In this document: piece by piece, positions 1-60,356 of the stretch
Position numbering within the stretch: position 1 is the first letter of the stretch
Layout of the letters: each line of letters opens with the position of its first letter
Source of the DNA: Candidatus Zixiibacteriota bacterium
GTDB lineage: Bacteria > Zixibacteria > MSB-5A5 > RBG-16-43-9
Assembly (NCBI GenBank): GCA_030692925.1
Contig: JAUYBY010000080.1
Location: 1 to 60,356, forward strand
Length of the DNA: 60,356 bases
Direction: 5' to 3'
Translations under genes and position numbers: made by a program
The notes under the pieces: model-generated
The model's input: the letters and a program-made list of their open reading frames with translations, nothing else
Database searches by the model: none
What the model was told of the DNA's origin: nothing

Positions 1-49
1 CGTAACTTGCTTCGGCAGTGTATGCGAAGACCGCCTCAGTTACACTTAA

Positions 50-172
50 CTTCTCTCTCGGATACCAACTTTTATCTTCACCGATCTTTTTGCGCAACAC
101 GGCGGCATAGCGTTGGCACAAACTGGCGCGGTTACATTAGATACCAATACCATTACAGTGCCTACCCCGTAA
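50..172 (+). pseudogene. C-terminal remnant of an ice-binding-like (DUF3494) protein
   Basis: The frame ending at the TAA at 170-172 reads GGIALAQTGAVTLDTNTITV near its end. This matches the conserved C-terminal strand of DUF3494 (ice-binding-like/adhesin) proteins, where an ALAQTGAVTLDTNTI-type motif closes the beta-solenoid. The homologous stretch covers only about 101-172. Upstream in the same frame there is a stop at 47-49 and the sequence is no longer convincing, so the gene is broken or frameshifted as well as cut by the window edge. Function of the parent family: secreted or surface beta-solenoid, ice-binding or adhesive. The call rests on a short motif recalled from the family. Confidence 0.35.
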
Positions 173-459
173 GGCATGGGGTATTCGGTGTGAAAGCAGG
201 ACAAGGTAGAAATACGGGAAGGTCTCCTTAAAGGGGAGCATCGAGGTGGCTGGGGCCTAAAGCCCCAGACACTTACATTAGGAAGGTAACAGCAGTGGAT
301 ATTTAGTGGTTCCGTGACGTGAGTATAGCCATCCTGGGATTTGTGACATACAATTCAGAAGTTACGCATAATGGAAAATAAAGGGGTCTGTACATTGACG
401 GTCAGGAGGAACTGTCAAGGGGCCAAAGTAAACGAAGAACCGAATGTTTAAAGTTCGTA

Positions 460-481
460 GGGCGGGCACCCATGCCCGCCC
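460..481. repeat. GTAGGGCGGGC-type hairpin
   Basis: A perfect inverted repeat (GGGCGGGCA, then its complement) preceded by GTA. It belongs to the GTAGGG(G)C hairpin family seen in many spacers of this window. Confidence 0.6.
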
Positions 482-520
482 GATGTGCAGTTCAGTAGTA
501 GCGTCCGAGCTTCCCAAGTT

Positions 521-634
521 GGTTCGGGAATTGTCGTCAAGATCCCGCTTCGCGGGAGATTTCCCGAACCATTCTTCGTGCGGGTCATCAGGATTCCCCG
601 CCTTTGGCGGGGAAAATTCCAATTCCCGCACGAA
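521..634. repeat. Two nested palindromes in tandem
   Basis: The first outer stem is GGTTCGGGAA (521-530) with TTCCCGAACC (561-570). Between them sits a smaller palindrome TCCCGCTTCGCGGGA (543-557). The second outer stem is TTCGTGCGGG (575-584) with CCCGCACGAA (625-634), enclosing another palindrome of TCC...GGA type (595-613). No gene is convincing between 173 and 847; the rest of that stretch is further spacer sequence. Confidence 0.6.
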
Positions 635-847
635 CGAGAAGGTTTTTCAACAACTCCTTAGCCTGCGAAATCGAAATGTCAAATTCCAAAAACTTACGCC
701 CAGATGGGCGGCTACATACTCAAAACGCAATTGTGACACAGTCTCTTGGGGGAGAGGGTCGGGATGAGGGGGAATCTGAGAGGAGAAAATCCTGACAAAC
801 TTCAACCTATTACCTAACACCTAACACCTTTGACCTTTCACCTTATT

Positions 848-1633
848 TCAACACCCCGGCGGTGGACCCCCAACAAACAGATAATTAATTAAGTATGCCA
901 CATCGGCACTGTTGATGGTGCCATCACAGTTGGCGTCTCCCGCCTGCCAGGGTTGGGGCGCAGGTCCATTTACAAAAAGATAATTGATTAGATAGCTGAT
1001 GTCAGCTGAATTTATCACTCCATCCCCGTTAGCGTCCCCAGAGATTGAACAACCTACACCAAAAGCCCCTATGTTCACACCACCTTCGCCCGTGCCAAGG
1101 CAGGGGGAATGTAAGAAAAGGTAATAGTTATCGGAGGCAGTGTCGCAGAAGATAGGGTCGGCTGAAATGCAACCCGCTCCGGGGGTGCACCCATAATAGT
1201 CACCTAACGCATTGTTCCAGACATCACAATAGGTTATGGTCGGAAACGAGCTATTCATGGCGTATATTCCATAGCACGCCAATTCGTTTGCAATTATGGT
1301 ATTTTTGATCTGTGGGGAGGAGCTGATGTTGCACGCGATGCTTCCCAATGTAGCGCTATAGTTTCTGTCAAGAGTATTGTTTACGATCAGCGGAGAAGAA
1401 TTGGCATAGCAACCGATAGTGGCCACTGAGGACGCTCTATTTTCGATTAATAGGTTGTGGCTGAATGTTCCGGACGCAGAAGAGTAACCAATGGCACTGT
1501 TGTATACTGCACAATTTTGAATTAGAGAGTTCTGGCTGATGATTGCTGAACAAGACTCCACATGTGGCAGACCTCGGTCTGACCGATTCGGTGGATCCTG
1601 CCAAATCGCTGCTCTAGACGGTTGGGATTCCAC
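848..1633 (-). CDS. Parallel beta-helix fragment with C-terminal dockerin-like tandem repeats
   Basis: Only the C-terminal part of a secreted protein is present. From about residue 30 the sequence shows NS/SS-rich ladder repeats (for example [10 protein letters not shown] and IKNTIIANE) typical of right-handed parallel beta-helix (Pbeta/NosD-like) proteins. After the marker INIGAFG-like segment come two dockerin type I calcium-binding repeats, [20 protein letters not shown] and [20 protein letters not shown], then a proline/glycine/cysteine end. Dockerins bind cohesins or act as cell-surface calcium modules; this exact repeat style is common in Zixibacteria (recalled). The first ~27 residues are not beta-helix: they are an off-frame reading of a helicase remnant, so homology ends near 1550. 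There is no signal peptide or plausible start, so this is a 5'-truncated gene or one side of a rearrangement. Confidence 0.7.
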
Positions 1634-1773
1634 GGGAGATCATAGTTGATCATAAGATGAGCGCGCTGCAAGTTAATACCCTCACCAGCAGCGTCAGTAG
1701 CGACGAGAATGTGCATGTCTTTGTCCTGGGTGAAGGTTTCCTGAGTCTTCTTTCGCTCTTCTCTACCCACCAT
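1550..1773 (-). pseudogene. SNF2/DEAD-type helicase C-terminal-domain remnant
   Basis: The frame reads [18 protein letters not shown] followed by [20 protein letters not shown] and [14 protein letters not shown]. These are helicase motifs V and VI of large SNF2-family (RapA/DISARM-like) helicases, including the arginine finger in GRIHRIGQ. It starts abruptly at a frame change near 1773 (an upstream stop in frame) and homology ends at about 1553, where the beta-helix/dockerin frame takes over. It is therefore a ~75-residue piece of a protein that normally has several hundred residues, with no Walker A or DEAH part nearby. A non-functional relic or the site of a chimeric join. Confidence 0.75.
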
Positions 1774-1883
1774 CCTGTCTTTTCCTCAGCCTCCTCAAAA
1801 CTTAAAAACTCATTAAACCAGACTGTCTCCTCTTTTATGGTCATTATCATCCGCTCTGTTATACTCATACCCCCACTCTCCAC

Positions 1884-2119
1884 ACACGAGATTTCCTTCT
1901 ATTGGATACCCCTTTCCCTCACTGTTTTGCTTCTCCAAGAGAGTTTTATCGGAGAATTAGTAGGAATTGGAACCTGGCCTGTTATGTCAATTTAAGGATA
2001 TTACTCGGGCAGCTACTAAAAAAATGTTGCTATATGGGTGGGGATGTCTTAGCTTTTAGCTGTTAAATGTCCACTCTGTTTGACGACATACATTAGGCTG
2101 GATTGGGAAAGGAGGATAA
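1884..2119. other. Spacer without recognisable gene
   Basis: No credible coding frame, RNA gene or palindrome was seen here. It separates the helicase remnant from the ParB-like gene. Confidence 0.4.
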
Positions 2120-2479
2120 CTATGGTCGTTTCGTCTCTTTACTCTCTAAGATTGCCTTGATCTCTCGCTTTTGTTGCTCTCGTGGTAAGTCAACAATGGA
2201 GCGGAGTTTGCGCTCTGTGATCGTGGGTTTGGTTAGTGGGTCACCAAGAGAGATCAAAGTTTTCTGAATTTCCACTGATAGATTCAGAAGCCGAAGGATT
2301 TGAGTCACGCGTGCTCGGGAGACACCTATCTTACCAGCCAGGTCAGCCCGAGAAGCATATTGTTTGTCTTCGAGCGCCTTCTGCCATTCTTGGGCGAGGG
2401 CAATGGGGTTACGATAGAGCCTTAATGGTTTGGGTTTGAGCGTCTTACACCCTTTATTGAAGATCGGAAGCTCGAACAT
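2120..2479 (-). CDS. ParB/KorB-like helix-turn-helix protein
   Basis: A 119-residue DNA-binding protein. Residues ~40-60 (SRADLAGKIGVSRARVTQIL) form a clear helix-turn-helix of the kind found in the central domain of ParB/KorB proteins, preceded by a helix (NPIALAQEWQKAL) and followed by a basic helix-rich tail ending in repeated Lys/Glu. The N-terminal ParB nuclease/CTPase fold is absent, so this is not a chromosome-partition ParB. Similar short HTH proteins often lie beside site-specific recombinases in integrated elements (recalled). No recombinase is found here, but the next feature downstream is a broken tRNA, which fits an old integration site. Role: probable transcription or recombination regulator; exact function unknown. 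Confidence 0.6.
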   Translation of the reverse strand: MFELPIFNKGCKTLKPKPLRLYRNPIALAQEWQKALEDKQYASRADLAGKIGVSRARVTQILRLLNLSVEIQKTLISLGDPLTKPTITERKLRSIVDLPREQQKREIKAILESKETKRP

Positions 2480-2547
2480 TAACTCGAAAGTTCTGTGTTC
2501 CGCACGGTTCAGGGAGTTTTTTGATCTCGGCGAAATGGTAGAGTGAG

Positions 2548-2565
2548 TCCCGCATGTTTGCGGGA
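2548..2565. repeat. TCC...GGA mini-palindrome in tRNA-Asn anticodon arm
   Basis: An 18-nt hairpin TCCCGC-ATGTTT-GCGGGA. It starts with TCC after a G and ends with GGA, like the other mini-insertions of the window. Confidence 0.55.
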
Positions 2566-2580
2566 TTAACCGCTAAGTTG

Positions 2581-2603
2581 TCCGAATTTGGATCCATTCT
2601 GGA
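2581..2603. repeat. TCC...GGATCC...GGA mini-palindrome in the tRNA-Asn T-arm
   Basis: A 23-nt unit beginning TCCGAAT, with a TTGGATCCA core and ending GGA. Its exact removal restores the tRNA T-stem. Confidence 0.65.
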
Positions 2604-2662
2604 CAGGTTCGAGCCCTGCCCGAGGAGTTTTTAACATCTGATCAATAAAAAGGAGGTATTTT

Positions 2663-3030
2663 ATGTTGCGAGTAGTTCACTTTGAAATCAATGCGGATGA
2701 CCCTGAGAGAGTAGTGAAGTTTTACCAGAAGGTATTTGGCTGGAAAATCGAGAAGTGGAATGGTCCCGTGGCTTACTGGTTGGTGACCACTGGTCCAAAT
2801 GACCAGCCGGGAATAAATGGCGGAATTATGAAACGAATGAACCCTCAAGCCAGCACTTACAACACGGTGGATGTCCCATCAGTGGATGAATTCACTAAAA
2901 GAATTGTGGAAGCGGGCGAAAGATCGTTGCTCCCAAGATGACTATACCAGGAGTGGGCTGGATGGTTTACTGCACAGATACTGAGGGTAATATTTTCGGA
3001 ATCATACAAGAGGATCCAAAAACCAGGTAA
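2663..3030 (+). pseudogene. VOC (glyoxalase/bleomycin-resistance) family protein, single-base frameshift
   Basis: The gene starts at an ATG after a strong AAAAGGAGG ribosome site. Residues 1-85 show a VOC fold: VVHFEINADDPERVVKFYQK and FGWKIEKWNGP, with metal-site-type His/Glu positions. At about 2915-2920 the frame breaks; the stop is at 2939-2941. One frame over the family's C-terminal end continues perfectly as IVAPKMTIPGVGWMVYCTDT and EGNIFGIIQEDP to a stop at 3028-3030. Inserting one G in the GCGGGCGAAAG run would repair it to ~122 residues, the usual length. So this is either a recent pseudogene or an assembly/sequencing error. Members include small-molecule dioxygenase-like and lyase-like enzymes; the substrate cannot be told. 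Confidence 0.75.
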
Positions 3031-3161
3031 AGGCATAGGAGGCGGGGGCCCATAAGTAATTAGTATCTTGATCTCTTGATGATGAAATTGTGCCGAAAGT
3101 CAATCTTTATTTTAGATGAATAAGAGTTCAGTCCTTAGAAACTTTTCTGAGGTCTTAACTT

Positions 3162-3536
3162 CTAATCTATCCGTAAAACTTCCTCAATCTTATAATCGAT
3201 TTCTTTTTTAGTAAAAGGTTTTTTTAGAAAGGTTTTAGCCCCGGCATTTAGAATCTTTTCAACTTCCTGCGTTCCGATATGACCGGTAACTGCCACTATC
3301 TTTGCGTTATTATCCAGCTCCAGTATCCTGCGAGTTAAATCCACTCCGTTCATTCCTGGCATAGAGATATCGGTAAATACGATATCGAACTTATCCTTTT
3401 GATAAATCTCTAGTGCTTTTTTCCCTTCAAGCGTAACCGTCACATTGTGGCCATCTATCTCTATCAGTTTTCCCAGGACTTCAGCTACTACTTCTTCATC
3501 GTCCACGACTAATATTTTTAAATTTTTCTGGTTCAT
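3162..3536 (-). CDS. Single-domain response regulator (CheY-like)
   Basis: A 124-residue receiver domain without output domain. The acidic pair is in ILVVDDEE (residues ~9-16), the phospho-acceptor Asp in DIVFTDISMPGMNG (~55), the switch Thr in IVAVTGH and the conserved Lys in FLKKPF. Its receiver resembles the one at the C-terminus of the hybrid kinase just upstream on the same strand (shared KFD-hydrophobic-D-I-MP and VTGHI stretches), which suggests duplication. The two genes are 214 bases apart with repeat palindromes in between. It likely receives phosphate from that kinase or a related one and acts by protein contact; the partner is inferred only from position. Confidence 0.9.
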   Translation of the reverse strand: MNQKNLKILVVDDEEVVAEVLGKLIEIDGHNVTVTLEGKKALEIYQKDKFDIVFTDISMPGMNGVDLTRRILELDNNAKIVAVTGHIGTQEVEKILNAGAKTFLKKPFTKKEIDYKIEEVLRID

Positions 3537-3570
3537 CGCTCCCCTCTTGATTCATTCTGCTCGACTACAA

Positions 3571-3690
3571 GTAAAGTAGGGGTGGAGCTTGACTCCACCC
3601 TTCTTCCCAAGGCGGAGATGAACTCCCTACGGGGAGCAAAGCCCGGCGTAGCCGTCGTAAGGCTTTTATCGACCGCCCCTACGCGGGTAT
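3571..3690. repeat. Palindrome cluster with a CTACG...GTCGTAAGGCTTTTATCGAC unit
   Basis: A GGGGTGGAGC hairpin (near 3580-3603) is followed by the unit at 3627-3673. That unit folds as CTACG...CGTAG and then GTCG...CGAC. Close copies are at 46420-46466 and, shortened, at 8739-8764. Confidence 0.6.
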
Positions 3691-3750
3691 AAATCTGTTA
3701 CTAAAATTGTGAAGTAATATACTCAAGCAGATACATTCCATCCTTTAATT

Positions 3751-6609
3751 CTAAATAGCAACTTTAGAGATCGCCTGATAAAGTAACTCATTTTTAAACG
3801 GCTTGATCAAGACCTCATCCGCTCCGGCCTCTCTGGCTTTCTCCTCCTTCTCCTTCTGGATATGCCCGGTAATGACTATGATTTTGGCCTGCGGGTCTTT
3901 CTCCTTCACCTTCTTTATCAGCTCTATCCCATCCATATCCGGCATAGTTATGTCAGATAAAACCAAGTCGAATTTATCTTTTTTGAAAAGCTCCAGCCCT
4001 TCTTTCCCGCGAAGGGAGGTTGCGACCAGGTGACCTTTAGATTCCAAAAACTTCTTCAGGCTGGAACAGATGGGGCTTTCGTCATCTACTAAAAGGATTT
4101 TTAGTTTCTTCTCTATCTCCTTTGTGGATTCTATTCTGGTTTCCAGAAGAAAATCACGAGGCAGGTTTTTGGAAACAGGGATCAGGATAGTAAATCTAGT
4201 CCCTCTGCCTACTTTTGTCTCTACCTCAATCTTACCCTGATAACCATCTATTATCCCATAGGAAAGAAAAAGCCCCAGGCCGGTTCCGGGGATATCACTC
4301 TTTCCTAAGACTCCTTTTGTGGTAACAAAAGGCTCAAAGATCTTGCTTTTTATCTCCTCTGGTATTCCACATCCAGTATCTTTGAAAATAATTCGGATAC
4401 AGTCTCCTGCGGATTCAACTTGAATGGTTAATGTCCCCCCTTTAGGATACATCGCATCCCGGGCATTGGTGATCATATTCAGGAAGACCTCTGAGAATTG
4501 TCCGGAGTCGCAGTAGATCTTAGGAATGGATTTAAACTTTTCTATTAGCTCTACGTTATGTTTTTCTAACTCCCTTCGAGTAACAGATAAAACACTTTTC
4601 AGTGGCTCGGTTATATCAACTAATTCTTTCTTTGCGTTCTTCTGCCGGGCAAAGGCTAAAAGGTTGTTAGTGATGCTGGATGCTCGCTGTGAGCTTTCCA
4701 CTATGGTCTCGAAACATTCCTTAATCTGCTCATGTTCTTTCGAGATTAGACCTAACTCCGCATTCGCCATCATCCCGGCTAAGATGTTATTGAACTCATG
4801 GGCTATGCCGTAAGCCAAAGTCCCTACCGCGGCTAATTTCTCAGTCTGGATCAGTTGCTGCTGGAGCTTTTTATTCTGGGTTACATCCCTTAAAAAACAA
4901 TAGGAAGCCATCTTCCCCTGATATTCTACTAAGCTGACGCTTAAATCCACCTCTCTTCTCTCTCCATTTCTGGTTAAAAGAGTGAGCTCATACCTTTCAG
5001 GAACCTTTTCCCCTTTCTGCCTTCTATAATACCTATCAACCACCATCTCCCTGTGTTCTGGGGCAACTAATTCTTTAAAATCAACTTCCTTTAGTTCCTC
5101 CCAGGAATAGCCGGATAAATCCAAAAACTTCTGATTGGCAAACTTGATGTGGTCATCCTGTATGATACAAATTGCATCATGGGCAAATTGCACCAAATTC
5201 CTGTATTTCTCCTCTGATTCTTTTAGAGCCTTCTCTGCCTTCTTGCGCTCGGTGATGTCTCTGGCTATGGTCTGAACCACTTTCTTCCCCTCATAATCTA
5301 CCAGCTTAGAGCTGACCTCAACCAAAACCTGGGCTCCATCTTTTCTTACCAAGGAAAGCTGGCTAAATTTTCTTTTCTCTTCCGGGCAACCCTGAGAAAA
5401 TATCTTACTGGTTTCCTCGATCTTATCCTCAGGGAAAAGTTTCCAGACCTTCATATTAAGAAGCTCTTCCCGGCTATAGCCGGTTAATTTAAAGGCTTCC
5501 GGATTTGCCTCTAAGATATAACCGCTCTCACAATCTGTGACCAGTATGGCATCCTTTGCTTCCCGGAACAGATTCTCATATTTCTCGCTCATCTCCTTTT
5601 CCTTCCTCCAGTGTTCAATCTCTGCTTTTGCTTTTTTCTTGTTGGTCTGAAGGATATAGAGGAAACCAATCAAAAACCAGATGGGGATTATTAACATTAA
5701 AATCAGGGTACTACCTAATATATGGGTCACCTCAAAAGCAGGAGTGACCACAGCTAAACTCCAGCGCTTCTCTCCCAGATTAACCGGGGCAAAAGCTACC
5801 AGATTTTTCTGGCTACCTTTGACGCAGGACTCACCTGTTCCGCTTTCACCCTTAACCATCCTTTCCTGTATCTCAAAAGAACCATGGCATCTCTGGCACT
5901 CACCCTGGTTCCTGAAGATATTTCTGAACTCCATCTCCGGATGCTTGGGTTGAACCAGTAAGTTCCCTTCATCATCCATAATCCAGAAATTTCTGACTTT
6001 TTGCAATCTGGAGAGAAGCTGATTGGTAATGGTATTCAAATCTATGGAAAAAGCAAAGACCCCGGCAAACTCTCTTGCACTGGGAGTGGATGAGGAAACA
6101 GCCTCCTTATATAACGGCACTGATATATATACCCTCTTTTTCCCACCTTCCTCCAAAACTACATTGGAGATAAAGGGTCTGCCTGTAGTTTTTGGCTCTT
6201 CGAAATAGCTTTCCCTCCGGTAATCTTTTCCTATGAGCTTTTTCTGCTTTTCATCCTCTGAAAATATGTGGATTAAAACACCATTTTTATCCAGCCTCAT
6301 CAGGGAAGTCGTCACTCCCTTCATCTTGTTGGAAACCAATCCCATCTCATACTCACACTCTCTAAGGTCACCCGCCTTGACAAAGGGGTTGTTTGATAGG
6401 TAGGCCTTCAAATCGCGTAGAGCCTCATCGAAAAGCCCCTCTAAATTTAATGCCATCTCCTGGGCTAAGTTCAACTGCTGTTGGTTGTAGAGCTGGGCCA
6501 ACTGAAATTTATTCACCTGGTAGATATGATAAATCAACCCTAAAATAAAAATCAAAAGCCCAAACATTATAGCCCAGAAAAAATGGTTTTGTTTCAACCT
6601 GATTTTCAT
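3751..6609 (-). CDS. Hybrid sensor histidine kinase with periplasmic haem-c motif, two PAS domains and C-terminal receiver
   Basis: A 952-residue membrane sensor. Order: first membrane helix (~11-31); periplasmic Cache-like region (~40-295) that contains a CQRCH (CxxCH) haem-c attachment motif at about residue 235; second membrane helix (~300-322); PAS domain 1 (~345-460); PAS domain 2 (~465-590); HisKA with phospho-acceptor His in GIAHEFNN (~602); HATPase with N-box NMITNARDAM, G1 DTGCGIPEE and G2 GTGLGLFLSYG; and a receiver (~838-950) with Asp in LSDITMPDMDG and Lys in LIKPF. A haem in the Cache region would make it a redox or gas (O2, NO, CO) sensor; this is inference from the motif. No cytochrome-maturation gene is in the window. 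The downstream CheY-like gene may be its phospho-relay partner. Confidence 0.93.
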   Translation of the reverse strand: MKIRLKQNHFFWAIMFGLLIFILGLIYHIYQVNKFQLAQLYNQQQLNLAQEMALNLEGLFDEALRDLKAYLSNNPFVKAGDLRECEYEMGLVSNKMKGVTTSLMRLDKNGVLIHIFSEDEKQKKLIGKDYRRESYFEEPKTTGRPFISNVVLEEGGKKRVYISVPLYKEAVSSSTPSAREFAGVFAFSIDLNTITNQLLSRLQKVRNFWIMDDEGNLLVQPKHPEMEFRNIFRNQGECQRCHGSFEIQERMVKGESGTGESCVKGSQKNLVAFAPVNLGEKRWSLAVVTPAFEVTHILGSTLILMLIIPIWFLIGFLYILQTNKKKAKAEIEHWRKEKEMSEKYENLFREAKDAILVTDCESGYILEANPEAFKLTGYSREELLNMKVWKLFPEDKIEETSKIFSQGCPEEKRKFSQLSLVRKDGAQVLVEVSSKLVDYEGKKVVQTIARDITERKKAEKALKESEEKYRNLVQFAHDAICIIQDDHIKFANQKFLDLSGYSWEELKEVDFKELVAPEHREMVVDRYYRRQKGEKVPERYELTLLTRNGERREVDLSVSLVEYQGKMASYCFLRDVTQNKKLQQQLIQTEKLAAVGTLAYGIAHEFNNILAGMMANAELGLISKEHEQIKECFETIVESSQRASSITNNLLAFARQKNAKKELVDITEPLKSVLSVTRRELEKHNVELIEKFKSIPKIYCDSGQFSEVFLNMITNARDAMYPKGGTLTIQVESAGDCIRIIFKDTGCGIPEEIKSKIFEPFVTTKGVLGKSDIPGTGLGLFLSYGIIDGYQGKIEVETKVGRGTRFTILIPVSKNLPRDFLLETRIESTKEIEKKLKILLVDDESPICSSLKKFLESKGHLVATSLRGKEGLELFKKDKFDLVLSDITMPDMDGIELIKKVKEKDPQAKIIVITGHIQKEKEEKAREAGADEVLIKPFKNELLYQAISKVAI

Positions 6610-6839
6610 TATTTACTTCCTTTCCTTTTTTCTTAAAGAGAACTTATCTTACCGTTTAAATTTTCTACTTCAGGATAGTTTTTTTTCTTATTCAGTCAAG
6701 TAAAATTTGCTGGCAAGTCGCTTTTGGAGATAGAAATCTATTTCAAAGGGCCCCCCCTTTTTAGGAAGATTAGATTACGGTACTTATAATATTTATCGGA
6801 AATAGAGGATAAAGGATTAGCCCGTTGGTGTTCGATAAG

Positions 6840-7090
6840 TCGAGCCTTAATAGTATTATGACCTCACCCTTACCCTCTCCTGAGAGGGGAGGGAGGGGTC
6901 TTTCCACAAAAATAAAAGGGCAGGCACATAAAGACTGTTGCCGAAGAAGGTAGCCGCAAGTCCTACCCGCCTTGGCAGGCTTCTCGAAGTTCAGCTTGCG
7001 ATTAAGTAACTCACCCTAAATCCCTCTCTTAAAAAGAGAGGGACTTCTCCCTTCTCTTTTTAAGAGAAGGGGATAGGGGATGAGTTCAAA
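6840..7090. repeat. Spacer of CCCTCTCC-type hairpins
   Basis: The 620-base gap between the kinase and kbl has no convincing gene. It holds hairpins such as CCCTCTCCTGAGAGGGGAGG (about 6856-6890), a CCCGCCTTGGCAGGC palindrome near 6976, and two adjacent hairpins of CTCTCTT-AAAAAG-AGAG and CTTCTC-type at about 7020-7080. Confidence 0.5.
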
Positions 7091-7232
7091 AGCGCCCGCA
7101 GGTCGGCTACCAACTACTTACCAATCACCCTATGAAAATCATATTTCTTATGGTAATCTAAATTTTAAAATTTGTGAGTTGAGCAACAACCCCCATAGGC
7201 CTGCCCCTACATTTTTCATTCGTCATTTTCTT

Positions 7233-8519
7233 TTACATCCCATATTTCTCAATTATCGCATCCTTATCCTTTCCCAGTATATCATATTTTTTGCCGACCT
7301 TGACGAAGGCTTCAATAGCTTTGTCCAGGTGTTCAGTCTGGTGCACGGCTGAGATCTGAACCCTGATCCTTGCCTGTCCTTGAGGGACCACCGGGTAAGA
7401 AAATCCGACAACGTAGATTCCTTCATAATACAGGTCTTTGGCAAAATCCTGAGCCAGCCTGGCATTATAAAGCATAATCGGGCAAATCGGGTGAACCCCT
7501 TCCCTTCTACCTTGCTCTGGGACAGTCAGAGAAATCGAACTGTCCCTAATCTGAAACCCGGCCTCTTTCATTTTTTCCCTGAAATATGTGGTATTTTTAT
7601 GTAGCTTATCTAAAAGCTCTGTGTTTTTCTTCAAAAGCTCTAAAACCTTTATGCTGGTGTAAACTAAGGAAGGCGCTAAGGTATTGGAGAAAAGATAGGG
7701 TCGGGAACGCTGTCTTAACAGGTCTATTATCTCCTTTCTGGAGCTGGTGAATCCTCCGCAGGCACCTCCCAGCGCCTTTCCCAAAGTGCTGGTGATGATA
7801 TCTATCCTTCCTTCAACTCCACGATACTCAATTGAGCCTTTTCCGGTTTTCCCCAAGATGCCGGTAGCATGCGAGTCATCTACCATAACCAGAGCGTTAT
7901 ACTTTTCCCCTAAATCGCAAATCTGGTCTAATTTGGCGATGTCCCCGTCCATAGAGAAGACCCCATCTGTGGCAATCATCCTTATTTTGTATTTACTACA
8001 CTCTTTAAGCTGAGTTTCTAAATCTTCCATATCGCCATGCTTGAACCTTTTCCTCTCTGCTTTGCATAGCCTGATCCCATCGATTATGCTGGCATGATTA
8101 AGCTCATCGCTTATCACCACGCAGTCCTGGTCTAAGAGGGTTTCGAAAAGCCCTCCATTGGCATCAAAGCAAGAGGTATAAAGGATGGTATCTTCAGTGC
8201 CTAAGAATTCAGAGATTTTTCTCTCCAGCTCCTTGTGAATATCCTGGGTGCCGCAGATGAATCGTACTGAAGCCATGCCAAAACCGTATCTTTCCAAACC
8301 CTCTTTGGCCGCTTTAATCAATTCTTGATTGCCAGCTAAGCCCAGATAATTATTGGCACAGAAATTAATGACCTCTTTCTTCTCTGCACCCGGAGGAAAC
8401 TCCACCTTAATATCTGCCCCTTGAGGAGAGAGGATATACCGTTCTTCTTTATTCAGACCTGCTTCTTTTATCTTCCTTAACTCCTCTTCATAAAACTCCT
8501 TAACTATTCCGTAAGCCAT
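7233..8519 (-). CDS. kbl: Glycine C-acetyltransferase (2-amino-3-ketobutyrate CoA ligase)
   Basis: A PLP-dependent alpha-oxoamine synthase of 428 residues. It converts 2-amino-3-ketobutyrate and CoA to glycine and acetyl-CoA, the second step of threonine breakdown. Seen: [11 protein letters not shown] near the N-terminus, the substrate/PLP region [23 protein letters not shown] with the PLP Asp and His, and the Schiff-base lysine in [14 protein letters not shown]. The ATG at 8519 is chosen over an upstream in-frame ATG at 8540 because GGGAGGTAATT stands just before it and family members begin there (MxYG). The close paralogues KAS/AONS (BioF) and ALAS share the fold; the [14 protein letters not shown] segment and overall pattern favour Kbl. 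No threonine dehydrogenase gene is adjacent. Confidence 0.92.
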
Positions 8520-8730
8520 AATTACCTCCCACTTTCTCAAAATTTATAATTCTAAAATTAGAATAATAACTTCAGATGTTTTTAGCAAGTGGAAAATAAA
8601 TTAGAATTATACCTTAGAGATAGATTGGAACTAAGTTTAGGAATATTAAAGGACCAGTGCAGTTAAATATTTATTCGGTGAATTTATGAAATACTATCTG
8701 CCATCAACTATGAACCATTAACCAAAAAAT

Positions 8731-8771
8731 ATCCCGCTCTACGAGTCGTAATGCTTTTATCGACCAAAGGC
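8731..8771. repeat. Nested palindrome: TCCCGC...GCGGGA enclosing a GTCG...CGAC unit
   Basis: The outer stem is ATCCCGC with GCGGGAT. Inside is CTACGAGTCG...CGAC (8739-8764), a shortened version of the unit at 3627-3673. Confidence 0.55.
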
Positions 8772-8785
8772 GGGATATATTTTTC

Positions 8786-8857
8786 TGAGGGTGGATGGGA
8801 TCGAACCATCGGCCACCTGCTTAAAAGGCAGATGCTCTACCACTGAGCTACACCCCC
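8786..8857 (-). tRNA. tRNA-Lys (anticodon TTT)
   Basis: Read on the minus strand it begins GGGGGTGTAGCTCAGTGG, has the anticodon arm CTGCC-TTTTAA-GGCAG (TTT) and the T-arm GATGGTTCGATCCCATC. The acceptor stem pairs GGGGGTG with CACCCTC (one G-T pair). The discriminator is A, and CCA is not encoded. It sits alone between kbl and a repeat-rich spacer. Confidence 0.93.
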
Positions 8858-8975
8858 AAAATAATCCTGGTAAAATTTCTATACGTAAAAACTACCAAAA
8901 ATAAAACCAAAATATATTTCAGCTTAACTAAAATATAGGTTCAAACCCTTTTGTCAAGCGAAAAGCTTCCTTGCC

Positions 8976-9073
8976 GTCATTGCGAGGAGTCTCCCCGCCT
9001 TTGGCGGCGGACGACGAAGCAATCTGACTCCCGCAGATAGACGGATTGCTTCGCCCGTAGGGCTCGCAATGAC
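8976..9073. repeat. GTCATTGCGAGGAG...CTCGCAATGAC dispersed repeat, interrupted
   Basis: A ~98-base inverted-repeat unit of the family also present at 50196-50272 and 52602-52679. This copy carries an extra CCCCGCCTTTGGCGG palindrome inside its left arm (about 8990-9010), where the copy at 50196 has only a short GCGAAG stretch. Confidence 0.7.
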
Positions 9074-9090
9074 ACCCTTATTAATCCTTC

Positions 9091-9180
9091 TGCTCTTCGT
9101 CCGAATTTGGATCCATAGGATTGGTGTCTTCACCAACGAAGAAAAGGTCGTTGGTCAGGAGACCAAACGACCAGCTAATG
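9091..9180. repeat. TGCTCTTCG/TTGGTGTC hairpin repeat carrying a TCC...GGA insertion
   Basis: The unit TGCTCTTCG-TTGGTGTCNTCACCAA occurs uninterrupted at 31960-31985. Here the same words are split by 21 bases at 9100-9120 that begin TCCGAAT, contain TTGGATCCA and end GGA. Further downstream hairpins (TTGGTCAGGAGACCAA) also match the 31.9 kb copy. Confidence 0.75.
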
Positions 9181-9305
9181 ACATTCTTCTTTGTCCCGCT
9201 GGAACTGGAGAATAGAAGGGCGAGTCCGCCTTCGGTGGATCGCCCCTACAAAAACTGCCTGTCTCGCTGAGGTAGGAGTTGAACACTCTCCTTAGTTTTT
9301 ATCTG

Positions 9306-10376
9306 TCATTTTCTTAGTCCACAGAGCATATGATATTTCCCTATCTGCTCCAGGCTTATCAGACCTTTAAAAATTTTACCCTGCATCACCGGAATAACTG
9401 AAAGCTTTTCGGAATTCATCCTTTGAAAAACCTCAGACAAAGGGGCATCCTCAGTTGTGCTGGTAAACTCCCGGCTCATAATCTCCCTGATCCTAGTCTC
9501 TTTGGAGTGGTTATGCAGGGCTGAAAAGAATATTTCCCGGGATAAAATCCCTAAGACCTCTTTTCCCTCCATAATGGGAAAATCCTGCTGCAACCCGTGG
9601 CAGATTTTCTCCAAGACCTGGCCCAGGGTATTATCCGGCGAAATAGGCTCGATATTGGTGAGCATAGCTACCCGAACTGGAATATCTGCTATTTCCACCT
9701 TTAGCTCGGTTGCTCTCTTTTCTCCTTCTGCCCCTAAAAAGATAAACACGGCAATCAGGGCTAACCAGGGGTTGAAAAACAAGCCGAAGAAGAAAAACAA
9801 AATGGCTAAGAACTCACCTATGCCTACAGCCACCCGGGTGGCTTGTAGTAGATCCATCTTCAGCCCTAAGATTCCCCTTAAAACTCTCCCACCATCCATA
9901 GGAAATGCCGGAATCAAATTAAATATCGCCAGCATCAGGTTTATCGCAAACAGGTTAAGAAGAAGATTACCCTGAAATATGGAAATATTCACAGCCTTTG
10001 CCTCAGGAAATAGTAACCGGTAGGCAAAAAAGAAAATTAACGATAAAACGATGCTGGTCAAAGGACCGGCTAAGGCGACATTTATCTCCTGTTTCGGTTG
10101 TGAAGGCAGCTCCTCCATCTCCGATACTCCGCCTATGGGGAGAAGAATGATATCCTTTATCTTGACTCCATACTTCCGAGCCACCAGACTATGGGCAAAC
10201 TCGTGAATGATAACGCATAAGAAGATCAGGATTATGCTCACAATCCCGAATAAGCCGGAACGGGCCCCCTGAAGCCTGCTCCCGTAAAGCCCGATGAAAA
10301 TCAGGAGCAGAAAGAAAGTGATATGAACCCTTATCGGTATTCCAAAGAACTTAGCGATCTGAAATGACCATCTCAT
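9306..10376 (-). CDS. Site-2 protease family (M50) metalloprotease with two CBS domains
   Basis: A 356-residue integral membrane zinc protease (rhomboid-unlike, S2P type). The zinc motif HEFAH is at residues 58-62 and the third ligand is D161 in IPAFPMDGGRVLRG; about six membrane helices cover residues 15-215. Two CBS domains follow (~235-350; GILSREIFFSALHN and RMNSEKLSVIPVMQG), which bind adenine nucleotides in other proteins and may gate proteolysis. The family cuts transmembrane anchors of anti-sigma factors and similar proteins; no such partner is adjacent. A good AAAGGAGG site stands before the ATG. It is monocistronic, between repeat-filled spacers. Confidence 0.93.
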   Translation of the reverse strand: MRWSFQIAKFFGIPIRVHITFFLLLIFIGLYGSRLQGARSGLFGIVSIILIFLCVIIHEFAHSLVARKYGVKIKDIILLPIGGVSEMEELPSQPKQEINVALAGPLTSIVLSLIFFFAYRLLFPEAKAVNISIFQGNLLLNLFAINLMLAIFNLIPAFPMDGGRVLRGILGLKMDLLQATRVAVGIGEFLAILFFFFGLFFNPWLALIAVFIFLGAEGEKRATELKVEIADIPVRVAMLTNIEPISPDNTLGQVLEKICHGLQQDFPIMEGKEVLGILSREIFFSALHNHSKETRIREIMSREFTSTTEDAPLSEVFQRMNSEKLSVIPVMQGKIFKGLISLEQIGKYHMLCGLRK

Positions 10377-10484
10377 CGTAAGCCTCCTTTAGGATTATAA
10401 ATTCGATTAGAGTAAAATCAGTTATTCCATAGATAATTATGATTAAATCATGTCCTGCTTGTCAAGATTTTTCTGGCGAGGTAG

Positions 10485-10720
10485 GGGCGTATTGCAGTTC
10501 GACGATTCGACAAGCTCATCGTGCTGAGCCTTGCCGAAGCACAAGCTCACCGTCCCGACTGTTCGTCTTTGCTCACAGTCCCTGAGTCTTCGACCCTGAG
10601 ACTCAGACCCGAAGGGCGAAGTTGAAGGGAGCAAAGTCGAGGGACCGACTCACTGCTCTGACTGTTCGACTGAACTCACAGTCCCTGAGCGAAGTTAAAG
10701 ACAATACGCCCTTACAAAAA
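10485..10720. repeat. Spacer packed with TTCGAC/TCGTCGAA-type palindromic repeats
   Basis: A 435-base gap with no convincing gene. It contains ATTCGACAAGCTCA...TGAGC...GCCGAAG, a widespread bacterial intergenic repeat word, plus repeated CACAGTCCCTGAG and GACTGTTCG units in several copies. A related TTCGACAAGCTCACCGTCCT unit lies at 51212-51247. Confidence 0.5.
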
Positions 10721-10811
10721 AAATCCCCCCTTGATTTTCTAAGTTCTAATAATTAAGTTTCAGCTTGCGTAAAACTAATAAATACTGCAACCTTAAACCC
10801 GGGAGGTAAAA

Positions 10812-11390
10812 ATGGCATATTCGCCCAAGAATTATGATGCTTTATTAGGGATGGAGGGGTTCAGCGATACTCTGCTGAAAAACCATTTCACCCTGTACCA
10901 GGGGTATGTTACCAACACCAATAAGATTCACGATATGTTAGTTGAGCTACATAAAGCTGGAAAAACCACCGGTCCGGATTATGCAGAGCTGAAGAGAAGG
11001 TTTGGCTGGGAATTTAACGGGATGAGGCTGCATGAATTGTATTTCGAGAACCTGGGAGGCAAGGGAAAGTTTAACCAGACCGGTAAATTGAGCAAAAAGT
11101 TAGCTGAGGATTTTGGAGGCTACGAGCACTGGGAATCTGATTTCAAAGCCACAGCTATGATGAGGGGGATAGGCTGGGTTATCCTCTACCAGGATAATCT
11201 TTCCGGAAACCTTTTCAATCAGTGGATTAACGAGCACGACGTTGGACATTTAGTCGGCTGTACCCCGATTTTAATTTTGGATGTTTTCGAGCATGCTTTT
11301 ATGATAGACTATGGTCTTAAAAGGGCGGACTACATCGCCGCCTTTTTCAAGAACATCAAATGGGAAGCAGTTGAGGCCAGACTTAAATAG
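10812..11390 (+). CDS. Superoxide dismutase, Fe/Mn family (divergent)
   Basis: A 192-residue Fe/Mn-SOD-fold protein, dismuting superoxide to O2 and H2O2 in the cytoplasm. Predicted metal ligands are all present: H25 (KNHFTLYQGY), H74 (MRLHELYFENLGG), D157 and H161 (ILDVFEHAF). It differs from classical SODs: the helical-hairpin H-H-x-x-FW motif is LHELYF, and the usual DVWEHAYY is DVFEHAFM with Trp to Phe. This subgroup is common in anaerobes (recalled). GGGAGGTAAAA precedes the ATG. No signal peptide. Metal preference cannot be decided from sequence alone. Confidence 0.88.
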   Translation: MAYSPKNYDALLGMEGFSDTLLKNHFTLYQGYVTNTNKIHDMLVELHKAGKTTGPDYAELKRRFGWEFNGMRLHELYFENLGGKGKFNQTGKLSKKLAEDFGGYEHWESDFKATAMMRGIGWVILYQDNLSGNLFNQWINEHDVGHLVGCTPILILDVFEHAFMIDYGLKRADYIAAFFKNIKWEAVEARLK

Positions 11391-11420
11391 AGTTGGGAGT
11401 TTGGAGTTTGTTAGTTTAGC

Positions 11421-11449
11421 GTAGGGGCGGGTTTGAAACCCGCCTCTAC
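11421..11449. repeat. GTAGGGGCGGGTTT hairpin (possible bidirectional terminator)
   Basis: GTAGGGGCGGGTTT pairs with AAACCCGCCTCTAC. It lies between convergent ends of the SOD gene and the membrane operon, so it could terminate both, but there is no T-run. Confidence 0.6.
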
Positions 11450-11450
11450 C

Positions 11451-12719
11451 CTAAAATTCATACCTTAAGATCGAGTAAAGATTATCGTTTTTATCCAATT
11501 GACCTAAAAAGGTAGTCCTTTTTTCTCCTCCAAAAAGATTACCCCCTAAAGCTACCCAGAGATTGTCTGTGATTCGATAATTAACTTCGGGAATGAAAAA
11601 ATAGTCCTTATCCGTGGGGCTATAAAATCCGAAGAAGGATAGTTTCAAAGTCTGATATTTTAAAAGCTGAGTAGCTCTGAAAGTTAGAACTTGCCGGAAC
11701 TTATCCTGTTCAGGAAAACCTGGAGGAAGGCTCTTTTGATAATTTTTATAATCTTTCATATACTCACCATAATATTGCCCGCTATAAGTGAAATCGGTCC
11801 AGCCCTGTCTTTGATAACCAATCAAAAATTTACTAAAAGAATTAGGGATAAGAGGGTCTTCCCCTCTACGGTCCTGCCGGGAATCATAATAGCCATATTC
11901 TAAACTGAGTATTCCATTCAGAAGATCTCTTTGTAAAGTAAATCCATAAACTGAAAGTTCAGGGAAAAAGTAGGTAATCTTTGAAGGTGTGGGGAAACTA
12001 TCCGGGAGGATAGAGGGGGTTCGATAAAAACCCCTGTAAAGATAAAATGAAAGCTCAAAATTGGAAAGGGTGCGGTAAAGACGCAACGCCTCTTCTACAT
12101 TTTCAAATTTTGAATCAGGCTTTTGGATCTGTTTAAAAGACACATTAAGAAAAGGATCAAAGAGGAAGAAATTTTCAGAGGTAGGGTAATTATCGGATTC
12201 AAAAAAAGGTAACAAAGCTAACTCGGTTGAGAATATATCTGAGGAAAAGCTTATTCTTAGCCCATCTACCCCCAATTTTAGATATTCCATAGGCCGGCCT
12301 GAAAAAAAGGCTTGCCAGTCCTTGGGAAATAGATCATTAATAAAGAGCAAATCCCCTAGCCCCCAGGTGATGATCTGGCGGCCAATCCTAAAATCAAAAG
12401 CCTTTAAAGGATAATCTAAATACGCCTCCCGAATTTCAAGGCCGGTTTCCTTTTTCAAGGCATTTTCAAAGAAATCAGTTTTGGCAAAAAATTTTGCTTC
12501 TCCAAAGGATCCAAATTCGGATTTTTCAGAGCCAGAAAATTTGAGCTGAAACCTGTGATCCCCCAAGAGAAAATCACCTTGAGCTAAGGGAGGAACCAGC
12601 CCGGTGGTTCTAAATGAATAGTTAGTTTGAACAAAACCGTGCCACTCAATTTCCCGGGAAAAAGAAATTGAGAAAAGAAAAAGGAAGATAAAAAATGAGA
12701 AAATCACCTTTTTATTCAT
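11451..12719 (-). CDS. Outer-membrane beta-barrel protein (DUF1302/porin-like)
   Basis: A 422-residue exported protein: signal peptide ~1-22 (FSFFIFLFLFSISFSREI), then alternating hydrophobic/aromatic strands with short turns and a terminal aromatic residue (ILRYEF), as for outer-membrane barrels. An RIGRQIITWG element is typical of DUF1302/alginate-export-like barrels that accompany MMPL/LolA operons. It is the last gene of a six-gene operon; the preceding stop TAA abuts this ATG directly, which implies translational coupling. Inferred role: the outer-membrane channel for what the RND pump and LolA-like carrier move. Confidence 0.8.
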   Translation of the reverse strand: MNKKVIFSFFIFLFLFSISFSREIEWHGFVQTNYSFRTTGLVPPLAQGDFLLGDHRFQLKFSGSEKSEFGSFGEAKFFAKTDFFENALKKETGLEIREAYLDYPLKAFDFRIGRQIITWGLGDLLFINDLFPKDWQAFFSGRPMEYLKLGVDGLRISFSSDIFSTELALLPFFESDNYPTSENFFLFDPFLNVSFKQIQKPDSKFENVEEALRLYRTLSNFELSFYLYRGFYRTPSILPDSFPTPSKITYFFPELSVYGFTLQRDLLNGILSLEYGYYDSRQDRRGEDPLIPNSFSKFLIGYQRQGWTDFTYSGQYYGEYMKDYKNYQKSLPPGFPEQDKFRQVLTFRATQLLKYQTLKLSFFGFYSPTDKDYFFIPEVNYRITDNLWVALGGNLFGGEKRTTFLGQLDKNDNLYSILRYEF

Positions 12720-12917
12720 TTAAGCTCCTTTTTCTTTTATCCCTAAAGCTTTCAGGATACTCATCATTGGACACCAATTAGTAAAGCCAGACTGAAACAG
12801 ACTAAAGCCCACCCCTAAAGTTAAAAAAAGCCAATTATAGGAAACAAAATGAGCTAAGATCAGACTGAAGAGAATCAAAGCCCCGGAAATTAACCTTAAA
12901 GCTCTTTCCAGATACAT
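12720..12917 (-). CDS. DUF2892 (YgaP-type) inner-membrane protein
   Basis: A 65-residue two-helix membrane protein: helices at ~8-27 and ~30-48 and the signature GFSLFQSGFTNWCPMMSILK containing the conserved Cys. DUF2892 is the membrane tail of the rhodanese YgaP and is also found alone in sulfur-handling operons (recalled). It starts 12 bases after the LolA-like gene and abuts the barrel gene. Exact function is unknown; a link to thiol or persulfide chemistry is inference. Confidence 0.85.
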   Translation of the reverse strand: MYLERALRLISGALILFSLILAHFVSYNWLFLTLGVGFSLFQSGFTNWCPMMSILKALGIKEKGA

Positions 12918-12929
12918 TTTAAAACTCCT

Positions 12930-13757
12930 TCATTTTATCCATTTTGAAGGTGGATTTTTCAAATATCTTTCCGTGAAAAGATTTTCTTCCATCCCCAGAT
13001 TATATTGGATATCTTTAAAGCTGACCAAGGTCTGATGACCGGTTTTTACATTTTGCATTCTTCTTTTAGTCACTGTCCAGAACCCCTGGATCTGTTTGAG
13101 TTCCTCTGCGCTAAAAATTTTGTAGAGCTCACCCTTTAAATCGTAATACTCCTCTTTTAAAGGAAGGAAGCTCTCTTTATCTATCCAGGAAAGCCTATAG
13201 CTATAGTCTGCGCTTTTAGGGTCCTTAGGGACACTTTTCAAAACATAACAATCCCCTGCCTGTCCCATGGATCCAAAATCGGAGATTTTTTCTTCTCTCA
13301 GGATAGAAAAATCATCCTCTTCTAAGTCCCTGCCTGAGACATCCTCATAAGTGAAATCCGAGCCCACAAAGCTAGAGCGCTTGTCTTTAGCTGCAATCCT
13401 TTTGACTAAATTTAAAGCCGGCATAAAAAGCCAACGGTCGTCATCTTTTTTAGGGTATTTGTAAACCATAAAGCTCATCCCCCGCACATCTGCGGGCTGA
13501 TGAAAATAGATAAAATATTTCTGCTCCAATCCTTTGGGTGAGTTTTTCCTTAACATAGTTAACTCTCTTATTCTCTCTTGGCCACCCTTTTCGATAAGTT
13601 GCATAGAGACCAAAACCTTGAAATCCTTCCCCGGATAGAAAAAGTACCCCTGGTACTTAGCGGCCACTTCTGGAGCGGTAAATTTTTCCTGTCCCCAAAG
13701 AACAGATGGGCTGAAAATCACAAAAAGACCTAAAGTCAAAAAATATTTTTTAAGCAT
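12930..13757 (-). CDS. LolA-like outer-membrane lipoprotein-sorting protein
   Basis: A 275-residue periplasmic protein with signal peptide ~1-22 (cleavage near LWG-QEK). The body fits the LolA/LolB-like fold family annotated outer membrane lipoprotein-sorting protein that regularly neighbours MMPL transporters: residues ~110-140 include KKDDDRWLFMPALNLVKRI, then SFVGSDFTYEDVSGRD, then a strand-rich end. It likely ferries a hydrophobic molecule across the periplasm between the RND pump (gene just upstream, 13-base gap) and the barrel protein. It is not the housekeeping LolA, which is shorter and lacks these motifs. Confidence 0.85.
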   Translation of the reverse strand: MLKKYFLTLGLFVIFSPSVLWGQEKFTAPEVAAKYQGYFFYPGKDFKVLVSMQLIEKGGQERIRELTMLRKNSPKGLEQKYFIYFHQPADVRGMSFMVYKYPKKDDDRWLFMPALNLVKRIAAKDKRSSFVGSDFTYEDVSGRDLEEDDFSILREEKISDFGSMGQAGDCYVLKSVPKDPKSADYSYRLSWIDKESFLPLKEEYYDLKGELYKIFSAEELKQIQGFWTVTKRRMQNVKTGHQTLVSFKDIQYNLGMEENLFTERYLKNPPSKWIK

Positions 13758-13770
13758 AAACCTCCTCCTT

Positions 13771-16092
13771 TTATGGTGAGTTTATCGAACCATTTTGGGC
13801 TTCGGTTTTGAGTTCTGTGATTAAAAATCTTCGAAAAAGAACAATAAAAGCCGGGAGATAAATCAGAGTCAAAAAAGCTGAGATCATCATTAAAGAGGCG
13901 ATGAAGATTCCCACGGTGCTATAGGGCGTCAAACTGGCAAAAATCATAACTGAAAAGGCTAAAGAGAAAAGCAGAGCATTTCTTAATATTCCTTTGCCCG
14001 GTCTTTCTACAGTCCAGATCAAGGCTTTTTGCAAATCTTTTTCAGTCTCATATCTCTGTTTGAACCTCTGAATGAAATGTATAGCAAAATCCACAGCCAT
14101 ACCTAAGGACAAGGTTGATAAAACCGAAATGGGCATATCGAAATCCTTTCCGATAAAACCCACAACTCCATAGATTAAGACTATGGTGAAGATCAAAGGA
14201 AAATAACTTAAAAGACCCCATTTGAAAGAGCGGAAATTGAAACTCAAGATCAGATAAACTAAAATCAATGCCAGGATAAACACTTTGACCATATCGAAAA
14301 GAACTTCATTATTCCAGACCAGGTTGAAATAGGCGATTCCAGCTGGTTTAAACTTCAGGTTTCCATTGGGAAAAGACTTCTGATAGTCATCTACCCTATC
14401 TATCACTTTTTGCATGGCCTGAGCATCCCAGGTCTTAAGCTGAACCATCAGATTGGCTTGCTGGTAGGGATAGTCCACCAGGTTGTCTAAAGTGGAAGGC
14501 TTAGTCGCCATCCCAAACATAAAGAGATATTGTGCGATCACTTTTCTATCTTCTGGGATTTTCTCAAACTCAGGCTTATCCTGATTTATTACCCGGTGCA
14601 TTCTCTTAATCAAGTCTGTTAAACCAGTGGTTTTGCCAACAACCTCAACTTTTTCCAGATCTTTTTGAACTCCTTCTAAATATTTCAAATTCTCTGGTTC
14701 TTTCATACCCTCCGGGGTGTTTGTCTGGGCAACCAGATATCCTAAGGAGGTTCCACCTAAATTTTCATTCATTATTTTATCTGCTTGTCGGATCTCGCTT
14801 TTCTCCTTAAACCATTTGACCATATTGTTGTTGACTTTAATTCGGCTAATACCTGCTATAGCCAGAACCAGAAGGATAAAACCTATTCCTAAGAGGATTT
14901 TCGGTTTTGCAGTGGCAAATCTTCCTAACTTCCCTAGCCAAACTGAAGCACCTTTTTCCAAACTATCTCTTGAAGAAACTTTTAATAATTTCTCTTCCTT
15001 CACCAGCATCATCACCGCCGGGATAAAAGTGAAACTCATAAACCTGATCACCACAGTTCCGAAAGCCACAAAAAGACCAAAAACCCTGACCGGGATTATC
15101 CCCCCAATAGCTAAAACTCCAAAACCGACTGCGGTTGCCAAAGCCGTGTATCGAACTGGCGCTCCCACGGTGTTAATCGTATCTATTACCGCTTTCTTTT
15201 TATCTTTCACCTCATTAAACCTGAAATAAAATTCATTGAAGATATGAATGCTATCGGTGCTTATAGCCATTAAGAAAACCGGGATCATAGAGCTCATTAT
15301 ATGTACTGGAAAACCCAGTCCAATCAGCAGCCCCATACTCCAGACAATAGACATCATCGCCACACCCATTATGGAAAAGACTAAGGGCAGATTTGCGAAC
15401 ATCAAGAACAAAGCCACCATCATAATCAGGCCGGCTAAAGGCGAAAATAGCGCCATCTGCTTGAACATTTCTGCTCCAAAGGTATCCCTGGCTACCGGGT
15501 CTCCGGCTATATAATATTTTTCCTCACCTTTTTCTTGACTGATGATCTTTTTTATTTTCTCAGCTATTTTCTTGCCATTGGCTCCTGGTTCCAAGGGAAC
15601 ATAGATGGCTGTGGTTTTTCCATCTTTGGAGATCAAACGCCCCAGCCAGATGGGATTATCATACAAGCTTTTCTTAAAGCTTTCCATTTCCTTTTCTGTT
15701 TCCGGGATTTTGGTCAAAAGAGGTTGAACCGTGAGATTATTCCCTTCAGCTACCACATTATCCGCAGTAGTAAAACTGGTTACATCCTCCAGAACCACGC
15801 CTTGGAGTTTTAAGATCTTGTCGGTGATCCTCTCAATCTTCTCTAAGGTCGAAGGGTCAAAAATTCCTTGCTCCTTTACAATTCCAACGACTATCATATC
15901 CTTGTGCAGGTTGAAAGTTTTTTCCACTTGGTCGTTGTAAACTCTCACCTCAGAGGAGGCTGGTAACATATTTTTGGGATCGGTGTCAGTTTTGACTTTG
16001 GGAAACTGGGTAGCAAAAATAAGGGTTAAAAGTAGGATAAGAAAAATGGTTAGCTTAGGATGCTCTATGGAAAAACCAGTCAGTTTATTCAT
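13771..16092 (-). CDS. RND superfamily / MMPL-type exporter
   Basis: A 773-residue inner-membrane transporter. The layout is one helix near residue 15, a large periplasmic loop (~35-200), five helices (~205-370, SSD-like, with MAISTDSIHIFNEFYFRFNE), one helix near 400, a second periplasmic loop (~425-600) and five more helices (~610-765, with TLSLGMAVDFAIHFIQRF). The Asp pairs of MMPL/HpnN-like proteins, used for proton coupling, are seen in helix 4 and helix 10. The start overlaps the end of the OsmC gene by 8 bases. Substrate is not known; neighbours suggest a lipid or other hydrophobic molecule moved towards the outer membrane. Confidence 0.92.
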   Translation of the reverse strand: MNKLTGFSIEHPKLTIFLILLLTLIFATQFPKVKTDTDPKNMLPASSEVRVYNDQVEKTFNLHKDMIVVGIVKEQGIFDPSTLEKIERITDKILKLQGVVLEDVTSFTTADNVVAEGNNLTVQPLLTKIPETEKEMESFKKSLYDNPIWLGRLISKDGKTTAIYVPLEPGANGKKIAEKIKKIISQEKGEEKYYIAGDPVARDTFGAEMFKQMALFSPLAGLIMMVALFLMFANLPLVFSIMGVAMMSIVWSMGLLIGLGFPVHIMSSMIPVFLMAISTDSIHIFNEFYFRFNEVKDKKKAVIDTINTVGAPVRYTALATAVGFGVLAIGGIIPVRVFGLFVAFGTVVIRFMSFTFIPAVMMLVKEEKLLKVSSRDSLEKGASVWLGKLGRFATAKPKILLGIGFILLVLAIAGISRIKVNNNMVKWFKEKSEIRQADKIMNENLGGTSLGYLVAQTNTPEGMKEPENLKYLEGVQKDLEKVEVVGKTTGLTDLIKRMHRVINQDKPEFEKIPEDRKVIAQYLFMFGMATKPSTLDNLVDYPYQQANLMVQLKTWDAQAMQKVIDRVDDYQKSFPNGNLKFKPAGIAYFNLVWNNEVLFDMVKVFILALILVYLILSFNFRSFKWGLLSYFPLIFTIVLIYGVVGFIGKDFDMPISVLSTLSLGMAVDFAIHFIQRFKQRYETEKDLQKALIWTVERPGKGILRNALLFSLAFSVMIFASLTPYSTVGIFIASLMMISAFLTLIYLPAFIVLFRRFLITELKTEAQNGSINSP

Positions 16093-16621
16093 TTTTTCCC
16101 TCGTTTTTAATTTCTGTTTCTAATAAAATGGGATTGGTAAGACAGAATACGCCCGGACAGCGTTCCTGGGCTAATTTTTCGATCTCTTTCAGTTTCTCCA
16201 AGGATACATCGCTTGAGACCTCCACGGTTATCTTTACTTTCTTAACTATAGGGTTGTCAGATAGACCAAGGGTTTTACTTAAATCCACTTGGTTTTCAGC
16301 ACTCACCCTTAAACCCCTCAAATTAATACCTTCGAGATTAGCTAAGGAAACAAAAGTGGCCGCATAACAAGCACACAGCCCATATAGACAATATTGAATC
16401 GGATCCGGCTTTCTCCCCTCTCCTCCCATAAAAGGAGCCTGATCCGAAAAGACCATTTCATCCCCTAAAGCAAACTCAAGCTTAGCTTGAAATTGAGGCA
16501 GATCTTCTTTCAGGTTCCATTCGCCAGAAACCTTTTTGGATTTAAGGGCTTTGGAAGGGTCTTTTTTCACTTCCTCTATAAATTGACCTATCTTATCCAT
16601 ATCCACATTGTGAATTTTCAT
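16085..16621 (-). CDS. OsmC family protein
   Basis: A 178-residue OsmC/Ohr-fold protein. The first conserved Cys region is QYCLYGLCACYAATFVSLAN and the C-terminal Cys lies in RCPGVFCLTNP, both in the expected places. The family reduces organic hydroperoxides or handles sulfur compounds through its two cysteines. It is the second gene of the operon (11 bases after ArsR, AGGAG site) and overlaps the RND gene. Together with ArsR and DUF2892 it suggests a thiol- or peroxide-sensing theme; that is inference. Confidence 0.88.
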   Translation of the reverse strand: MKIHNVDMDKIGQFIEEVKKDPSKALKSKKVSGEWNLKEDLPQFQAKLEFALGDEMVFSDQAPFMGGEGRKPDPIQYCLYGLCACYAATFVSLANLEGINLRGLRVSAENQVDLSKTLGLSDNPIVKKVKITVEVSSDVSLEKLKEIEKLAQERCPGVFCLTNPILLETEIKNEGKNE

Positions 16622-16632
16622 CTCAAAAACTC

Positions 16633-17001
16633 CTATGAAATTGGGTGGTGTCTCTTTTTAGTTTTTGTTTCTTCGGTAAGAAGCAGGCTATCTTTCTGGA
16701 TTTGTTCTAAAAGGATCTCTCTTAACAGGTCAAAAGCCTCAAGCATCTTGGGATTAGCTATCCGATAATAAACTTGATTCCCCTCTTTACGACTGGAAAG
16801 GATCCGACGATCTTTCATCATCGACAGATGCTGGGAAAGATTTCCAATTCCCAGCTTTAGTTTTTTTGCCAACTCACCCACCGTGACTTCCTTATCTCTT
16901 AGGGTGTTTATGATTTCAAGTCGGGTGGGATGAGAAAACACCTTACACATCTCGGCATGATAGAAGTAAATCATTTTTTCTTTAGCGCTTTTATTTTTCA
17001 T
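16633..17001 (-). CDS. ArsR family winged-helix repressor
   Basis: A 122-residue (from the ATG) helix-turn-helix regulator. FSHPTRLEIINTLRDKEVTV, then GELAKKL, GNLSQHLSMM (recognition helix), and the wing RKEGNQVYYRI are all typical of ArsR/SmtB. It has one Cys only, in AEMCKVFSHP, so the classic CxC metal site or the two-Cys persulfide switch of BigR/SqrR is not complete. Two in-frame starts exist, TTG at 17007 and ATG at 17001; ATG is chosen. First gene of the OsmC-RND operon, which it probably represses. Confidence 0.9.
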   Translation of the reverse strand: MKNKSAKEKMIYFYHAEMCKVFSHPTRLEIINTLRDKEVTVGELAKKLKLGIGNLSQHLSMMKDRRILSSRKEGNQVYYRIANPKMLEAFDLLREILLEQIQKDSLLLTEETKTKKRHHPIS

Positions 17002-17007
17002 ATACAA

Positions 17008-17040
17008 TTTAGTATTTTAGAACTTTATATAATACTTAAA
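17008..17040. promoter_or_regulatory. Inverted repeat upstream of arsR (candidate operator)
   Basis: TTTAGTATT at 17008-17016 faces AATACTTAAA at 17031-17040, an inverted repeat with one bulge in an AT-rich stretch directly before the ArsR start. The position fits an autoregulatory operator overlapping the promoter. Confidence 0.4.
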
Positions 17041-17089
17041 CGATGTTTTTTATTAAATGTTTGAAGTTTTTTTAAAAAAATTTTATAGA

Positions 17090-17248
17090 GGGAACTTTAG
17101 GGCCAGATGGAGGTCTGAAGACCTCCTCTATAGGTCTCCATTTAACTTTTTGCTGGGGCAGGAGTTGAACTCCTGCCCCAGATTGATTTGTCAAGCAGTC
17201 TTGAAGGACGTGCTTGACCTACGAAGCTGAAGCCATCTGTTTTTTTAA
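17090..17248. repeat. Stacked hairpins between ArsR and ABC-F genes
   Basis: GGAGGTCTGAAGACCTCC (near 17108-17126), GGGGCAGGAGTTGAACTCCTGCCCC (near 17155-17181, a perfect palindrome given here in words: arms of 12 bases) and TCAAGCA...TGCTTGA (17191-17219) lie inside an outer CCAGATGG...CCATCTG pair. These resemble the other spacer palindromes. Confidence 0.5.
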
Positions 17249-18853
17249 TTAGATCTTACCGAGATTCAAGATTTCATGCCCGAGCTTTTTTATCAGATAT
17301 CTAACGTGGCTCACGAATAATATAGATCCAGGGTAGTTCATCAAAGCGTTCTCTAAAGTTTCCCGGGCATCGATATCCAGATGATTGGTCGGCTCATCCA
17401 AGATTAAGAAATTTGCCCCGGATAAAAGAAGCTTGGCTATCATCACCTTCCCCTTTTCCCCTTCACTTAAATTCTTAATCCTCTTGAAAACCGAATCTTT
17501 TCTCAACATCAATGAGCCTAAAACTGTCCTGATCCAGACCGGGTCACCTGATATATCTGATGAAGTTGCCTCTTCCAGTACGCTCTTCTCCTGGGATAAC
17601 CCTTTTCTCTCTTGATCGAAATATCCGATTTTAACCTTATGACCTAAAACCACCTCGCCTTTATCCGGTTCAATTTCTCCTAATATTATTTTAAGAAGTG
17701 TGGTTTTGCCAGACCCATTAGCTCCCGTAAGAGCCAGGTTTTCTCCCTTTAGAATAGAAAAATCCAAATCAGTAAACAGCACTTTATTGCCATAAGATTT
17801 AGATAAGTATGTTACGGAGAGGACCAAATTCCCGGATGGAGTAAGATCAGGAAAATCTAAAGATACCCTTTTCTCCTCAAACGGTTTTTCCACCTTTTCA
17901 ACCTGTTCAATCCTTTTCTCCACGGCCTTAGCCCTTTTTGCTAACTTGGCGGCAACCGCAGTTATATGGCCTTTGGCTCCACCCGCGCCGATTCTTTGCT
18001 TTTCCTTACGTTTTGCCCAGACCTTTCTCCTCTGAGCTTCAATTTTCAATCTTTTAACTTCTTTCCTTTTATTCTCATACTCTCTCCACTGCCTTTCAAT
18101 CTCCTCTTCTCTTTGCTGGTAATAGGAACTGTAATCCCCTTTATATTCTTTCAGGGTTCCTCTTCTTAAATCCCAGATTTTGTTAACAGTTTTATTTAAA
18201 AAGGCTCGGTCATGCGAGACTATGAGCAAAGTGCCTTTGAAATCCGTAAGCCATCTCTCTAACCACTCTAAGCTGGATAAATCCAGGTGATTGGTGGGCT
18301 CGTCCAGGACCATAAAATCAGGTCTGGATAAAAGGATTTTGGCCAAGTTCGCTTTGGTTTTCTGGCCACTGGAGAGCAGTTTAAAATCAAGAGCCGTTTC
18401 ATCTTTGGTAAAGTTCAATCCGCGTAAAGTTTTCTCAGCCTCAGCTTTTACTCCCCAGCCTCCTGCAGATGCAAATCTTTCCTGAAGAAGGGTATACTCA
18501 GTTGCTCTGCCCGCATCTGATGAATCTCGTTCTAAATTCTTGAATTCAGAATAGAGTTTTTGGATTTGCGAAAAAGCTTCTAAGGTGTAGTCTAATACGG
18601 ACCCTTCATACTTTACAGTGCTTTCCTGCCTCAGATATCCTACCTGAAGATTTGACTTAGACTGAACTCTTTTCCCGGAAACTGACTCTTCTTCTCCAAG
18701 GATTATTTTCAAAAGGGTAGTTTTCCCGCAGCCATTCGGGCCTATAAGTCCTATCCTGTCACCTGAATTAATATCCAGGTTCACCCTTTCAAAAAGATTC
18801 CCCTCGCCGAAAGTATAGCTGAAGCTTACCTCTTTCAAACCTATCAGATGCAT
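17249..18853 (-). CDS. ABC-F family ATPase
   Basis: A 534-residue soluble protein with two ABC ATPase domains and no membrane helices. Domain 1: Walker A GPNGCGKTT, signature LSSGQ, Walker B VLDEPTNHLD. A charged linker (~240-330, KRKEVKRLKIEAQRRKVW) corresponds to the ribosomal P-site tRNA-interaction arm. Domain 2: GANGSGKTT, LSEGE, ILDEPTNHLD. ABC-F proteins act on the ribosome, either in translation rescue or antibiotic protection. The ATG at 18853 is preferred to an upstream in-frame ATG (18937) because GAGGAGAACAAT precedes it and the family starts with a short strand before SFSY. A hairpin with T-run lies in its leader. Confidence 0.92.
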   Translation of the reverse strand: MHLIGLKEVSFSYTFGEGNLFERVNLDINSGDRIGLIGPNGCGKTTLLKIILGEEESVSGKRVQSKSNLQVGYLRQESTVKYEGSVLDYTLEAFSQIQKLYSEFKNLERDSSDAGRATEYTLLQERFASAGGWGVKAEAEKTLRGLNFTKDETALDFKLLSSGQKTKANLAKILLSRPDFMVLDEPTNHLDLSSLEWLERWLTDFKGTLLIVSHDRAFLNKTVNKIWDLRRGTLKEYKGDYSSYYQQREEEIERQWREYENKRKEVKRLKIEAQRRKVWAKRKEKQRIGAGGAKGHITAVAAKLAKRAKAVEKRIEQVEKVEKPFEEKRVSLDFPDLTPSGNLVLSVTYLSKSYGNKVLFTDLDFSILKGENLALTGANGSGKTTLLKIILGEIEPDKGEVVLGHKVKIGYFDQERKGLSQEKSVLEEATSSDISGDPVWIRTVLGSLMLRKDSVFKRIKNLSEGEKGKVMIAKLLLSGANFLILDEPTNHLDIDARETLENALMNYPGSILFVSHVRYLIKKLGHEILNLGKI

Positions 18854-18871
18854 ATTGTTCTCCTCAAATGA

Positions 18872-18898
18872 AAAAGCCGAGTGAGCTCTCCTCGGCTT
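18872..18898 (-). terminator. Terminator-like hairpin in ABC-F leader (candidate attenuator)
   Basis: Minus-strand AAGCCGAG, a 9-base loop, CTCGGCTT and then TTTTC: an 8-bp stem with a short T-run, ending ~10 bases before the ABC-F ribosome site. An in-frame upstream reading frame (from 18937) runs through it. The layout resembles ribosome-mediated attenuators that control antibiotic-resistance ABC-F genes. Confidence 0.5.
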
Positions 18899-18922
18899 AA
18901 AGATTTCTTTAACTTGATTTAC

Positions 18923-18952
18923 CAAGCACCCTGCCAAAGGCGGGAATGCTTG
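18923..18952. repeat. CAAGCA...TGCTTG hairpin with inserted CCTGCCAAAGGCGGGA
   Basis: The outer arms CAAGCA and TGCTTG match a hairpin word seen at 17191-17219; here a CCNGCC-AAA-GGCGGGA palindrome fills the loop. Confidence 0.5.
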
Positions 18953-19104
18953 ACCTGCAAAAATAAATATACCAATAGACCCCGAAAGAAAAACTCAGTT
19001 CAAAAACCTGGAAAAGATGTCTATTGGGTTATTTCACAAAATATACTCCTTTCTTGAATAGGATAATAAATCAAAAATAATAGTCAAGATATTTTTGATC
19101 ATCT

Positions 19105-19190
19105 AAGGGCTTGATGAATCAAGCCCCTACCTTAAAGATTTGTTTTAGGACGAAACCGGTTGTAGGGGTTCGATCTATCGAACCCAAATT
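19105..19190. repeat. Two GTAGGGG-class hairpins
   Basis: GGGCTTGATGAATCAAGCCCCTAC and GTAGGGGTTCGATCTATCGAACCC lie back to back in the spacer before the SppA gene; the same two words reappear in the 56.9-57.1 kb cluster. Confidence 0.6.
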
Positions 19191-19214
19191 GGTTTTCCCC
19201 CCATGTTTAGACGG

Positions 19215-21626
19215 CTATTTAATTTCTATATCATAAGGAGAAACATAAAATATCTTCTCCTGGCTCATCTCTTCTAACCTATCGATATCGTTTAAGATTT
19301 TCTTAGAACCCAGAAAGGAGAAAGTCTCTTCAAAGTTAAATCCGAGAAATCCCCATCTTTTAGGTAAGCTGACTATCTCAACTAAACTTCCTTCTTTTAT
19401 TCCGGCTTTTATTCTCGCGATTTCGATTGCCTGTTTTAACCCGCCCAGCTCATCCACCAGTCCGTTTGCTTTTGCTTGATTTCCGGTCCAGACCCTGCCT
19501 CTGCCGATCTTGTCGATATCATCAAAGCTTCTCTTCCTGCCTTGAGCTACCTTATCTACAAAATCATCATAAAACTCTTTTGTCTGTTTTTTTACAATCC
19601 CTCTTTCCTCCTCAGTGAAACCACGGGTGCTGGTGAAGAAATCTGAATGTTTACCTCTCTTTAGGGTCTGGTTAGTAAAACCTATTTTCTGATATAAACC
19701 TTTTAGGTTGAATTTCCCGGAGATAACACCAATAGAGCCGGTTATGGTTCCTGGATCAGCTATGATGGTATCACCAGGACAGGCGATGAAATATCCTCCT
19801 GAGGCGGCTACATCTGACATAGAGACGATAAAAGGTTTCTTACCTTTACACAGGATTATCTCCCTCCAGATAACATCTGAGGCTATGCCTGAGCCACCCC
19901 GGCTGTCTATTCTAAAAACGATAGCTTTAATGCTATTATCCTCCCTTGCCCTTTTAATTGCTCTGGCAATGGTCTCTGACCCCATCATCTTCCCCAGGAA
20001 AAAATTGTTACTGCTTTCTCCTGAATTAATCAGACCAGTGGCAAAGATGACTGCAATCCTCTGAGGTATCTCCCAGGTATATTTATAATTTTCCTCCTTT
20101 GCATATCTTCTAAAACCTATCTTGTGAGGCTTTTTCCCGGTCATATTCTTGACTATATCATCCAACTGGTCAGAGAAAGCCAAATCATCTATTAATCCTT
20201 TCTCCTTTGCCTCTTTAGCGGTAAAGGGACCTTGATCTATTATAGATTTCAAATCTTCCTGACTTATCCCCCTTTGTATAGCAATCTCTCTGGTCATTTG
20301 TTCAAACAGGTCATCTAAAAGCCAGTTCACCATCTCCCGGTGAGCTTGTGACATAGAATCCCTGGTCACAAGGTCTGAGGCGCTCTTATAATCGCCGATA
20401 TGCACCAGGTCTGCCTCAATCCCCAACTTCTCTAAAGTTTTTTTGATGAAAGTTATCTCAGCAGAAATTCCGGTCAAGGAAAGATAACCAGTGGGTAGCA
20501 TTACTATTTTATCTCCGGAGGATGCCAGATAATATTCTTTATTCCCGCCCTGCTCCATAAAGAAGATTACTTTCTTTCCGTTCTGTCGGAAGTCAAGAAA
20601 TGCCTCCCTCAGTTCCTGAATCTTAGCCAGTCCAGCATCTAAACCATCAAGCCTCACGATCATCCCTTTGACCCTTTCATCCTTTTTCGCTTTCTCGATA
20701 TCCTGAATTATGTCTAAAAGTGTAACCTTTCTTCCACTAAATAGACTGAAGCTTTTCTCTTCATCTATGTTACCGGAGAGCTTCAGCTCTAAGAAGTTAT
20801 CCTTCCGCTGCCAGAAAGTCCTGTACCTTTCGCTGGCAAAATTCCAGTAAACTACACCTTTTTGATATTTGCTGTTCTTATCTATTGCATTATAGGAACC
20901 CAGCCCTGAAAACGGAAAATTAACCCTCAAATTGATTCCGTAATTTCCTTTATTATCTATATCTCCTGCCAGGAGTAGACCATCTAAAGGCTCAACTGAA
21001 ACCTGGTATCTGGCCCTGGCATCTTTTAACTTTTCTTTTTCATCCATCATACCATCTATGGAGAAAGTAATCCGATCGCTCAAAGGTCTTAAAGCTAACC
21101 CAAGGTCAAATGAGATATTGGTTTTGACGTCTTGAAAAACCGGGCGATTCAGGTCTTTGGCAATTCCACCTAAGGAGATAAAGGAAAATGGACGGATTAA
21201 AAAACCAGCATTCCAGGATTTCAGTCCATGATAATCTTTGTCTTTAGACCCGAACCAGGAATATACAGTGCCTAAATAGAATCCATCCACCAGCTTAAAC
21301 CCGGTGCCTAAACTATATTTCCTATATGTAGGCTTATCCACATTCCCTAACCATTCTGCTGAAAACCCTAATCCGTGCGTGGACAAAAGCAAGGCATAAT
21401 CACCTTTGAAACTCGAATCAGAGTAAGTATGCAGAAAATATCCTTGAAAACCTCTGTTCCAACCCAGACCTGCCGGATTGAACTTGAGACTCAAGGCATC
21501 ATCCGAGGTAGCGGCTGAGTTATAGGGAAGAAAAAAACCTTCAGTGGGTGAAGGGTTTGCCGCCATAGAAGTAGAAGAAAAAAGGAAAATTAGAAAGGCA
21601 CAAAAAAGTTTTAAACTTTTAAACAT
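19215..21626 (-). CDS. sppA: Signal peptide peptidase SppA with N-terminal beta-barrel domain
   Basis: An 803-residue exported fusion. Residues 1-22 are a signal peptide. Residues ~25-275 look like an outer-membrane beta-barrel of the FadL/PorV-like kind: SLKFNPAGLGWNRGFQGYF, then alternating strands with glycine turns. Residues ~280-800 are a full 67-kDa-type SppA with two repeats. The catalytic lysine is in GDYKSASD (~415) and the serine in VAASGGYF (~608), followed by GTITGSIGVISGKF. SppA degrades leftover signal peptides in the inner membrane; joined to a barrel it would instead act at the outer membrane, which is inference. The gene stands alone before the rRNA methyltransferase gene on the same strand (24-base gap). 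Confidence 0.9.
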   Translation of the reverse strand: MFKSLKLFCAFLIFLFSSTSMAANPSPTEGFFLPYNSAATSDDALSLKFNPAGLGWNRGFQGYFLHTYSDSSFKGDYALLLSTHGLGFSAEWLGNVDKPTYRKYSLGTGFKLVDGFYLGTVYSWFGSKDKDYHGLKSWNAGFLIRPFSFISLGGIAKDLNRPVFQDVKTNISFDLGLALRPLSDRITFSIDGMMDEKEKLKDARARYQVSVEPLDGLLLAGDIDNKGNYGINLRVNFPFSGLGSYNAIDKNSKYQKGVVYWNFASERYRTFWQRKDNFLELKLSGNIDEEKSFSLFSGRKVTLLDIIQDIEKAKKDERVKGMIVRLDGLDAGLAKIQELREAFLDFRQNGKKVIFFMEQGGNKEYYLASSGDKIVMLPTGYLSLTGISAEITFIKKTLEKLGIEADLVHIGDYKSASDLVTRDSMSQAHREMVNWLLDDLFEQMTREIAIQRGISQEDLKSIIDQGPFTAKEAKEKGLIDDLAFSDQLDDIVKNMTGKKPHKIGFRRYAKEENYKYTWEIPQRIAVIFATGLINSGESSNNFFLGKMMGSETIARAIKRAREDNSIKAIVFRIDSRGGSGIASDVIWREIILCKGKKPFIVSMSDVAASGGYFIACPGDTIIADPGTITGSIGVISGKFNLKGLYQKIGFTNQTLKRGKHSDFFTSTRGFTEEERGIVKKQTKEFYDDFVDKVAQGRKRSFDDIDKIGRGRVWTGNQAKANGLVDELGGLKQAIEIARIKAGIKEGSLVEIVSLPKRWGFLGFNFEETFSFLGSKKILNDIDRLEEMSQEKIFYVSPYDIEIK

Positions 21627-21650
21627 AAGACCTCCTGTTTTAGTTTAAGA

Positions 21651-22463
21651 TTACGTTTCCCCTTTTAAAAAGTTTCCCTTTTTATTGCGGACCATCTCAT
21701 ATAGCAAAATCCCGGCGGCAACTGAGGCATTCAAAGACTCCGCCTTGCCAAAGATGGGAACTTTTATCCTTTCATCTGCTAAATTTGACACCTCTTTGCT
21801 TATACCGGAAGATTCGCCGCCTATTAAAAGACAGATTTTTTCAGGATAACTTATTTTAGTATAGTCCTTCCCCTGATGAACTTCTGAGGAAAAAATTTTG
21901 AATCCTGAGACTTTCATTTCCGGAAGAACCTCTTTTAAATCCAGACCTTCAACTACCGGGAGATGAAAAATTGAACCCATAGTCGAGCGAATGACCTTAG
22001 GATTATAAAGCTCAACGCACCCTTTAGAAAGCAAAACTCCATTTGTCCCAGCCGCATCTGCAGTTCTTATCATTGTCCCAAGGTTTCCGGGATCGCGAAT
22101 GTTGTCCAGGCCCAGAAGAAGCGATGACTTTTTGAGAATATCCTTGCTCAGTGTAAACTTTTTCTTTTTAACCAGCGCCACAATCCCCTGAGGAGTCTCA
22201 GTATCAGTTAATTTCTCTATTTCTTTTTTCTTTATCCCGAATACTTCTATTCCTCTTTTGCTGAACTCCTCAATCAGCCTCTGACCCACAGAGGACTCAC
22301 TAAACTCTCCCGAGAAAAGAATCAGCTCAACTTCCCAGTCAGATGAAAGAGCTTCCTGGCACAAACGTACTCCTTCAATCAAAAATCTGCCCTTGCTGTT
22401 CCTTTCCTTTTCTGTCTTTAATTTGGAAATCTGTTTAAGCTTTTCCTTAGATAGTTCCTGCAT
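21651..22463 (-). CDS. TrmH/SpoU family RNA 2'-O-methyltransferase
   Basis: A 270-residue SPOUT (knotted) methyltransferase with an N-terminal substrate-binding domain (KGRFLIEGVRLCQEAL). SAM-binding motifs: LDNIRDPGNLGTMIRTADAA (motif 1, with the conserved Asn and Arg), LLIGGESSGIS (motif 2) and IPIFGKAESLN-like VPIFGKAESLNASVAAGILL (motif 3). Such proteins methylate ribose 2'-OH in 23S rRNA (RlmB-like, G2251) or tRNA. Which substrate it uses cannot be told. It is 24 bases upstream of the SppA-barrel gene and probably co-transcribed. Confidence 0.92.
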   Translation of the reverse strand: MQELSKEKLKQISKLKTEKERNSKGRFLIEGVRLCQEALSSDWEVELILFSGEFSESSVGQRLIEEFSKRGIEVFGIKKKEIEKLTDTETPQGIVALVKKKKFTLSKDILKKSSLLLGLDNIRDPGNLGTMIRTADAAGTNGVLLSKGCVELYNPKVIRSTMGSIFHLPVVEGLDLKEVLPEMKVSGFKIFSSEVHQGKDYTKISYPEKICLLIGGESSGISKEVSNLADERIKVPIFGKAESLNASVAAGILLYEMVRNKKGNFLKGET

Positions 22464-22934
22464 AGATTTTCTCCGGATATTTTGACAGCAAAATAGACAA
22501 TTGATGATTCTTTGTCAATTTATGTTTTGAATCCCCCTCTCCTCGTCCGTGAAACGGATCCGTAGGATGGGAGAGGGATAAAGGGAGAGGCTTCTCGGTA
22601 GGTCAGACATTCTGAGACTGTTGCTCAACTCCTGAAAAACCCATATTCATTCAGGAGACGTGAATGTAGGGACAGCCCTTGTGGCTGTCCCTATTAGGGT
22701 TAGGACAGGGACCACCGCCTTTGGCGGGATTTCGCATCGCTCAACAAGCTTTTCCCTACAAAAAAATTCACCTAAAAAAGACTTCGGCAAAGACTCTTCT
22801 TGTCTGACAGTCTGACACAGACAGGAATGTCTGTGTTACCTCATTTAACAAAAGATAAACTTGCTTTTTGCCATTCAAACCGTTAAAATAACTTTGTAGC
22901 AGTCTTAAGAAAAAGAACCTCAATAGATATAAAA
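22464..22934. repeat. Repeat-filled spacer, 470 bases
   Basis: No gene. It holds a CCCCTCTCCTCG...TGGGAGAGGG hairpin whose loop carries a 22-base TCC...ACGGATCCGT...GGA unit (22546-22567), a GTAGGGACAGCC...GGCTGTCCCTA hairpin (22666-22693) and a CCGCCTTTGGCGGGA palindrome (about 22714-22729). Confidence 0.6.
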
Positions 22935-25577
22935 ATGTCTTTTCTCAAAAAATATTTTCTCACTCTTTTCTTAATCCTTTTCTCGGCGTTGAGTGCACCT
23001 GCGGAACAGGGGAAAACGATTATACGCCTGGAAAAAACCGGGCTTAAAACTGGAGAACTTTTTCAGCCTTATCCCCTTTCCAGCCCAAAAGGAAAAATCG
23101 GGCTGGCTTTAGCCGGGGGCGGAGCACGGGGCTTAGCCCAGATAGGGATTCTTAAGGTTTTGGAAAGAGAGAAAATCCCCATCGACCTTATTGCCGGGAC
23201 CAGCATGGGAGGGATAATCGGAGGGCTTTATGTCTGCGGGTATTCCGCAGAGGACCTGGAGAAGTTAGCTTTGCAGATCAACTGGCAGGACCTTTTCTCC
23301 AATGCCCCTCCCAGGCTTTCCTTACTCCCTTCTCAGAGAGAAGAAAACGATAAATACCTTTTTCAGATATATTTTGAGGGTTTAAAACCCTCTATCCCAA
23401 AAGGACTGATCACAGGCCAGAAACTGACCAACCTTTTTACCCAACTTACTATGCAGGCAAATTTCGAAGCTGGTTCGAATTTCGACAAGCTTAAAATACC
23501 TTTCCGGGCTGTAACTACGGATTTAGCCACCGGTCAGGAGGTAGTCCTGCGATCAGGTGACCTGTCTGAAGCCTTGAGAGCTACCATGGCAATCCCCCTG
23601 GTCTTTACCCCGGTGGAGCTTGACGGGAGACTCTTGGTGGATGGAGGATTAGTTGACCCGATTCCAGTTGAAATCACCAAGAACATGGGAGCAGATTTTG
23701 TAATCGCAATTAACACCTCATCTGAGCTTTTGTCCTCCTCCCGGATCAAAGACCCTCTGGATATTGCCAACCAGACCACCTCAATAATGACCTTAGAAAG
23801 AAAAGAACAGGAATTGAAAAAAGCTGATTTTATTATCTCCCCTGACCTTTACCCCTATTCCTCAACCAGTTTTGAAAAAGCTGCAGAGCTTATCAGAATA
23901 GGGGAAAGAACTGCTGACAGTCTGATCCCGCAGTTGAAATCTCTTCTATCTACCTCTGACCGGCCCTCTTCTGATTCTCTTTATCCGATTAAAGAAGTGG
24001 AAATCTCCGGTAATCAAGACCTTTTGCCTGCTTCTCTGAAAATTGGTTTGAAATTAAGAAAAGGTGAGCAGGTATCGATATTTGACATAAGGTCTGATTT
24101 GAAAAATCTTTATTCCACCGGTTATTTCAAGGATGTTTATGCTGAACTATCCAGAGGGAGTGAGAATTATTTACTGACCTATCATCTGCATGAAAATCCA
24201 TCTTTCAATCGCATAGAGTTTTCAGGTAACAGGCTTTTCACCCCTGAGGAGTTAGAAAATAAGATCTCCTTTCCTCCTGAAAGGGTTGCAAACTTCAAAA
24301 TCTTGCAGGAGAAGTTACACCAGGTCATCAGGCTTTACCAGAATTCAGGGTATTCCCTAACTCATATTGAAAGCCTGGATTATAATTCATCCACTGGAAT
24401 TCTAAAGGTAGCAATTGACGAGGGGATCATCTCTAAAATCGAGCTTTCTGGAAACAAGAGGACTAAAAACTGGATGGTGACCCGCGCTCTTCCTCTAAAA
24501 GAGGGGAGACCTTATGATTCTAAATCAGTGCAGAAAGGGCTTTCTAACCTTTACTCTACCGGGCTTTTTGAGGCCATTTACTTGAAAATCTTGCCTCAAA
24601 ATGGCCAGAATGATGATAAGGTGCTGAAGCTTGACCTGCAGGAGAAAAAGTTTTCTTTCTTAAGAGGCGGAGCTCATTACAATGATGAATATTACACCGA
24701 AGGTTTTATCGAAGCTGGGGATAATAACATATTCGGAATAGGGAATGAGATCTATGCGCACCTGCAATATGGCAAACGGAAAGAAAACCATAGCCTGAAT
24801 TTCAAAGCAGATCGGATTTTTAAAACCTACCTCACCTATAAGCTCAACCTTTACTGGCAAAGGGAGGAGAGAAGGATTTATTCTGGGCATAAAAGGGTGG
24901 ATTCATTTGAGGAGAAAAGAATGGGCGGGTTATTTTCCTTCGGACAGCAGATCGCCAGGCTGGGCAAGGCTTCATTGGAAGGCAGAATAGAGAAAGTTAA
25001 TACCGAATTTGAAAGTGCGAAAATAAAAGAGAACTACCAGATCACCAGTTTAATCTTCAGGTCAATAGTGGATAATTTAGATAAACTCCCGTTTCCGGAT
25101 GAGGGTAAATATCATTACCTCTATGCAGAACTATCCGGAAAAGTCTTTGGAGGAGACTTAAACTACAGGAAGTTTTTCTCCTCTTTAGAATCTTATTTTC
25201 CATTAGGCTCAAGACTCAATTTCCATCCCAAAGTAGCAATAGCTTTATCTGATGGAGACTTGCCTTTAGCTGACAAGTTCACCTTAGGCGGATTTGGAAC
25301 CTTAGGCGGCTTTTATGAGCAGGAGCTAAAAGGGGACAAGCTTTTCTTCTTTAATTTGGGCTTAAGATATAAGTTCTACAAAAGATGGTATCTCACCCTG
25401 AGATACGATTCCGGCAACACCTGGCCCAATTTAGAATCGATCAAGCTGAAAAACCTGCAAAATTCAATTTTATCCATCCTCTCAGTCTCCACCCCCATCG
25501 GACCCATAGAATTCGCCTACGGCAGAGCAGAGAAAAAAATTGATAAGTTCTATTTTAGGATGGGACTGGAGTTTTGA
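22935..25577 (+). CDS. Patatin-like phospholipase with POTRA domains and BamA/Omp85-type barrel
   Basis: An 880-residue surface or outer-membrane protein (type Vd, PlpD/FplA-like but with full Omp85 features). Signal peptide ~1-23. Patatin domain ~54-310: oxyanion hole GGGARG (61-66), nucleophile S90 in GTSMGG, catalytic D236 in DGG. Then POTRA-like repeats (~330-565; IKEVEISGNQDLLPASLKIG and ISKIELSGNKRTKNWMVTRA) and a 16-strand-like barrel (~570-880) with DKFTLGGFGTLGGFYEQEL near the end and a terminal Phe (MGLEF). It would hydrolyse lipids outside or at the cell surface. Its last codons are duplicated twice downstream, around the accessory modules. Confidence 0.93.
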   Translation: MSFLKKYFLTLFLILFSALSAPAEQGKTIIRLEKTGLKTGELFQPYPLSSPKGKIGLALAGGGARGLAQIGILKVLEREKIPIDLIAGTSMGGIIGGLYVCGYSAEDLEKLALQINWQDLFSNAPPRLSLLPSQREENDKYLFQIYFEGLKPSIPKGLITGQKLTNLFTQLTMQANFEAGSNFDKLKIPFRAVTTDLATGQEVVLRSGDLSEALRATMAIPLVFTPVELDGRLLVDGGLVDPIPVEITKNMGADFVIAINTSSELLSSSRIKDPLDIANQTTSIMTLERKEQELKKADFIISPDLYPYSSTSFEKAAELIRIGERTADSLIPQLKSLLSTSDRPSSDSLYPIKEVEISGNQDLLPASLKIGLKLRKGEQVSIFDIRSDLKNLYSTGYFKDVYAELSRGSENYLLTYHLHENPSFNRIEFSGNRLFTPEELENKISFPPERVANFKILQEKLHQVIRLYQNSGYSLTHIESLDYNSSTGILKVAIDEGIISKIELSGNKRTKNWMVTRALPLKEGRPYDSKSVQKGLSNLYSTGLFEAIYLKILPQNGQNDDKVLKLDLQEKKFSFLRGGAHYNDEYYTEGFIEAGDNNIFGIGNEIYAHLQYGKRKENHSLNFKADRIFKTYLTYKLNLYWQREERRIYSGHKRVDSFEEKRMGGLFSFGQQIARLGKASLEGRIEKVNTEFESAKIKENYQITSLIFRSIVDNLDKLPFPDEGKYHYLYAELSGKVFGGDLNYRKFFSSLESYFPLGSRLNFHPKVAIALSDGDLPLADKFTLGGFGTLGGFYEQELKGDKLFFFNLGLRYKFYKRWYLTLRYDSGNTWPNLESIKLKNLQNSILSILSVSTPIGPIEFAYGRAEKKIDKFYFRMGLEF

Positions 25578-25663
25578 GGAAAAAAAAGGCTTGATTTCTG
25601 AAAAGAGTTAGGATAAAATACCTTTTTGCTTAATAAAACCGTTAATAGGATGGTATATAGGTA

Positions 25664-26158
25664 ATGAAGAAAACAATAGCAGTCTTAAACCAACTCAGAA
25701 AAAAAGGGTTAATCAAAAATTATGCCATCGGCGGCGGAATTGCGACGATCTTCTATGTTGAGCCTTTCTTCACTTATGACCTGGATGTGTTTATAATCCC
25801 TTCGGGCACGGTAAAAAAGCAGAATCTGATTTTACTTTCTCCTATATATAATTATTTACAAGCTAAGGGCTATAAGTGGAAAGGGGAACATATCCTAATA
25901 GAAGGAGTCCCGGTGCAGTTTATTCCCGCGGACGAATTTGAAAAGGAGGCAGTCGCCAGGGCAAAAGCAGTAGAATACGAAGGGGTTAAAACCAAGGTGA
26001 TGGCTCCTGAATATCTGGTCGCACTATTATTACGGGCAGGCAGAAAAAAGGATATGGAGAAAACAGAAAAACTTTTAGAGCAGACCAAAATAGACAGAAG
26101 AAAACTCAGAGCCATCTTGCGCAAGTATGGTTTGACCAGAAAATTTGATCTTTTGTGA
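25664..26158 (+). CDS. Nucleotidyltransferase-fold protein (AbiEii-like)
   Basis: A 164-residue protein with a nucleotidyltransferase signature: YAIGGGIATIFY (G23-G25) followed by TYDLDVFI (D39, D41), the GG...DxD metal pair of Pol-beta-type NTases such as AbiEii toxins. The rest is short for AbiEii (usually ~250-300), so this is a minimal version. The next gene begins 12 bases downstream. Such NTases act as toxins that modify tRNA or other targets, or as plain nucleotidyl enzymes; the pairing with a small partner is suggestive only. It is the first module of the island after the patatin gene. Confidence 0.7.
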   Translation: MKKTIAVLNQLRKKGLIKNYAIGGGIATIFYVEPFFTYDLDVFIIPSGTVKKQNLILLSPIYNYLQAKGYKWKGEHILIEGVPVQFIPADEFEKEAVARAKAVEYEGVKTKVMAPEYLVALLLRAGRKKDMEKTEKLLEQTKIDRRKLRAILRKYGLTRKFDLL

Positions 26159-26170
26159 AGGAGAACTACT

Positions 26171-26407
26171 ATGCGTGGTAAAAAAGTTAGTCAGATGAAG
26201 ATCCTTATAAGGGATAATAAAAAAATCACCCGAAAAAAGCTTTTTGAAAATAAAGAAAAGTTTCACAAAGAGCAGGCAAAACTTCCTTTTGAGGAAAAAA
26301 TTAAAATACTTATCCGCCTGCAGGAGATCGCCAATAGCATCCATAAATCCACCTCCGGCGGAAAATTAGGAGTCTGGAAAATTCCCTCTAAATCCCGGAG
26401 CAAATAG
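26171..26407 (+). CDS. Small basic partner protein of the nucleotidyltransferase
   Basis: A 78-residue Lys-rich, helical protein (MKILIRDNKKITRKKLFENK; LPFEEKIKILIRLQEIANSI). A strong AAGGAGAACTACT site precedes the ATG. I do not recognise the family. Location right after the NTase (12-base gap) suggests a paired function, possibly an antitoxin; NTase-first order is opposite to many toxin-antitoxin pairs. Confidence 0.6.
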   Translation: MRGKKVSQMKILIRDNKKITRKKLFENKEKFHKEQAKLPFEEKIKILIRLQEIANSIHKSTSGGKLGVWKIPSKSRSK

Positions 26408-26410
26408 AAC

Positions 26411-26577
26411 CGCACGAGCGGAGAAAAAGATTGCTAAGTTCTATTTCAGTCCTGGGTGGCTACGAGCGAGCCCGCCCGTATGGGCGCCAGACGGAGTCTC
26501 CGCTTTCCCGGAAATGGGGCTGGAGTTTTAAGGAAAAAAGGGTCCGAAGGATCCATTTTGGACTTGATTTCTCCAAA
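26411..26577 (+). pseudogene. Duplicated 3' end of a patatin-barrel gene, split by two TCC...GGA insertions
   Basis: From 26414 the sequence reads ARAEKKIAKFYF, broken at 26450 and resuming at 26513 as RMGLEF-stop (stop at 26529-26531). The patatin gene ends GRAEKKIDKFYFRMGLEF-stop, so this is a tail copy. The 63-base piece 26450-26512 begins TCC and ends GGA; removing it restores the peptide exactly. After the stop, a second 20-base piece 26543-26562 (TCCGAAGGATCC...GGA) splits GGAAAAAAGG from CTTGATTTCT, which are contiguous after the patatin stop at 25577-25600. Confidence 0.8.
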
Positions 26578-26652
26578 GGATTAGTGTAAAATAAAAAACA
26601 TTCAAGAGATTTCGATGTAAAGCTCATCAAACTTTTAATCCGGTGACCAGGT

Positions 26653-26943
26653 ATGAGAGAAATTAAAGAATTAAAAGAGATTATAAAACAACATAGACAG
26701 GAGCTGGAGCAGAGATTTAAAGTAAAAACTATTGCCATATTTGGCTCATATGCCAGAGGGGAGCAAACCAAGGAAAGCGATGTTGATGTTTTGGTCGAGT
26801 TCAGCGGACCTGTTGGCTTTCTTTTCATTCATCTTGCAGATTATTTGGAAGAGATTTTAGGGGTCAAGGTTGATTTGATAACGCCTGAGGCGATCAAACC
26901 CAACCGGCGCAAATACATAATGGAGGATTTGACCTATGTTTAA
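26653..26943 (+). CDS. mntA: MntA-type minimal nucleotidyltransferase antitoxin
   Basis: A 96-residue nucleotidyltransferase with the motif FGSYARGEQTKESDVDVLVE: GSYARG then the SDVDV acidic pair. In the MntA-HepT toxin-antitoxin system MntA is the antitoxin that AMPylates HepT. The C-terminal DLITPEAIKPNRRKYIMEDL is typical too. It overlaps the next gene by 8 bases. Located after the patatin-tail duplicate. Confidence 0.88.
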   Translation: MREIKELKEIIKQHRQELEQRFKVKTIAIFGSYARGEQTKESDVDVLVEFSGPVGFLFIHLADYLEEILGVKVDLITPEAIKPNRRKYIMEDLTYV

Positions 26944-27277
26944 AAGAGAGTGGAAGCTGTTTGTGGAAGACATCCTGGAATCCATTGAAAAGATTGAAGA
27001 ATATGTCAAAGATATGACCCCGGATGGTTTTAAGCAAGATAGGAAAACAACAGACGCGGTGGTAAGAAATTTCGAGATTATTGGCGAGGCATCAAGATAT
27101 ATACCGGATGATATAAAAATTAAATTTCAGAATGTAGATTGGAAAGCCATAGTTGGACTCAGAAACAGGATCGCTCATGCGTATTTTGGCATAAGTCTGG
27201 CAATCGTCTGGGAGATCATAAAAGGGGAATTACCTATCTTAAAAGAACAGATGAAAGAAATCTCAGAAAAAGGTTGA
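26936..27277 (+). CDS. hepT: HepT-type HEPN toxin (DUF86)
   Basis: A 113-residue all-helical HEPN RNase. The RNase motif R-x4-H plus Tyr is RNRIAHAYF, near residue 81; the helix VVRNFEIIGEASRYIP also fits. In the MntA-HepT system the toxin cleaves RNA unless AMPylated at the Tyr of the HxY motif. It overlaps the MntA gene by 8 bases. No further antitoxin gene is needed. Function assigned by family and pairing. Confidence 0.88.
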   Translation: MFKREWKLFVEDILESIEKIEEYVKDMTPDGFKQDRKTTDAVVRNFEIIGEASRYIPDDIKIKFQNVDWKAIVGLRNRIAHAYFGISLAIVWEIIKGELPILKEQMKEISEKG

Positions 27278-27330
27278 GAGCCAGGAGTTATTAATAGCCC
27301 TTTGCCCTCGCTACTCGCACCTCACACCTG

Positions 27331-27401
27331 TCCTACGGATCCGTTTCTAGGACAGTTCTCAGAATGGGGCTGAAGTTTTAGAAAAAGGGCTTGATTTCTG
27401 T
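27331..27401 (+). pseudogene. Second duplicated patatin-barrel tail with adjacent TCC...GGA palindrome
   Basis: ATGGGGCTGAAGTTTTAG (stop 27379-27381), then AAAAAGGGCTTGATTTCTG, matches the end of the patatin gene (RMGLKF here against RMGLEF) and its downstream bases. A 22-base TCC-TACGGATCCGT-...GGA unit lies just before, at 27331-27352, within an 8-bp CTGTCCTA/TAGGACAG palindrome. Confidence 0.7.
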
Positions 27402-27435
27402 GGTTAGAGGGCTTAATATTGCCACCGAGGATGTG

Positions 27436-28998
27436 ATGAATAATCAAAAGGTAACTTTCAAAACTGAAAAAGAGCTTCAAAAGGCTATTTTGAAAGAGAA
27501 AGCAAAAGGGACGCCTGATTTAGTAATTGGTCAGAAATATGGAGTCACATATAGATATATTGAAAGGCTTATTATAAAATCTCAGGGCGTTAATATAAGC
27601 ACTTTAAATATCCCTAAAATAATAAAAGACCTCTTCCCAAAAGATTTCAAAGAAGAACAAACAACGGTCTGGAGCTTCAAGCGAAGAGGGAATTGGGCAA
27701 CACATGGTGGGGAATATAGGGGAAACTGGTCGCCTTATATTCCCAGAAATGTTATTCTCAAATACTCAAAACCTAGTGAATTAGTTTTGGACTATTTCTG
27801 CGGGTCAGGAACGACTGCTGTAGAATGCAAGCTTTTAGGCAGAAGATGTAAGGCCCTTGATATTAATGACAAAGCCATTGAACTGGCAAAAAAGAATGTT
27901 AGTTTTGACTTAGAATCAAAGAAATTCACACTTAATAATGATAAAATCTATTCTCATTTCTATGAGCCGGAATTATCGGTTGGTGATGCAAGAGATTTAT
28001 CATTTTTAGATAACAACTCTATAGATTTGATTTGTGCTCACCCCCCTTATGCAAATATAATTCATTATACTGATTCCAAAGAAGGGGATTTATCATTTTT
28101 TGATATTGATGAGTTTTTAAATGAAATAGCTAAGGTTGCCAAGGAAAGTTTCAGAGTACTAAAACCAGGAAGACAATGTGCAATTCTGATAGGAGATACA
28201 CGGAGAAAGAAGCATGTAATTCCTTTAGGCTTTAAACTTATAAATGTGTACTTGGATGCAGGCTTTAAATTAAGGGAACTTGTTATTAAACGGCAACATA
28301 ACTGTAAAACTACAGGTTTTTGGTATGCAAACAGTGTAAAGTACAATTTCCTTCTTTTAGCTCACGAATATCTGCCCATTTTTGAGAAACCCGGGTCAAT
28401 AGTTCCCTCAATCATAAGAGAAAGAGGTGTAGATTACGACTTATTTATTCCCACAATAGAAAAACCACCGCTAAAAAGAAAACTAGATGAATTTGAAACC
28501 ACAACTGTATGGGTTTTACCAGAGAAAGATTTTGAAGAACGTTTAAATAAAAATGTGATTGACAGATATTCAAACGGAGACGGTTTTTTAACTATAACTT
28601 TTCATTCCCATTCTAAACATGAAACATCTTTTACTGAGAAGAAAGAAAAAAAGAATAATGGGCTACTTTTTATCAAATTACCTTTTTTAAGTAATAATCT
28701 TTCTTACTCAAACATCAACTTTTACTTACAGGAAATAAAGGAGATTGTAAATCGGGACTTACCTAATGTCTATGAAGGGGGATTTGTTGTCATCCAGACT
28801 GGAGATGTAAGAATAAATGGATATTTAGAACCGCTCGCCAAAAGAGTTGTGGATATGATTACTATAAGCAACTTATGGTTGAGAGAGGTAGTAATAGTTA
28901 CTAAGGAAAATATCAAATTAGATAATATAGCCACTGATAACGAGAAGTATTTGAGAATAAGTCATCAATATCTTCTTATCCTTAAAAAGATCAATTAA
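27436..28998 (+). CDS. DNA methyltransferase (amino-MTase)
   Basis: A 520-residue enzyme. N-terminal ~1-60: basic helices with a helix-turn-helix-like segment (LVIGQKYGVTYRYIERLI). Then motif X-like region (NWSPYIPRNVILKYSKPSEL), SAM-binding motif I LDYFCGSGTTAVECKLLG (FCGSG at ~121), and catalytic motif IV AHPPYANIIHY (~201), a variant of the S/D-P-P-Y motif of N4-cytosine or N6-adenine MTases. The C-terminal ~300 residues have no strong recognisable domain and may be target recognition. ATG at 27436 (GAGG upstream) is chosen instead of a TTG at 27391 inside the repeat tail. Two unknown genes follow in the same direction. The region is more AT-rich than its neighbours, suggesting transfer. 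Confidence 0.88.
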   Translation: MNNQKVTFKTEKELQKAILKEKAKGTPDLVIGQKYGVTYRYIERLIIKSQGVNISTLNIPKIIKDLFPKDFKEEQTTVWSFKRRGNWATHGGEYRGNWSPYIPRNVILKYSKPSELVLDYFCGSGTTAVECKLLGRRCKALDINDKAIELAKKNVSFDLESKKFTLNNDKIYSHFYEPELSVGDARDLSFLDNNSIDLICAHPPYANIIHYTDSKEGDLSFFDIDEFLNEIAKVAKESFRVLKPGRQCAILIGDTRRKKHVIPLGFKLINVYLDAGFKLRELVIKRQHNCKTTGFWYANSVKYNFLLLAHEYLPIFEKPGSIVPSIIRERGVDYDLFIPTIEKPPLKRKLDEFETTTVWVLPEKDFEERLNKNVIDRYSNGDGFLTITFHSHSKHETSFTEKKEKKNNGLLFIKLPFLSNNLSYSNINFYLQEIKEIVNRDLPNVYEGGFVVIQTGDVRINGYLEPLAKRVVDMITISNLWLREVVIVTKENIKLDNIATDNEKYLRISHQYLLILKKIN

Positions 28999-29014
28999 AA
29001 AAGGAGGTAAAACT

Positions 29015-29305
29015 ATGACTTGGCATAAAGTTGACAAATATGTACCCATGGAACTTCCTGTGACAACCTATAAAAGAGGGGAAAGGAAACGCCCAAGAGT
29101 GTTTAAGATGGACGAGCTTGATGGATTTTATGTTGATAAAGACTTGAATAGAACTCTGCATATTACCTTTGAGAAAGAAGATATAATCGTAATTGACGTT
29201 TATGACACTGTTCAAGCTGCGTATAAACCTGTTGGCGAAACACTAGGGATAATGGAATTGAATCTATCTACAGGAAAAGTCAAATGCTATAGAGAAGGGA
29301 GATAA
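29015..29305 (+). CDS. Uncharacterised 96-residue protein in methyltransferase operon
   Basis: Starts after AAAAAGGAGGTAAAACT, a strong site, 16 bases after the methyltransferase stop. No domain is recognised. It is strand-rich with repeated acidic and hydrophobic stretches (LNRTLHITFEKEDIIVIDVY). The next gene begins seven bases after its stop. A role as specificity or control factor of the methyltransferase is possible; there is no motif support. Confidence 0.75.
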   Translation: MTWHKVDKYVPMELPVTTYKRGERKRPRVFKMDELDGFYVDKDLNRTLHITFEKEDIIVIDVYDTVQAAYKPVGETLGIMELNLSTGKVKCYREGR

Positions 29306-29312
29306 TTTACGG

Positions 29313-30521
29313 ATGTCTAATTTTCTTGAATTTCTTGAAAAACTTGCAACGCATTGCGGTGTAAGATTTGAAGTTGGAAAATTTAAAGAGGGTGAAGAAT
29401 ATGAATTGGCGGCAAGCATATTAAATGAAATTAACAGGTTTCTATATCAGAAAAATGCAACTTTACCTTCTGCATATATCTCCGAATTCCACAAATATTG
29501 GGAAGAAAATCATGAAAAAATATTGTGTCCGAAGATCAATCTAGATGGAGAGTGTTTAGAAGTCGCCAAAGTATTAGAAAGTATCTACAGGAGTAATACT
29601 ATCAAGGTTCAGTTAGACACCCTTGATTTGACGAAAGAGGAAATCGCTAATGTAAGATTTTTTACTGCAATTCAAGATTTCAATATTGATGTTCATGCAG
29701 GAAGTAATCCTTTTGAGTTTTATAAGAAACATCCTGATTGTTTCAAGCCTGAGAAAGTTAAGGATAATGATTTATTGGTAGATGAGCTTCTTAATTTTCT
29801 TGGAGCACAATCACAGAGAGACAAACGAAAACCTTGGATGCTTAATTCTGCAAGACTGCTAGTAGAAAAATACGACTCTTCTGCATACAAAATTAATAAA
29901 GTTCACGATGGAGATATAGCTGAGATTGTTAATGCTTTAACAGCTGAGGAGCGATACGGTTTTTCTATTAAGAAGGCACACATGTTCTTAAGAGATATGG
30001 CCGATTTGGGAGTATGGAAATACAAAAGAAATATCGAGAAATTGGATGTTATGAGTGATAAGAATACTATGAGAGTAGCTTTGAGAACTGGAATTCTCCA
30101 ATTTCGTATCCCCTTACTTGCAAGCTTCTTAGATGTTTTTTGTTATCAATATTCTTTAACGGATAGATTGAACCGGGAAGCATGGAGAAAGGTATGGGAG
30201 GAATGGGGTAAGATTTCTCTAAATCACAGGCCCCCAACACCAGCTTCAATGGATTATCTCATTTTTAGACTTGGTAAGCTTGCATGCCGCCGAACTAAGC
30301 GCATTTGCCCACCAGAAAAAGAGTTAACAAAGAAGAAATTAGAAAGTTTAATACCGCAAGATAGGTTAATTTTTAGGGAAGACCGGTATTGTTTTTTTAC
30401 AGAGATCTGCAAACCGCATAGAAAAATACTAAATGCGCCCAATAGTATTTCAATCGAAGGAAAAACGGGTTGGAAGAGTGGAAAGGCTAATGAAGGTGGA
30501 GGGGGTGGGATTTCCTCTTAA
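29313..30521 (+). CDS. Uncharacterised 402-residue protein with a C-terminal Cys cluster
   Basis: I do not recognise the family. The N-terminal half is helical and lysine/glutamate-rich; residues ~155-340 read like a helical DNA-binding or nuclease-like fold (NALTAEERYGFSIKKAHMFL; RIPLLASFLDVFCYQYS). Near the C-terminus are four cysteines in a C-x6-C ... C-x5-C pattern (LACRRTKRICPPE and YCFFTEICKPH), which could bind zinc or an iron-sulfur cluster as in some DNA glycosylases. It ends in a glycine-rich tail. Third gene of the methyltransferase operon (7-base gap), so a candidate restriction or repair partner; that is inference from position. Confidence 0.75.
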   Translation: MSNFLEFLEKLATHCGVRFEVGKFKEGEEYELAASILNEINRFLYQKNATLPSAYISEFHKYWEENHEKILCPKINLDGECLEVAKVLESIYRSNTIKVQLDTLDLTKEEIANVRFFTAIQDFNIDVHAGSNPFEFYKKHPDCFKPEKVKDNDLLVDELLNFLGAQSQRDKRKPWMLNSARLLVEKYDSSAYKINKVHDGDIAEIVNALTAEERYGFSIKKAHMFLRDMADLGVWKYKRNIEKLDVMSDKNTMRVALRTGILQFRIPLLASFLDVFCYQYSLTDRLNREAWRKVWEEWGKISLNHRPPTPASMDYLIFRLGKLACRRTKRICPPEKELTKKKLESLIPQDRLIFREDRYCFFTEICKPHRKILNAPNSISIEGKTGWKSGKANEGGGGGISS

Positions 30522-30570
30522 AAGAAGACTCGGTAACTAACTTTTTGGTGAAAGTTCCTGCTCCCTTTCC

Positions 30571-31845
30571 TCACACCCAAATCGTCTCTTCCCTTTTACA
30601 CCCCGTAGAGATCAAGAATATTTCCGTTTCGGTTTGGTCTTCTATGAATTTGAGGTAGTCTTTGGTTTTCTGGGGAAGTTTTTTGTAATCTTTTATTCCG
30701 TTGGTGTTTTGTTTCCATCCGGGAAGGCTTTTATATACCGGAGTGCAGTTTTCTAAGATTTCGACCTCGTTTGAGAACTCTTTTAAAGTACTCCCTTTAT
30801 ATTTATACCCGGTGCAAACCTTTATCGTGTCCAGCCCGTCTAAAACGTCTAATTTGGTCAAGGCAATTTTTTTAATCCCGTTTATCATCACTGCATATTT
30901 CAAAATCAAAAGGTCCAACCAGCCGCATCTTCTGGGTCTGCCGGTTGTGGCGCCGAATTCGTTTCCTTTTTCCTGCAGGTATTTTCCGGTCTCATCTTTC
31001 AGCTCTGTGGGAAAAGGTCCATTCCCCACCCTGGTGGTGTACGCCTTGGAAACCCCGATGACTTCATCAATATAAACCGGACTGACTCCTAAACCAGTGC
31101 AGGCTCCTCCGGCCGTGGTGTTGGAGGAGGTCACATAAGGGTATGTTCCGAAATCTATATCTAAAAGCGTGCCTTGTGCTCCTTCAAAAAGAATATCCTT
31201 GCCTTGTTTGATCGCCTTATTCAAAAAAGAGGCTGTATCAATCATCAAAGGGGCGACCCTGTTTTTATACTCCAGAAAACTCAGACAATGCTCCCATAAG
31301 GAGGAAAGCTCTTTCTCCGAAAGACTGTTCAGGCAACTGCTTTTATCCTTTATGTTCTCCTCGATCTTAGAACGGAAGACTTTCTCATCAAAAAGGTCGA
31401 TCAGGCGCAAACCCCTTCGCCCGATTTTATCTAAATAAGCAGGACCAATCCCCTTAAGAGTTGTGCCTATTTTGGAATTTCCCCTTTTCCCCTCCTCTAT
31501 CCTTTCCATATCCTTATGATAAGGCATAACCAGATGCGTATTTTTGCTGATAAAAATCCTCTGGTCAACCTTTATCCCTTTACTTTGTAACTCCTCTAAT
31601 TCCAGAAAGAAAAGCTGCAAATCAAAAGCCACCCCGTTTCCGATTATGCAGATTTTATTCTTGTGGAGTATACCAGAAGGGATAAGATGGAGTATGAACT
31701 TTTTTGAATCGATAACCACGGTATGCCCGGCATTAGCACCGCCCGCATACCGGGCAATGATATCTGCTTTTGTCGAAAGCAAATCTACGATCTTCCCCTT
31801 ACCCTCATCCCCCCACTGCATCCCCACCACTATCCGGTTAGACAT
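30571..31845 (-). CDS. purA: Adenylosuccinate synthetase
   Basis: A full-length 424-residue enzyme that joins IMP and aspartate with GTP, the first committed step of AMP synthesis. Seen: QWGDEGKGKIVD at residues ~10-21 with the catalytic Asp, GGANAGHTVV with the catalytic His, GTTLKGIGPAYLDKIGRRGL, and LFEGAQGTLLDIDFGTYPYV. It is on the minus strand, convergent with the island and 49 bases from its end. Housekeeping. Confidence 0.96.
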   Translation of the reverse strand: MSNRIVVGMQWGDEGKGKIVDLLSTKADIIARYAGGANAGHTVVIDSKKFILHLIPSGILHKNKICIIGNGVAFDLQLFFLELEELQSKGIKVDQRIFISKNTHLVMPYHKDMERIEEGKRGNSKIGTTLKGIGPAYLDKIGRRGLRLIDLFDEKVFRSKIEENIKDKSSCLNSLSEKELSSLWEHCLSFLEYKNRVAPLMIDTASFLNKAIKQGKDILFEGAQGTLLDIDFGTYPYVTSSNTTAGGACTGLGVSPVYIDEVIGVSKAYTTRVGNGPFPTELKDETGKYLQEKGNEFGATTGRPRRCGWLDLLILKYAVMINGIKKIALTKLDVLDGLDTIKVCTGYKYKGSTLKEFSNEVEILENCTPVYKSLPGWKQNTNGIKDYKKLPQKTKDYLKFIEDQTETEIFLISTGCKREETIWV

Positions 31846-31954
31846 TTTTCACCCCTGAAGTTGAGTCTCCCAAAAAACTGGAGTGTGAAACTTTAGTTTT
31901 ACCTTTTTCCCTGTGACAGATTTTAGCTCGGAGGGGATGTTCTCATCCCCGTTA

Positions 31955-32035
31955 TCTTTTGCTCTTCGTTGGTGTCCTCACCAATGAAGATGGGGTCTGT
32001 TGGTCTGGAGACCAACAGATAGCAAACCCAAATGT
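31955..32035. repeat. TGCTCTTCGTTGGTGTC hairpin repeat, uninterrupted copy
   Basis: TTGGTGTCCTCACCAA and TTGGTCTGGAGACCAA hairpins. It is the parent-like version of the 9091-9180 copy, which has a 21-base TCC...GGA insertion between TGCTCTTCG and TTGGTG. Confidence 0.6.
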
Positions 32036-32067
32036 TTATACTCCAGACTTTATTCAGAAATTATATT

Positions 32068-32655
32068 TTATTTGGTCTTCCTCTGGAAAACCTCATCTAT
32101 CAGACCGTATTCTTTAGCCTCATCCGGAGACATAAAGTAGTTGCGGTCAGTATCCTTGATTATTTTATCTATGGGTTGACCAGTATGCCGGGATAATATA
32201 TCGTTCAGAATATCCCTGACAGTCTTCATCTCCTTAGTCTGGATCTCGATATCGGTGACCTGACCTTGAACTCCTCCCCAGGGCTGATGGATCAATACCC
32301 TGGAATGAGGCAGGGCTGCCCTTTTACCTTTTGACCCGCCGGCTAAAAGAAGCGCGGCTATGCTGGCAGCTAACCCTACACAGGTCGTGGCAACTGCCGG
32401 CTTGACAAACTGCATCGTGTCGTAAATCGCCAGACCTGAGGTGACAATTCCGCCAGGTGAGTTTACGTAGATATTGATATCTTTGTCCGGATCCTCTGCG
32501 TCTAAGAAGAGCAGTTGAGCAATCACTAAGTTGGCGATATTATCGTCAATCGGCGAGCCAATGAAGATTATCCGGTCCTTTAAAAGCCGGGAGAAGATAT
32601 CATAGGCTCTTTCTCCTCTTCCGGTCTGTTCGATAACAAATGGCACCAGGGTCAT
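32068..32655 (-). CDS. clpP: ATP-dependent Clp protease proteolytic subunit
   Basis: A 195-residue ClpP serine protease of the tetradecameric Clp complex. Nucleophile S98 in VGLAASIAA and H123 in VLIHQPWGG are present. The third triad residue, Asp in DTxRDxFMS of E. coli and B. subtilis, is Asn here: DTDRNYFMS (N172, codon AAC on the coding strand). The rest is standard ([29 protein letters not shown]). Downstream of tig as usual, 127 bases away; no clpX in the window. Some ClpP1 isoforms also have Asn there (recalled for Listeria ClpP1), so it may work mainly with a second ClpP. Confidence 0.96.
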
Positions 32656-32782
32656 ACACTCTCCTTTTTAATGATCGACGGGCAAGGTGCCCGTCCTACG
32701 AGAATCTTACACCTTCTACTCACGTAGGCGGGGCTCCCAGCCCCGCTAATCTGATTTCTTTTTTTCTATTTTATAATTCCTC

Positions 32783-34087
32783 TCAAGGCGTAATGATTTT
32801 CTTCTCTTCTTTTTTCTCCTTAGGTTCTTTTATGATCTCCTCTTCAACCTTTGAGTTATTTATTATGAAGTCGATAACCTTATCCTCCAAGATCGTCTCC
32901 TTGATATTCTTGATCTTTTTCTTCTGAGCTATGAACTCCTTTGCCTGCTTTAACTCCAGGGAATTGGCTTTGGCGAAATTCTCCACCCACTTGTCCGTAT
33001 CCTCTTTGGTCACTTCGATCTTCTCATTTTTTGCTATCTCGTGCATTATAAATTCCCAGCGGATTCGAGATAACCCTATCTCCTTATACTGCTCCCTGAG
33101 TTTCTCCTCATCCACGTTTTTGTAAGACCTTTTGAAATCCTCTACCACCGAGTCAAGATAAAGATTTAATAAGGATTCCGGCACCTCGAAGCTATTTTTC
33201 TCCACTACCTGTTTTATCACCTGACTGGCTAAATCTTTTTCCGCATCCCTCTGCGATTCTTTTTCCAGGTCCTCTTTTATTTTTTTCTTCAGTTCATCTA
33301 AGCTTTTATATTCCCCTAAACCTTTAGCGAAGTCATCATTTATCTGTGCCAGGATTTTCTCCTTGACCTCTTTTATCCTGGCTTTGTATTTAATGATTTT
33401 CCCGGCTAAATCTTTCTCATAATAATCCTTGGGATAGATCGCCTCGATCTCTTTTTCCTCCCCCGGTTTACTTCCTAAAAACCCGCGGTAAAATTCAGTT
33501 AAGAGATTTTCTTTTTTCAGCCAGATCTGCTGATTTTCTGTTTTTCTTTCAGCTTTGACCTGCCCTCCAGATATCTCCTCTAAATCCACAATCAGAAAAT
33601 CTCCATCCTTTGCCTCTCTTTCCACAGAATGAAGTTCCGCATTTTTGTCCTGAAGGTAATTCAAGGCATTCTGAACATGCCCTTCTGTGATCTGGATTAT
33701 TTTCTTTTTTAGCTGCAGCCCTTTGAAACCTTTCAGCTCTATCTCCGGCCGGATTTCGATCAAAACTTTAAACTGTAAGGGAATTCCCTCTTTGAAATCT
33801 ATTTCCTCTTTTAAAACCGGAAGGGTCAGAGGAGTCAAATTGCTTTGATTTACCGCCTCTTCGTAAGCCTGAGGTAAAAGTTTATCCAGAACATCTTTGG
33901 TCACCGCCTCTTTGTAACGGGATTTGATCATTTCTAATGGAGCTTTCCCCTTGCGGAAACCCGGTATCCTGACTTTCTTCTGATACTCCTGATAGACTGA
34001 GTCAAATTCCCCCTTAACCTTTTCCACCGGGATTTCAATTTCCAGGACTCTTTTCCAGGCTTTATCCTTGGTGACGTTTACTTTCAA
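32783..34087 (-). CDS. tig: Trigger factor
   Basis: A 434-residue ribosome-associated chaperone and prolyl isomerase. N-terminal ribosome-binding domain with the signature GFRKGKAP (residues ~43-50), central FKBP-like PPIase domain (~150-240; AKDGDFLIVDLEEISGG), helical C-terminal arms (to ~410) and a Lys/Glu-rich tail. It precedes clpP, the conserved gene order tig-clpP. The acidic and lysine-rich composition is normal for Tig. Confidence 0.95.
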   Translation of the reverse strand: MKVNVTKDKAWKRVLEIEIPVEKVKGEFDSVYQEYQKKVRIPGFRKGKAPLEMIKSRYKEAVTKDVLDKLLPQAYEEAVNQSNLTPLTLPVLKEEIDFKEGIPLQFKVLIEIRPEIELKGFKGLQLKKKIIQITEGHVQNALNYLQDKNAELHSVEREAKDGDFLIVDLEEISGGQVKAERKTENQQIWLKKENLLTEFYRGFLGSKPGEEKEIEAIYPKDYYEKDLAGKIIKYKARIKEVKEKILAQINDDFAKGLGEYKSLDELKKKIKEDLEKESQRDAEKDLASQVIKQVVEKNSFEVPESLLNLYLDSVVEDFKRSYKNVDEEKLREQYKEIGLSRIRWEFIMHEIAKNEKIEVTKEDTDKWVENFAKANSLELKQAKEFIAQKKKIKNIKETILEDKVIDFIINNSKVEEEIIKEPKEKKEEKKIITP

Positions 34088-34118
34088 TACTCCTCCTCAG
34101 TTGAGACTGACACACAGG

Positions 34119-34201
34119 TGCGAAAGGGGGGAGTTGAACCCCCAAGTCCAGAGGACACTGGATCCTAAATCCAGCGCGTATGCCATTTCCGCCACTTTCG
34201 C
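34119..34201 (-). tRNA. tRNA-Leu (anticodon TAG)
   Basis: Minus strand: acceptor GCGAAAG pairs with CTTTCGC; D-arm TGGCGGAAATGGCA; anticodon arm CTGGAT-TTAGG-ATCCAG carries TAG; a short variable arm and T-arm GGGGGTTCAACTCCCCC follow. It is class II (83 bases). CCA is not encoded. Upstream of tig on the same strand. Confidence 0.93.
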
Positions 34202-34446
34202 TTAAAAACCCTTTCAATAAACGTAGATAATAAATCAAATTTTTGAATTAATGCAAGCGAAAACGTTTTGGGGATCCTAAATTTCTTCGATCCCTATATC
34301 TCCTTTCTCCCGATCTTTTAAATAAATCTTGATATTTTCATTGACAACTATTTTATCAAATTCTAAATTATACTTGAAATGGCGGGTAAGATTTCTTACT
34401 ATGAACCATCGACTATTAATCATTAACCAAAAAGAGGAGGTGGTCT

Positions 34447-34632
34447 ATGAAAATTTTAGCTAACCTCTTGATCGCCCTGGCAGCCATCGCTTTTGTCTTA
34501 GCTATAATCTTCAGACTGGCTAATATTATGCCCTTAGGACTGGCATCTCAGAGTGCCTTCCGGTTTGCAATCGGGTGTCTGCTATTTGCTTTAAGCTTTA
34601 TTTTGATGGAGATCAGGGATAAAAAAGCTTAA
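34447..34632 (+). CDS. Small two-helix membrane protein
   Basis: A 61-residue hydrophobic protein: helices ~5-27 (LLIALAAIAFVLAIIFRLAN) and ~38-55 with a charged C-terminus (IRDKKA). AGAGGAGGTGGTCT precedes the ATG and a terminator follows at 34692-34722. Function unknown; many bacteria have such lone short membrane proteins. Confidence 0.7.
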   Translation: MKILANLLIALAAIAFVLAIIFRLANIMPLGLASQSAFRFAIGCLLFALSFILMEIRDKKA

Positions 34633-34691
34633 GCAGGGTCAAGAGCATTTATTAGAGAAAAAAATCTATCGCGAAATCATTCACCGGGGAT

Positions 34692-34722
34692 AAAAAAAGC
34701 CATCCGGACGGATGGCTTTTTT
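34692..34722. terminator. Bidirectional rho-independent terminator
   Basis: AAAAAAGCCATCCG pairs with CGGATGGCTTTTTT; both arms carry A/T runs, so it can end the small-membrane-protein transcript and the large minus-strand gene that converges on it. Confidence 0.85.
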
Positions 34723-34742
34723 AGCTTTCTTTTGCTTTTGCC

Positions 34743-37355
34743 TTACTTTATGATTACGAATTTTCCTATCTGGTTCCCGGATTTGGATTCTATGCCGTAA
34801 AGATAGATCCCGGATACCACCGCCTGGGTGTTCTGATTGATCAGATCCCAGTAATCATAACCCGCGGTCGGATCATCCTCTGCCTTCTTATGCTCTATCT
34901 CCCGCACTAAATCCCCATCTAAAGTGTATATCCTTATGGTGCATACCGCCGGCAAATTGTAAAAGTTTATCCGCCTGGCAAACTGCCCTGACCCGCTCTC
35001 CAGACCCTGCGGATTCTGATAATTCTCAGAGATCTTATAGGGATTCGGTACCACCACCACCTTCTCCCCTAATGCTTGTGCCTTCGCCGGTGAATCTAAC
35101 GGAAATACCTGCTTGGCATTGATCCCTTTGGATGCCTCTAACCCTCCCAGGTTGGTCTTGGCATCGCCAAAATCAAAAGCAGTCACCGCTATCCACACCG
35201 GAAAACTGGGAAGCAATCCCTCCTGCATAAACTCACACTCATAATAATCATCCCTGATCTCAGAGGGTGATACTAACCCCAAATCCACGCTGTCTGCATA
35301 GGCCTTGTTCACCCGCAAATCCCTTAATCCCCGGTTCCAGTCCTGCAACGCAAAGTAAAGACTATCTCCCGGCTTTATCTCATACCAGCTTATTTGTAAG
35401 GTCTCAGGTCCTGGATAAACCCAGGGACTAAACTCTGTATACTTATTCGGATTCCTCTCTAAGGTGTCCCGAAGTGCCTTTCCAAGATACTTCTCTATGG
35501 TGTCCGGCCTGATCCCCTCATCTAACCATTCCACGATATGCCCGGTAGGGAGCTTGGGTTTTAATTTGTACATCTTATAATCTACATAATCATAGGAAGC
35601 TAAAAGGGTCCAATCATTGGGTTGGCCGGTTTCACTCATATATATCCGGTACCCCTCAAAATCTCGGGCTCCGGTAAAGGGATCCCTGCCCTCCTCTGTC
35701 GATTTTCCATTCCACTTCATCTTTATATACCCTTTGCCATTGTCGAACACTAATCTCGGTGGGTTGGGTGGGGGAGGACCCTTGAAATCGGGTATACTGT
35801 CACCTTCGTAATAGAAAAGACAGGTGTCACCCTCGTTAGGGAGTTTAAAACACTTCCCCTTATAACCGTCCCCCACCCCCGTAACGGGATCAGGAGTATC
35901 CACTCCAGGATTATCGTACACCCACCCAGCCCAGCGGGCATTGGTGGCAAAATCGCTGAAATCTAAGTTCCGGTAATAAGCCATCGGGTTGTTCACGTCT
36001 ATCGAATTCACCTTGTAATGAAAGTTCTCACCTGCCACATATCCTACTGTTACCTTGGTCGAATCACCCGGATGAAGAATCGGAATAGGACCAAAGGAGA
36101 AAAGATAACGCGTATCATACCCATCTGCTAAATCCGTGCAAAAACCCGGCGGTGGTAACCAGCCGCTGTCCGATTCGTCTGTGCAGGCAAAAATCTGGTC
36201 ATAATCGTGTTCGCCATTCGACAGAACGAAATATTTTGCCCTATCTCCACAGGGTGTCCCTTTACCACCTTCGCACCAGCTTCCATAATTCTTAATCCAG
36301 AGATCCCAATTATCCTGCTTCTGAGGCCCCCAGTCTAAATTCACCGGATCATTCCCCTCTGACATCCAGTAGTTGAAGGAAATATTCTCGGTTGGTGCTC
36401 GAACAACCCTTACTCCTGTCACACTGGGCACACTTCTATCTGAAACAACCCCTCCTTTTCCTAAATCACCGTTATCATCCGCTATCCAGCCTATCTGGAT
36501 GGCGTCCTGATATTGCAGGGTGTCCCCCCATAAAGCTGATGGGTAGGTGGCTCGAAAACCGGTGATGTCATCGGTAAAACCTGAAGAAGCTGCCATACTG
36601 GCAACATCTGCATCCACATAAAGGCCCATCCAGATTCCTTTAACATCCTTCTGGCCGATATTTTTTATGGTGAAATCGATTAAAGCGAAATCCTCCGCAT
36701 AATCATAACTCCAGCTATAGCTTCTCTGCTCAATCTGAATACCTATGGGTTTATGAGGCCTTCTATCATAATCATCCGGACTAACCCCTGCTGTGGCGGT
36801 ATCCGAATAAATAGCTATAATATCCTGCTCTGATCTTGCACCAGCTGTATCAGGAGGATTACAGTTAGGCGTAGCAGGACGAATGCTTTTCTCCTTTATG
36901 CAACCCTCTGGATCTGCCCCCGGAAACATCTCATTAATCCATAACCAGCCATCTGCTCCCACGCTAACCAGGGTCTCACCTTCCACCACTGCACCGACCC
37001 ATAAGGCTCCCTGGAAAAGATATTCCAAGTCTGAACCGCAGGGAAACTCAAATGAAGGTGCAGGTAGTACTGCATTAGGGTCATTCATAAAGCATCCTCC
37101 AGGAGTCTCATCTTGTCCCCTGGCCTCACTTCCAATAAAACCCCAGTTGGTTAAGGTGAAACAGTATTTGGCCACCCGGTGAGTCCTCTGTTGAACGCAG
37201 GCTTCACCAGCCAGCGGTTTTTGAACGGAGAAGGAGGGTTCTGAAGCTTCTCTCTGAGTTCTGGTTCTGGCTAAACTAAAAGATGAACCGATAAAAAGAA
37301 CTAAAAAGACGACAAAAATTGAAGTTACAAACACATAATAACTTTTTCCACGCAT
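34743..37355 (-). CDS. Large secreted protein with FlgD/T9SS-like C-terminal domain
   Basis: An 870-residue exported protein: signal peptide ~1-30 (FVVFLVLFIGSSFSLA), a long region of strands rich in Trp/Tyr with several Cys, and C-terminal ~90 residues with VVVVPNPYKI then INFYNLPAVCTIRIYTLDGD, then VSGIYLYGIESKSG - the FlgD-Ig/secretion-tail type seen at the end of many secreted FCB proteins. It follows the TonB receptor by 53 bases and is likely co-transcribed. Such pairs are common in Zixibacteria and relatives (recalled); the substrate is not known. It may be a surface partner of the receptor. Confidence 0.85.
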   Translation of the reverse strand: MRGKSYYVFVTSIFVVFLVLFIGSSFSLARTRTQREASEPSFSVQKPLAGEACVQQRTHRVAKYCFTLTNWGFIGSEARGQDETPGGCFMNDPNAVLPAPSFEFPCGSDLEYLFQGALWVGAVVEGETLVSVGADGWLWINEMFPGADPEGCIKEKSIRPATPNCNPPDTAGARSEQDIIAIYSDTATAGVSPDDYDRRPHKPIGIQIEQRSYSWSYDYAEDFALIDFTIKNIGQKDVKGIWMGLYVDADVASMAASSGFTDDITGFRATYPSALWGDTLQYQDAIQIGWIADDNGDLGKGGVVSDRSVPSVTGVRVVRAPTENISFNYWMSEGNDPVNLDWGPQKQDNWDLWIKNYGSWCEGGKGTPCGDRAKYFVLSNGEHDYDQIFACTDESDSGWLPPPGFCTDLADGYDTRYLFSFGPIPILHPGDSTKVTVGYVAGENFHYKVNSIDVNNPMAYYRNLDFSDFATNARWAGWVYDNPGVDTPDPVTGVGDGYKGKCFKLPNEGDTCLFYYEGDSIPDFKGPPPPNPPRLVFDNGKGYIKMKWNGKSTEEGRDPFTGARDFEGYRIYMSETGQPNDWTLLASYDYVDYKMYKLKPKLPTGHIVEWLDEGIRPDTIEKYLGKALRDTLERNPNKYTEFSPWVYPGPETLQISWYEIKPGDSLYFALQDWNRGLRDLRVNKAYADSVDLGLVSPSEIRDDYYECEFMQEGLLPSFPVWIAVTAFDFGDAKTNLGGLEASKGINAKQVFPLDSPAKAQALGEKVVVVPNPYKISENYQNPQGLESGSGQFARRINFYNLPAVCTIRIYTLDGDLVREIEHKKAEDDPTAGYDYWDLINQNTQAVVSGIYLYGIESKSGNQIGKFVIIK

Positions 37356-37408
37356 GCAAAACCTCCAGTCCTTAGGAACATGCCGCTAAGATTCTTTTCA
37401 TATTATTA

Positions 37409-40400
37409 TTAGAAATTAACCGTCAGTCCTAACCTAACGTTCCTTGGTGCACCGAAGTTATAGGGGTTCAGGTCACGATCTGAGCCAGGTAAGGTGACAT
37501 AATCACCCAAGGAATCCCGATATGCATTTTGATCGGTATCAGGTCTGCCGGTTTTTCCAGAAACACTATAGACATTTCTTCTATCAAACAAGTTATTTAC
37601 CCAGATGGTGAAGGAATAACTGAACTTCCAGAAATCGAAATCCTTATTGAACCTTAAATCAACTGAGCTGTTAGCTGGTTGCCTTTTCGAATTGGGAATA
37701 GGGTTTTCGTTGCGGCGCAAGGTGCTTATCAAACCTGGATAGGATACGTCCGGGGTAAAGGGGAAACCGCTGCCGTACTGCCAGATGATATTTACTCCCC
37801 AGTTGTCCGGGACTCTCAGCCCGAAGATTTTCGGATGGTCGTTCTTGGGAATCCTGAAATCCAGGTTTAAGGTCATCTGGTGTCTGATGTCCCAGTTTAA
37901 AGGATATTCCTGAATCGGTATCTCGCCGGATTGAGCCCGGGCATAATAGTTTGATACGTCAACCGAGCTTTTTCCGTAAGCAAAGGCATATTGATAATTA
38001 ACTCTACCCCCAACGTAGCCGCCAGACCTCTTCTCAAATTCAGCCTCTAATCCACGGGCTCTCCCGTAATCGACGTTATCATAGAATTCCCAGGTGGCTG
38101 GACCTCTTTTGTACTGCTGGGTATTAACTAAGCCGAAATAATCTTTGTAAAAACCAGAGACATCCAGTTTGTAATTCTCGGAGATAGCATACTGGATGCC
38201 GAATTCGTAGGCTATGCTCTTGGTGAAATCCACATTAGGGTTTCCGTAAATCTGGATACCGGAAGAACCCTGAGTAGGACGAGCATACATATAGCGCAAT
38301 TCCGGCAATTGATAGAAATGTCCGTAATTAAAATAGACCTTGGCTTTTTCCAGTATGGGGTAAGAAACCCCGATTCGGGGAGAGACTTTGTTCCTATACC
38401 TTATTATCTCGATAGGTTGTTTTAAATCTGTGCTCAATTTCGTCTTCTCTGCTTCGGCCATATATACTACGTCATTTGGCTGAATATAGAAATCCACGCG
38501 GGCTCCTAACTTGGCAATCATCTCTCCATACTCTATGTTATCCGAGAGAAAGGCTGCGCCTAATACAGGTTTCCGAGTGTAGAAATCTCTAAAAATACCG
38601 TGATCCGGCCAGGTACCTCCGTCTGGAATACCACTGTATGCGTAATAAGGGTAGCGCACATCCGCCATAGTCAGTTTTTGGCTCTGAACTCTAAACCCGG
38701 TCTTTATCTGATGCTGTTTAGTCACCTGGCTGGTGAATTTGAAATCCAGAGTTAAACGGTCTTCAGTTCTATGTTGATAATAGGTTCTTCTCTCATACCC
38801 CCGGTCAAAGAACCCATCCACTCCATCGTATCTGCCGTTCCCGTTCATATCGGTATAAGATTCCCCTGGATCCCATCTATAATTAGACTTATCATACTCC
38901 CCATTGAGATTACGATCTACATAAGGCACAGCAGTAGGACAATGCTGCAAACCTGGACAGGGGTCAGAAGTTGGACCGTCATAAACCCCATTTCCGTTCA
39001 AATCATCAAAGATCTCTCCCTCGTCATAAACGTGGTTGCCGTTCACGTCTTTAAAGGGTTCTCCTATGAGCACATCCCCATCCAGATAAGGCTCAGCTTC
39101 ATCTACTAAACGCATAGGTGCCCTTGAGGGGTCATAGTATCCAAGGGTGTCTGGATCTGAAAAGGGCTCGGCTGAATCCCATTTTCCGTTTCCGTTCTGG
39201 TCCTGTAAAGGCTCTCCTTTATCATATTTTCCATTGCTATTCACATCTACAAACTGTTCTGCTGGATCCCATTTCCCATTGTGATTACGGTCGCTATAAA
39301 ACTGCCAGTGGTCTGAGAATATGAAGTCGCCCGGGTCCAAACGACCTCCTGGTTTGTTCGGGTCCCCAGGCGCCATCAAAAAGTCAGAACTTAGTTTGCT
39401 CAAGGTCAATTCATAAAATGAGCTCCGGCTTACGCTGTGGGTGAAAAGGAGGCTGAAGGTTTTGGTATTACTCTCAAATTGTGGGAGGGTAGAGGGGGTA
39501 TATCTATACTGCCAGACGCTAATATCGCCTCGCGTGGCCGAAGTAGGATCAAAGAAAAGGGTGTATCTCTCCCAGTTTCCGTTATAAGAGAAGATCAGCT
39601 TTTGAGTGGGGCTGATCTTATAAGAGAGTTTAAGCTGAGCCGTATAGAAATTGCTCATCCTTTCCGGAAGATTGAACCCTAAGAAATCATCCACCCTGAA
39701 TTTTTTGGCAGTAAGAGGAGTGGCAGATTTATTAATGTCCATATAGGTATCGCTTTTGTAAACGCTTCCGCTAAACCGGTAAGTCAGTTTACCACCCGTG
39801 AGGTCAATCCCCAGAGATGGCAAAATATCTTTAGTGAGAAAAGAGGGTAAAAGATGTTGGGAGAAAAGCTTCTCTGGGCCACCGATTGAGAATTCCAGAC
39901 GATCGGTGTTAAAAGAATGCGTGTTAAGATTTTTTGAGCCAAGATCGTCTGTGAGGAAATCTATTCTTACATCGGTTTTTTTGCTGCTGCCCTCTTTGGT
40001 GATGATGTTGACTGCAGCAGACTGGATGTTGCCGTATTCAGCATCGAACCCACCTTTAAGAATGTCCATCTCCTGTATATCCTCAGTCGAAATATTCATT
40101 CCTCCTGTCACCAGACCAAGACCGCCTGTGAGGCTTTTAGTGTCCACTCCGTCTACTATGTAGTTGACTTCTCCGGATCTTCCTCCCCTGACGTGCAACT
40201 CCTGATTCCTGACTACAAAACCCACCTGGGTCTTCAAAACATCAGTAACTGCCTTAACCGGCATATACTTAACTTCTTCGGCGGTTATGGTCCTCAAATT
40301 GGCAGTTACCCCCTTTTCAATCATAGGCCTTTCCGCAGTGACAGTAGTGCTTTTCTGCAGGGTAACAGCCTGAGTTTTCAACCTGAAGTTAATCTCGGTG

Positions 40401-40714
40401 GTCTGGTCAGCTATGACCGCAACTTTTTCCACCCTGGTAGAGGTATACCCGATAATCGAAGCTACCACGGTATAGGTTCCTGAGGGGACGTTCATAATAT
40501 AATAAGAACCATCCGGACCGGCTTTATTCCCCATAGATGTTCCTTCAACCATTATCGTGGCTCCGAACAGCCCTTCGCCACTTTTGTCGTCCAGTACCTT
40601 TCCGGCTATCTTGCCGGTTACTCCAGCATAAGCTGCGTTAAAGAAAGTCAGGAAAAGGGCTAAAGAAAAAACAAGAAAGAAAACCTGACGCTGACTAAAA
40701 AGTCTCATTTCCAT
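37409..40714 (-). CDS. TonB-dependent outer-membrane receptor with CarboxypepD_reg head and EF-hand-like repeats
   Basis: An 1101-residue receptor. Signal peptide ~1-30; carboxypeptidase-regulatory-like beta-sandwich (~32-115; GKIAGKVLDDKSGEGLFGAT); plug domain (~125-240; ELHVRGGRSGEVNYIVDGVD); beta-barrel to the end, closing with VRLGLTVNF. Inside a barrel loop (~470-640) are seven or eight DxNxNGxxDxxE-type repeats (for example DVNSNGKYDKGE and DQNGNGKWDSAE), a calcium-binding design. It takes up a substrate using TonB energy; the substrate is unknown. The repeats probably sit outside the cell. Downstream on the same strand is a large secreted partner. Confidence 0.92.
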   Translation of the reverse strand: MEMRLFSQRQVFFLVFSLALFLTFFNAAYAGVTGKIAGKVLDDKSGEGLFGATIMVEGTSMGNKAGPDGSYYIMNVPSGTYTVVASIIGYTSTRVEKVAVIADQTTEINFRLKTQAVTLQKSTTVTAERPMIEKGVTANLRTITAEEVKYMPVKAVTDVLKTQVGFVVRNQELHVRGGRSGEVNYIVDGVDTKSLTGGLGLVTGGMNISTEDIQEMDILKGGFDAEYGNIQSAAVNIITKEGSSKKTDVRIDFLTDDLGSKNLNTHSFNTDRLEFSIGGPEKLFSQHLLPSFLTKDILPSLGIDLTGGKLTYRFSGSVYKSDTYMDINKSATPLTAKKFRVDDFLGFNLPERMSNFYTAQLKLSYKISPTQKLIFSYNGNWERYTLFFDPTSATRGDISVWQYRYTPSTLPQFESNTKTFSLLFTHSVSRSSFYELTLSKLSSDFLMAPGDPNKPGGRLDPGDFIFSDHWQFYSDRNHNGKWDPAEQFVDVNSNGKYDKGEPLQDQNGNGKWDSAEPFSDPDTLGYYDPSRAPMRLVDEAEPYLDGDVLIGEPFKDVNGNHVYDEGEIFDDLNGNGVYDGPTSDPCPGLQHCPTAVPYVDRNLNGEYDKSNYRWDPGESYTDMNGNGRYDGVDGFFDRGYERRTYYQHRTEDRLTLDFKFTSQVTKQHQIKTGFRVQSQKLTMADVRYPYYAYSGIPDGGTWPDHGIFRDFYTRKPVLGAAFLSDNIEYGEMIAKLGARVDFYIQPNDVVYMAEAEKTKLSTDLKQPIEIIRYRNKVSPRIGVSYPILEKAKVYFNYGHFYQLPELRYMYARPTQGSSGIQIYGNPNVDFTKSIAYEFGIQYAISENYKLDVSGFYKDYFGLVNTQQYKRGPATWEFYDNVDYGRARGLEAEFEKRSGGYVGGRVNYQYAFAYGKSSVDVSNYYARAQSGEIPIQEYPLNWDIRHQMTLNLDFRIPKNDHPKIFGLRVPDNWGVNIIWQYGSGFPFTPDVSYPGLISTLRRNENPIPNSKRQPANSSVDLRFNKDFDFWKFSYSFTIWVNNLFDRRNVYSVSGKTGRPDTDQNAYRDSLGDYVTLPGSDRDLNPYNFGAPRNVRLGLTVNF

Positions 40715-41217
40715 CCTCCTTAAGGTTAAAGTTTCAATTTCTTATCCCATCCAAAACTAAAGCCTTATTATATAAAAATAAAGCCAAAATTGTCAAGAAG
40801 ATTTTTCGATGAGTAATGCAACTTTTTTCTTTTCCGCAGATTTCTTTAGTAACCTTCAAAGAACTTTTTTCTTCTCTTTCATTTTTCACCCCTGCCCACC
40901 CTACGGGTGAACAGGGGTCCTAGGAGGTTTTAATATGAAAGAAGGAGGAAATACCAGTTAAAAATATAGACAAAAAGCGTGCCCATATTTCCAATTACAA
41001 ATTTCCTTTGATAAATTTCTATTTCCTTATTTTTCAAGGCATTGCGCCAATCATGTTTCCAGAGCCTCAGTCTTTTCAACTTGATTTTGTATTGATTTAG
41101 CAATAAACTAAAAACTTTTTTCAAAAATACTGGATTTAGTTGTTTAAGACCTGGTGTTGCAAGGAGTTAACTTGACGCAGAATATTACGCCTGTTTGATC
41201 TGGAACTGCGTTATTTC
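40715..41217. other. Spacer of ~500 bases without convincing gene
   Basis: A short lysine-rich frame at about 40930-41124 on the minus strand has no family resemblance and no clear ribosome site, so I do not call it. A TTTTT-rich stretch and a GGGTGAACAGGGG segment near 40900 are seen. Upstream bases of the TonB gene show no recognised operator. Confidence 0.4.
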
Positions 41218-42075
41218 TTAGAATTTAAAGTTCCAGTAATTTTTTGAATATTTGTCAATCGTTAGCTTATGAGCAGTTTTTAATTCTTCCGTGGTCAATG
41301 AATCTTCCTTGAAAACTTTTTGAAAAAGCTCGCTAAAGCCTTTTCTAAGAGCTCGAATTATTTCATGCCGCTCTATCTTTCTCCCTTTAATCTCCTCTAT
41401 ACTCGTCGAATTCTCCAGGAGTTTAACTCCTTCAATTAAGGAATTCGCTGGGAGAAAATCAGATAATTCTAATACTCCCTTTTTAATTAGAATGGAACCG
41501 TGCTGAAGAAAAATCTCCCCGAACCTTCTTTGAGCACTGCCGACAAGTTTTCTACCCTGGTAACCGATTTCATATCTGGAAAAACTTGAAAAACAAGGCG
41601 GGTTGAAAAAGGCTCTGGTGCAAGTTTTTTTCCCTTTTTGACGGGATGGATCTCCTTCATTTATCTCTTTCCCTGAAGGTCTAACCCGCTGAGCCTCAAC
41701 TTCTAAAATCGACAGGGAAAATAGAAGAGCTTCGCTTATCTGTTTATAAGTCTCAGAGACGGTGTTCCCTAACTCCGGAAAAATCTTGCAGGAACCAGAA
41801 AAGGAATAGGTAAGCTCTTCATTATGCAGGACTGCCCTGCCTCCGGTAATCCTGCGGACAATTTTAACCCCCTTCGTGAGGCACTTATCTATATCAACTG
41901 TCTTATCAACTGCCTGAAAGTAACCTAAAGAGACCGCAGCAGGGTTCCATTCGTAAAGACGCAAGATCGGAGAAGAGCCATCTTGAACTGAAGAGAGCAG
42001 GGCTTCATCAACTGCCATATTAAAATAAGGATCACCTTGCCCGGTGTAGATAAACCTCCATTTTTGAATTGGCAT
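41218..42075 (-). CDS. lipM: Octanoyl/lipoyl transferase (LipM-like)
   Basis: A 285-residue BPL/LplA/LipB-fold protein. N-terminal FNMAVDEALL, then RRITGGRAVLHNEELTYSF, and the acyl-binding Cys region PPCFSSFSRYEI followed by KLVGSAQRRF, all in the LipM/LipL order. LipM transfers octanoyl from acyl carrier protein to GcvH or other lipoyl domains. LplA ligases share most of these; the Cys preceding S-x-YE favours LipM. Residues ~138-150 (EGDPSRQKGKK) are longer than usual. Next to a cohesin-like gene, not to a lipA. Confidence 0.85.
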   Translation of the reverse strand: MPIQKWRFIYTGQGDPYFNMAVDEALLSSVQDGSSPILRLYEWNPAAVSLGYFQAVDKTVDIDKCLTKGVKIVRRITGGRAVLHNEELTYSFSGSCKIFPELGNTVSETYKQISEALLFSLSILEVEAQRVRPSGKEINEGDPSRQKGKKTCTRAFFNPPCFSSFSRYEIGYQGRKLVGSAQRRFGEIFLQHGSILIKKGVLELSDFLPANSLIEGVKLLENSTSIEEIKGRKIERHEIIRALRKGFSELFQKVFKEDSLTTEELKTAHKLTIDKYSKNYWNFKF

Positions 42076-42258
42076 AAAAGACAGATTTTATAATTGGGGT
42101 TCAGACGATAAACTCAGGTCTGTTACAGTATGTGAACAATATCATTAAATCGCCTGTTGATTAATAAGTTCTTTTTCTCTTACTGCTGGATTGTTTTAAG
42201 TTTGAAAATCCGATTTTAAAAGCAGAAATTTCTTGATTTAGCTTGAAGTGATTCTTTT

Positions 42259-42285
42259 GTAGGGGCAATTTATAATTGCCCCTAC
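42259..42285. repeat. GTAGGGGCAATT hairpin
   Basis: GTAGGGGCAATT-TAT-AATTGCCCCTAC is a perfect palindrome between lipM and the cohesin-like gene. Confidence 0.65.
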
Positions 42286-42310
42286 GGTTCATCTGCAATG
42301 CAAGTCTTGT

Positions 42311-42865
42311 CTATTTCAGAAGCGTTATCTTGCCTTTGGAATTATCGAATCCCGGAAAAATCGATTTGGCTTGTGGGTCAACCAACTGTAAAACGTTGGC
42401 TGGCGGGAACAAGGCGGTATCCAAGGTCACGCTGGCTTCAGTTGCTCCCTTCTTAAGAGTAAAGTAGAGCAGAGCGACTTCGCCGTCTCCCTTAGGCAGA
42501 TAAAAATCCGCAGCCGACAGAGTGCTGATTAAGGCTATGTTCACCTGCTGGGTCTTGGGATCGATATTCGGATACTTTAAGGCAAATTTCTCCGTCCGGG
42601 TGTTGACAAAACTAACCGAATCCAGGACGATGGGAGTTTTGCCGTTACCATATTTCAGGGGACAAACAATGGCTGAAAGCTTCTCCATATTTGACAGGTT
42701 CACCTTAGCCACCACGTTGCTGCTGCCTGGTTTTTGGTCCACTACTATACTAAGAACATCCGATTTTACAGCCGGGCTTTTAGCTTTCTGGGACCAGGTA
42801 ATTGAGAAGAGTAAAAAAATCGAAAAGACTGCAAGACAAAAGGTTAAGTAAACCTTTTTCATCAC
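42311..42865 (-). CDS. Secreted protein with cohesin-like beta-sandwich
   Basis: A 184-residue exported protein with a signal peptide (~1-25, VFSIFLLFSITWSQ). The remainder is strand-rich: VVAKVNLSNMEKLSAIVCPL and ADFYLPKGDGEVALLYFTLK resemble the cohesin-type beta-sandwich, in which a valine/leucine strand precedes a P-L-x-Y turn. Cohesins bind dockerins; a dockerin-bearing fragment lies at the start of the window. Identity is moderately supported; another Ig-like fold is possible. GAGGAAAGTG precedes the ATG. Confidence 0.65.
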   Translation of the reverse strand: MMKKVYLTFCLAVFSIFLLFSITWSQKAKSPAVKSDVLSIVVDQKPGSSNVVAKVNLSNMEKLSAIVCPLKYGNGKTPIVLDSVSFVNTRTEKFALKYPNIDPKTQQVNIALISTLSAADFYLPKGDGEVALLYFTLKKGATEASVTLDTALFPPANVLQLVDPQAKSIFPGFDNSKGKITLLK

Positions 42866-43219
42866 TTTCCTCCTTTACCCCGATAAATGCGATTGAAATT
42901 TAATCTTCATCCAGACCTAACGATCTGAAAAATTAACTTCTAAAATCTGCGGAGCATCCCTGCTCCAATAAGTTGGCTGTTACCTTCTAAGAGCTTCCCC
43001 TGAACTACAGGGGTCGCTTTTTTTGAATGAATTTTCCTCCCTCTGGTTACACCTCCTTGCTACGAGTTACCTTTAGACCATTTTTTCCTGTCTGTGATGT
43101 CCTAGTGTAGTATATCTTTCGTCAAAAACATTCTAATCTTTAGTTGATTACCATAGGGTTAGGGAACTGAGCATTAATTGTTAATATAGGGATATGTTCT
43201 CATATCTGTATCGGCTAAC
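42866..43219. other. Spacer with strong hairpins upstream of the cohesin-like gene
   Basis: No gene. On the minus strand the leader of the cohesin-like gene includes CCCCTGTAGTTCAGGGG (near 43003) and GGAGCAGGGATGCTCC (near 42960), separated by AAGGTAACAGCC. On the plus strand the first hairpin is followed by TCGCTTTTTTT, like a terminator. Could be a structured leader; no known riboswitch class is recognised. Confidence 0.4.
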
Positions 43220-44716
43220 TCATTTGGGCTTCAGAGTATCCGAGATTATCCCTGGATAATCAGATTTTATACGGGCAAAAATCTCATTCGACTTCGTTTC
43301 ATCCTTCAGCTCTACCTTATAGATTCTCCAGAGGTACAGAAGGGCGTTCAGCCCGGCATCAGTTCCCGGATATTTCCCCGCTATCTTTTGTAAGGTTGAG
43401 ACCGCATTTTCCCAGTCCTTTTGCAGTAAGTAAAGCTTGGATTTCTGGAACTCTATTAAAGGGACAAAAGGTTTATCTTTATATTTATTTAGAAGTTCAT
43501 CATAATGTCTTTCACCTTTTTCAAAATACTCTTTGGCTAAGCCTTTGTCTTCCATTTGATAATAAGCCGCTATCCTCAAAGGTGCTTCCAGTCCCTCGGA
43601 TGTCAGGGGATAATTGATCTTCAACCAGTCGTACTCATTTAATGCTCGATCCCACTCGCCGGTATTCTGATAGATCTGGGCTATCAAGTACTGGGATGTG
43701 GCAATCAGTCTACCTACTCCAGGGAAAAATTTCTTCACTTTGGAAAGCTCTTCCCTGGCTTTAGAATAATCTTTTTTCTGGAAATAAATCATCCCGATTT
43801 TCATCTGAGCCTCAGCCTGGGAGGAAGAATCAGCAGAGGATTCCAGAATTCTACCGAAAGTTATAAGCGCATTTTTTTCATCCTTTAGCTCGTCAAAATA
43901 GATGTTACCGATCTGTAAAAAAACAGGTCCGGGAGTCTGTCCGGTAGAATCTTTTGTGTTTTCCAGAATGTCCAGCGACTCTTTCCAGAGGTCCAGAAGC
44001 TGAAAAGACCGGGCTAAGTTTAAACTGGCAGCAAGAGAAACCTGAGTATTAGGATAGGAGCTGATCAGGTTCTGATAATATTTCCGGGCAAAATCGAATT
44101 CGGTGTCCCTTTGAGGTTTTTCTTCTTTGGCTGAAAAAAGCTGGAGCAGATGATTGGGAAGAGAAAAGAGGGTCAGGTCCGGCAACCTGTTCTTTATAAC
44201 CGGTGGATAATTCTCTAAAAGCCGGTGGTAGATTCCAACTGCCTTCTCTTTCTGATTTCTCCTTTCATAGATCTGACCCAGGCTCAAAAGGGCAGTTTTA
44301 TTCTGGGGAATACTGTAAGGATAATTCTCCAGAACCTTTTCAAAAGATACTTTAGCAGAATCAAGATTTTTTTGTAACATATAAAGCTCACCGATCCGAA
44401 GCTGGGCTAAAGATGCTATATCTGATATGTCCTGGACTAAAGAAGTTTTAGGTAAGAGAGAAGATAATCCTATCACCTCCTGGTAGGATTGGATAAGCTT
44501 TTTGAAATCCTCCGGAGTAGCCGCCTTGAGATTAATAGATAGAATTCCCCTCATCCTCTCGGATGTGTAGAAGCTTTTTTCCATTTTATAGCGCAGGGTA
44601 ATATCTTTTTGATTCGAGCAGGAAGTTACGCAGAAAAACCCAATGGCAAGTAGTAGAAGGATTAGAAAAAAAGACTTTTCAGAATAAATCTTGTGGATAA
44701 CTTTGCTTCTTTCCAA
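43220..44716 (-). CDS. TPR-repeat lipoprotein
   Basis: A 498-residue lipoprotein: lipobox VTSC near residue 32, then at least ten tetratricopeptide-like helices (for example AKVSFEKVLENYPYSIPQNK and KAVGIYHRLLENYPP), with the ENYP/NYP ends that many outer-membrane TPR lipoproteins share. Start is TTG at 44716 with AAAGGAGCAATAAAAT upstream. No catalytic domain. Likely a scaffold at the outer membrane or periplasm; partner unknown. The gene faces away from thiC. Confidence 0.8.
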   Translation of the reverse strand: MERSKVIHKIYSEKSFFLILLLLAIGFFCVTSCSNQKDITLRYKMEKSFYTSERMRGILSINLKAATPEDFKKLIQSYQEVIGLSSLLPKTSLVQDISDIASLAQLRIGELYMLQKNLDSAKVSFEKVLENYPYSIPQNKTALLSLGQIYERRNQKEKAVGIYHRLLENYPPVIKNRLPDLTLFSLPNHLLQLFSAKEEKPQRDTEFDFARKYYQNLISSYPNTQVSLAASLNLARSFQLLDLWKESLDILENTKDSTGQTPGPVFLQIGNIYFDELKDEKNALITFGRILESSADSSSQAEAQMKIGMIYFQKKDYSKAREELSKVKKFFPGVGRLIATSQYLIAQIYQNTGEWDRALNEYDWLKINYPLTSEGLEAPLRIAAYYQMEDKGLAKEYFEKGERHYDELLNKYKDKPFVPLIEFQKSKLYLLQKDWENAVSTLQKIAGKYPGTDAGLNALLYLWRIYKVELKDETKSNEIFARIKSDYPGIISDTLKPK

Positions 44717-44909
44717 ATTTTATTGCTCCTTTTGATTCAGCGGCATTTAGAGAAGGATTTTATAGGAACAGAACATTGTTCCGTTCCCACAGTTGCCACG
44801 CAAGGCTAACGCCTCACCCTACCTCCTACACTTTTACGGTCACGAGCCACGGATCACAGTCAGGTTTTTTTCGCTCGAACCCTTGACCTCTTGAATCCTT
44901 GAACCCTTT

Positions 44910-46163
44910 TTACAGATTTTCCCTCATCGCGCAAAATTCCCCGCACATACCACATTTTCTGTAATCTGCAGGGATTCTGCCCCTTTTCTCCCTGGTCTTT
45001 TCAGGATCCAGGCTTAAAGCCATCATCTTATCCCATTCGAACGATTTACGCGCCCTTGAGATCTCATCATCTATATTTCTGGCGCCTTTTACCCCTTTTG
45101 CAATGTCAGCCGCATGGGCAGCAATCCTGGAAGCGATAATGCCGTCTCTGACATCCTCTAAACTCGGCAGGGTGAGATGTTCGGCTGGAGTAACATAGCA
45201 GAGGAAATCAGCCCCACAGGCACCAGCAATGGCACCTCCTATGGCGGAGACGATATGGTCATAACCTGGAGCGCAATCGATAACCAGAGGTCCCAACACG
45301 TAAAAAGGAGCATCCTCGCACAGCTTCTTCTCCAAAAGCACATTGGCTTCTATCTCCTGAATAGGAATGTGACCAGGACCCTCCACCATTACGAAAACAC
45401 CCCTCTCCCTTGCTCTCTGGACCAGCTCTCCTAAGACCAAAAGCTCATCGATCTGAATCCTATCAGTAGCATCCGCAATCGAGCCAGGCCTTAAGCCATC
45501 TCCCAAACTCAAAGTGGCATTGTATGTCTTAGCCATGTCCAAAAGCTCGTCATAATACTCGTACAGGGGATTTTCTTTTTGATTTTTTCTCATCCAGCGG
45601 GCAAGAAACGAACCTCCCCGGCTGACAATTCCGGTTAATCTCTTCTTCTTGTCAATAGTTTCAAGCGCCCTCCTGGTAAGCCCGCAGTGCACAGTGAGGA
45701 AATCCACGCCTGTCTCCAGGTGGTCACGTATGACTGAGAAAAGGTCGTCCTTTGTCATCTCCTCCGGGCTTTTCCCCTGCTTCGTCAGATTGCACACAGA
45801 CTCATAAATCGGCACAGTTCCAATCGGAATCGTGGACTTCTTTAAAATCTCAATCCTTAAATCCCTTATATCTCCTCCGGTGGAAAGGTCCATCACTGTA
45901 TCTGCCCCGTATTTAATCGAGACCTCCAATTTCTTCAATTCCAGGTCAAAATCCACAAAATCTGGCGAGGTACCAAGATTAGCATTGACCTTAGTCCTTA
46001 GCCCTTTACCTATTCCCACTGGCTTTGCATTTTTATGCAGTCGGTTTTTGAGGATGACTATTCTTCCAGAGCTGATATTCTCGGTCAAAAAATCAAGAGA
46101 TACCTTCTCCTCTGAAGCGACCTTTTCAAGCTCTTCTTTTTTTAAAGACTCAACTTCTATCAT
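44910..46163 (-). CDS. thiC: Phosphomethylpyrimidine synthase (or BzaF-like homologue)
   Basis: A 417-residue radical-SAM enzyme with the C-terminal cluster motif CGMCGEFC (CxxCxxxxC, ~405-412). Seen: GIGKGLRTKVNANLGTS, then KYGADTVMDLSTGGDIRDLR, then SVIRDHLETGVDFLTVHCGL, LSLGDGLRPGS and EGPGHIPI. ThiC converts AIR to HMP-P for thiamin; the closely related BzaF (hydroxybenzimidazole synthase, cobamide lower ligand) is of similar length, so ThiC is the default but not proven. No TPP riboswitch is evident upstream. AGGTGG precedes the ATG. No other thi genes are near. Confidence 0.85.
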   Translation of the reverse strand: MIEVESLKKEELEKVASEEKVSLDFLTENISSGRIVILKNRLHKNAKPVGIGKGLRTKVNANLGTSPDFVDFDLELKKLEVSIKYGADTVMDLSTGGDIRDLRIEILKKSTIPIGTVPIYESVCNLTKQGKSPEEMTKDDLFSVIRDHLETGVDFLTVHCGLTRRALETIDKKKRLTGIVSRGGSFLARWMRKNQKENPLYEYYDELLDMAKTYNATLSLGDGLRPGSIADATDRIQIDELLVLGELVQRARERGVFVMVEGPGHIPIQEIEANVLLEKKLCEDAPFYVLGPLVIDCAPGYDHIVSAIGGAIAGACGADFLCYVTPAEHLTLPSLEDVRDGIIASRIAAHAADIAKGVKGARNIDDEISRARKSFEWDKMMALSLDPEKTREKRGRIPADYRKCGMCGEFCAMRENL

Positions 46164-46575
46164 CTATCCACCTTTCAACTACTTTTAAGGCATTATCACT
46201 AAAATAGATATCGACCAATGGTAATACGTTAATACCCCTTATACCTTTTGTCAAGAAATAAATCGTAAATAAGGGTTAAAGGGGCTAAGGGTTCAAGAGC
46301 TCAAGGGAGAAAGAGGATGACGGTTTTTGAATAATGAAAGATACTTTATACATTGACTCCATTTAATTCTTTAAATGGAAACCTGTCCGAAAAACGGATC
46401 CGTAGGAAAGGTTTCCGCCCTACGGGGGTCTAAGCCCGGCGTAGCCGTCGTAAGGCTTTTATCGACTACAAAAATCTTCTCTTCTGCTCTATTTTAACCA
46501 AAAAACATCTGGCTAAAAGTTCCTTTTTAAGTTATATTTTTTGCAGAGGATACTTTTCAAAAAAAGGAGATACTT
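46164..46575. repeat. Repeat-bearing spacer between thiC and ACT gene
   Basis: It contains GGAAACCTG...AGGTTTCC whose loop holds a 22-base TCC...ACGGATCCGT...GGA unit (46386-46407), directly followed by CTACGGGGG...GTCGTAAGGCTTTTATCGAC (46420-46466), a near copy of 3627-3673. Confidence 0.7.
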
Positions 46576-47040
46576 ATGAGCAATATAAAGGTCATCCCTA
46601 ACTCGGATGTGTCTAAAGTGACGTTTCATTCTGTTCCGGACAAGCCCGGGATCGCCGCTGAGATCTTCGGTCTTTTAGGTGAGCTGGGCTTTAATGTGGA
46701 GCTGGTGGTCTCCACTCCTACTGAGAAGGGGAAAGGAGATATCTCTTTTGTAATCTCCCGCAAGGAGCTTTTATCCCTTTTAGGAGTGTTAAACACCTTG
46801 AAGAATAAAGTCCGCACCGAGGAGATCACTCACGACGAAAATATAGCCCTGATCTCCATTACCGGACATGGTTTTTCAGAACAGCCCGGCATTGCCGGTA
46901 GAGTTTTCAAGGCACTCTCCAAAGCCGGGATAAATTTAGACACCATCTCTACCTCTCTGCATGCCATCACCTGTGTCATAAAGGAAAATCTTCTACCTGA
47001 GGCACAAAAAGCTTTAGAAGAGGAATTCAAAACGGAATAA
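46576..47040 (+). CDS. Stand-alone two-ACT-domain protein (aspartate-kinase regulatory type)
   Basis: A 154-residue protein with two ACT domains and no kinase domain: VTFHSVPDKPGIAAEIFGLL and ISITGHGFSEQPGIAGRVFK, then AGINLDTISTSLHAITCVIK. These ACT pairs match the C-terminal regulatory part of aspartate kinases, which bind Lys or Thr. A free regulatory subunit could tune an aspartate kinase encoded elsewhere; this is inference. AAAGGAGATACTT precedes the ATG. Monocistronic. Confidence 0.88.
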   Translation: MSNIKVIPNSDVSKVTFHSVPDKPGIAAEIFGLLGELGFNVELVVSTPTEKGKGDISFVISRKELLSLLGVLNTLKNKVRTEEITHDENIALISITGHGFSEQPGIAGRVFKALSKAGINLDTISTSLHAITCVIKENLLPEAQKALEEEFKTE

Positions 47041-47043
47041 AAA

Positions 47044-47147
47044 CAATATCGAATGATGAATGACGAATGACGAATAAGAAAGTAGGGGCATCCGCCTTTG
47101 GCGGACTGCGCCTGCTCTTTAGGGTAAAACAGGATGGAAACAAAATT
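47044..47147. repeat. TGACGAA heptamer array and GTAGGGGCA/TCC...GGA piece
   Basis: GAATGATGAATGACGAATGA repeats are followed by GTAGGGGCA and the palindrome TCCGCCTTTGGCGGA (47091-47105). An upstream ORF extension through this is not real coding. Confidence 0.6.
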
Positions 47148-47885
47148 ATGAACAAAAGAAGAACCATCCGGATCATACTAATAAGTGTTATTATTTTGAT
47201 CCAATTCCAGCCTTTATTAGCAGATGCTCCTTATGAAAAATACCATTTATTCTATCAGGAGATCTCCAAGGATGTTTTGAGGAAAACTATCGGGATTCTT
47301 ACCATCTCTTCGGGAATAAAAAAGGGGACTGAATTAAAGACCTATTCGAAATCCGGCAATAAATTTATATTTGACAAAATCATAAAGCCTAAAGAGACAA
47401 TACCGATTAGTAATTTTGGATACCATCCTTCTTTTCACGAACCCTATATAGAGAACTACAGATACCCTATTGTCTTCCGATCTGATCCCTTTCTATGTAT
47501 AGTCTATGACCCAAAGAAGAATTTAAAAACCTGGGTTAATCTTGAAGAAGTAGGAAGGGATTTTTATATTCTGCGCGTATTTTTAGATAGCTTAAGCATA
47601 TCTGAGGATTTTTTTGTGGATGTGTTCTATTTCACAGGAAGTGTGAAGCGAAAAGTTTATAAAGAGCCTGAGGATGGCGCTGATTTTAGTATCATCTCTG
47701 AAGACGAATACAAATACTCAGCCTTTAAAGTTATAGAGCAAAAAGATGGATTCATAAAGATTGGAATTTTTCGCTGGGACGCAGACCCTCTTAAGGAAGA
47801 GCTAGTTGAACCCATTGGCTGGATTAAAATCAGAGATGATAAAGGTTATGTAACCGTCTGGGTGAAGCACATTTCTTTTGATTGA
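47148..47885 (+). CDS. Uncharacterised secreted protein
   Basis: A 245-residue protein (from the chosen ATG) with a signal peptide ~1-26 (IRIILISVIILIQFQPLLA). The upstream in-frame extension to 47067 runs into repeat DNA, so the ATG at 47148 (with AGGATGG before it) is preferred. The mature part is strand-rich, with many Tyr/Phe and Lys; no family is recognised. It ends just before a small GGGGTGGAGC hairpin (near 47918). Alone in its unit. Confidence 0.7.
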   Translation: MNKRRTIRIILISVIILIQFQPLLADAPYEKYHLFYQEISKDVLRKTIGILTISSGIKKGTELKTYSKSGNKFIFDKIIKPKETIPISNFGYHPSFHEPYIENYRYPIVFRSDPFLCIVYDPKKNLKTWVNLEEVGRDFYILRVFLDSLSISEDFFVDVFYFTGSVKRKVYKEPEDGADFSIISEDEYKYSAFKVIEQKDGFIKIGIFRWDADPLKEELVEPIGWIKIRDDKGYVTVWVKHISFD

Positions 47886-48057
47886 GAATTATGAGATTTC
47901 ATGGGTAAAAAAAGCTTAGGGGTGGAGCTTGTCTCCGCCCTTCCAAACCAAAAAGTAATCTTCGATATCTAAATTTAACGACTTGAATGGACAATTCTTG
48001 AATTAACCCTGTTTAGCCAAGATATGCTGCATCGCAGAATGAAAGAAAAGTCGAAAT

Positions 48058-49347
48058 ATGCTGATAGAAAAAAATTTCAATGATAAAAAGATAATCCTAA
48101 TTCAAGGCGACATCACCGATTCAGAAACCGATGCCATCGTCAATACCGCTAACAATCATTTATGGATGGGCTCAGGCGTAGCCGGAGCGATAAAAGCGAA
48201 GGGTGGAGCTGAGATTGAGAAAGAGGCAAAGGCGAAAGGACCAATTCCGATTGGTGAAGCGGTAGCGACATCTGCAGGAAAATTAAAAGCGAAATATGTA
48301 ATCCACGCCGCAGTGATGGGACAGGACTTGCAGACAAATGAAAAATATATAAGAGCTGCTACTCTAAACAGCTTAAAAAGAGCGGAAGAGCTAAAATTAA
48401 GCTCAATTGCCTTCCCCGCTTTAGGAACTGGGGTAGGAGGGTTTCCCATGGATAAGTGTGCGGATGATATGATCAGCACCGTGGCGGGTTTTTTCAGAGA
48501 TAACAACTTTGTAAAAGAAGTCTATTTTGTGTTATTTAAAAAAGAAGATTGCGATGTTTTTACTTTAGTTTTAGAAAGAATATGGAGTGATTGGCAATGG
48601 AGTTTAAAAACGATAGAAGTAAATCAACAATCTTTTTCTCTGCTATCTAAAAAGGAATTAGAAGACTATTTTGAGTTATTAAATAATGATGAGGAGATAT
48701 TGATAGAAGCCATAAACACTTCAAGGTGTTTTTACGGAGTGAACATAGACAAGGATTTCAATAAAGCCTTTATGATATTGAGTTCTTATTTGATAGAAGA
48801 TGCTGAAGCTGCTAAAACCCTCTTATCAAAGGGCCTATTTACTTCTGCAAGTGTATTAATGAGACATGTCTATACTTCTCACTTAATAGTGGCATTTTTG
48901 AGAACTTTTCCTGAATATACCGATGAATGGCTTGAAGAGTCAAAGAAAGATTTGTTTTCTACAGGGAAAGATATAAATCCTAAATTTAGAGAACGTGATA
49001 TGAAAAAGAAGCTTGAAGAAAAAGGGGAGCAAACAGGTTACGACCTTTTTACTGTTTTAAGTAAGGCAATGCATGGATCACCTAATTGGGGATATCAATT
49101 TCAAGACCTTAACATATTTTCGTCTCCTGTTAAAAAGCCTATATCTATCTTGATAAGTAAATCCTTTATAGCCACTTTTTCTGAATTACTACATATGACA
49201 GTGGGTGAATTTCTAAAAAAATATTTATCTGAGCTTAAAACCAATGTGGATATAGCAAAGTTAAAATTTAGATATGATGATCTTTATAAAAAACACACAG
49301 ATTTTAGGAATAAACTTAATAGAGAAATAGAAAATCAAAAAGGTTGA
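48058..49347 (+). CDS. Macro domain fused to a HEPN-like helical domain
   Basis: A 429-residue two-domain protein. Residues ~1-175: macro (Appr-1''-p) domain, with DAIVNTANNHLWMGSGVAGA, then YVIHAAVMG and ALGTGVGGFP forming the ADP-ribose site. Residues ~205-429: helical region with LLSKGLFTSASVLMRHVYTS and LSKAMHGSPNW, resembling the DUF5677/HEPN-like helices seen in immune and stress proteins. Macro domains bind or remove ADP-ribose. No ADP-ribosyltransferase is adjacent. Whether the second half is an RNase cannot be told: the R-x4-H pattern is not plain (K-A-M-H present). Confidence 0.8.
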   Translation: MLIEKNFNDKKIILIQGDITDSETDAIVNTANNHLWMGSGVAGAIKAKGGAEIEKEAKAKGPIPIGEAVATSAGKLKAKYVIHAAVMGQDLQTNEKYIRAATLNSLKRAEELKLSSIAFPALGTGVGGFPMDKCADDMISTVAGFFRDNNFVKEVYFVLFKKEDCDVFTLVLERIWSDWQWSLKTIEVNQQSFSLLSKKELEDYFELLNNDEEILIEAINTSRCFYGVNIDKDFNKAFMILSSYLIEDAEAAKTLLSKGLFTSASVLMRHVYTSHLIVAFLRTFPEYTDEWLEESKKDLFSTGKDINPKFRERDMKKKLEEKGEQTGYDLFTVLSKAMHGSPNWGYQFQDLNIFSSPVKKPISILISKSFIATFSELLHMTVGEFLKKYLSELKTNVDIAKLKFRYDDLYKKHTDFRNKLNREIENQKG

Positions 49348-49379
49348 TTTGAGTCTTTATGAGACTGATGAAAAAGAGC

Positions 49380-49408
49380 GTAGGGGCAGGTTTCAAACCT
49401 GCCCCTAC
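49380..49408. repeat. GTAGGGGCAGGTTT hairpin
   Basis: GTAGGGGCAGGTTT pairs with AAACCTGCCCCTAC; followed by another GCCCCTAC half-hairpin at ~49432-49440. Between convergent genes, so it may act as a terminator. Confidence 0.65.
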
Positions 49409-49461
49409 ATAGTTTGGCGAACACATAGTTTCGCCCCTACATTTTTCCCCTTTGAACTTTT

Positions 49462-50184
49462 TTATCCGCCGAGATAAGCCTCTTTCACCTGCGGATTATT
49501 TAAAAGATTTGAAGCCGCATCCTCTAAAACTATCCTGCCGGTCTCCAGAACGTATCCCCGGTGAGCAATCTGCAGCGCCATATGCGCATTCTGCTCAACT
49601 AAAAGGATAGTAGTACCCTGCTGATTAATCTCCAGAATTGCATTGAAAATCGATTTGACCAGTATGGGAGCTAAACCTAAAGAAGGCTCATCCAGGAGTA
49701 GAAGTTTTGGATGAGACATCAAGGCCCTGCCCATTGAGAGCATCTGCTGTTCTCCTCCGCTCAAAGTGCCGGCATTCTGCTTGACCCGCTCCTTAAGCCG
49801 GGGGAATAAAGTGAAAACCCTTTCCAGGTCCCTTTTTATACCTTCTTTATCTTTTCTGCAATAAGCCCCTAATTCTAAGTTTTCCAGGGTGGAAAGGTTG
49901 GGAAAGATCTTTCTCCCTTCTGGCGCCTGAGAGATACCCATCTCTACTATCTTGTGGGGCAAGAGCCGGTCAATCCTTTTCTCTCCAAAAGTGATCGCCC
50001 CGCTCTTTGGCTTCAGAAGTCCAGAGATTGTATTAATAGTGGTTGATTTCCCCGCCCCATTAGCGCCTATCAGGGTTACTATCTCACCTTTTTTTATGTG
50101 AAAGGAAATACCTTTCAATGCATGAATCGCCCCGTAATAGACATTTAGCGAATCGATCTCCAGTAAATTTGAGTTTTCAATCAT
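49462..50184 (-). CDS. livF: Branched-chain amino-acid ABC transporter ATPase LivF
   Basis: A 240-residue ATPase: Walker A GANGAGKSTT, LSGGEQ signature, Walker B LLLLDEPSLGLAP, and the LivF-typical ending LVEQNAHMALQIAHRGYVLE. Pairs with LivG for import of leucine, isoleucine, valine and related substrates. Last gene of the liv locus. Separated from livG by a dispersed repeat. Confidence 0.94.
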   Translation of the reverse strand: MIENSNLLEIDSLNVYYGAIHALKGISFHIKKGEIVTLIGANGAGKSTTINTISGLLKPKSGAITFGEKRIDRLLPHKIVEMGISQAPEGRKIFPNLSTLENLELGAYCRKDKEGIKRDLERVFTLFPRLKERVKQNAGTLSGGEQQMLSMGRALMSHPKLLLLDEPSLGLAPILVKSIFNAILEINQQGTTILLVEQNAHMALQIAHRGYVLETGRIVLEDAASNLLNNPQVKEAYLGG

Positions 50185-50195
50185 AATCTATTCCA

Positions 50196-50272
50196 GTCAT
50201 TGCGAGGAGCGAAGCGACGAAGCAATCTATCCAAAATAGACGGATTGCTTCGCCCTGCGGGCTCGCAATGAC
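50196..50272. repeat. GTCATTGCGAGGAG...CTCGCAATGAC dispersed repeat
   Basis: Full-length copy: GTCATTGCGAGGAGCGAAGC to GGGCTCGCAATGAC, 77 bases with long inverted arms. It fills the livG-livF spacer. Confidence 0.75.
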
Positions 50273-50302
50273 AGTTTAATTTTTTTTACCTTTGAACGAT
50301 TT

Positions 50303-51070
50303 TCAAGTCATTTCTTCTCCTAAATAAGCTTCAATCACCTTTGGGTCTTTTTTTATCTTCTCCGGGGGACCTTCCGCTATCTTGACGCCGTAATCTAAAA
50401 CCACAATCCTTTCGCAGCAGCCCATGACCACCCTCATATCATGCTCGATCAGGAGGATGGTCAACTCGAAATTCCTTTTGACCTCCCTGATCAGATTCGT
50501 CAGGTCCTGGGTCTCGTGAGGGTTCATCCCGGCAGTAGGCTCATCTAAAAGCAAAAGTTTCGGCTCGGTTGCCATAGCTCTGGCAATTTCTAATCTTCTT
50601 TGTTGACCGTAAGGCAGATTACTCGCCTTTTCTTCTTTCAAAAGGTCCAGCCCGAAAATTTTCAGTAGATTCATCGATCTTCCGGCAAGCTCATTTTCCT
50701 CTTCTTCAAATCTTTTACTGCGGAGGACAGAACTGAACATCCCCTCCTTGGAATGAAGATGACAAGCCGTCTTGACGTTATCCAAAACTGAAAGGTTCTG
50801 GAATAACCTTATGTTCTGGAAGGTCCTTCCTATCCCGTACGAGGTTATCTGGTACGGCTTTTTGCCGTTGAGTTTTTTGTCCTGAAATATAATCTCTCCA
50901 GCAGTCGGATAATAAACTCCGGTGATCAGGTTGAACAGAGTGGTTTTGCCTGCTCCATTAGGACCGATTAATCCCACTAACTCCCCCTTTTCCAAAGACA
51001 TATCCAGTCCCTCAACTGCCTTCAACCCCCCGAAATGCATGGAACAGCTTTTTATCTCAAGCAGTGACAT
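50303..51070 (-). CDS. livG: Branched-chain amino-acid ABC transporter ATPase LivG
   Basis: A 255-residue ATPase: Walker A GPNGAGKTTL, LPYGQQRRLEIARAMATEP signature region, Walker B LLLLDEPTAGMNP, and the LivG-typical VLDYGVKIAEGPPEKI. It binds the cytoplasmic face of LivHM. Spacing to livM (383 bases) is unusually large and filled with repeats. Confidence 0.94.
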   Translation of the reverse strand: MSLLEIKSCSMHFGGLKAVEGLDMSLEKGELVGLIGPNGAGKTTLFNLITGVYYPTAGEIIFQDKKLNGKKPYQITSYGIGRTFQNIRLFQNLSVLDNVKTACHLHSKEGMFSSVLRSKRFEEEENELAGRSMNLLKIFGLDLLKEEKASNLPYGQQRRLEIARAMATEPKLLLLDEPTAGMNPHETQDLTNLIREVKRNFELTILLIEHDMRVVMGCCERIVVLDYGVKIAEGPPEKIKKDPKVIEAYLGEEMT

Positions 51071-51453
51071 TTATTAGCAACCTGATTAGTATTTATTTTC
51101 CCAATCTTTCGTAGGGCAAATCTTTCCGCTGGATCCAAATTCGGACTGGTTTGCTTTTTTCTTTTTCACTCCGCCACTGGCGAAGCCCTACAATCTTCGG
51201 ACAACCACACGGTTCGACAAGCTCACCGTCCTGAGCAGAGCCGAAGGAAGGGTTGTCCCTACATTCCTACAGTTTTTCATCCGACATTCGTGATCCGTCA
51301 TCCGTAATTGTTTTTTCTATTTTCCTTCTTCTGTCTTACATCTTCCTTTTTATTTATTCATCATTCGTCATCCGTCATTATTTCCACTTGAACCCTTGAC
51401 CCCTCGTCCGCCTCTGGCGGATTGAATCCTCGCAACATTTTATCCCGCATAAA
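51071..51453. repeat. Repeat-filled livM-livG spacer
   Basis: From the livG side: GTAGGGCAAATCTT...GGTTTGC hairpin whose loop carries a TCC...GGATCC...GGA unit (51125-51145); GGACAACC...GGTTGTCC hairpin whose loop carries a TTCGACAAGCTCACC...GCCGAAGGA unit (51205-51260); TCATTCGTCATCCGTCATT repeats (51281-51380); and ACCCCTCG-TCCGCCTCTGGCGGA-TTGAATCC (51400-51429). Confidence 0.7.
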
Positions 51454-52452
51454 TCATTTTGCTACCTGTTCTTTTCTCACAAATATGTTCCTTATAGTCA
51501 GTAAACTGAATTCTTTTAACCCGAATATCCCCTGTGGTCGGGTGAGCATTAAGATTATCAGAATCAGGGAGTACATCACCATCCGGTAATCCTTAACCAC
51601 TCTCAGGAATTCAGGAAGAATCGTAAAAATAATTGCCGCCAGAATTGAGCCGGTGATACTTCCCATTCCACCCAAGACCACCATAATGATTATCTCAATT
51701 GAGCGCATAAAGGTGAAGCTGTTAGTATGCAGATACATCAGATAATGCCCGAAAAGCCCTCCGGCGATCCCGGCGAAAAATGCCCCGATGACGAAGGCGT
51801 AAACTTTATAATAGGTGGTATTAATCCCCATCGCCTCTGCTGCTACTTCATCTTCCCGGACAGAGAGGAATGCCCGCCCGTGTGTGGAATTGATTAAATT
51901 CCGGATTACGACCACAGTCACAAGCATAAAAAATAAAACCCAGAAAAGATTGGTGTACCCGGGGATGTCTGCAAAGCCTCTGGCTCCGCCCACTGCATCG
52001 ATATTCAAAATCAGGACCCGGATTATCTCACCGAAACCCAGGGTGGCAATAGCTAAATAATCCCCTTTTAATCTCAGAGAGGGAATACCTACAATCAACC
52101 CTGCCAGAGCTGCTAAGGTACCTCCCAGGATTAAAGCAGAGACAAAGATGACCGATTTTGCCAGCCAGGGGAAAAGAAGAATAGAGGTCAGACTCGGGAC
52201 CAGGTTTCTGCCGAAATAGAAGGTGAAAAATGCCGAGGTGTACCCGCCGATGGCCATAAAACCCGCATGACCAATAGAGAACTGACCGGTGAACCCGTTT
52301 ATCAAATTCAGGCTCACAGCCAGGATAATGTTTATGCCAATCAGGATCAATATCTGGAAGAGATAAGGGTTCATCCGGCGAGGGACATAGTAATTAACCA
52401 GAAGAAGAAATCCCAGGACCAGAATTATGAAGATGATTTTCTTGAATTGCAT
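51454..52452 (-). CDS. livM: Branched-chain amino-acid ABC transporter permease LivM
   Basis: A 332-residue inner-membrane permease with about ten helices. NGFTGQFSIGHAGFMAIGGY, GIPSLRLKGDYLAIATLGFG and GGMGSITGSILAAI are LivM signatures. Forms the channel with LivH. Repeat-filled spacers flank it on both sides. Confidence 0.93.
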   Translation of the reverse strand: MQFKKIIFIILVLGFLLLVNYYVPRRMNPYLFQILILIGINIILAVSLNLINGFTGQFSIGHAGFMAIGGYTSAFFTFYFGRNLVPSLTSILLFPWLAKSVIFVSALILGGTLAALAGLIVGIPSLRLKGDYLAIATLGFGEIIRVLILNIDAVGGARGFADIPGYTNLFWVLFFMLVTVVVIRNLINSTHGRAFLSVREDEVAAEAMGINTTYYKVYAFVIGAFFAGIAGGLFGHYLMYLHTNSFTFMRSIEIIIMVVLGGMGSITGSILAAIIFTILPEFLRVVKDYRMVMYSLILIILMLTRPQGIFGLKEFSLLTIRNIFVRKEQVAK

Positions 52453-52527
52453 ATTTCGGAATTCGGTATTCGCTATTGGCTATTCGCTTTTAGTTTTAAC
52501 TCTTGAGCTTTTGTCCGTCAAAGTCGG

Positions 52528-52679
52528 GAAGAAGCAATCCGTTCACAGTGTGTCGATTGCTTCGTCGTCCAAATGGACTCCTCGAAATGACTGGTCAAAG
52601 GTGTCATTGCGAGCCCGCAGGGCGAAGCAATCCGCTTATTTTGAGAAGATTGCTTCGTCGCTTCGCTCCTCGCAATGAC
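52528..52679. repeat. Two GTCATTGCGAG...CTCGCAATGAC repeats between livH and livM
   Basis: A decayed copy (52528-52591) and a near-perfect copy in reverse orientation (52602-52679, GTCATTGCGAGCCCGCAGGG to CGCTCCTCGCAATGAC). Confidence 0.7.
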
Positions 52680-52716
52680 AGTTTTTTCAGTCTTCCATCT
52701 TCCTTTTTCCATTTTT

Positions 52717-53619
52717 TTACGCTTTTTCACCGGTAAATCCACCCAATAAACCAGATGGTTTGAAAAGCAATATCAGGATCAGAATGGCAAAGGCAATGGC
52801 ATCTCTGTAAGTTGAGGATAGATACCCCACCACCATCACCTCAGCGATGCCCATTATCATCCCGCCTAACATTGCTCCTGGAATGTTGCCTATGCCTCCA
52901 AGAACTGCGGCAACAAATGCCTTAATGCCTGGCATTATCCCCATCAAAGGCTCTATCTTGGGATTGGTCAGAGCAACCAGTATGGCTGCGGCTGCAGCTA
53001 AGGCTGAGCCCAAGACAAAGGTTATGGAGATAATCCGGTCTACTGATATTCCCATTAAGGAGGCCGCCTCGCGGTTAAAAGAAACCGCTCTCATCGCCTT
53101 TCCGGTTTTGGTCTTCAGAACGAAAAGCTGTAGTGAAACCATCAGCAACAGAGACACCCCCAACACTATTACCTGCTGATTAGTCAGGATTATCCCACCA
53201 CTTGAGATCACATCTTTTTTGGCAATTATCTGAGGAAAAAATTTAGGGTCAGCACCAAAAATAAGTTGACCGGCATTTTCAAGGAACAAAGATACTCCAA
53301 TGGCTGTGATTAACGCGGTCAGGCGGGGAGCTTTTCTCAGAGGCTTGTAGGCACCCCTCTCGATGACGAATCCCAGAATCCCGCAGCATCCCATAGATAA
53401 CAGGAAAACAGCCACCGCTCCGAAAATGGTAGGTTCCTGGGCCAGACCAAGCCATTTAACCGCATAGAACCCGGCAAATGCGCCTACCATATAGACGTCG
53501 CCATGCGCAAAATTTATCAGCCTCAGAACCCCGTAGACCATGGTATACCCAAGAGCTATCAGGGCATAGATCGAGCCCCAGGCGATACCGTTGATCATCT
53601 GTTGAAGAAACTCAGACAT
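52717..53619 (-). CDS. livH: Branched-chain amino-acid ABC transporter permease LivH
   Basis: A 300-residue permease: GIAWGSIYALIALGYTMVYG, LINFAHGDVYMVGAF and AAVLGGIGNIPGAMLGGMIM are characteristic. Eight to nine helices. First membrane gene of the locus; the substrate-binding gene lies upstream beyond a small four-helix gene. Confidence 0.93.
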   Translation of the reverse strand: MSEFLQQMINGIAWGSIYALIALGYTMVYGVLRLINFAHGDVYMVGAFAGFYAVKWLGLAQEPTIFGAVAVFLLSMGCCGILGFVIERGAYKPLRKAPRLTALITAIGVSLFLENAGQLIFGADPKFFPQIIAKKDVISSGGIILTNQQVIVLGVSLLLMVSLQLFVLKTKTGKAMRAVSFNREAASLMGISVDRIISITFVLGSALAAAAAILVALTNPKIEPLMGIMPGIKAFVAAVLGGIGNIPGAMLGGMIMGIAEVMVVGYLSSTYRDAIAFAILILILLFKPSGLLGGFTGEKA

Positions 53620-53625
53620 AAATAT

Positions 53626-53700
53626 AAACTAAAATGACGAATGACGGATGACAGATGAATGATGAAAGAATAAATGACTAATGATTGATTTCGGATAACT
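53626..53700. repeat. TGACGAATGACGGATGA repeat tract
   Basis: Short TGACGAA/TGACGGA heptamers and ATGAATGATGAAAG words upstream of livH; the same family is at 54190-54236, 57180-57218 and 59452-59480. Confidence 0.55.
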
Positions 53701-53761
53701 AATAAGAGATAAAAACAGACAATCACATAACAAAAACAAAACGAAGGATGTCTTCCGCATT

Positions 53762-54133
53762 CTAGAGATTTCTTTTCTTTAAAAATGATATGAGAGCACC
53801 TATTTGTCTGGAAAGGGATCTGGTCTGTCCTAGTAGCTTTTCCGAAAAATCTCCATCCAGATAACCCAATTCTTTGGAGAGGAATACCTGGCTTCTAACT
53901 TCGGATACAGACCCTTTTGCTATATATAAAGATCTAATGAATTCTTTTCTTGAGCTTCTTTCAAAACCTTCAGCTATATTGCTTGACACGGAGACGGCCG
54001 CCCTTCTGATCTGTTCAGATAAACCATAATCTCTTTTAAATTTCTCTTCTTTAGTTATTTTATAGATCTGCACTGCCAAAACTATTGCCTCTTTCCAGAC
54101 CGGCAAATCCTCGAAATTATTATAAACTGCCAT
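53762..54133 (-). CDS. Four-helix-bundle protein (S23/23S rRNA intervening-sequence-like)
   Basis: A 123-residue protein: FEDLPVWKEAIVLAVQIYKI then YGLSEQIRRAAVSVSSNIAE, then KEFIRSLYIAKGSVSEVRSQ, the conserved pattern of the four helix bundle/S23 family first found as ORFs in 23S rRNA intervening sequences. Function unknown. It lies between the liv substrate-binding gene and livH, but its repeats on both sides suggest it moved in on its own. Confidence 0.9.
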   Translation of the reverse strand: MAVYNNFEDLPVWKEAIVLAVQIYKITKEEKFKRDYGLSEQIRRAAVSVSSNIAEGFERSSRKEFIRSLYIAKGSVSEVRSQVFLSKELGYLDGDFSEKLLGQTRSLSRQIGALISFLKKRNL

Positions 54134-54237
54134 TCTTAATCCGGGATCAGATTTTGTCTTTTATTAGTGATTCTTCAACAGTCATCAGTTATTCGCTTTT
54201 TTAATTCGTCATTCGTAATTCGTCATCCGTCATTTTA

Positions 54238-55452
54238 TTATGGACTAATCGTTTCCACGTACTTGAGCTTACCATCTTCGATTTTTAGGACCACTGCCGA
54301 TTTTTTAGCATTCCGGTTTTCATCTATGGTGATAAGACCGGTAACTCCGGGGAAATCTTTGGTCTGGGCTAAGGCATCCCGGATGCGCTCTCTATTCCCG
54401 GGAGTATTTATCGCATCCATAAGAGATTTAGCCTGCGGGTTTTGACGATAGGAATCCTTTATGTTTTTCTCATCCAAAATTCCGGACCTTTTTATGGCAT
54501 CAAAGGCTATTCGAGCCGCATCATAACCCAGGGGCGCCATTGCATCCGGAATCTCATTATATTTGACTTTAAAATCTGAGAGGAATTTCTGCATTTCAGG
54601 TCTGGGGTCGTCTGGAGTGTAATGGTTGCTGTAATAGGTATTTTCTAAGGCTTTCCCGCCTATCTCGATCAGGCGCGGAGAATCCCACCCATCTCCTCCG
54701 ATCAAAGGGATTGTAATCCCTAAATCTCTTGCCTGGCGGGCAATTAAACCCACCTCAGTGTAATAGCCGGGGATAAATATGACATCGGGTTTTTTCGCTT
54801 TTAGTGAGGTTAACTGGGCTCTGAACTCTATGTCTCCTTCAGAATAGGACTCCTCAGCTATGACCGTTCCGCCTAAATTCTTAAAAGTCTCTGTGAAAAA
54901 CTGGGCCAAACCCACACTGTAGTCATTTTTTATGTCTTTCAGAATCGCGGCTTTGCTTGTCTTGAGAGTATTACGGGCAAACTTTGCCATCACTTCACCC
55001 TGAAAAGGGTCTATGAAGCAAACTCTGAAAATAAAATCACCTACCTGGGTTACTTTGGGATTTGTGGATGCGGGAGTGATCATTGGAACTTTTGCCTCCT
55101 GACAGATTGGTGCTCCGGCTAAGCTCCTGGAGGATGCCACCTCTCCCAAGACTACTAAAACCTTATCCTGGTTAACTAATTTTTTGACTGCGGTAGCTGC
55201 TTCTTCCGGCTTGGACTGGTCATCCTCTACTACGATCTTGACCGGCTTTCCCTGTATCCCTCCGGCTTTATTTACCTCCTCCAGAGCCATCTCTATTCCT
55301 CTTTGGGTCGACTTGCCAAAGGTGGCTGTACCGCCAGTAAGGGAGCCGAACTCACCTAAAATGACGACATCCTCTTTCTTGGCACAGGAAAATAAAAGTG
55401 TGCCCACTACTACCAGTGCAAGCCACCAGCAAATCTTTGAGCTTCTTTTCAT
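54238..55452 (-). CDS. livK: Branched-chain amino-acid ABC transporter substrate-binding lipoprotein
   Basis: A 404-residue periplasmic-binding lipoprotein of peripla_BP_6 type: lipobox LFSC (~22), then GEFGSLTGGTATFGKSTQRG, AFDAIKRSG and GVTGLITIDENRNAKKSAVV. It binds the amino acid for LivHMGF. ATG at 55452 (AAAAGGAGGAATAAG upstream) replaces an upstream in-frame ATG at 55488 that would bury the lipobox. LivJ and LivK cannot be told apart. First gene of the locus. Confidence 0.9.
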   Translation of the reverse strand: MKRSSKICWWLALVVVGTLLFSCAKKEDVVILGEFGSLTGGTATFGKSTQRGIEMALEEVNKAGGIQGKPVKIVVEDDQSKPEEAATAVKKLVNQDKVLVVLGEVASSRSLAGAPICQEAKVPMITPASTNPKVTQVGDFIFRVCFIDPFQGEVMAKFARNTLKTSKAAILKDIKNDYSVGLAQFFTETFKNLGGTVIAEESYSEGDIEFRAQLTSLKAKKPDVIFIPGYYTEVGLIARQARDLGITIPLIGGDGWDSPRLIEIGGKALENTYYSNHYTPDDPRPEMQKFLSDFKVKYNEIPDAMAPLGYDAARIAFDAIKRSGILDEKNIKDSYRQNPQAKSLMDAINTPGNRERIRDALAQTKDFPGVTGLITIDENRNAKKSAVVLKIEDGKLKYVETISP

Positions 55453-55599
55453 CTTATTCCTCCTTTTCAAAACAAATAATTTTCTCACTTAGATATATCT
55501 TAAATCAAGATTTGTCAAGCCCTTTTTGAAATAAGGAAAACCTTCTGGTCGATAGGCTGATTCCCTGAGTCAATCGCAAGAGTGTTCGTAAGAGTGTCT

Positions 55600-55622
55600 A
55601 ATCCCGGAAACGGATCCGCAGC
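55600..55622. repeat. Weak TCC...ACGGATCCG...GCA unit
   Basis: A degenerate copy of the GGATCC-core family (55602-55621) in the spacer upstream of the MrfB gene; the last GGA is GCA here. Confidence 0.4.
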
Positions 55623-55724
55623 ACTGAACGCCCTTGCCAAAAAATAGTTTGTATTTTTGAAAAGGTCGTATTATTATTCCAGATGAAAGTTTTATAGCAT
55701 TTTTAACCGCTTAAAAGCCAAAAA

Positions 55725-56834
55725 ATGTCCCGTTACGATAAGATCATTCAGAGATTCAGTCGCAGGTTAAACCAGATAGAGGAAGATCTCAGGGAAAAAC
55801 GGTTTGCTGAATCTGATCACGAAAGAGAAGGACAACAGGCAAAATCTGCTACTGGTTTTGCACCCAGATTATCTGAATATGAATATTATCAAGCCCAGGA
55901 ACTGAAGCAGGAATTAGTGGATCGTTACAGAGATCAATCGTTGAACAAAGTCATCCCCGGAGAGAAAATCTCCAACCAATACGGAACTTTCTACCACATA
56001 TCAGAGCAGGTCAAAGAAGATTCTTTCAAGTCAGAAAAAGAAAGCGTGGAGAAAACTATTCTTTCCTTCTTCTCTCTTCTCCCTGGAATCAGGGAATACA
56101 GGGAGGATCAACTTAAGAAGGCTGGATACAAAAACCTTCAGGATTTAATTTCCCATCCGCGCTGGGGAAAGGAAGCAGAGCTTGTTCTGCAAGTCGTATT
56201 CGACGAAGATAAGCTTGGGCTTCAGCATCTTCTCTCCTCTCGCCTGCCCAAATCTCATCCCTTGGTCTTTAGCCTGTCTTCTTTTCATCCCTGGGAGGAT
56301 TTCCTTTTTCTGGACATAGAGACTCTGGGTCTTTTTGGAGGCAATTTAGTCATTTTAATCGGAATCGCTACTCTGGAAGATGGAAATAAAATGAGGTTAG
56401 ACCAGTTCTTAGCCCTTGAAGTCGAAGAAGAGATAGGGCTTCTGAAGGCATTTTCAGAATATCTTTTCAAATCTAAATCTCTGGTCAGTTTCAATGGCAA
56501 GGCATTTGATGTCCCTTTCTTAGAGGGAAGGTTCAGGTATTACGGAATAATACCCGACCTGCACAAACCCCATTTTGACCTGTTGCATTTTTCCAGAAGG
56601 GTATGGAAAAACCAACTCCCTGATTTCTGCCTGGATACTATTGAAAGAAATATCCTGAAAGAAAAAAGGTCGACCCATCTGCCGAGCTCCCTTGTGCCTG
56701 AATTCTACTCAGACTATCTTAAGACCAAAAATTATGGACTTCTGAAACCGATAGTGGAGCATAACCGGCAGGATGTGCTGACCTTAGTCCGCATCTTCTC
56801 GGAACTGCACCGCAGCACAACTGCGCTGGAATAA
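55725..56834 (+). CDS. mrfB: DEDD-type exonuclease of YprB/MrfB family
   Basis: A 369-residue RNase-H-fold exonuclease: FLDIETLG (D197, E199), then SFNGKAFDVPFLEGRFRYYG, HFDLLHFSRR, and HNRQDVLTLVRIF giving the fourth acidic residue. B. subtilis MrfB (YprB) works with MrfA to repair mitomycin-C adducts (recalled). N-terminal ~190 residues are basic/helical. The MrfA-type helicase follows, 393 bases away and filled with palindromes. Confidence 0.88.
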   Translation: MSRYDKIIQRFSRRLNQIEEDLREKRFAESDHEREGQQAKSATGFAPRLSEYEYYQAQELKQELVDRYRDQSLNKVIPGEKISNQYGTFYHISEQVKEDSFKSEKESVEKTILSFFSLLPGIREYREDQLKKAGYKNLQDLISHPRWGKEAELVLQVVFDEDKLGLQHLLSSRLPKSHPLVFSLSSFHPWEDFLFLDIETLGLFGGNLVILIGIATLEDGNKMRLDQFLALEVEEEIGLLKAFSEYLFKSKSLVSFNGKAFDVPFLEGRFRYYGIIPDLHKPHFDLLHFSRRVWKNQLPDFCLDTIERNILKEKRSTHLPSSLVPEFYSDYLKTKNYGLLKPIVEHNRQDVLTLVRIFSELHRSTTALE

Positions 56835-57218
56835 TTTTGTAGTGGCGACCCCCTATGGTCGCCCGATGGGATTTTATGTAGCGTCGGGCTTTATGCCCGA
56901 CGAAAAAAATGTAGGGGCGAACCTATGTGTTCGCCCAAGATTTGGAGAGGAAGAATTAAATTTTGTGTAGAACGTAGCGTCCAACGTTTCTGTCGGACGA
57001 GAAAGACTTTCAGAGTCGCCTGATAGAATTCGGGTTCGATAAATCGAACCCCTACATTAGTATTTGTAGGGACTTGATTTATCAAGCCCAGTTCAGAGTG
57101 TAGGGGCACGGTCCCGCCGAAGGCGGGATGCCCCTACTATAAAAACCGCAAGGCTAAAAGCCTTGCCCTACATTTTTATCTGTTATTCGTCATTCGATAT
57201 TCGTCATCCGTCATCCGA
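56835..57218. repeat. Dense palindrome cluster (MrfB-MrfA spacer)
   Basis: Consecutive hairpins: TAGTGGCGACC...GGTCGCCC, GTAGCGTCGGGC...GCCCGACG, GTAGGGGCGAAC...GTTCGCCC, GGGTTCGAT...ATCGAACCCCTAC, GTAGGGACTTGA...TCAAGCCC, and GTAGGGGCACGG...TGCCCCTAC with TCCCGCCGAAGGCGGGA in its loop (57112-57128), then CAAGGCTAAAAGCCTTGCCC and TCATTCGATATTCGTCATCC words. Confidence 0.8.
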
Positions 57219-57227
57219 GGAACGAGT

Positions 57228-59468
57228 ATGAACCAGATCATAGAAGGATTGAAAAAACATAAATGGTATAAAGGGCAGATTCTCGAGACCAAAATCATTT
57301 CTTCGAAAAGCGGCGAGTTTTTTGAGCTTTCCCCTTCTCTGCCTGGTTCTCTGCAAGAATATCTGACATCTAAAAAAATTGGAAAATTATATTCTCACCA
57401 GGCCGAAAGCATAAAGAAAATCAGGGAAGGAAAAAACCTGATCATCACAACCGGAACTGCCTCAGGAAAAACCTTGTGTTTTAACCTTCCTATCCTGGAG
57501 ACTCTGGAAAAAGAAAGAAAGTCGACCGCCTTATATCTTTATCCCCTTAAAGCCCTAACTAATGACCAGTTGAAGGTCTTAAAGGAGATGGAAGGTTTTC
57601 TGGATTTCAGATTACAGCCTGCGATCTATGATGGTGATACCCCTCAGGAAAGAAGAGTCTCCATCCGGGAAAAATCCAGGATAATCCTTTCTAATCCTTA
57701 CGAGCTGCACCAGGTGCTCCCCTATCATTATAAATGGGAAAATTTTTTCAAGAATCTGAAATTCGTAGTCATAGACGAGGCTCACAGGTATAAAGGGGTG
57801 ATGGGCTCTAATGTCGCCCTTCTGATTCGCAGGTTTCTTTCAATCTGCCAGATTTACGGCTCTTCGCCCCAGTTTGTCCTCTCCTCTGCCTCTATTGCTA
57901 ACCCGGCTGAGTTCGCTGAGAGATTAACTTCCAAAAACTTTGAGGTTATAACTGGGGACGGCTCTCCCAGAGGAAGAAAATTTTTCGTCTTCTGGGACTC
58001 CACCAAATATAAGGAAAGCTCAGTCCACGTGCAGACCAAGAACATATTGGTCCACACAGTCAAAAATAACCTTCAGACCTTATGCTTTGTGGTCTCCAGA
58101 AGACTTTCCGAGCTTATCAGCTTCTGGATAAAAAATGAATTTCCTAAACTGAAAATATCCTCTTATCGGGCAGGGTATCTTCCCTCAGAAAGAAGGGAAA
58201 TAGAGAGGAAATTAAGACAAAAAGAGCTGGAGGGGGTCGTCTCCACCACTGCTTTGGAGTTAGGTATTGATATCGGAGGACTCGACTCAGTGATTATCTC
58301 AGGTTATCCTGGCACGATTGCCTCTTTTTTCCAGCAGGCAGGCAGAGCTGGAAGAAAAAACCAGGATTCGTTAGTTTTCTTTGTTGGATTTGAAGACGCA
58401 CTGGACCAGTATCTTTTAAAACATCCAGAAGTTCTGTTGTCAGGAAATTTCGAGAATGCAATTATTGATTTATCTAACCCCTACATCCTGAGCGGACACC
58501 TGCTGTGCGCTACATCTGAGCTTCCTTTGAAAAAAGAAAACTGCAGATTTTTAGGAGAAGAGACCGAGGAGATTCTAAACTCGCTTCAGAAGGAAAACCT
58601 GGTCAGAAAAACTCCGCAGGGTTTTATCTATTGCGGAAAGGAAAGACCCCAGCAGGTGGTTTCGTTGGATAATATCTCCAGCCAGTTGGTCAAAGTGGTA
58701 TGGGAAAACCAGATCCTGGAGACTCTGGATTTGCAGAGGGCCTATGCAGAGGCTCATACCGGCGCGGTTCTGATTCATCAAGGGGAAAGTTACATAGTGG
58801 AGGAACTGGACCTGAAGAACCTGAAAGCTAAAGTTAAGAAGGAGGTAGTGGATTATTATACAGAGACTGTGGATATTGATGAGGTGAAGACAATCCAGGA
58901 AGAGGAAAGAAAACCGTATCGAGATTTTACCCTGTTTCTGGGCAAAGTGGAGGTAAAGGATAAATACGTGGGGTACAAGATAAAAAAGTATGAACAGGTG
59001 GTAAATTTTATCCCTCTTGATTTGCCTCCGGTAGTTTTTCAGACTGTAGGACTATGGTTTGATTTACCGGTTCACCTGAGGAATGAGTTGGAATTCAGAG
59101 GTCTGGATTTTGCAGGCGGAATGCATGCGGTGGAGCATGCCACGATCGCTATGTCCCCCCTGCTGGCGATGTGCGACCGCAACGACATTGGCGGGGTCTC
59201 TTATCCTTTTTTCCCGGAATTGGGAAAGGCTTTCATTTTCATCTATGATGGATACGAGGGCGGCATCGGAATCTCGGAGAAATTGTATGAGACTTTCAGG
59301 AGTTTAGTGCAAATGACCTATAACCTGATTAAAGATTGCGAGTGTGAGGAAGGTTGCCCAGCCTGTATTCTCTCTTCCAAATGCGGAAATAATAACCGGC
59401 CGATGGACAAAACTGCTGCTCTTTATATCCTGGAAAATATGATTAAAGCAATGACGGATACCGAATGA
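57228..59468 (+). CDS. mrfA: DEAD/DEAH helicase of YprA/MrfA family with DUF1998
   Basis: A 746-residue DNA helicase: Walker A TGTASGKTLCFN, DEAH in VIDEAHRYKGVMGSN, motif VI QQAGRAGRKNQ, and the C-terminal DUF1998 zinc cluster with four cysteines in CECEEGCPACI and SSKCGNNN. Works with MrfB in excision of damaged DNA (mitomycin repair in B. subtilis). The MrfB gene is upstream on the same strand, with the palindrome cluster between. Length matches the family. Confidence 0.93.
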   Translation: MNQIIEGLKKHKWYKGQILETKIISSKSGEFFELSPSLPGSLQEYLTSKKIGKLYSHQAESIKKIREGKNLIITTGTASGKTLCFNLPILETLEKERKSTALYLYPLKALTNDQLKVLKEMEGFLDFRLQPAIYDGDTPQERRVSIREKSRIILSNPYELHQVLPYHYKWENFFKNLKFVVIDEAHRYKGVMGSNVALLIRRFLSICQIYGSSPQFVLSSASIANPAEFAERLTSKNFEVITGDGSPRGRKFFVFWDSTKYKESSVHVQTKNILVHTVKNNLQTLCFVVSRRLSELISFWIKNEFPKLKISSYRAGYLPSERREIERKLRQKELEGVVSTTALELGIDIGGLDSVIISGYPGTIASFFQQAGRAGRKNQDSLVFFVGFEDALDQYLLKHPEVLLSGNFENAIIDLSNPYILSGHLLCATSELPLKKENCRFLGEETEEILNSLQKENLVRKTPQGFIYCGKERPQQVVSLDNISSQLVKVVWENQILETLDLQRAYAEAHTGAVLIHQGESYIVEELDLKNLKAKVKKEVVDYYTETVDIDEVKTIQEEERKPYRDFTLFLGKVEVKDKYVGYKIKKYEQVVNFIPLDLPPVVFQTVGLWFDLPVHLRNELEFRGLDFAGGMHAVEHATIAMSPLLAMCDRNDIGGVSYPFFPELGKAFIFIYDGYEGGIGISEKLYETFRSLVQMTYNLIKDCECEEGCPACILSSKCGNNNRPMDKTAALYILENMIKAMTDTE

Positions 59469-59492
59469 CGGATTACGAATAAATGCAAAGTC

Positions 59493-59620
59493 GTAGGTCG
59501 GGTTGCGATAGCCACCCGACAATATGAATGTTTTTCTTTTTCAAAATTTTTATATTTTGTCGGGCAGTCTCCGACAGCCCGACCTACAAAACAAAAAGAG
59601 ACGCATGCTATGCGTCTCTA
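59493..59620. repeat. GTAGGTCGGG...CCCGACCTAC long inverted repeat and AGAGACGCAT hairpin
   Basis: Arms GTAGGTCGGG (59493) and CCCGACCTAC (to 59587) surround an internal GTCGGGCAGTC...GACAGCCCGAC pair. A second hairpin AGAGACGCATGCTATGCGTCTCT lies at 59597-59620. Between convergent genes, so termination is plausible. Confidence 0.65.
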
Positions 59621-59660
59621 CACACTGTTTTAGAGCAATCGAATATAAAGTTTTTTGGAG

Positions 59661-60356
59661 TTATAACCCGCGGACGAAATTCTTCTCTTTAGAGGGCGGC
59701 TCCTCGAGAACTTCACCTTTTTTAGGCTTGAGTTTCAGTGCTCTGGCAATTGCTCTTTCAAGGTTTTCCCTTTTTATCGGTTTGGACAGGACCACTTCCA
59801 CGCCTAAGTCCTTTGCCTCTTGGGTCAATATCTGATCTCCCCAGCCAGTCACCAGGATTACCGGTATTCTTGGATTTATCTCTTTTGATTCTGCTGCAAA
59901 ATCCCAGCCTGTCATCCCGGATATCCCCAGGTCAGTGATAATTACATCATATTTCTCTAATTTCAAGAACGATATCCCTTCGGTCCCGCTACAAGCCACT
60001 TTAACCTCGTACCCCTCCTCGTAAAGCATATCCACCAGAACCCCCTGCAGATCCTCGTCGTCTTCAATCAGCAGAACCTTGACTTTTCCTGCTGGCAGCT
60101 CCACGGTGGAGGTTTCTTCTTTTTCTTTGACCTTGGAGAGAGGTAATTTGAGGATGAAGGTCGTCCCTTTATCTTCCTGGCTTTCCACCGCGATCTTTCC
60201 GTTATGCTGCAGGATAATGGAATATGCCACTGTCATTCCCAGCCCGTTCCCCTTTTCCGGCTTGGTGCTAAAGAAAGGCTCAAATATCTTTTTCTTGACC
60301 TCCTCGCTCATACCGGTGCCGTTGTCTTTAACTGAAAGAAATATATTCTCTTCTTC
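59661..60356 (-). CDS. Hybrid histidine kinase, C-terminal part (cut by window edge)
   Basis: The open frame runs beyond the window start of the gene. Visible: G1-box KDNGTGM, then FEPFFSTKPEKGNGLGMTVA (G2), HATPase end FILKLPLS, a linker, and a receiver (~80-200 of the visible part) with VLLIEDDED, DVIITDLGISGMTG (phospho-Asp) and VVLSKPI (Lys). It ends in a basic tail. This is at least the HATPase and receiver part of a hybrid kinase; the sensor and HisKA are outside the window. Confidence 0.9.
   Translation of the reverse strand, partial: EEENIFLSVKDNGTGMSEEVKKKIFEPFFSTKPEKGNGLGMTVAYSIILQHNGKIAVESQEDKGTTFILKLPLSKVKEKEETSTVELPAGKVKVLLIEDDEDLQGVLVDMLYEEGYEVKVACSGTEGISFLKLEKYDVIITDLGISGMTGWDFAAESKEINPRIPVILVTGWGDQILTQEAKDLGVEVVLSKPIKRENLERAIARALKLKPKKGEVLEEPPSKEKNFVRGL

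Follow-up and report, generated by a model that had tools for sequence, protein, structure and literature searches.

The tRNA-Asn Copy in the Window and Its Relatives

The window, that is, the whole 60,356-nt stretch of DNA analysed here, corresponds to contig C79 of a 91%-complete Zixibacteria genome assembly of 2.41 Mb (G000). Near its start, a ParB-like gene is followed by a broken tRNA-Asn copy with two palindromic inserts and by a glyoxalase-like gene, and the features of the locus are listed below.

2120–2479, − strand: ParB-like HTH gene, probably left by a serine-recombinase element (PF17762, E 2.3e-9)
2526–2627, + strand: tRNA-Asn pseudogene, the third copy found in G000 (alignment to four intact genes; neither ARAGORN nor Rfam matches)
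2534–2576, + strand: 43 nt matching the broken tRNA-Asn copy G000:C11:8581-8623 at 100%, hairpin within (sequence match)
2548–2565, + strand: insert 1, 18-nt hairpin TCCCGCATGTTTGCGGGA that replaces six native bases (CGGCTG) of the anticodon arm (alignment, folding)
2581–2603, + strand: insert 2, 23-nt unit TCCGAATTTGGATCCATTCTGGA between GTTG and CAGG, clean and without target duplication (family pattern, copy alignment)
2604–2660, + strand: tRNA-Asn 3′ half and downstream leader (96% identity to G002:C15 3′ of its intact tRNA-Asn)

The segment 2526–2627 is an ordinary tRNA-Asn pseudogene, and the remarkable part of it is the unit that breaks its T-stem. Its descent from tRNA-Asn was evident in an alignment of ten tRNA-Asn copies from four genomes, in which the 5′ piece GGTAGAGTGAG and the stretch TTAACCGCTAAGTTG both match tRNA-Asn and positions 2604–2627 equal the 3′ part of the intact genes with no differences; the sequence is as the preliminary description had given it, with a 3′ half and 5′ pieces of tRNA-Asn. 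The 3′ part and the next 33 nt share their 96% identity with the intact locus of G002, where the same glyoxalase-like gene follows. In the window, this glyoxalase/bleomycin-resistance-like gene (2663–3030) appears to be frameshifted, because its ORF stops at 2941 and the continuation seems to be in a further frame.

The acceptor and D arms of the window copy are damaged, the 5′ acceptor strand included. The Rfam tRNA model gave no match to 2400–2760 even at E ≤ 10 (raw sequence, inserts in place), and ARAGORN at default settings found 0 genes in each of four versions of the copy (as is, without insert 1, without insert 2, and without both), while the intact control copy was called tRNA-Asn in the same test. 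At a lowered threshold (-ps60), ARAGORN made other calls, with no Asn among the calls listed. Excision of both inserts leaves 61 nt in which the 5′ strand of the anticodon stem is missing. A cloverleaf with a GTT anticodon was recognised in the intact control and not in the window copy; the preliminary description had named the absence of a tRNA-Asn match after excision as evidence against itself, and this absence was found for the copy as a whole. The RNA fold of the copy is unremarkable (z −1.47), and no relation to another RNA family was found, the two Rfam hits, with E values of 4.3 and 5.2, being far under the cut-offs.

The search for another intact tRNA-Asn in the genome, also proposed earlier, was successful: G000 has 37 tRNA matches, at least one of them an intact tRNA-Asn, at C11:8400-8472 (67.5 bits), with a broken copy just upstream. 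Five of the ten aligned copies carry no insert, four of them being intact and one decayed (G001:C168), and the other five are broken. All five broken copies diverge from the intact tRNA-Asn directly after GAGTGAG and contain a hairpin, namely TCCCGCATGTTTGCGGGA in both G000 copies, TCCGCCTAAGGCGA in G002, and TCCCGCAGTTGGCGGA and TCCCGCAGTTATGCGGGA in G003. The hairpins of the G000 and G002 copies occupy the position of CGGCTG, and those of G003 replace the entire anticodon loop and most of the anticodon stem. At G003:C152:7566-7756 (L060:2518-2750), the copies form a tandem array, in which two copies with a GC hairpin replacing the anticodon arm come after an intact tRNA-Asn at a spacing of about 78 bp.

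Distinct Properties of the Two Inserts

Insert 1 folds as DNA with −7.8 kcal/mol (z −5.05), a value equalled by 0 of 200 shuffles, so the 18-nt hairpin described earlier in the anticodon arm is real. It has no GGATCC core, recurs in the second broken copy of G000, and has its place taken by other hairpins in the broken copies of the two related genomes, G002 and G003. Insert 2 is missing from all nine other aligned tRNA-Asn copies, and excision of 2581–2603 closes the T-stem GCAGG/CCTGC, as had been noted earlier. The empty sites for this insertion are paralogous in every case, and none is orthologous.

The GGATCC-Cored Unit Is Dispersed in Zixibacteria

Insert 2 belongs to a family with the pattern TCC-N3..8-GGATCC-N3..8-GGA, a pair of mini-palindromes mostly 20–22 nt long. 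The 15-base core TCCGAATTTGGATCC occurs 27, 13, 16, and 0 times in G000, G001, G002, and G003, respectively. Five genomes from the same order have it 1–7 times, and the remaining 50 of 59 genomes 0 times. The reversed control pattern of the core was found 0 times in all genomes scanned, so insert 2 is no chance sequence. The wider pattern has 37 distinct places within the 375,968 bases that could be read, whereas ten Markov controls averaged 2.1 raw matches. Most units are 21 nt (17), 22 nt (9), or 20 nt (6) long, and G precedes TCC in 35 of 74 cases when the two ends are taken together. When named genomes were searched with the 21-nt pattern, 25 of the 28 stretches were Zixibacteria records; the three outside Zixibacteria are below the ~7 expected by chance from the collection size. 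Viral carriage was considered and rejected, because a pattern with 18 specified bases hit two IMG/VR stretches with identical surroundings, unlike those of any Zixibacteria copy, which were taken as chance.

Besides insert 2, the window contains the following members of the family.

9100–9120, + strand: unit whose removal joins the 12-bp palindrome TCTTCGTTGGTG..CACCAACGAAGA
12501–12521, − strand: 21-nt unit in ORF 11451–12719, adding seven residues; missing from G002 with identical flanks (120/120)
13263–13283, − strand: unit in an ORF, also in G002
22546–22567, + strand: unit of the GGATCC-cored family, ortholog too diverged for judgement
26543–26562, + strand: unit-like match of 20 nt, no ortholog found
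27331–27352, + strand: unit of the GGATCC-cored family, no ortholog found
46386–46407, + strand: 22-nt unit at the centre of a palindrome, missing from G001
51125–51145, − strand: unit with a variant present in G002

Empty Sites and In-Frame Insertions

Twenty units on five stretches of G000 were compared one by one with their counterparts in the congeners G001 and G002. Six of the 20 were precisely absent from at least one congener without target duplication: window 12501–12521, C11:14656-14676, and C13:24346-24367 from G002, and window 46386–46407, C13:36598-36619, and C46:29857-29877 from G001, the last being present in G002. Four units are common to a congener (window 13263, window 51125 as a variant, C42:358, and C46:29857, which is also among the six), and for 11 of the 20, the tRNA unit included, the ortholog is missing or too diverged. 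The unit thus has many copies, is short and palindromic, and displays precise orthologous presence and absence at 6 of 20 sites, as do very small dispersed mobile palindromic repeats in general.

Protein genes harbour three of the six empty-site units, with a difference of exactly seven residues between the orthologs at these places. The inserts are SEFGSFG in a 422-aa ORF with no Pfam match, SENGSIG in a MarC-family protein, and SEFGSMG in the NAD-dependent DNA ligase LigA. The LigA insert, encoded by a 21-nt unit that is found in G002 and not in G001, is located just before the BRCT domain. The ligA gene that carries it in G000 lies at C46:28081-30126 (L140:8081-10126). Unit lengths are divisible by three in 11 of 14 cases within ORFs vs. 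8 of 23 outside (Fisher p 0.017).

A sequence-blind search for clean 15–30-nt insertions was also performed over 145,962 aligned columns, each flank being required to be identical at 13 or more of 15 positions. Seven insertions were found on the G000 side, five of which are units, and one on the congener side, which is not a unit; in the same aligned stretches, no unit was present in a congener and missing from G000, so recent activity is evident solely from the G000 side. Since these stretches were chosen for their G000 units, the comparison is biased toward units on that side, though not toward their absence elsewhere.

Serine Recombinases at the tRNA-Asn Locus

At both G000:C11 and G001:C214, a convergent large serine recombinase gene, with Resolvase, Recombinase, and zinc-ribbon domains, lies 3′ of the intact tRNA-Asn, and its reading frame ends inside the tRNA. 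No recombinase was found beside the window copy, where the ParB-like HTH gene is the only such trace; in G015, a distant relative of this gene (35% identity) follows immediately 3′ of a serine recombinase. The region upstream of the tRNA-Asn is alike in G000, G001, and G002. The overlap of recombinases with intact tRNA-Asn genes and the G015 relative support the old integration site that the preliminary description had suspected, and point to the tRNA-Asn locus as a probable integration hot spot.

Two further observations were made in these regions. The last codons of the large serine recombinases at L058:6839-8461 and L061:1469-3013 are antisense to the adjoining tRNA-Asn gene, and a weak tRNA match at L058:927-991 (28.5 bits, cut-off 29) lies near a primase gene on a putative integrated element.

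Origin of the Broken Copy

We consider it probable (about 0.85, for the whole explanation jointly) that the window copy is a pseudogene remaining from a duplicated cluster of tRNA-Asn genes where serine-recombinase elements integrate, bearing two palindromic scars that differ in origin and age: the older, GC-rich insert 1 and, as the second, a copy of a mobile palindrome. The tandem cluster, still seen in G003, would have been split in G000 by one or more serine-recombinase elements, and C11 and C79 may formerly have been neighbours. The 18-nt GC-rich hairpin would first have taken the place of the anticodon arm's 5′ half; later, a mobile palindrome, mostly 20–22 nt elsewhere and 23 nt here, would have entered the T-stem. 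The copy presumably tolerates the unit because the intact tRNA-Asn gene does the work.

It had been suggested that a single class of insertion struck this tRNA two times, both inserts being mobile TCC..GGA mini-palindromes. They do share a TCC start and a GGA end, and TCCCGC-N3..7-GCGGGA hairpins are likewise dispersed, with 64 in G000 vs. 1 for the control pattern. However, insert 1 has no GGATCC core and cost the tRNA six native bases, none of 58 TCC..GGA hairpins tested has a clean empty site, and among 542 hairpins TCC ends (25) are not the commonest, as GGA ends number 39; membership of insert 1 in the mobile GGATCC family is therefore unsupported, and a single class for both inserts is unlikely. 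It is rather improbable, too, that the broken copies are conserved as attachment sites or as RNAs other than tRNA, with a hairpin that functions as a terminator, att site, or regulatory RNA. The hairpin position is constant despite differing sequences in five broken copies of three genomes, and GAGTGAG and CTAA are kept, which would speak for such a function; yet the copies have differing or lost acceptor ends, the G002 hairpin and one of the G003 copies are imperfect, and gene conversion could be fed by the adjacent intact copies. As to a working tRNA-Asn from which the host splices or trims the units at the RNA level, the clean insert 2 and the T-stem that closes on its excision would suit it, but splicing is unsupported, because removing both inserts yields no tRNA, and unnecessary, since an intact tRNA-Asn is present. 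The 61-nt product without the 5′ half of the anticodon arm, the failure of ARAGORN on all four versions of a copy whose 5′ acceptor strand and D arm are damaged, and the occurrence of units elsewhere in non-coding DNA and, as extra residues, in protein frames make RNA-level removal exceedingly improbable.

How the Unit May Move

The unit is dispersed, and its precise presence or absence without target duplication was observed in protein genes as well as in non-coding DNA and, with paralogs as the reference, in the tRNA copy. Of its sites, 14 of 37 lie within a perfect hairpin (stem of 6 or more), although some of these 14 may stem from a single repeat family and would then not count independently; the figure is 177 of 1500 for random non-coding places and 132 of 2480 for random places. 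Three units folded as single strands gave weak structures, no better than those of shuffles (z 0.12, −0.92, and −1.02), which counts against a strong hairpin-recognition model. G000 has five matches to Y1 transposases, and no unit was found near Y1 transposase genes at seven inspected loci, whose neighbours are other hairpins, several of them GTAG-tagged; a RAYT link of the unit was rejected on this ground. Hairpin repeats around the genes, several GTAG-tagged, were seen at the Zixibacteria Y1 loci L168, L136:15924-16655, L169, and others.

The unit probably moves as a discrete piece of DNA. Its most plausible targets would be stretches that become single-stranded during replication and can form hairpins, and it would enter them either by template switching or with the help of a recombinase or transposase that works in trans. 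Spread of the 20–23-nt units by replication template switching between palindromes, with no dedicated enzyme, would fit the lack of target duplication in six cases, the tendency of the units toward palindromes, and the inspected Y1 transposases without an adjoining unit. Against it stand the three precise insertions in coding DNA and the fact that the donors are family members rather than local inverted copies, so that we regard this route as conceivable but doubtful. Somewhat short of even odds, we tentatively propose that the Zixibacteria unit, a 20–23-nt pair of mini-palindromes around GGATCC, is among the smallest mobile DNA known, inserted precisely and without target duplication, be it into a tRNA copy, conserved protein genes, or DNA rich in hairpins, its 21-nt form being a seven-codon insert (SEFGSxG or alike) tolerated by genes such as ligA, and that its mechanism is new to bacterial transposition.

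The case bears on how ~20-nt repeats, which are too short for transposon ends to be recognised, can spread in bacteria: movement can be followed here from congener to congener with the flanks intact, in protein genes, and in a tRNA copy, so that unit size and site preference become measurable and candidate enzymes testable. The in-frame cases also call for caution, as mobile DNA, and not adaptation, can lie behind a seven-residue insert in a conserved protein.

Comparison With Known Palindromic Repeats

The SDRs of cyanobacteria (Nostoc and others) are about 21–27 nt long, and to our knowledge their sequence is unrelated to the Zixibacteria unit. Both are very short dispersed repeats with palindromic parts; the unit is set apart by description, namely by its Zixibacteria host, its GGATCC-centred pair of mini-palindromes, and its in-frame insertions in conserved protein genes. 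PMC3116915 names SDRs as short interspersed palindromic sequences and also treats REPINs.

Rickettsia palindromic elements (RPE) share with the unit a palindromic structure and in-frame insertion into genes. They are described in PMC10969869 as ~150 bp long and in-frame in unrelated genes, whereas the unit, with ~21 nt and seven residues, is below the RPE size of about 100–150 bp. REPs and REPINs with RAYTs are likewise short palindromes, and GTAG-tagged hairpins and Y1 transposases are present in these genomes; section 7 of PMC3733652 reports REPs nested in other palindromes. In contrast to REPs and REPINs, the unit has no GTAG/CGTC tag in its consensus, is absent from all seven inspected Y1 loci, and sits inside REP-like hairpins and in genes. 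Palindromes of organelles (Volvox, fungi; double-hairpin elements) lie in non-coding DNA and are often mutually inserted, according to PMC2670323, while the unit is bacterial, has another sequence, and is found in protein genes. In a literature search of open-licence papers, no title or abstract listed dealt with a Zixibacteria unit of this kind.

A MITE of a DDE transposon has terminal inverted repeats and a target site duplication; the unit differs from it, as its ends consist just of TCC and GGA, and no duplication is seen at the six empty sites. Two longer stretches of the window, 9087–9261 and 10504–10642, are missing from G002 at abutting alignment ends, and as both contain dispersed repeats, longer MITE-like elements appear to be mobile here too.

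Follow-up and report, generated by a model that had tools for sequence, protein, structure and literature searches.

What are the short pieces of DNA that split a repeated gene tail in this bacterium, and how did they get there? The window (the whole stretch of 60,356 nucleotides analysed) is contig C79 of the host assembly (G000; 2.41 Mb in 112 contigs). It was compared with other assemblies, all of them MAGs, including those of two congeners, G001 and G002 (patatin proteins 91% identical).

Short pieces in a repeated patatin tail

A patatin/POTRA/Omp85 gene (22935..25577, + strand; Pfam PF01734, PF07244 and PF01103) ends at 25577 with the tail ...AGAGCAGAGAAAAAAATTGATAAGTTCTATTTTAGGATGGGACTGGAGTTTTGA, and this 3′ tail is repeated downstream. 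The second copy, followed by a promoter-like stretch (26416..26593, + strand), is a gene fragment and not a gene; a third, partial copy occupies 27363-27400. Two pieces lie within the second copy. The longer is a 63-nt composite (26450..26512, − strand; TCCTGGG...CCCGGA), preceded by CAG and followed by AATG, whose GGA^TCC centre holds a second hairpin, TGGCTACGAG...CCAGACGGAGTC. The shorter is a 20-nt double unit, TCCGAAGGATCCATTTTGGA (26543..26562, − strand). A preliminary description had proposed that both split a continuous sequence, and G002 bears this out, since the sequence is uninterrupted there with exact boundaries: the same tail fragment occurs without the 63-nt piece (TTTCAG^ATTGGGGCTGG), and the 20-nt piece is a clean indel, missing between aligned flanks in an alignment spanning the empty site. 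Removal of both pieces in silico restored FYF-R-MGLEF-stop and the AAAAAGGG/CTTGATTTCT junction.

Relatives of the 63-nt piece were found at L002-L006, and about ten are dispersed in the host genome. Members of this class read TCCTACGG[...]TCCGTTTCTCGGA, in which another hairpin lies close to the centre of the unit. Several copies are also located at the tips of REP hairpins. Its inner hairpin (TGGCTACGAGCCAGCCCGC...) was also observed without the TCC/GGA unit, within a GTCAGACATTCCTGTCTGAC-type REP (L007, L008, L010-L013 and L015). The third tail copy carries another double unit, TCCTACGGATCCGTTTCTAGGA (27331..27352, − strand; CACCTG^CAG), which is common to the G001 and G002 tails and missing from other G001 tail copies.

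The tail itself, together with a sigma70-like promoter stretch (TTGATTTCT...TAAAAT), recurs at every accessory-module boundary within 25525-27400. The modules between the repeats are an NTase (DUF2204), an MNT/HepT toxin-antitoxin-like pair and a type II-like methyltransferase, and those of G001 differ (G001:C205 at L126 and G002:C92 at L133 were compared). The region resembles a hotspot for module integration, with att-like repeats.

A dispersed family inserted without target duplication

Alignment of the window with G001 and G002 revealed indels with the same ends elsewhere, including TCCAAAGGATCCAAATTCGGA at 12501 and TCCGAAAAACGGATCCGTAGGA at 46386. Diagnostic of the family is TCC-N(2-8)-GGATCC-N(2-8)-GGA, mostly 20-23 bp long, with nine occurrences in the window. 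In 781 kb of host sequence we counted 35 copies, compared with 3-7 in ten Markov-simulated sequences; whole genomes gave 111 matches in the host, 81 in G001 and 77 in G002. On these counts the units are short palindromic dispersed repeats. GGATCC ranked first among the 64 palindromic six-base cores within TCC..GGA, and TCC ranked first among the 64 trinucleotide ends around GGATCC. The reversed pattern would have been an unfair control because its core, CCTAGG, is probably depleted in bacteria; therefore Markov simulation and other cores were used instead. The distribution across relatives is patchy: G007, from another family, has 77 matches, G003, from the same family, has five, and in most other relatives the count stays below 15. 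The common unit TCCTACGGATCCGTTTCTCGGA has an exact copy in the Zixibacteria MAG RBG_16_43_9, the sole match of an exact 22-mer contig scan from which near-host records may be missing; the host is therefore most probably a species of Zixibacteria.

Each unit contains TCC-loop-GGA twice, and clean empty sites are seen in the family; the two tandem hairpins that would make it a double-hairpin element of the GC-cluster type are predicted from sequence, and extra arm pairing is weak. The two bases that flank GGATCC form a Watson-Crick pair in 30 of the 35 units, as against 14 after shuffling (shared ancestry of two subfamilies uncorrected), and pairing within the two mini-hairpins beyond TCC/GGA was not significant. 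Halves of units recur in different combinations. Rfam recognised tRNAs only.

We then compared filled and empty sites. Clean empty orthologous sites were found for the units at 2581, 12501 and 26543 (in G002), at 9100 and 46386 (in G001), and at L182:5129 (G001) and L202:4346 (G002); those for L202:17527, L204:12743 and L188:19480 were nearly clean in congeners. The check for empty sites that had been proposed was thus borne out for about ten units and the 63-nt piece. About ten further units are common to the host and a congener (13263, 27331, 51125, L180:19921, L181:2901, L182:6217, L183:6264, L205:826, L211:2792 and L213:16505), and the remaining units aligned too poorly to be classified. 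The comparisons confirmed that no target-site duplication is present, so the pairing of TIRs with a TSD that marks MITE/DDE elements was not found. Where the flanking bases are G and C, or G and A, the boundaries cannot be shifted, and therefore TCC...GGA is the inserted string, with zero duplication. These results show that the units insert between two adjacent bases, with neither duplication nor loss of target sequence. Gain or loss could be polarised at few sites, the unit at 12501 being a polarised gain; insertion alone was shown and no excision event was polarised, so the term 'precisely excisable' used previously is not upheld. One repeat, CAAGACCTTG^AGGCCTTCC, is found within a single genome both filled by a unit and empty (L202:16531 and L210:681).

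The single family proposed in the preliminary description holds in part. It includes the case at 9.1 kb, a double unit, TCCGAATTTGGATCCATAGGA (9100..9120, + strand), whose site in G001 is cleanly empty, and the tRNA case, which is empty in G002. It loses the 51.4 kb case (51407-51421, TCCGCCTCTGGCGGA), which departs from the diagnostic form, is common to G002 and has no clean empty site. Single TCC..GGA hairpins (51407, 57112 and 9229) were rejected as members, their frequency at hairpin tips being no higher than that of other trinucleotide pairs, and the loose definition TCC-N(9-60)-GGA is likewise not supported. Nor does the suggestion that units start after a G hold as a rule: this applies to 18 of 35 when they are oriented with the long spacer first.

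The tRNA case is a double unit (2581..2603, + strand) that interrupts the T-stem of an additional, decayed tRNA-Asn spanning approximately 2534-2627. A split functional tRNA was rejected, as an intact tRNA-Asn, identical to that of the congeners, lies elsewhere in the genome (C11:8401-8472); the two tRNAs called by ARAGORN look normal and were likewise rejected as this case. The anticodon arm of the decayed gene has an insert of its own, TCCCGCATGTTTGCGGGA, which replaces CGGCTG and also occurs in a decayed tandem copy; therefore it is no clean insertion. An 18-nt TCCC..GGGA piece is common to the anticodon arms of the window copy and of the tandem copy beside the intact gene (L221, G000:C11).

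Hairpin tips, nesting and protein genes

We next scored a unit as lying at a tip when its flanks, once joined, paired over 6 bp or more and the insertion fell in the loop of that stem. Fifteen of the 35 units (43%) did so, compared with 3.2% for random positions and 6% for shifted ones. In the window, a double unit (22546..22567, + strand) lies at the tip of CCCTCTCC..GGAGAGGG, the corresponding G001 region being without it but diverged; another (46386..46407, + strand) lies at the exact tip of GGAAACCTG^AAGGTTTCC, with a clean empty site in G001; and a third (51125..51145, − strand), at the tip of GCAAACCAG^AAGATTTGC, is shared in mutated form with G002 and missing in G001. The outer hairpins are REP-like and older than the units, and many have unrelated sequences, with the same insert recurring across them. 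Empty outer hairpins in the same genome match filled ones exactly (for example GCAAACCTG^AAGGTTTGC, GAACAGACAAG^AATGTCTGTTC and GCGACCCTTT^CAGGGTCGC). In a scan for tip inserts blind to TCC/GGA, TCC..GGA were the commonest ends (7 of 26), each other listed pair occurring once. Units also nest: at L188:19480 one unit lies inside another, TCCGAATTTG[TCCAGGATGGATCCAATCGGA]GATCCATCGGA, and in G002 the inner unit seems to be missing and the outer one mutated. The 13 sites sampled in G007 showed no preference for tips (0/13); the preference may therefore stem from the many REPs of this genus and not from the mechanism.

A second palindrome family (GTTCGACAGGCTCACTGCTCTGAGC..) was also observed at REP hairpin tips (L192:5394, L205:19795 and L211:14371); tip insertion may therefore extend beyond TCC..GGA units.

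The clearest surviving genic units are in-frame 21-mers encoding S-[ED]-[FN]-G-S-x-G, found in four likely genes as SEFGSFG, SDFGSMG, SDNGSVG and SDFGSIG. The strongest case is the double unit at 12501..12521 (− strand), which adds the seven codons of SEFGSFG in frame to a 422-aa gene (11451-12719, − strand). It is missing in G002 between identical 80-nt flanks, the nearby DNA being approximately 99-100% identical to that of G002. Among ten aligned proteins only that of the host has SEFGSFG; since the nine homologues, one from G002 and eight from other genomes in the class, are all without it, the unit is a gain, and a recent one. Another double unit (13263..13283, − strand), encoding SDFGSMG in frame in a LolA-like gene (12930-13757, − strand), is common to G002. 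The GGATCC core as a family feature, the preference for hairpin tips, nesting and in-frame insertion into proteins all go beyond the preliminary description.

How the units may spread

We think it rather likely that the pieces are copies of a non-autonomous mobile palindrome of approximately 20-23 bp, probably joined seamlessly at an opened hairpin loop. A unit may be viewed as a tandem pair of mini-hairpins, TCC-loop-GGA TCC-loop-GGA, that meet at GGATCC. Since the element and its target are palindromes alike and no TSD remains, insertion probably takes place on single-stranded DNA or an extruded hairpin. The loop of the target hairpin would be opened by a nuclease of the host or of a mobile element, and a short hairpin strand would provide the unit and be joined in seamlessly. 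Units with a second hairpin near the palindromic centre are also found dispersed as a longer composite, the 63-nt piece being one. A bolder and rather doubtful proposal is that the units are a class of bacterial mobile DNA in their own right: hairpin-tip elements of ~21 bp, served by a loop-opening enzyme not described before, with palindromes growing by nesting.

Several other routes would give similar pieces. The mover suggested in the preliminary description was TnpA-REP/Y1, by which the units would be REP-like satellites carried through single-stranded DNA by a host RAYT (Y1 HUH), as REPINs are. Single-stranded transposition, as in the IS200/IS605/RAYT group, makes no TSD, and Y1_Tnp genes are widespread (56 of 59 relatives; five in the host), their number correlating weakly with that of units (rho 0.29, p 0.03; 59 genomes, phylogeny uncorrected). 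However, G039 has eight RAYTs and zero units, and no GTAG/CGTC or other constant tag was found beside the 35 units. At the 14 RAYT loci read, the flanks carry other REPs and palindromes (GTAGCGTCCTCACTCC..., GGTAGAACAGACATTC..., CTGTCAGGTG...); a unit lies near one locus only, within an unrelated conserved gene. Some of the outer hairpins are REPs that also flank RAYT genes, such as GAACAGACATTCTTGTCTGTTC beside a RAYT of G002. We consider a RAYT mover unlikely, and no transposase or recombinase linked to the units was found. In a replication-error model, a polymerase that stalls at the tip of one hairpin would take a second hairpin as its template and copy back a short palindrome, so that tips pass from REP to REP. 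This would fit the tip location, the tip inserts of other palindrome families and the varied combinations of unit halves. It is at odds with the exact TCC/GGA ends, which share no flanking homology, and with clean insertions away from obvious hairpins (12501, 26543, 26450 and 9100), and we regard it as improbable too.

A conventional IS recombinase aimed at REP axes, which would make the units minimal remnants of IS ends, has precedents: ISPsy8 and ISRm22, like the units, insert at the symmetry axis of REP hairpins, and ISPa11 enters REPs without direct repeats (PMC1525189). Elements of the ISPsy8/ISRm22 type differ from the units in being full IS with a transposase, most of which make direct repeats, and a non-exhaustive look revealed no full-length partner with TCC..GGA ends. 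Twenty base pairs is also very short to hold two transposase binding ends, and such an origin seems very improbable. Least credible is that precise deletion created the empty sites, or that the pieces are artefacts of assembly or palindromes that arose by chance. Although direction is unpolarised at most sites, the gain at 12501 is polarised, the same units occupy the same places in independent MAGs, and the counts far exceed simulation.

Among known systems the units are best filed as a variant of the small mobile palindromic repeats. Like the GTAG-/CGTC-tagged REPs of REP/RAYT systems, which are dispersed and 20-40 bp long, some lying within genes and some within other palindromes (PMC3733652), they are short and dispersed; unlike them, they have a GGATCC core and TCC/GGA ends, lack the tag and a RAYT link, and use REPs as landing sites. 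Organelle palindromes of Volvox are also short hairpins, often inserted into one another in both orientations by a mover not known; the parts of that report consulted describe intergenic and intronic organelle DNA, averaging 50 nt, and mention no exact empty-site or tip-position test (PMC2670323). Yeast mitochondrial GC clusters (GC42) and fungal double-hairpin elements are likewise non-autonomous mobile palindromes with merging and shuffling of units and a mover not known, but GC clusters have TSD-like flanking AG or ACT direct repeats (PMC4478555); the host units have no TSD, are about half as long and lie in a bacterial chromosome. Rickettsia palindromic elements (RPE) resemble the units as in-frame palindromes in protein genes (PMC3733652, describing RPE work), a property found here in four likely genes, with a gain at one. 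As described, RPE are often longer than the units. We know of no GGATCC core or tip targeting in RPE. No description of a GGATCC-centred family was found in the literature searched, which covered few of the subscription journals. To our knowledge, the units are among the smallest mobile DNA in a bacterial chromosome.

For asking how tiny palindromes without genes spread, whether as REP loops, organelle palindromes or GC clusters, this family offers many unambiguous insertion events, sites that differ between close species and a target preference testable in vitro. The copies look selfish, and they supply proteins with ready-made heptapeptides containing Gly and Ser.
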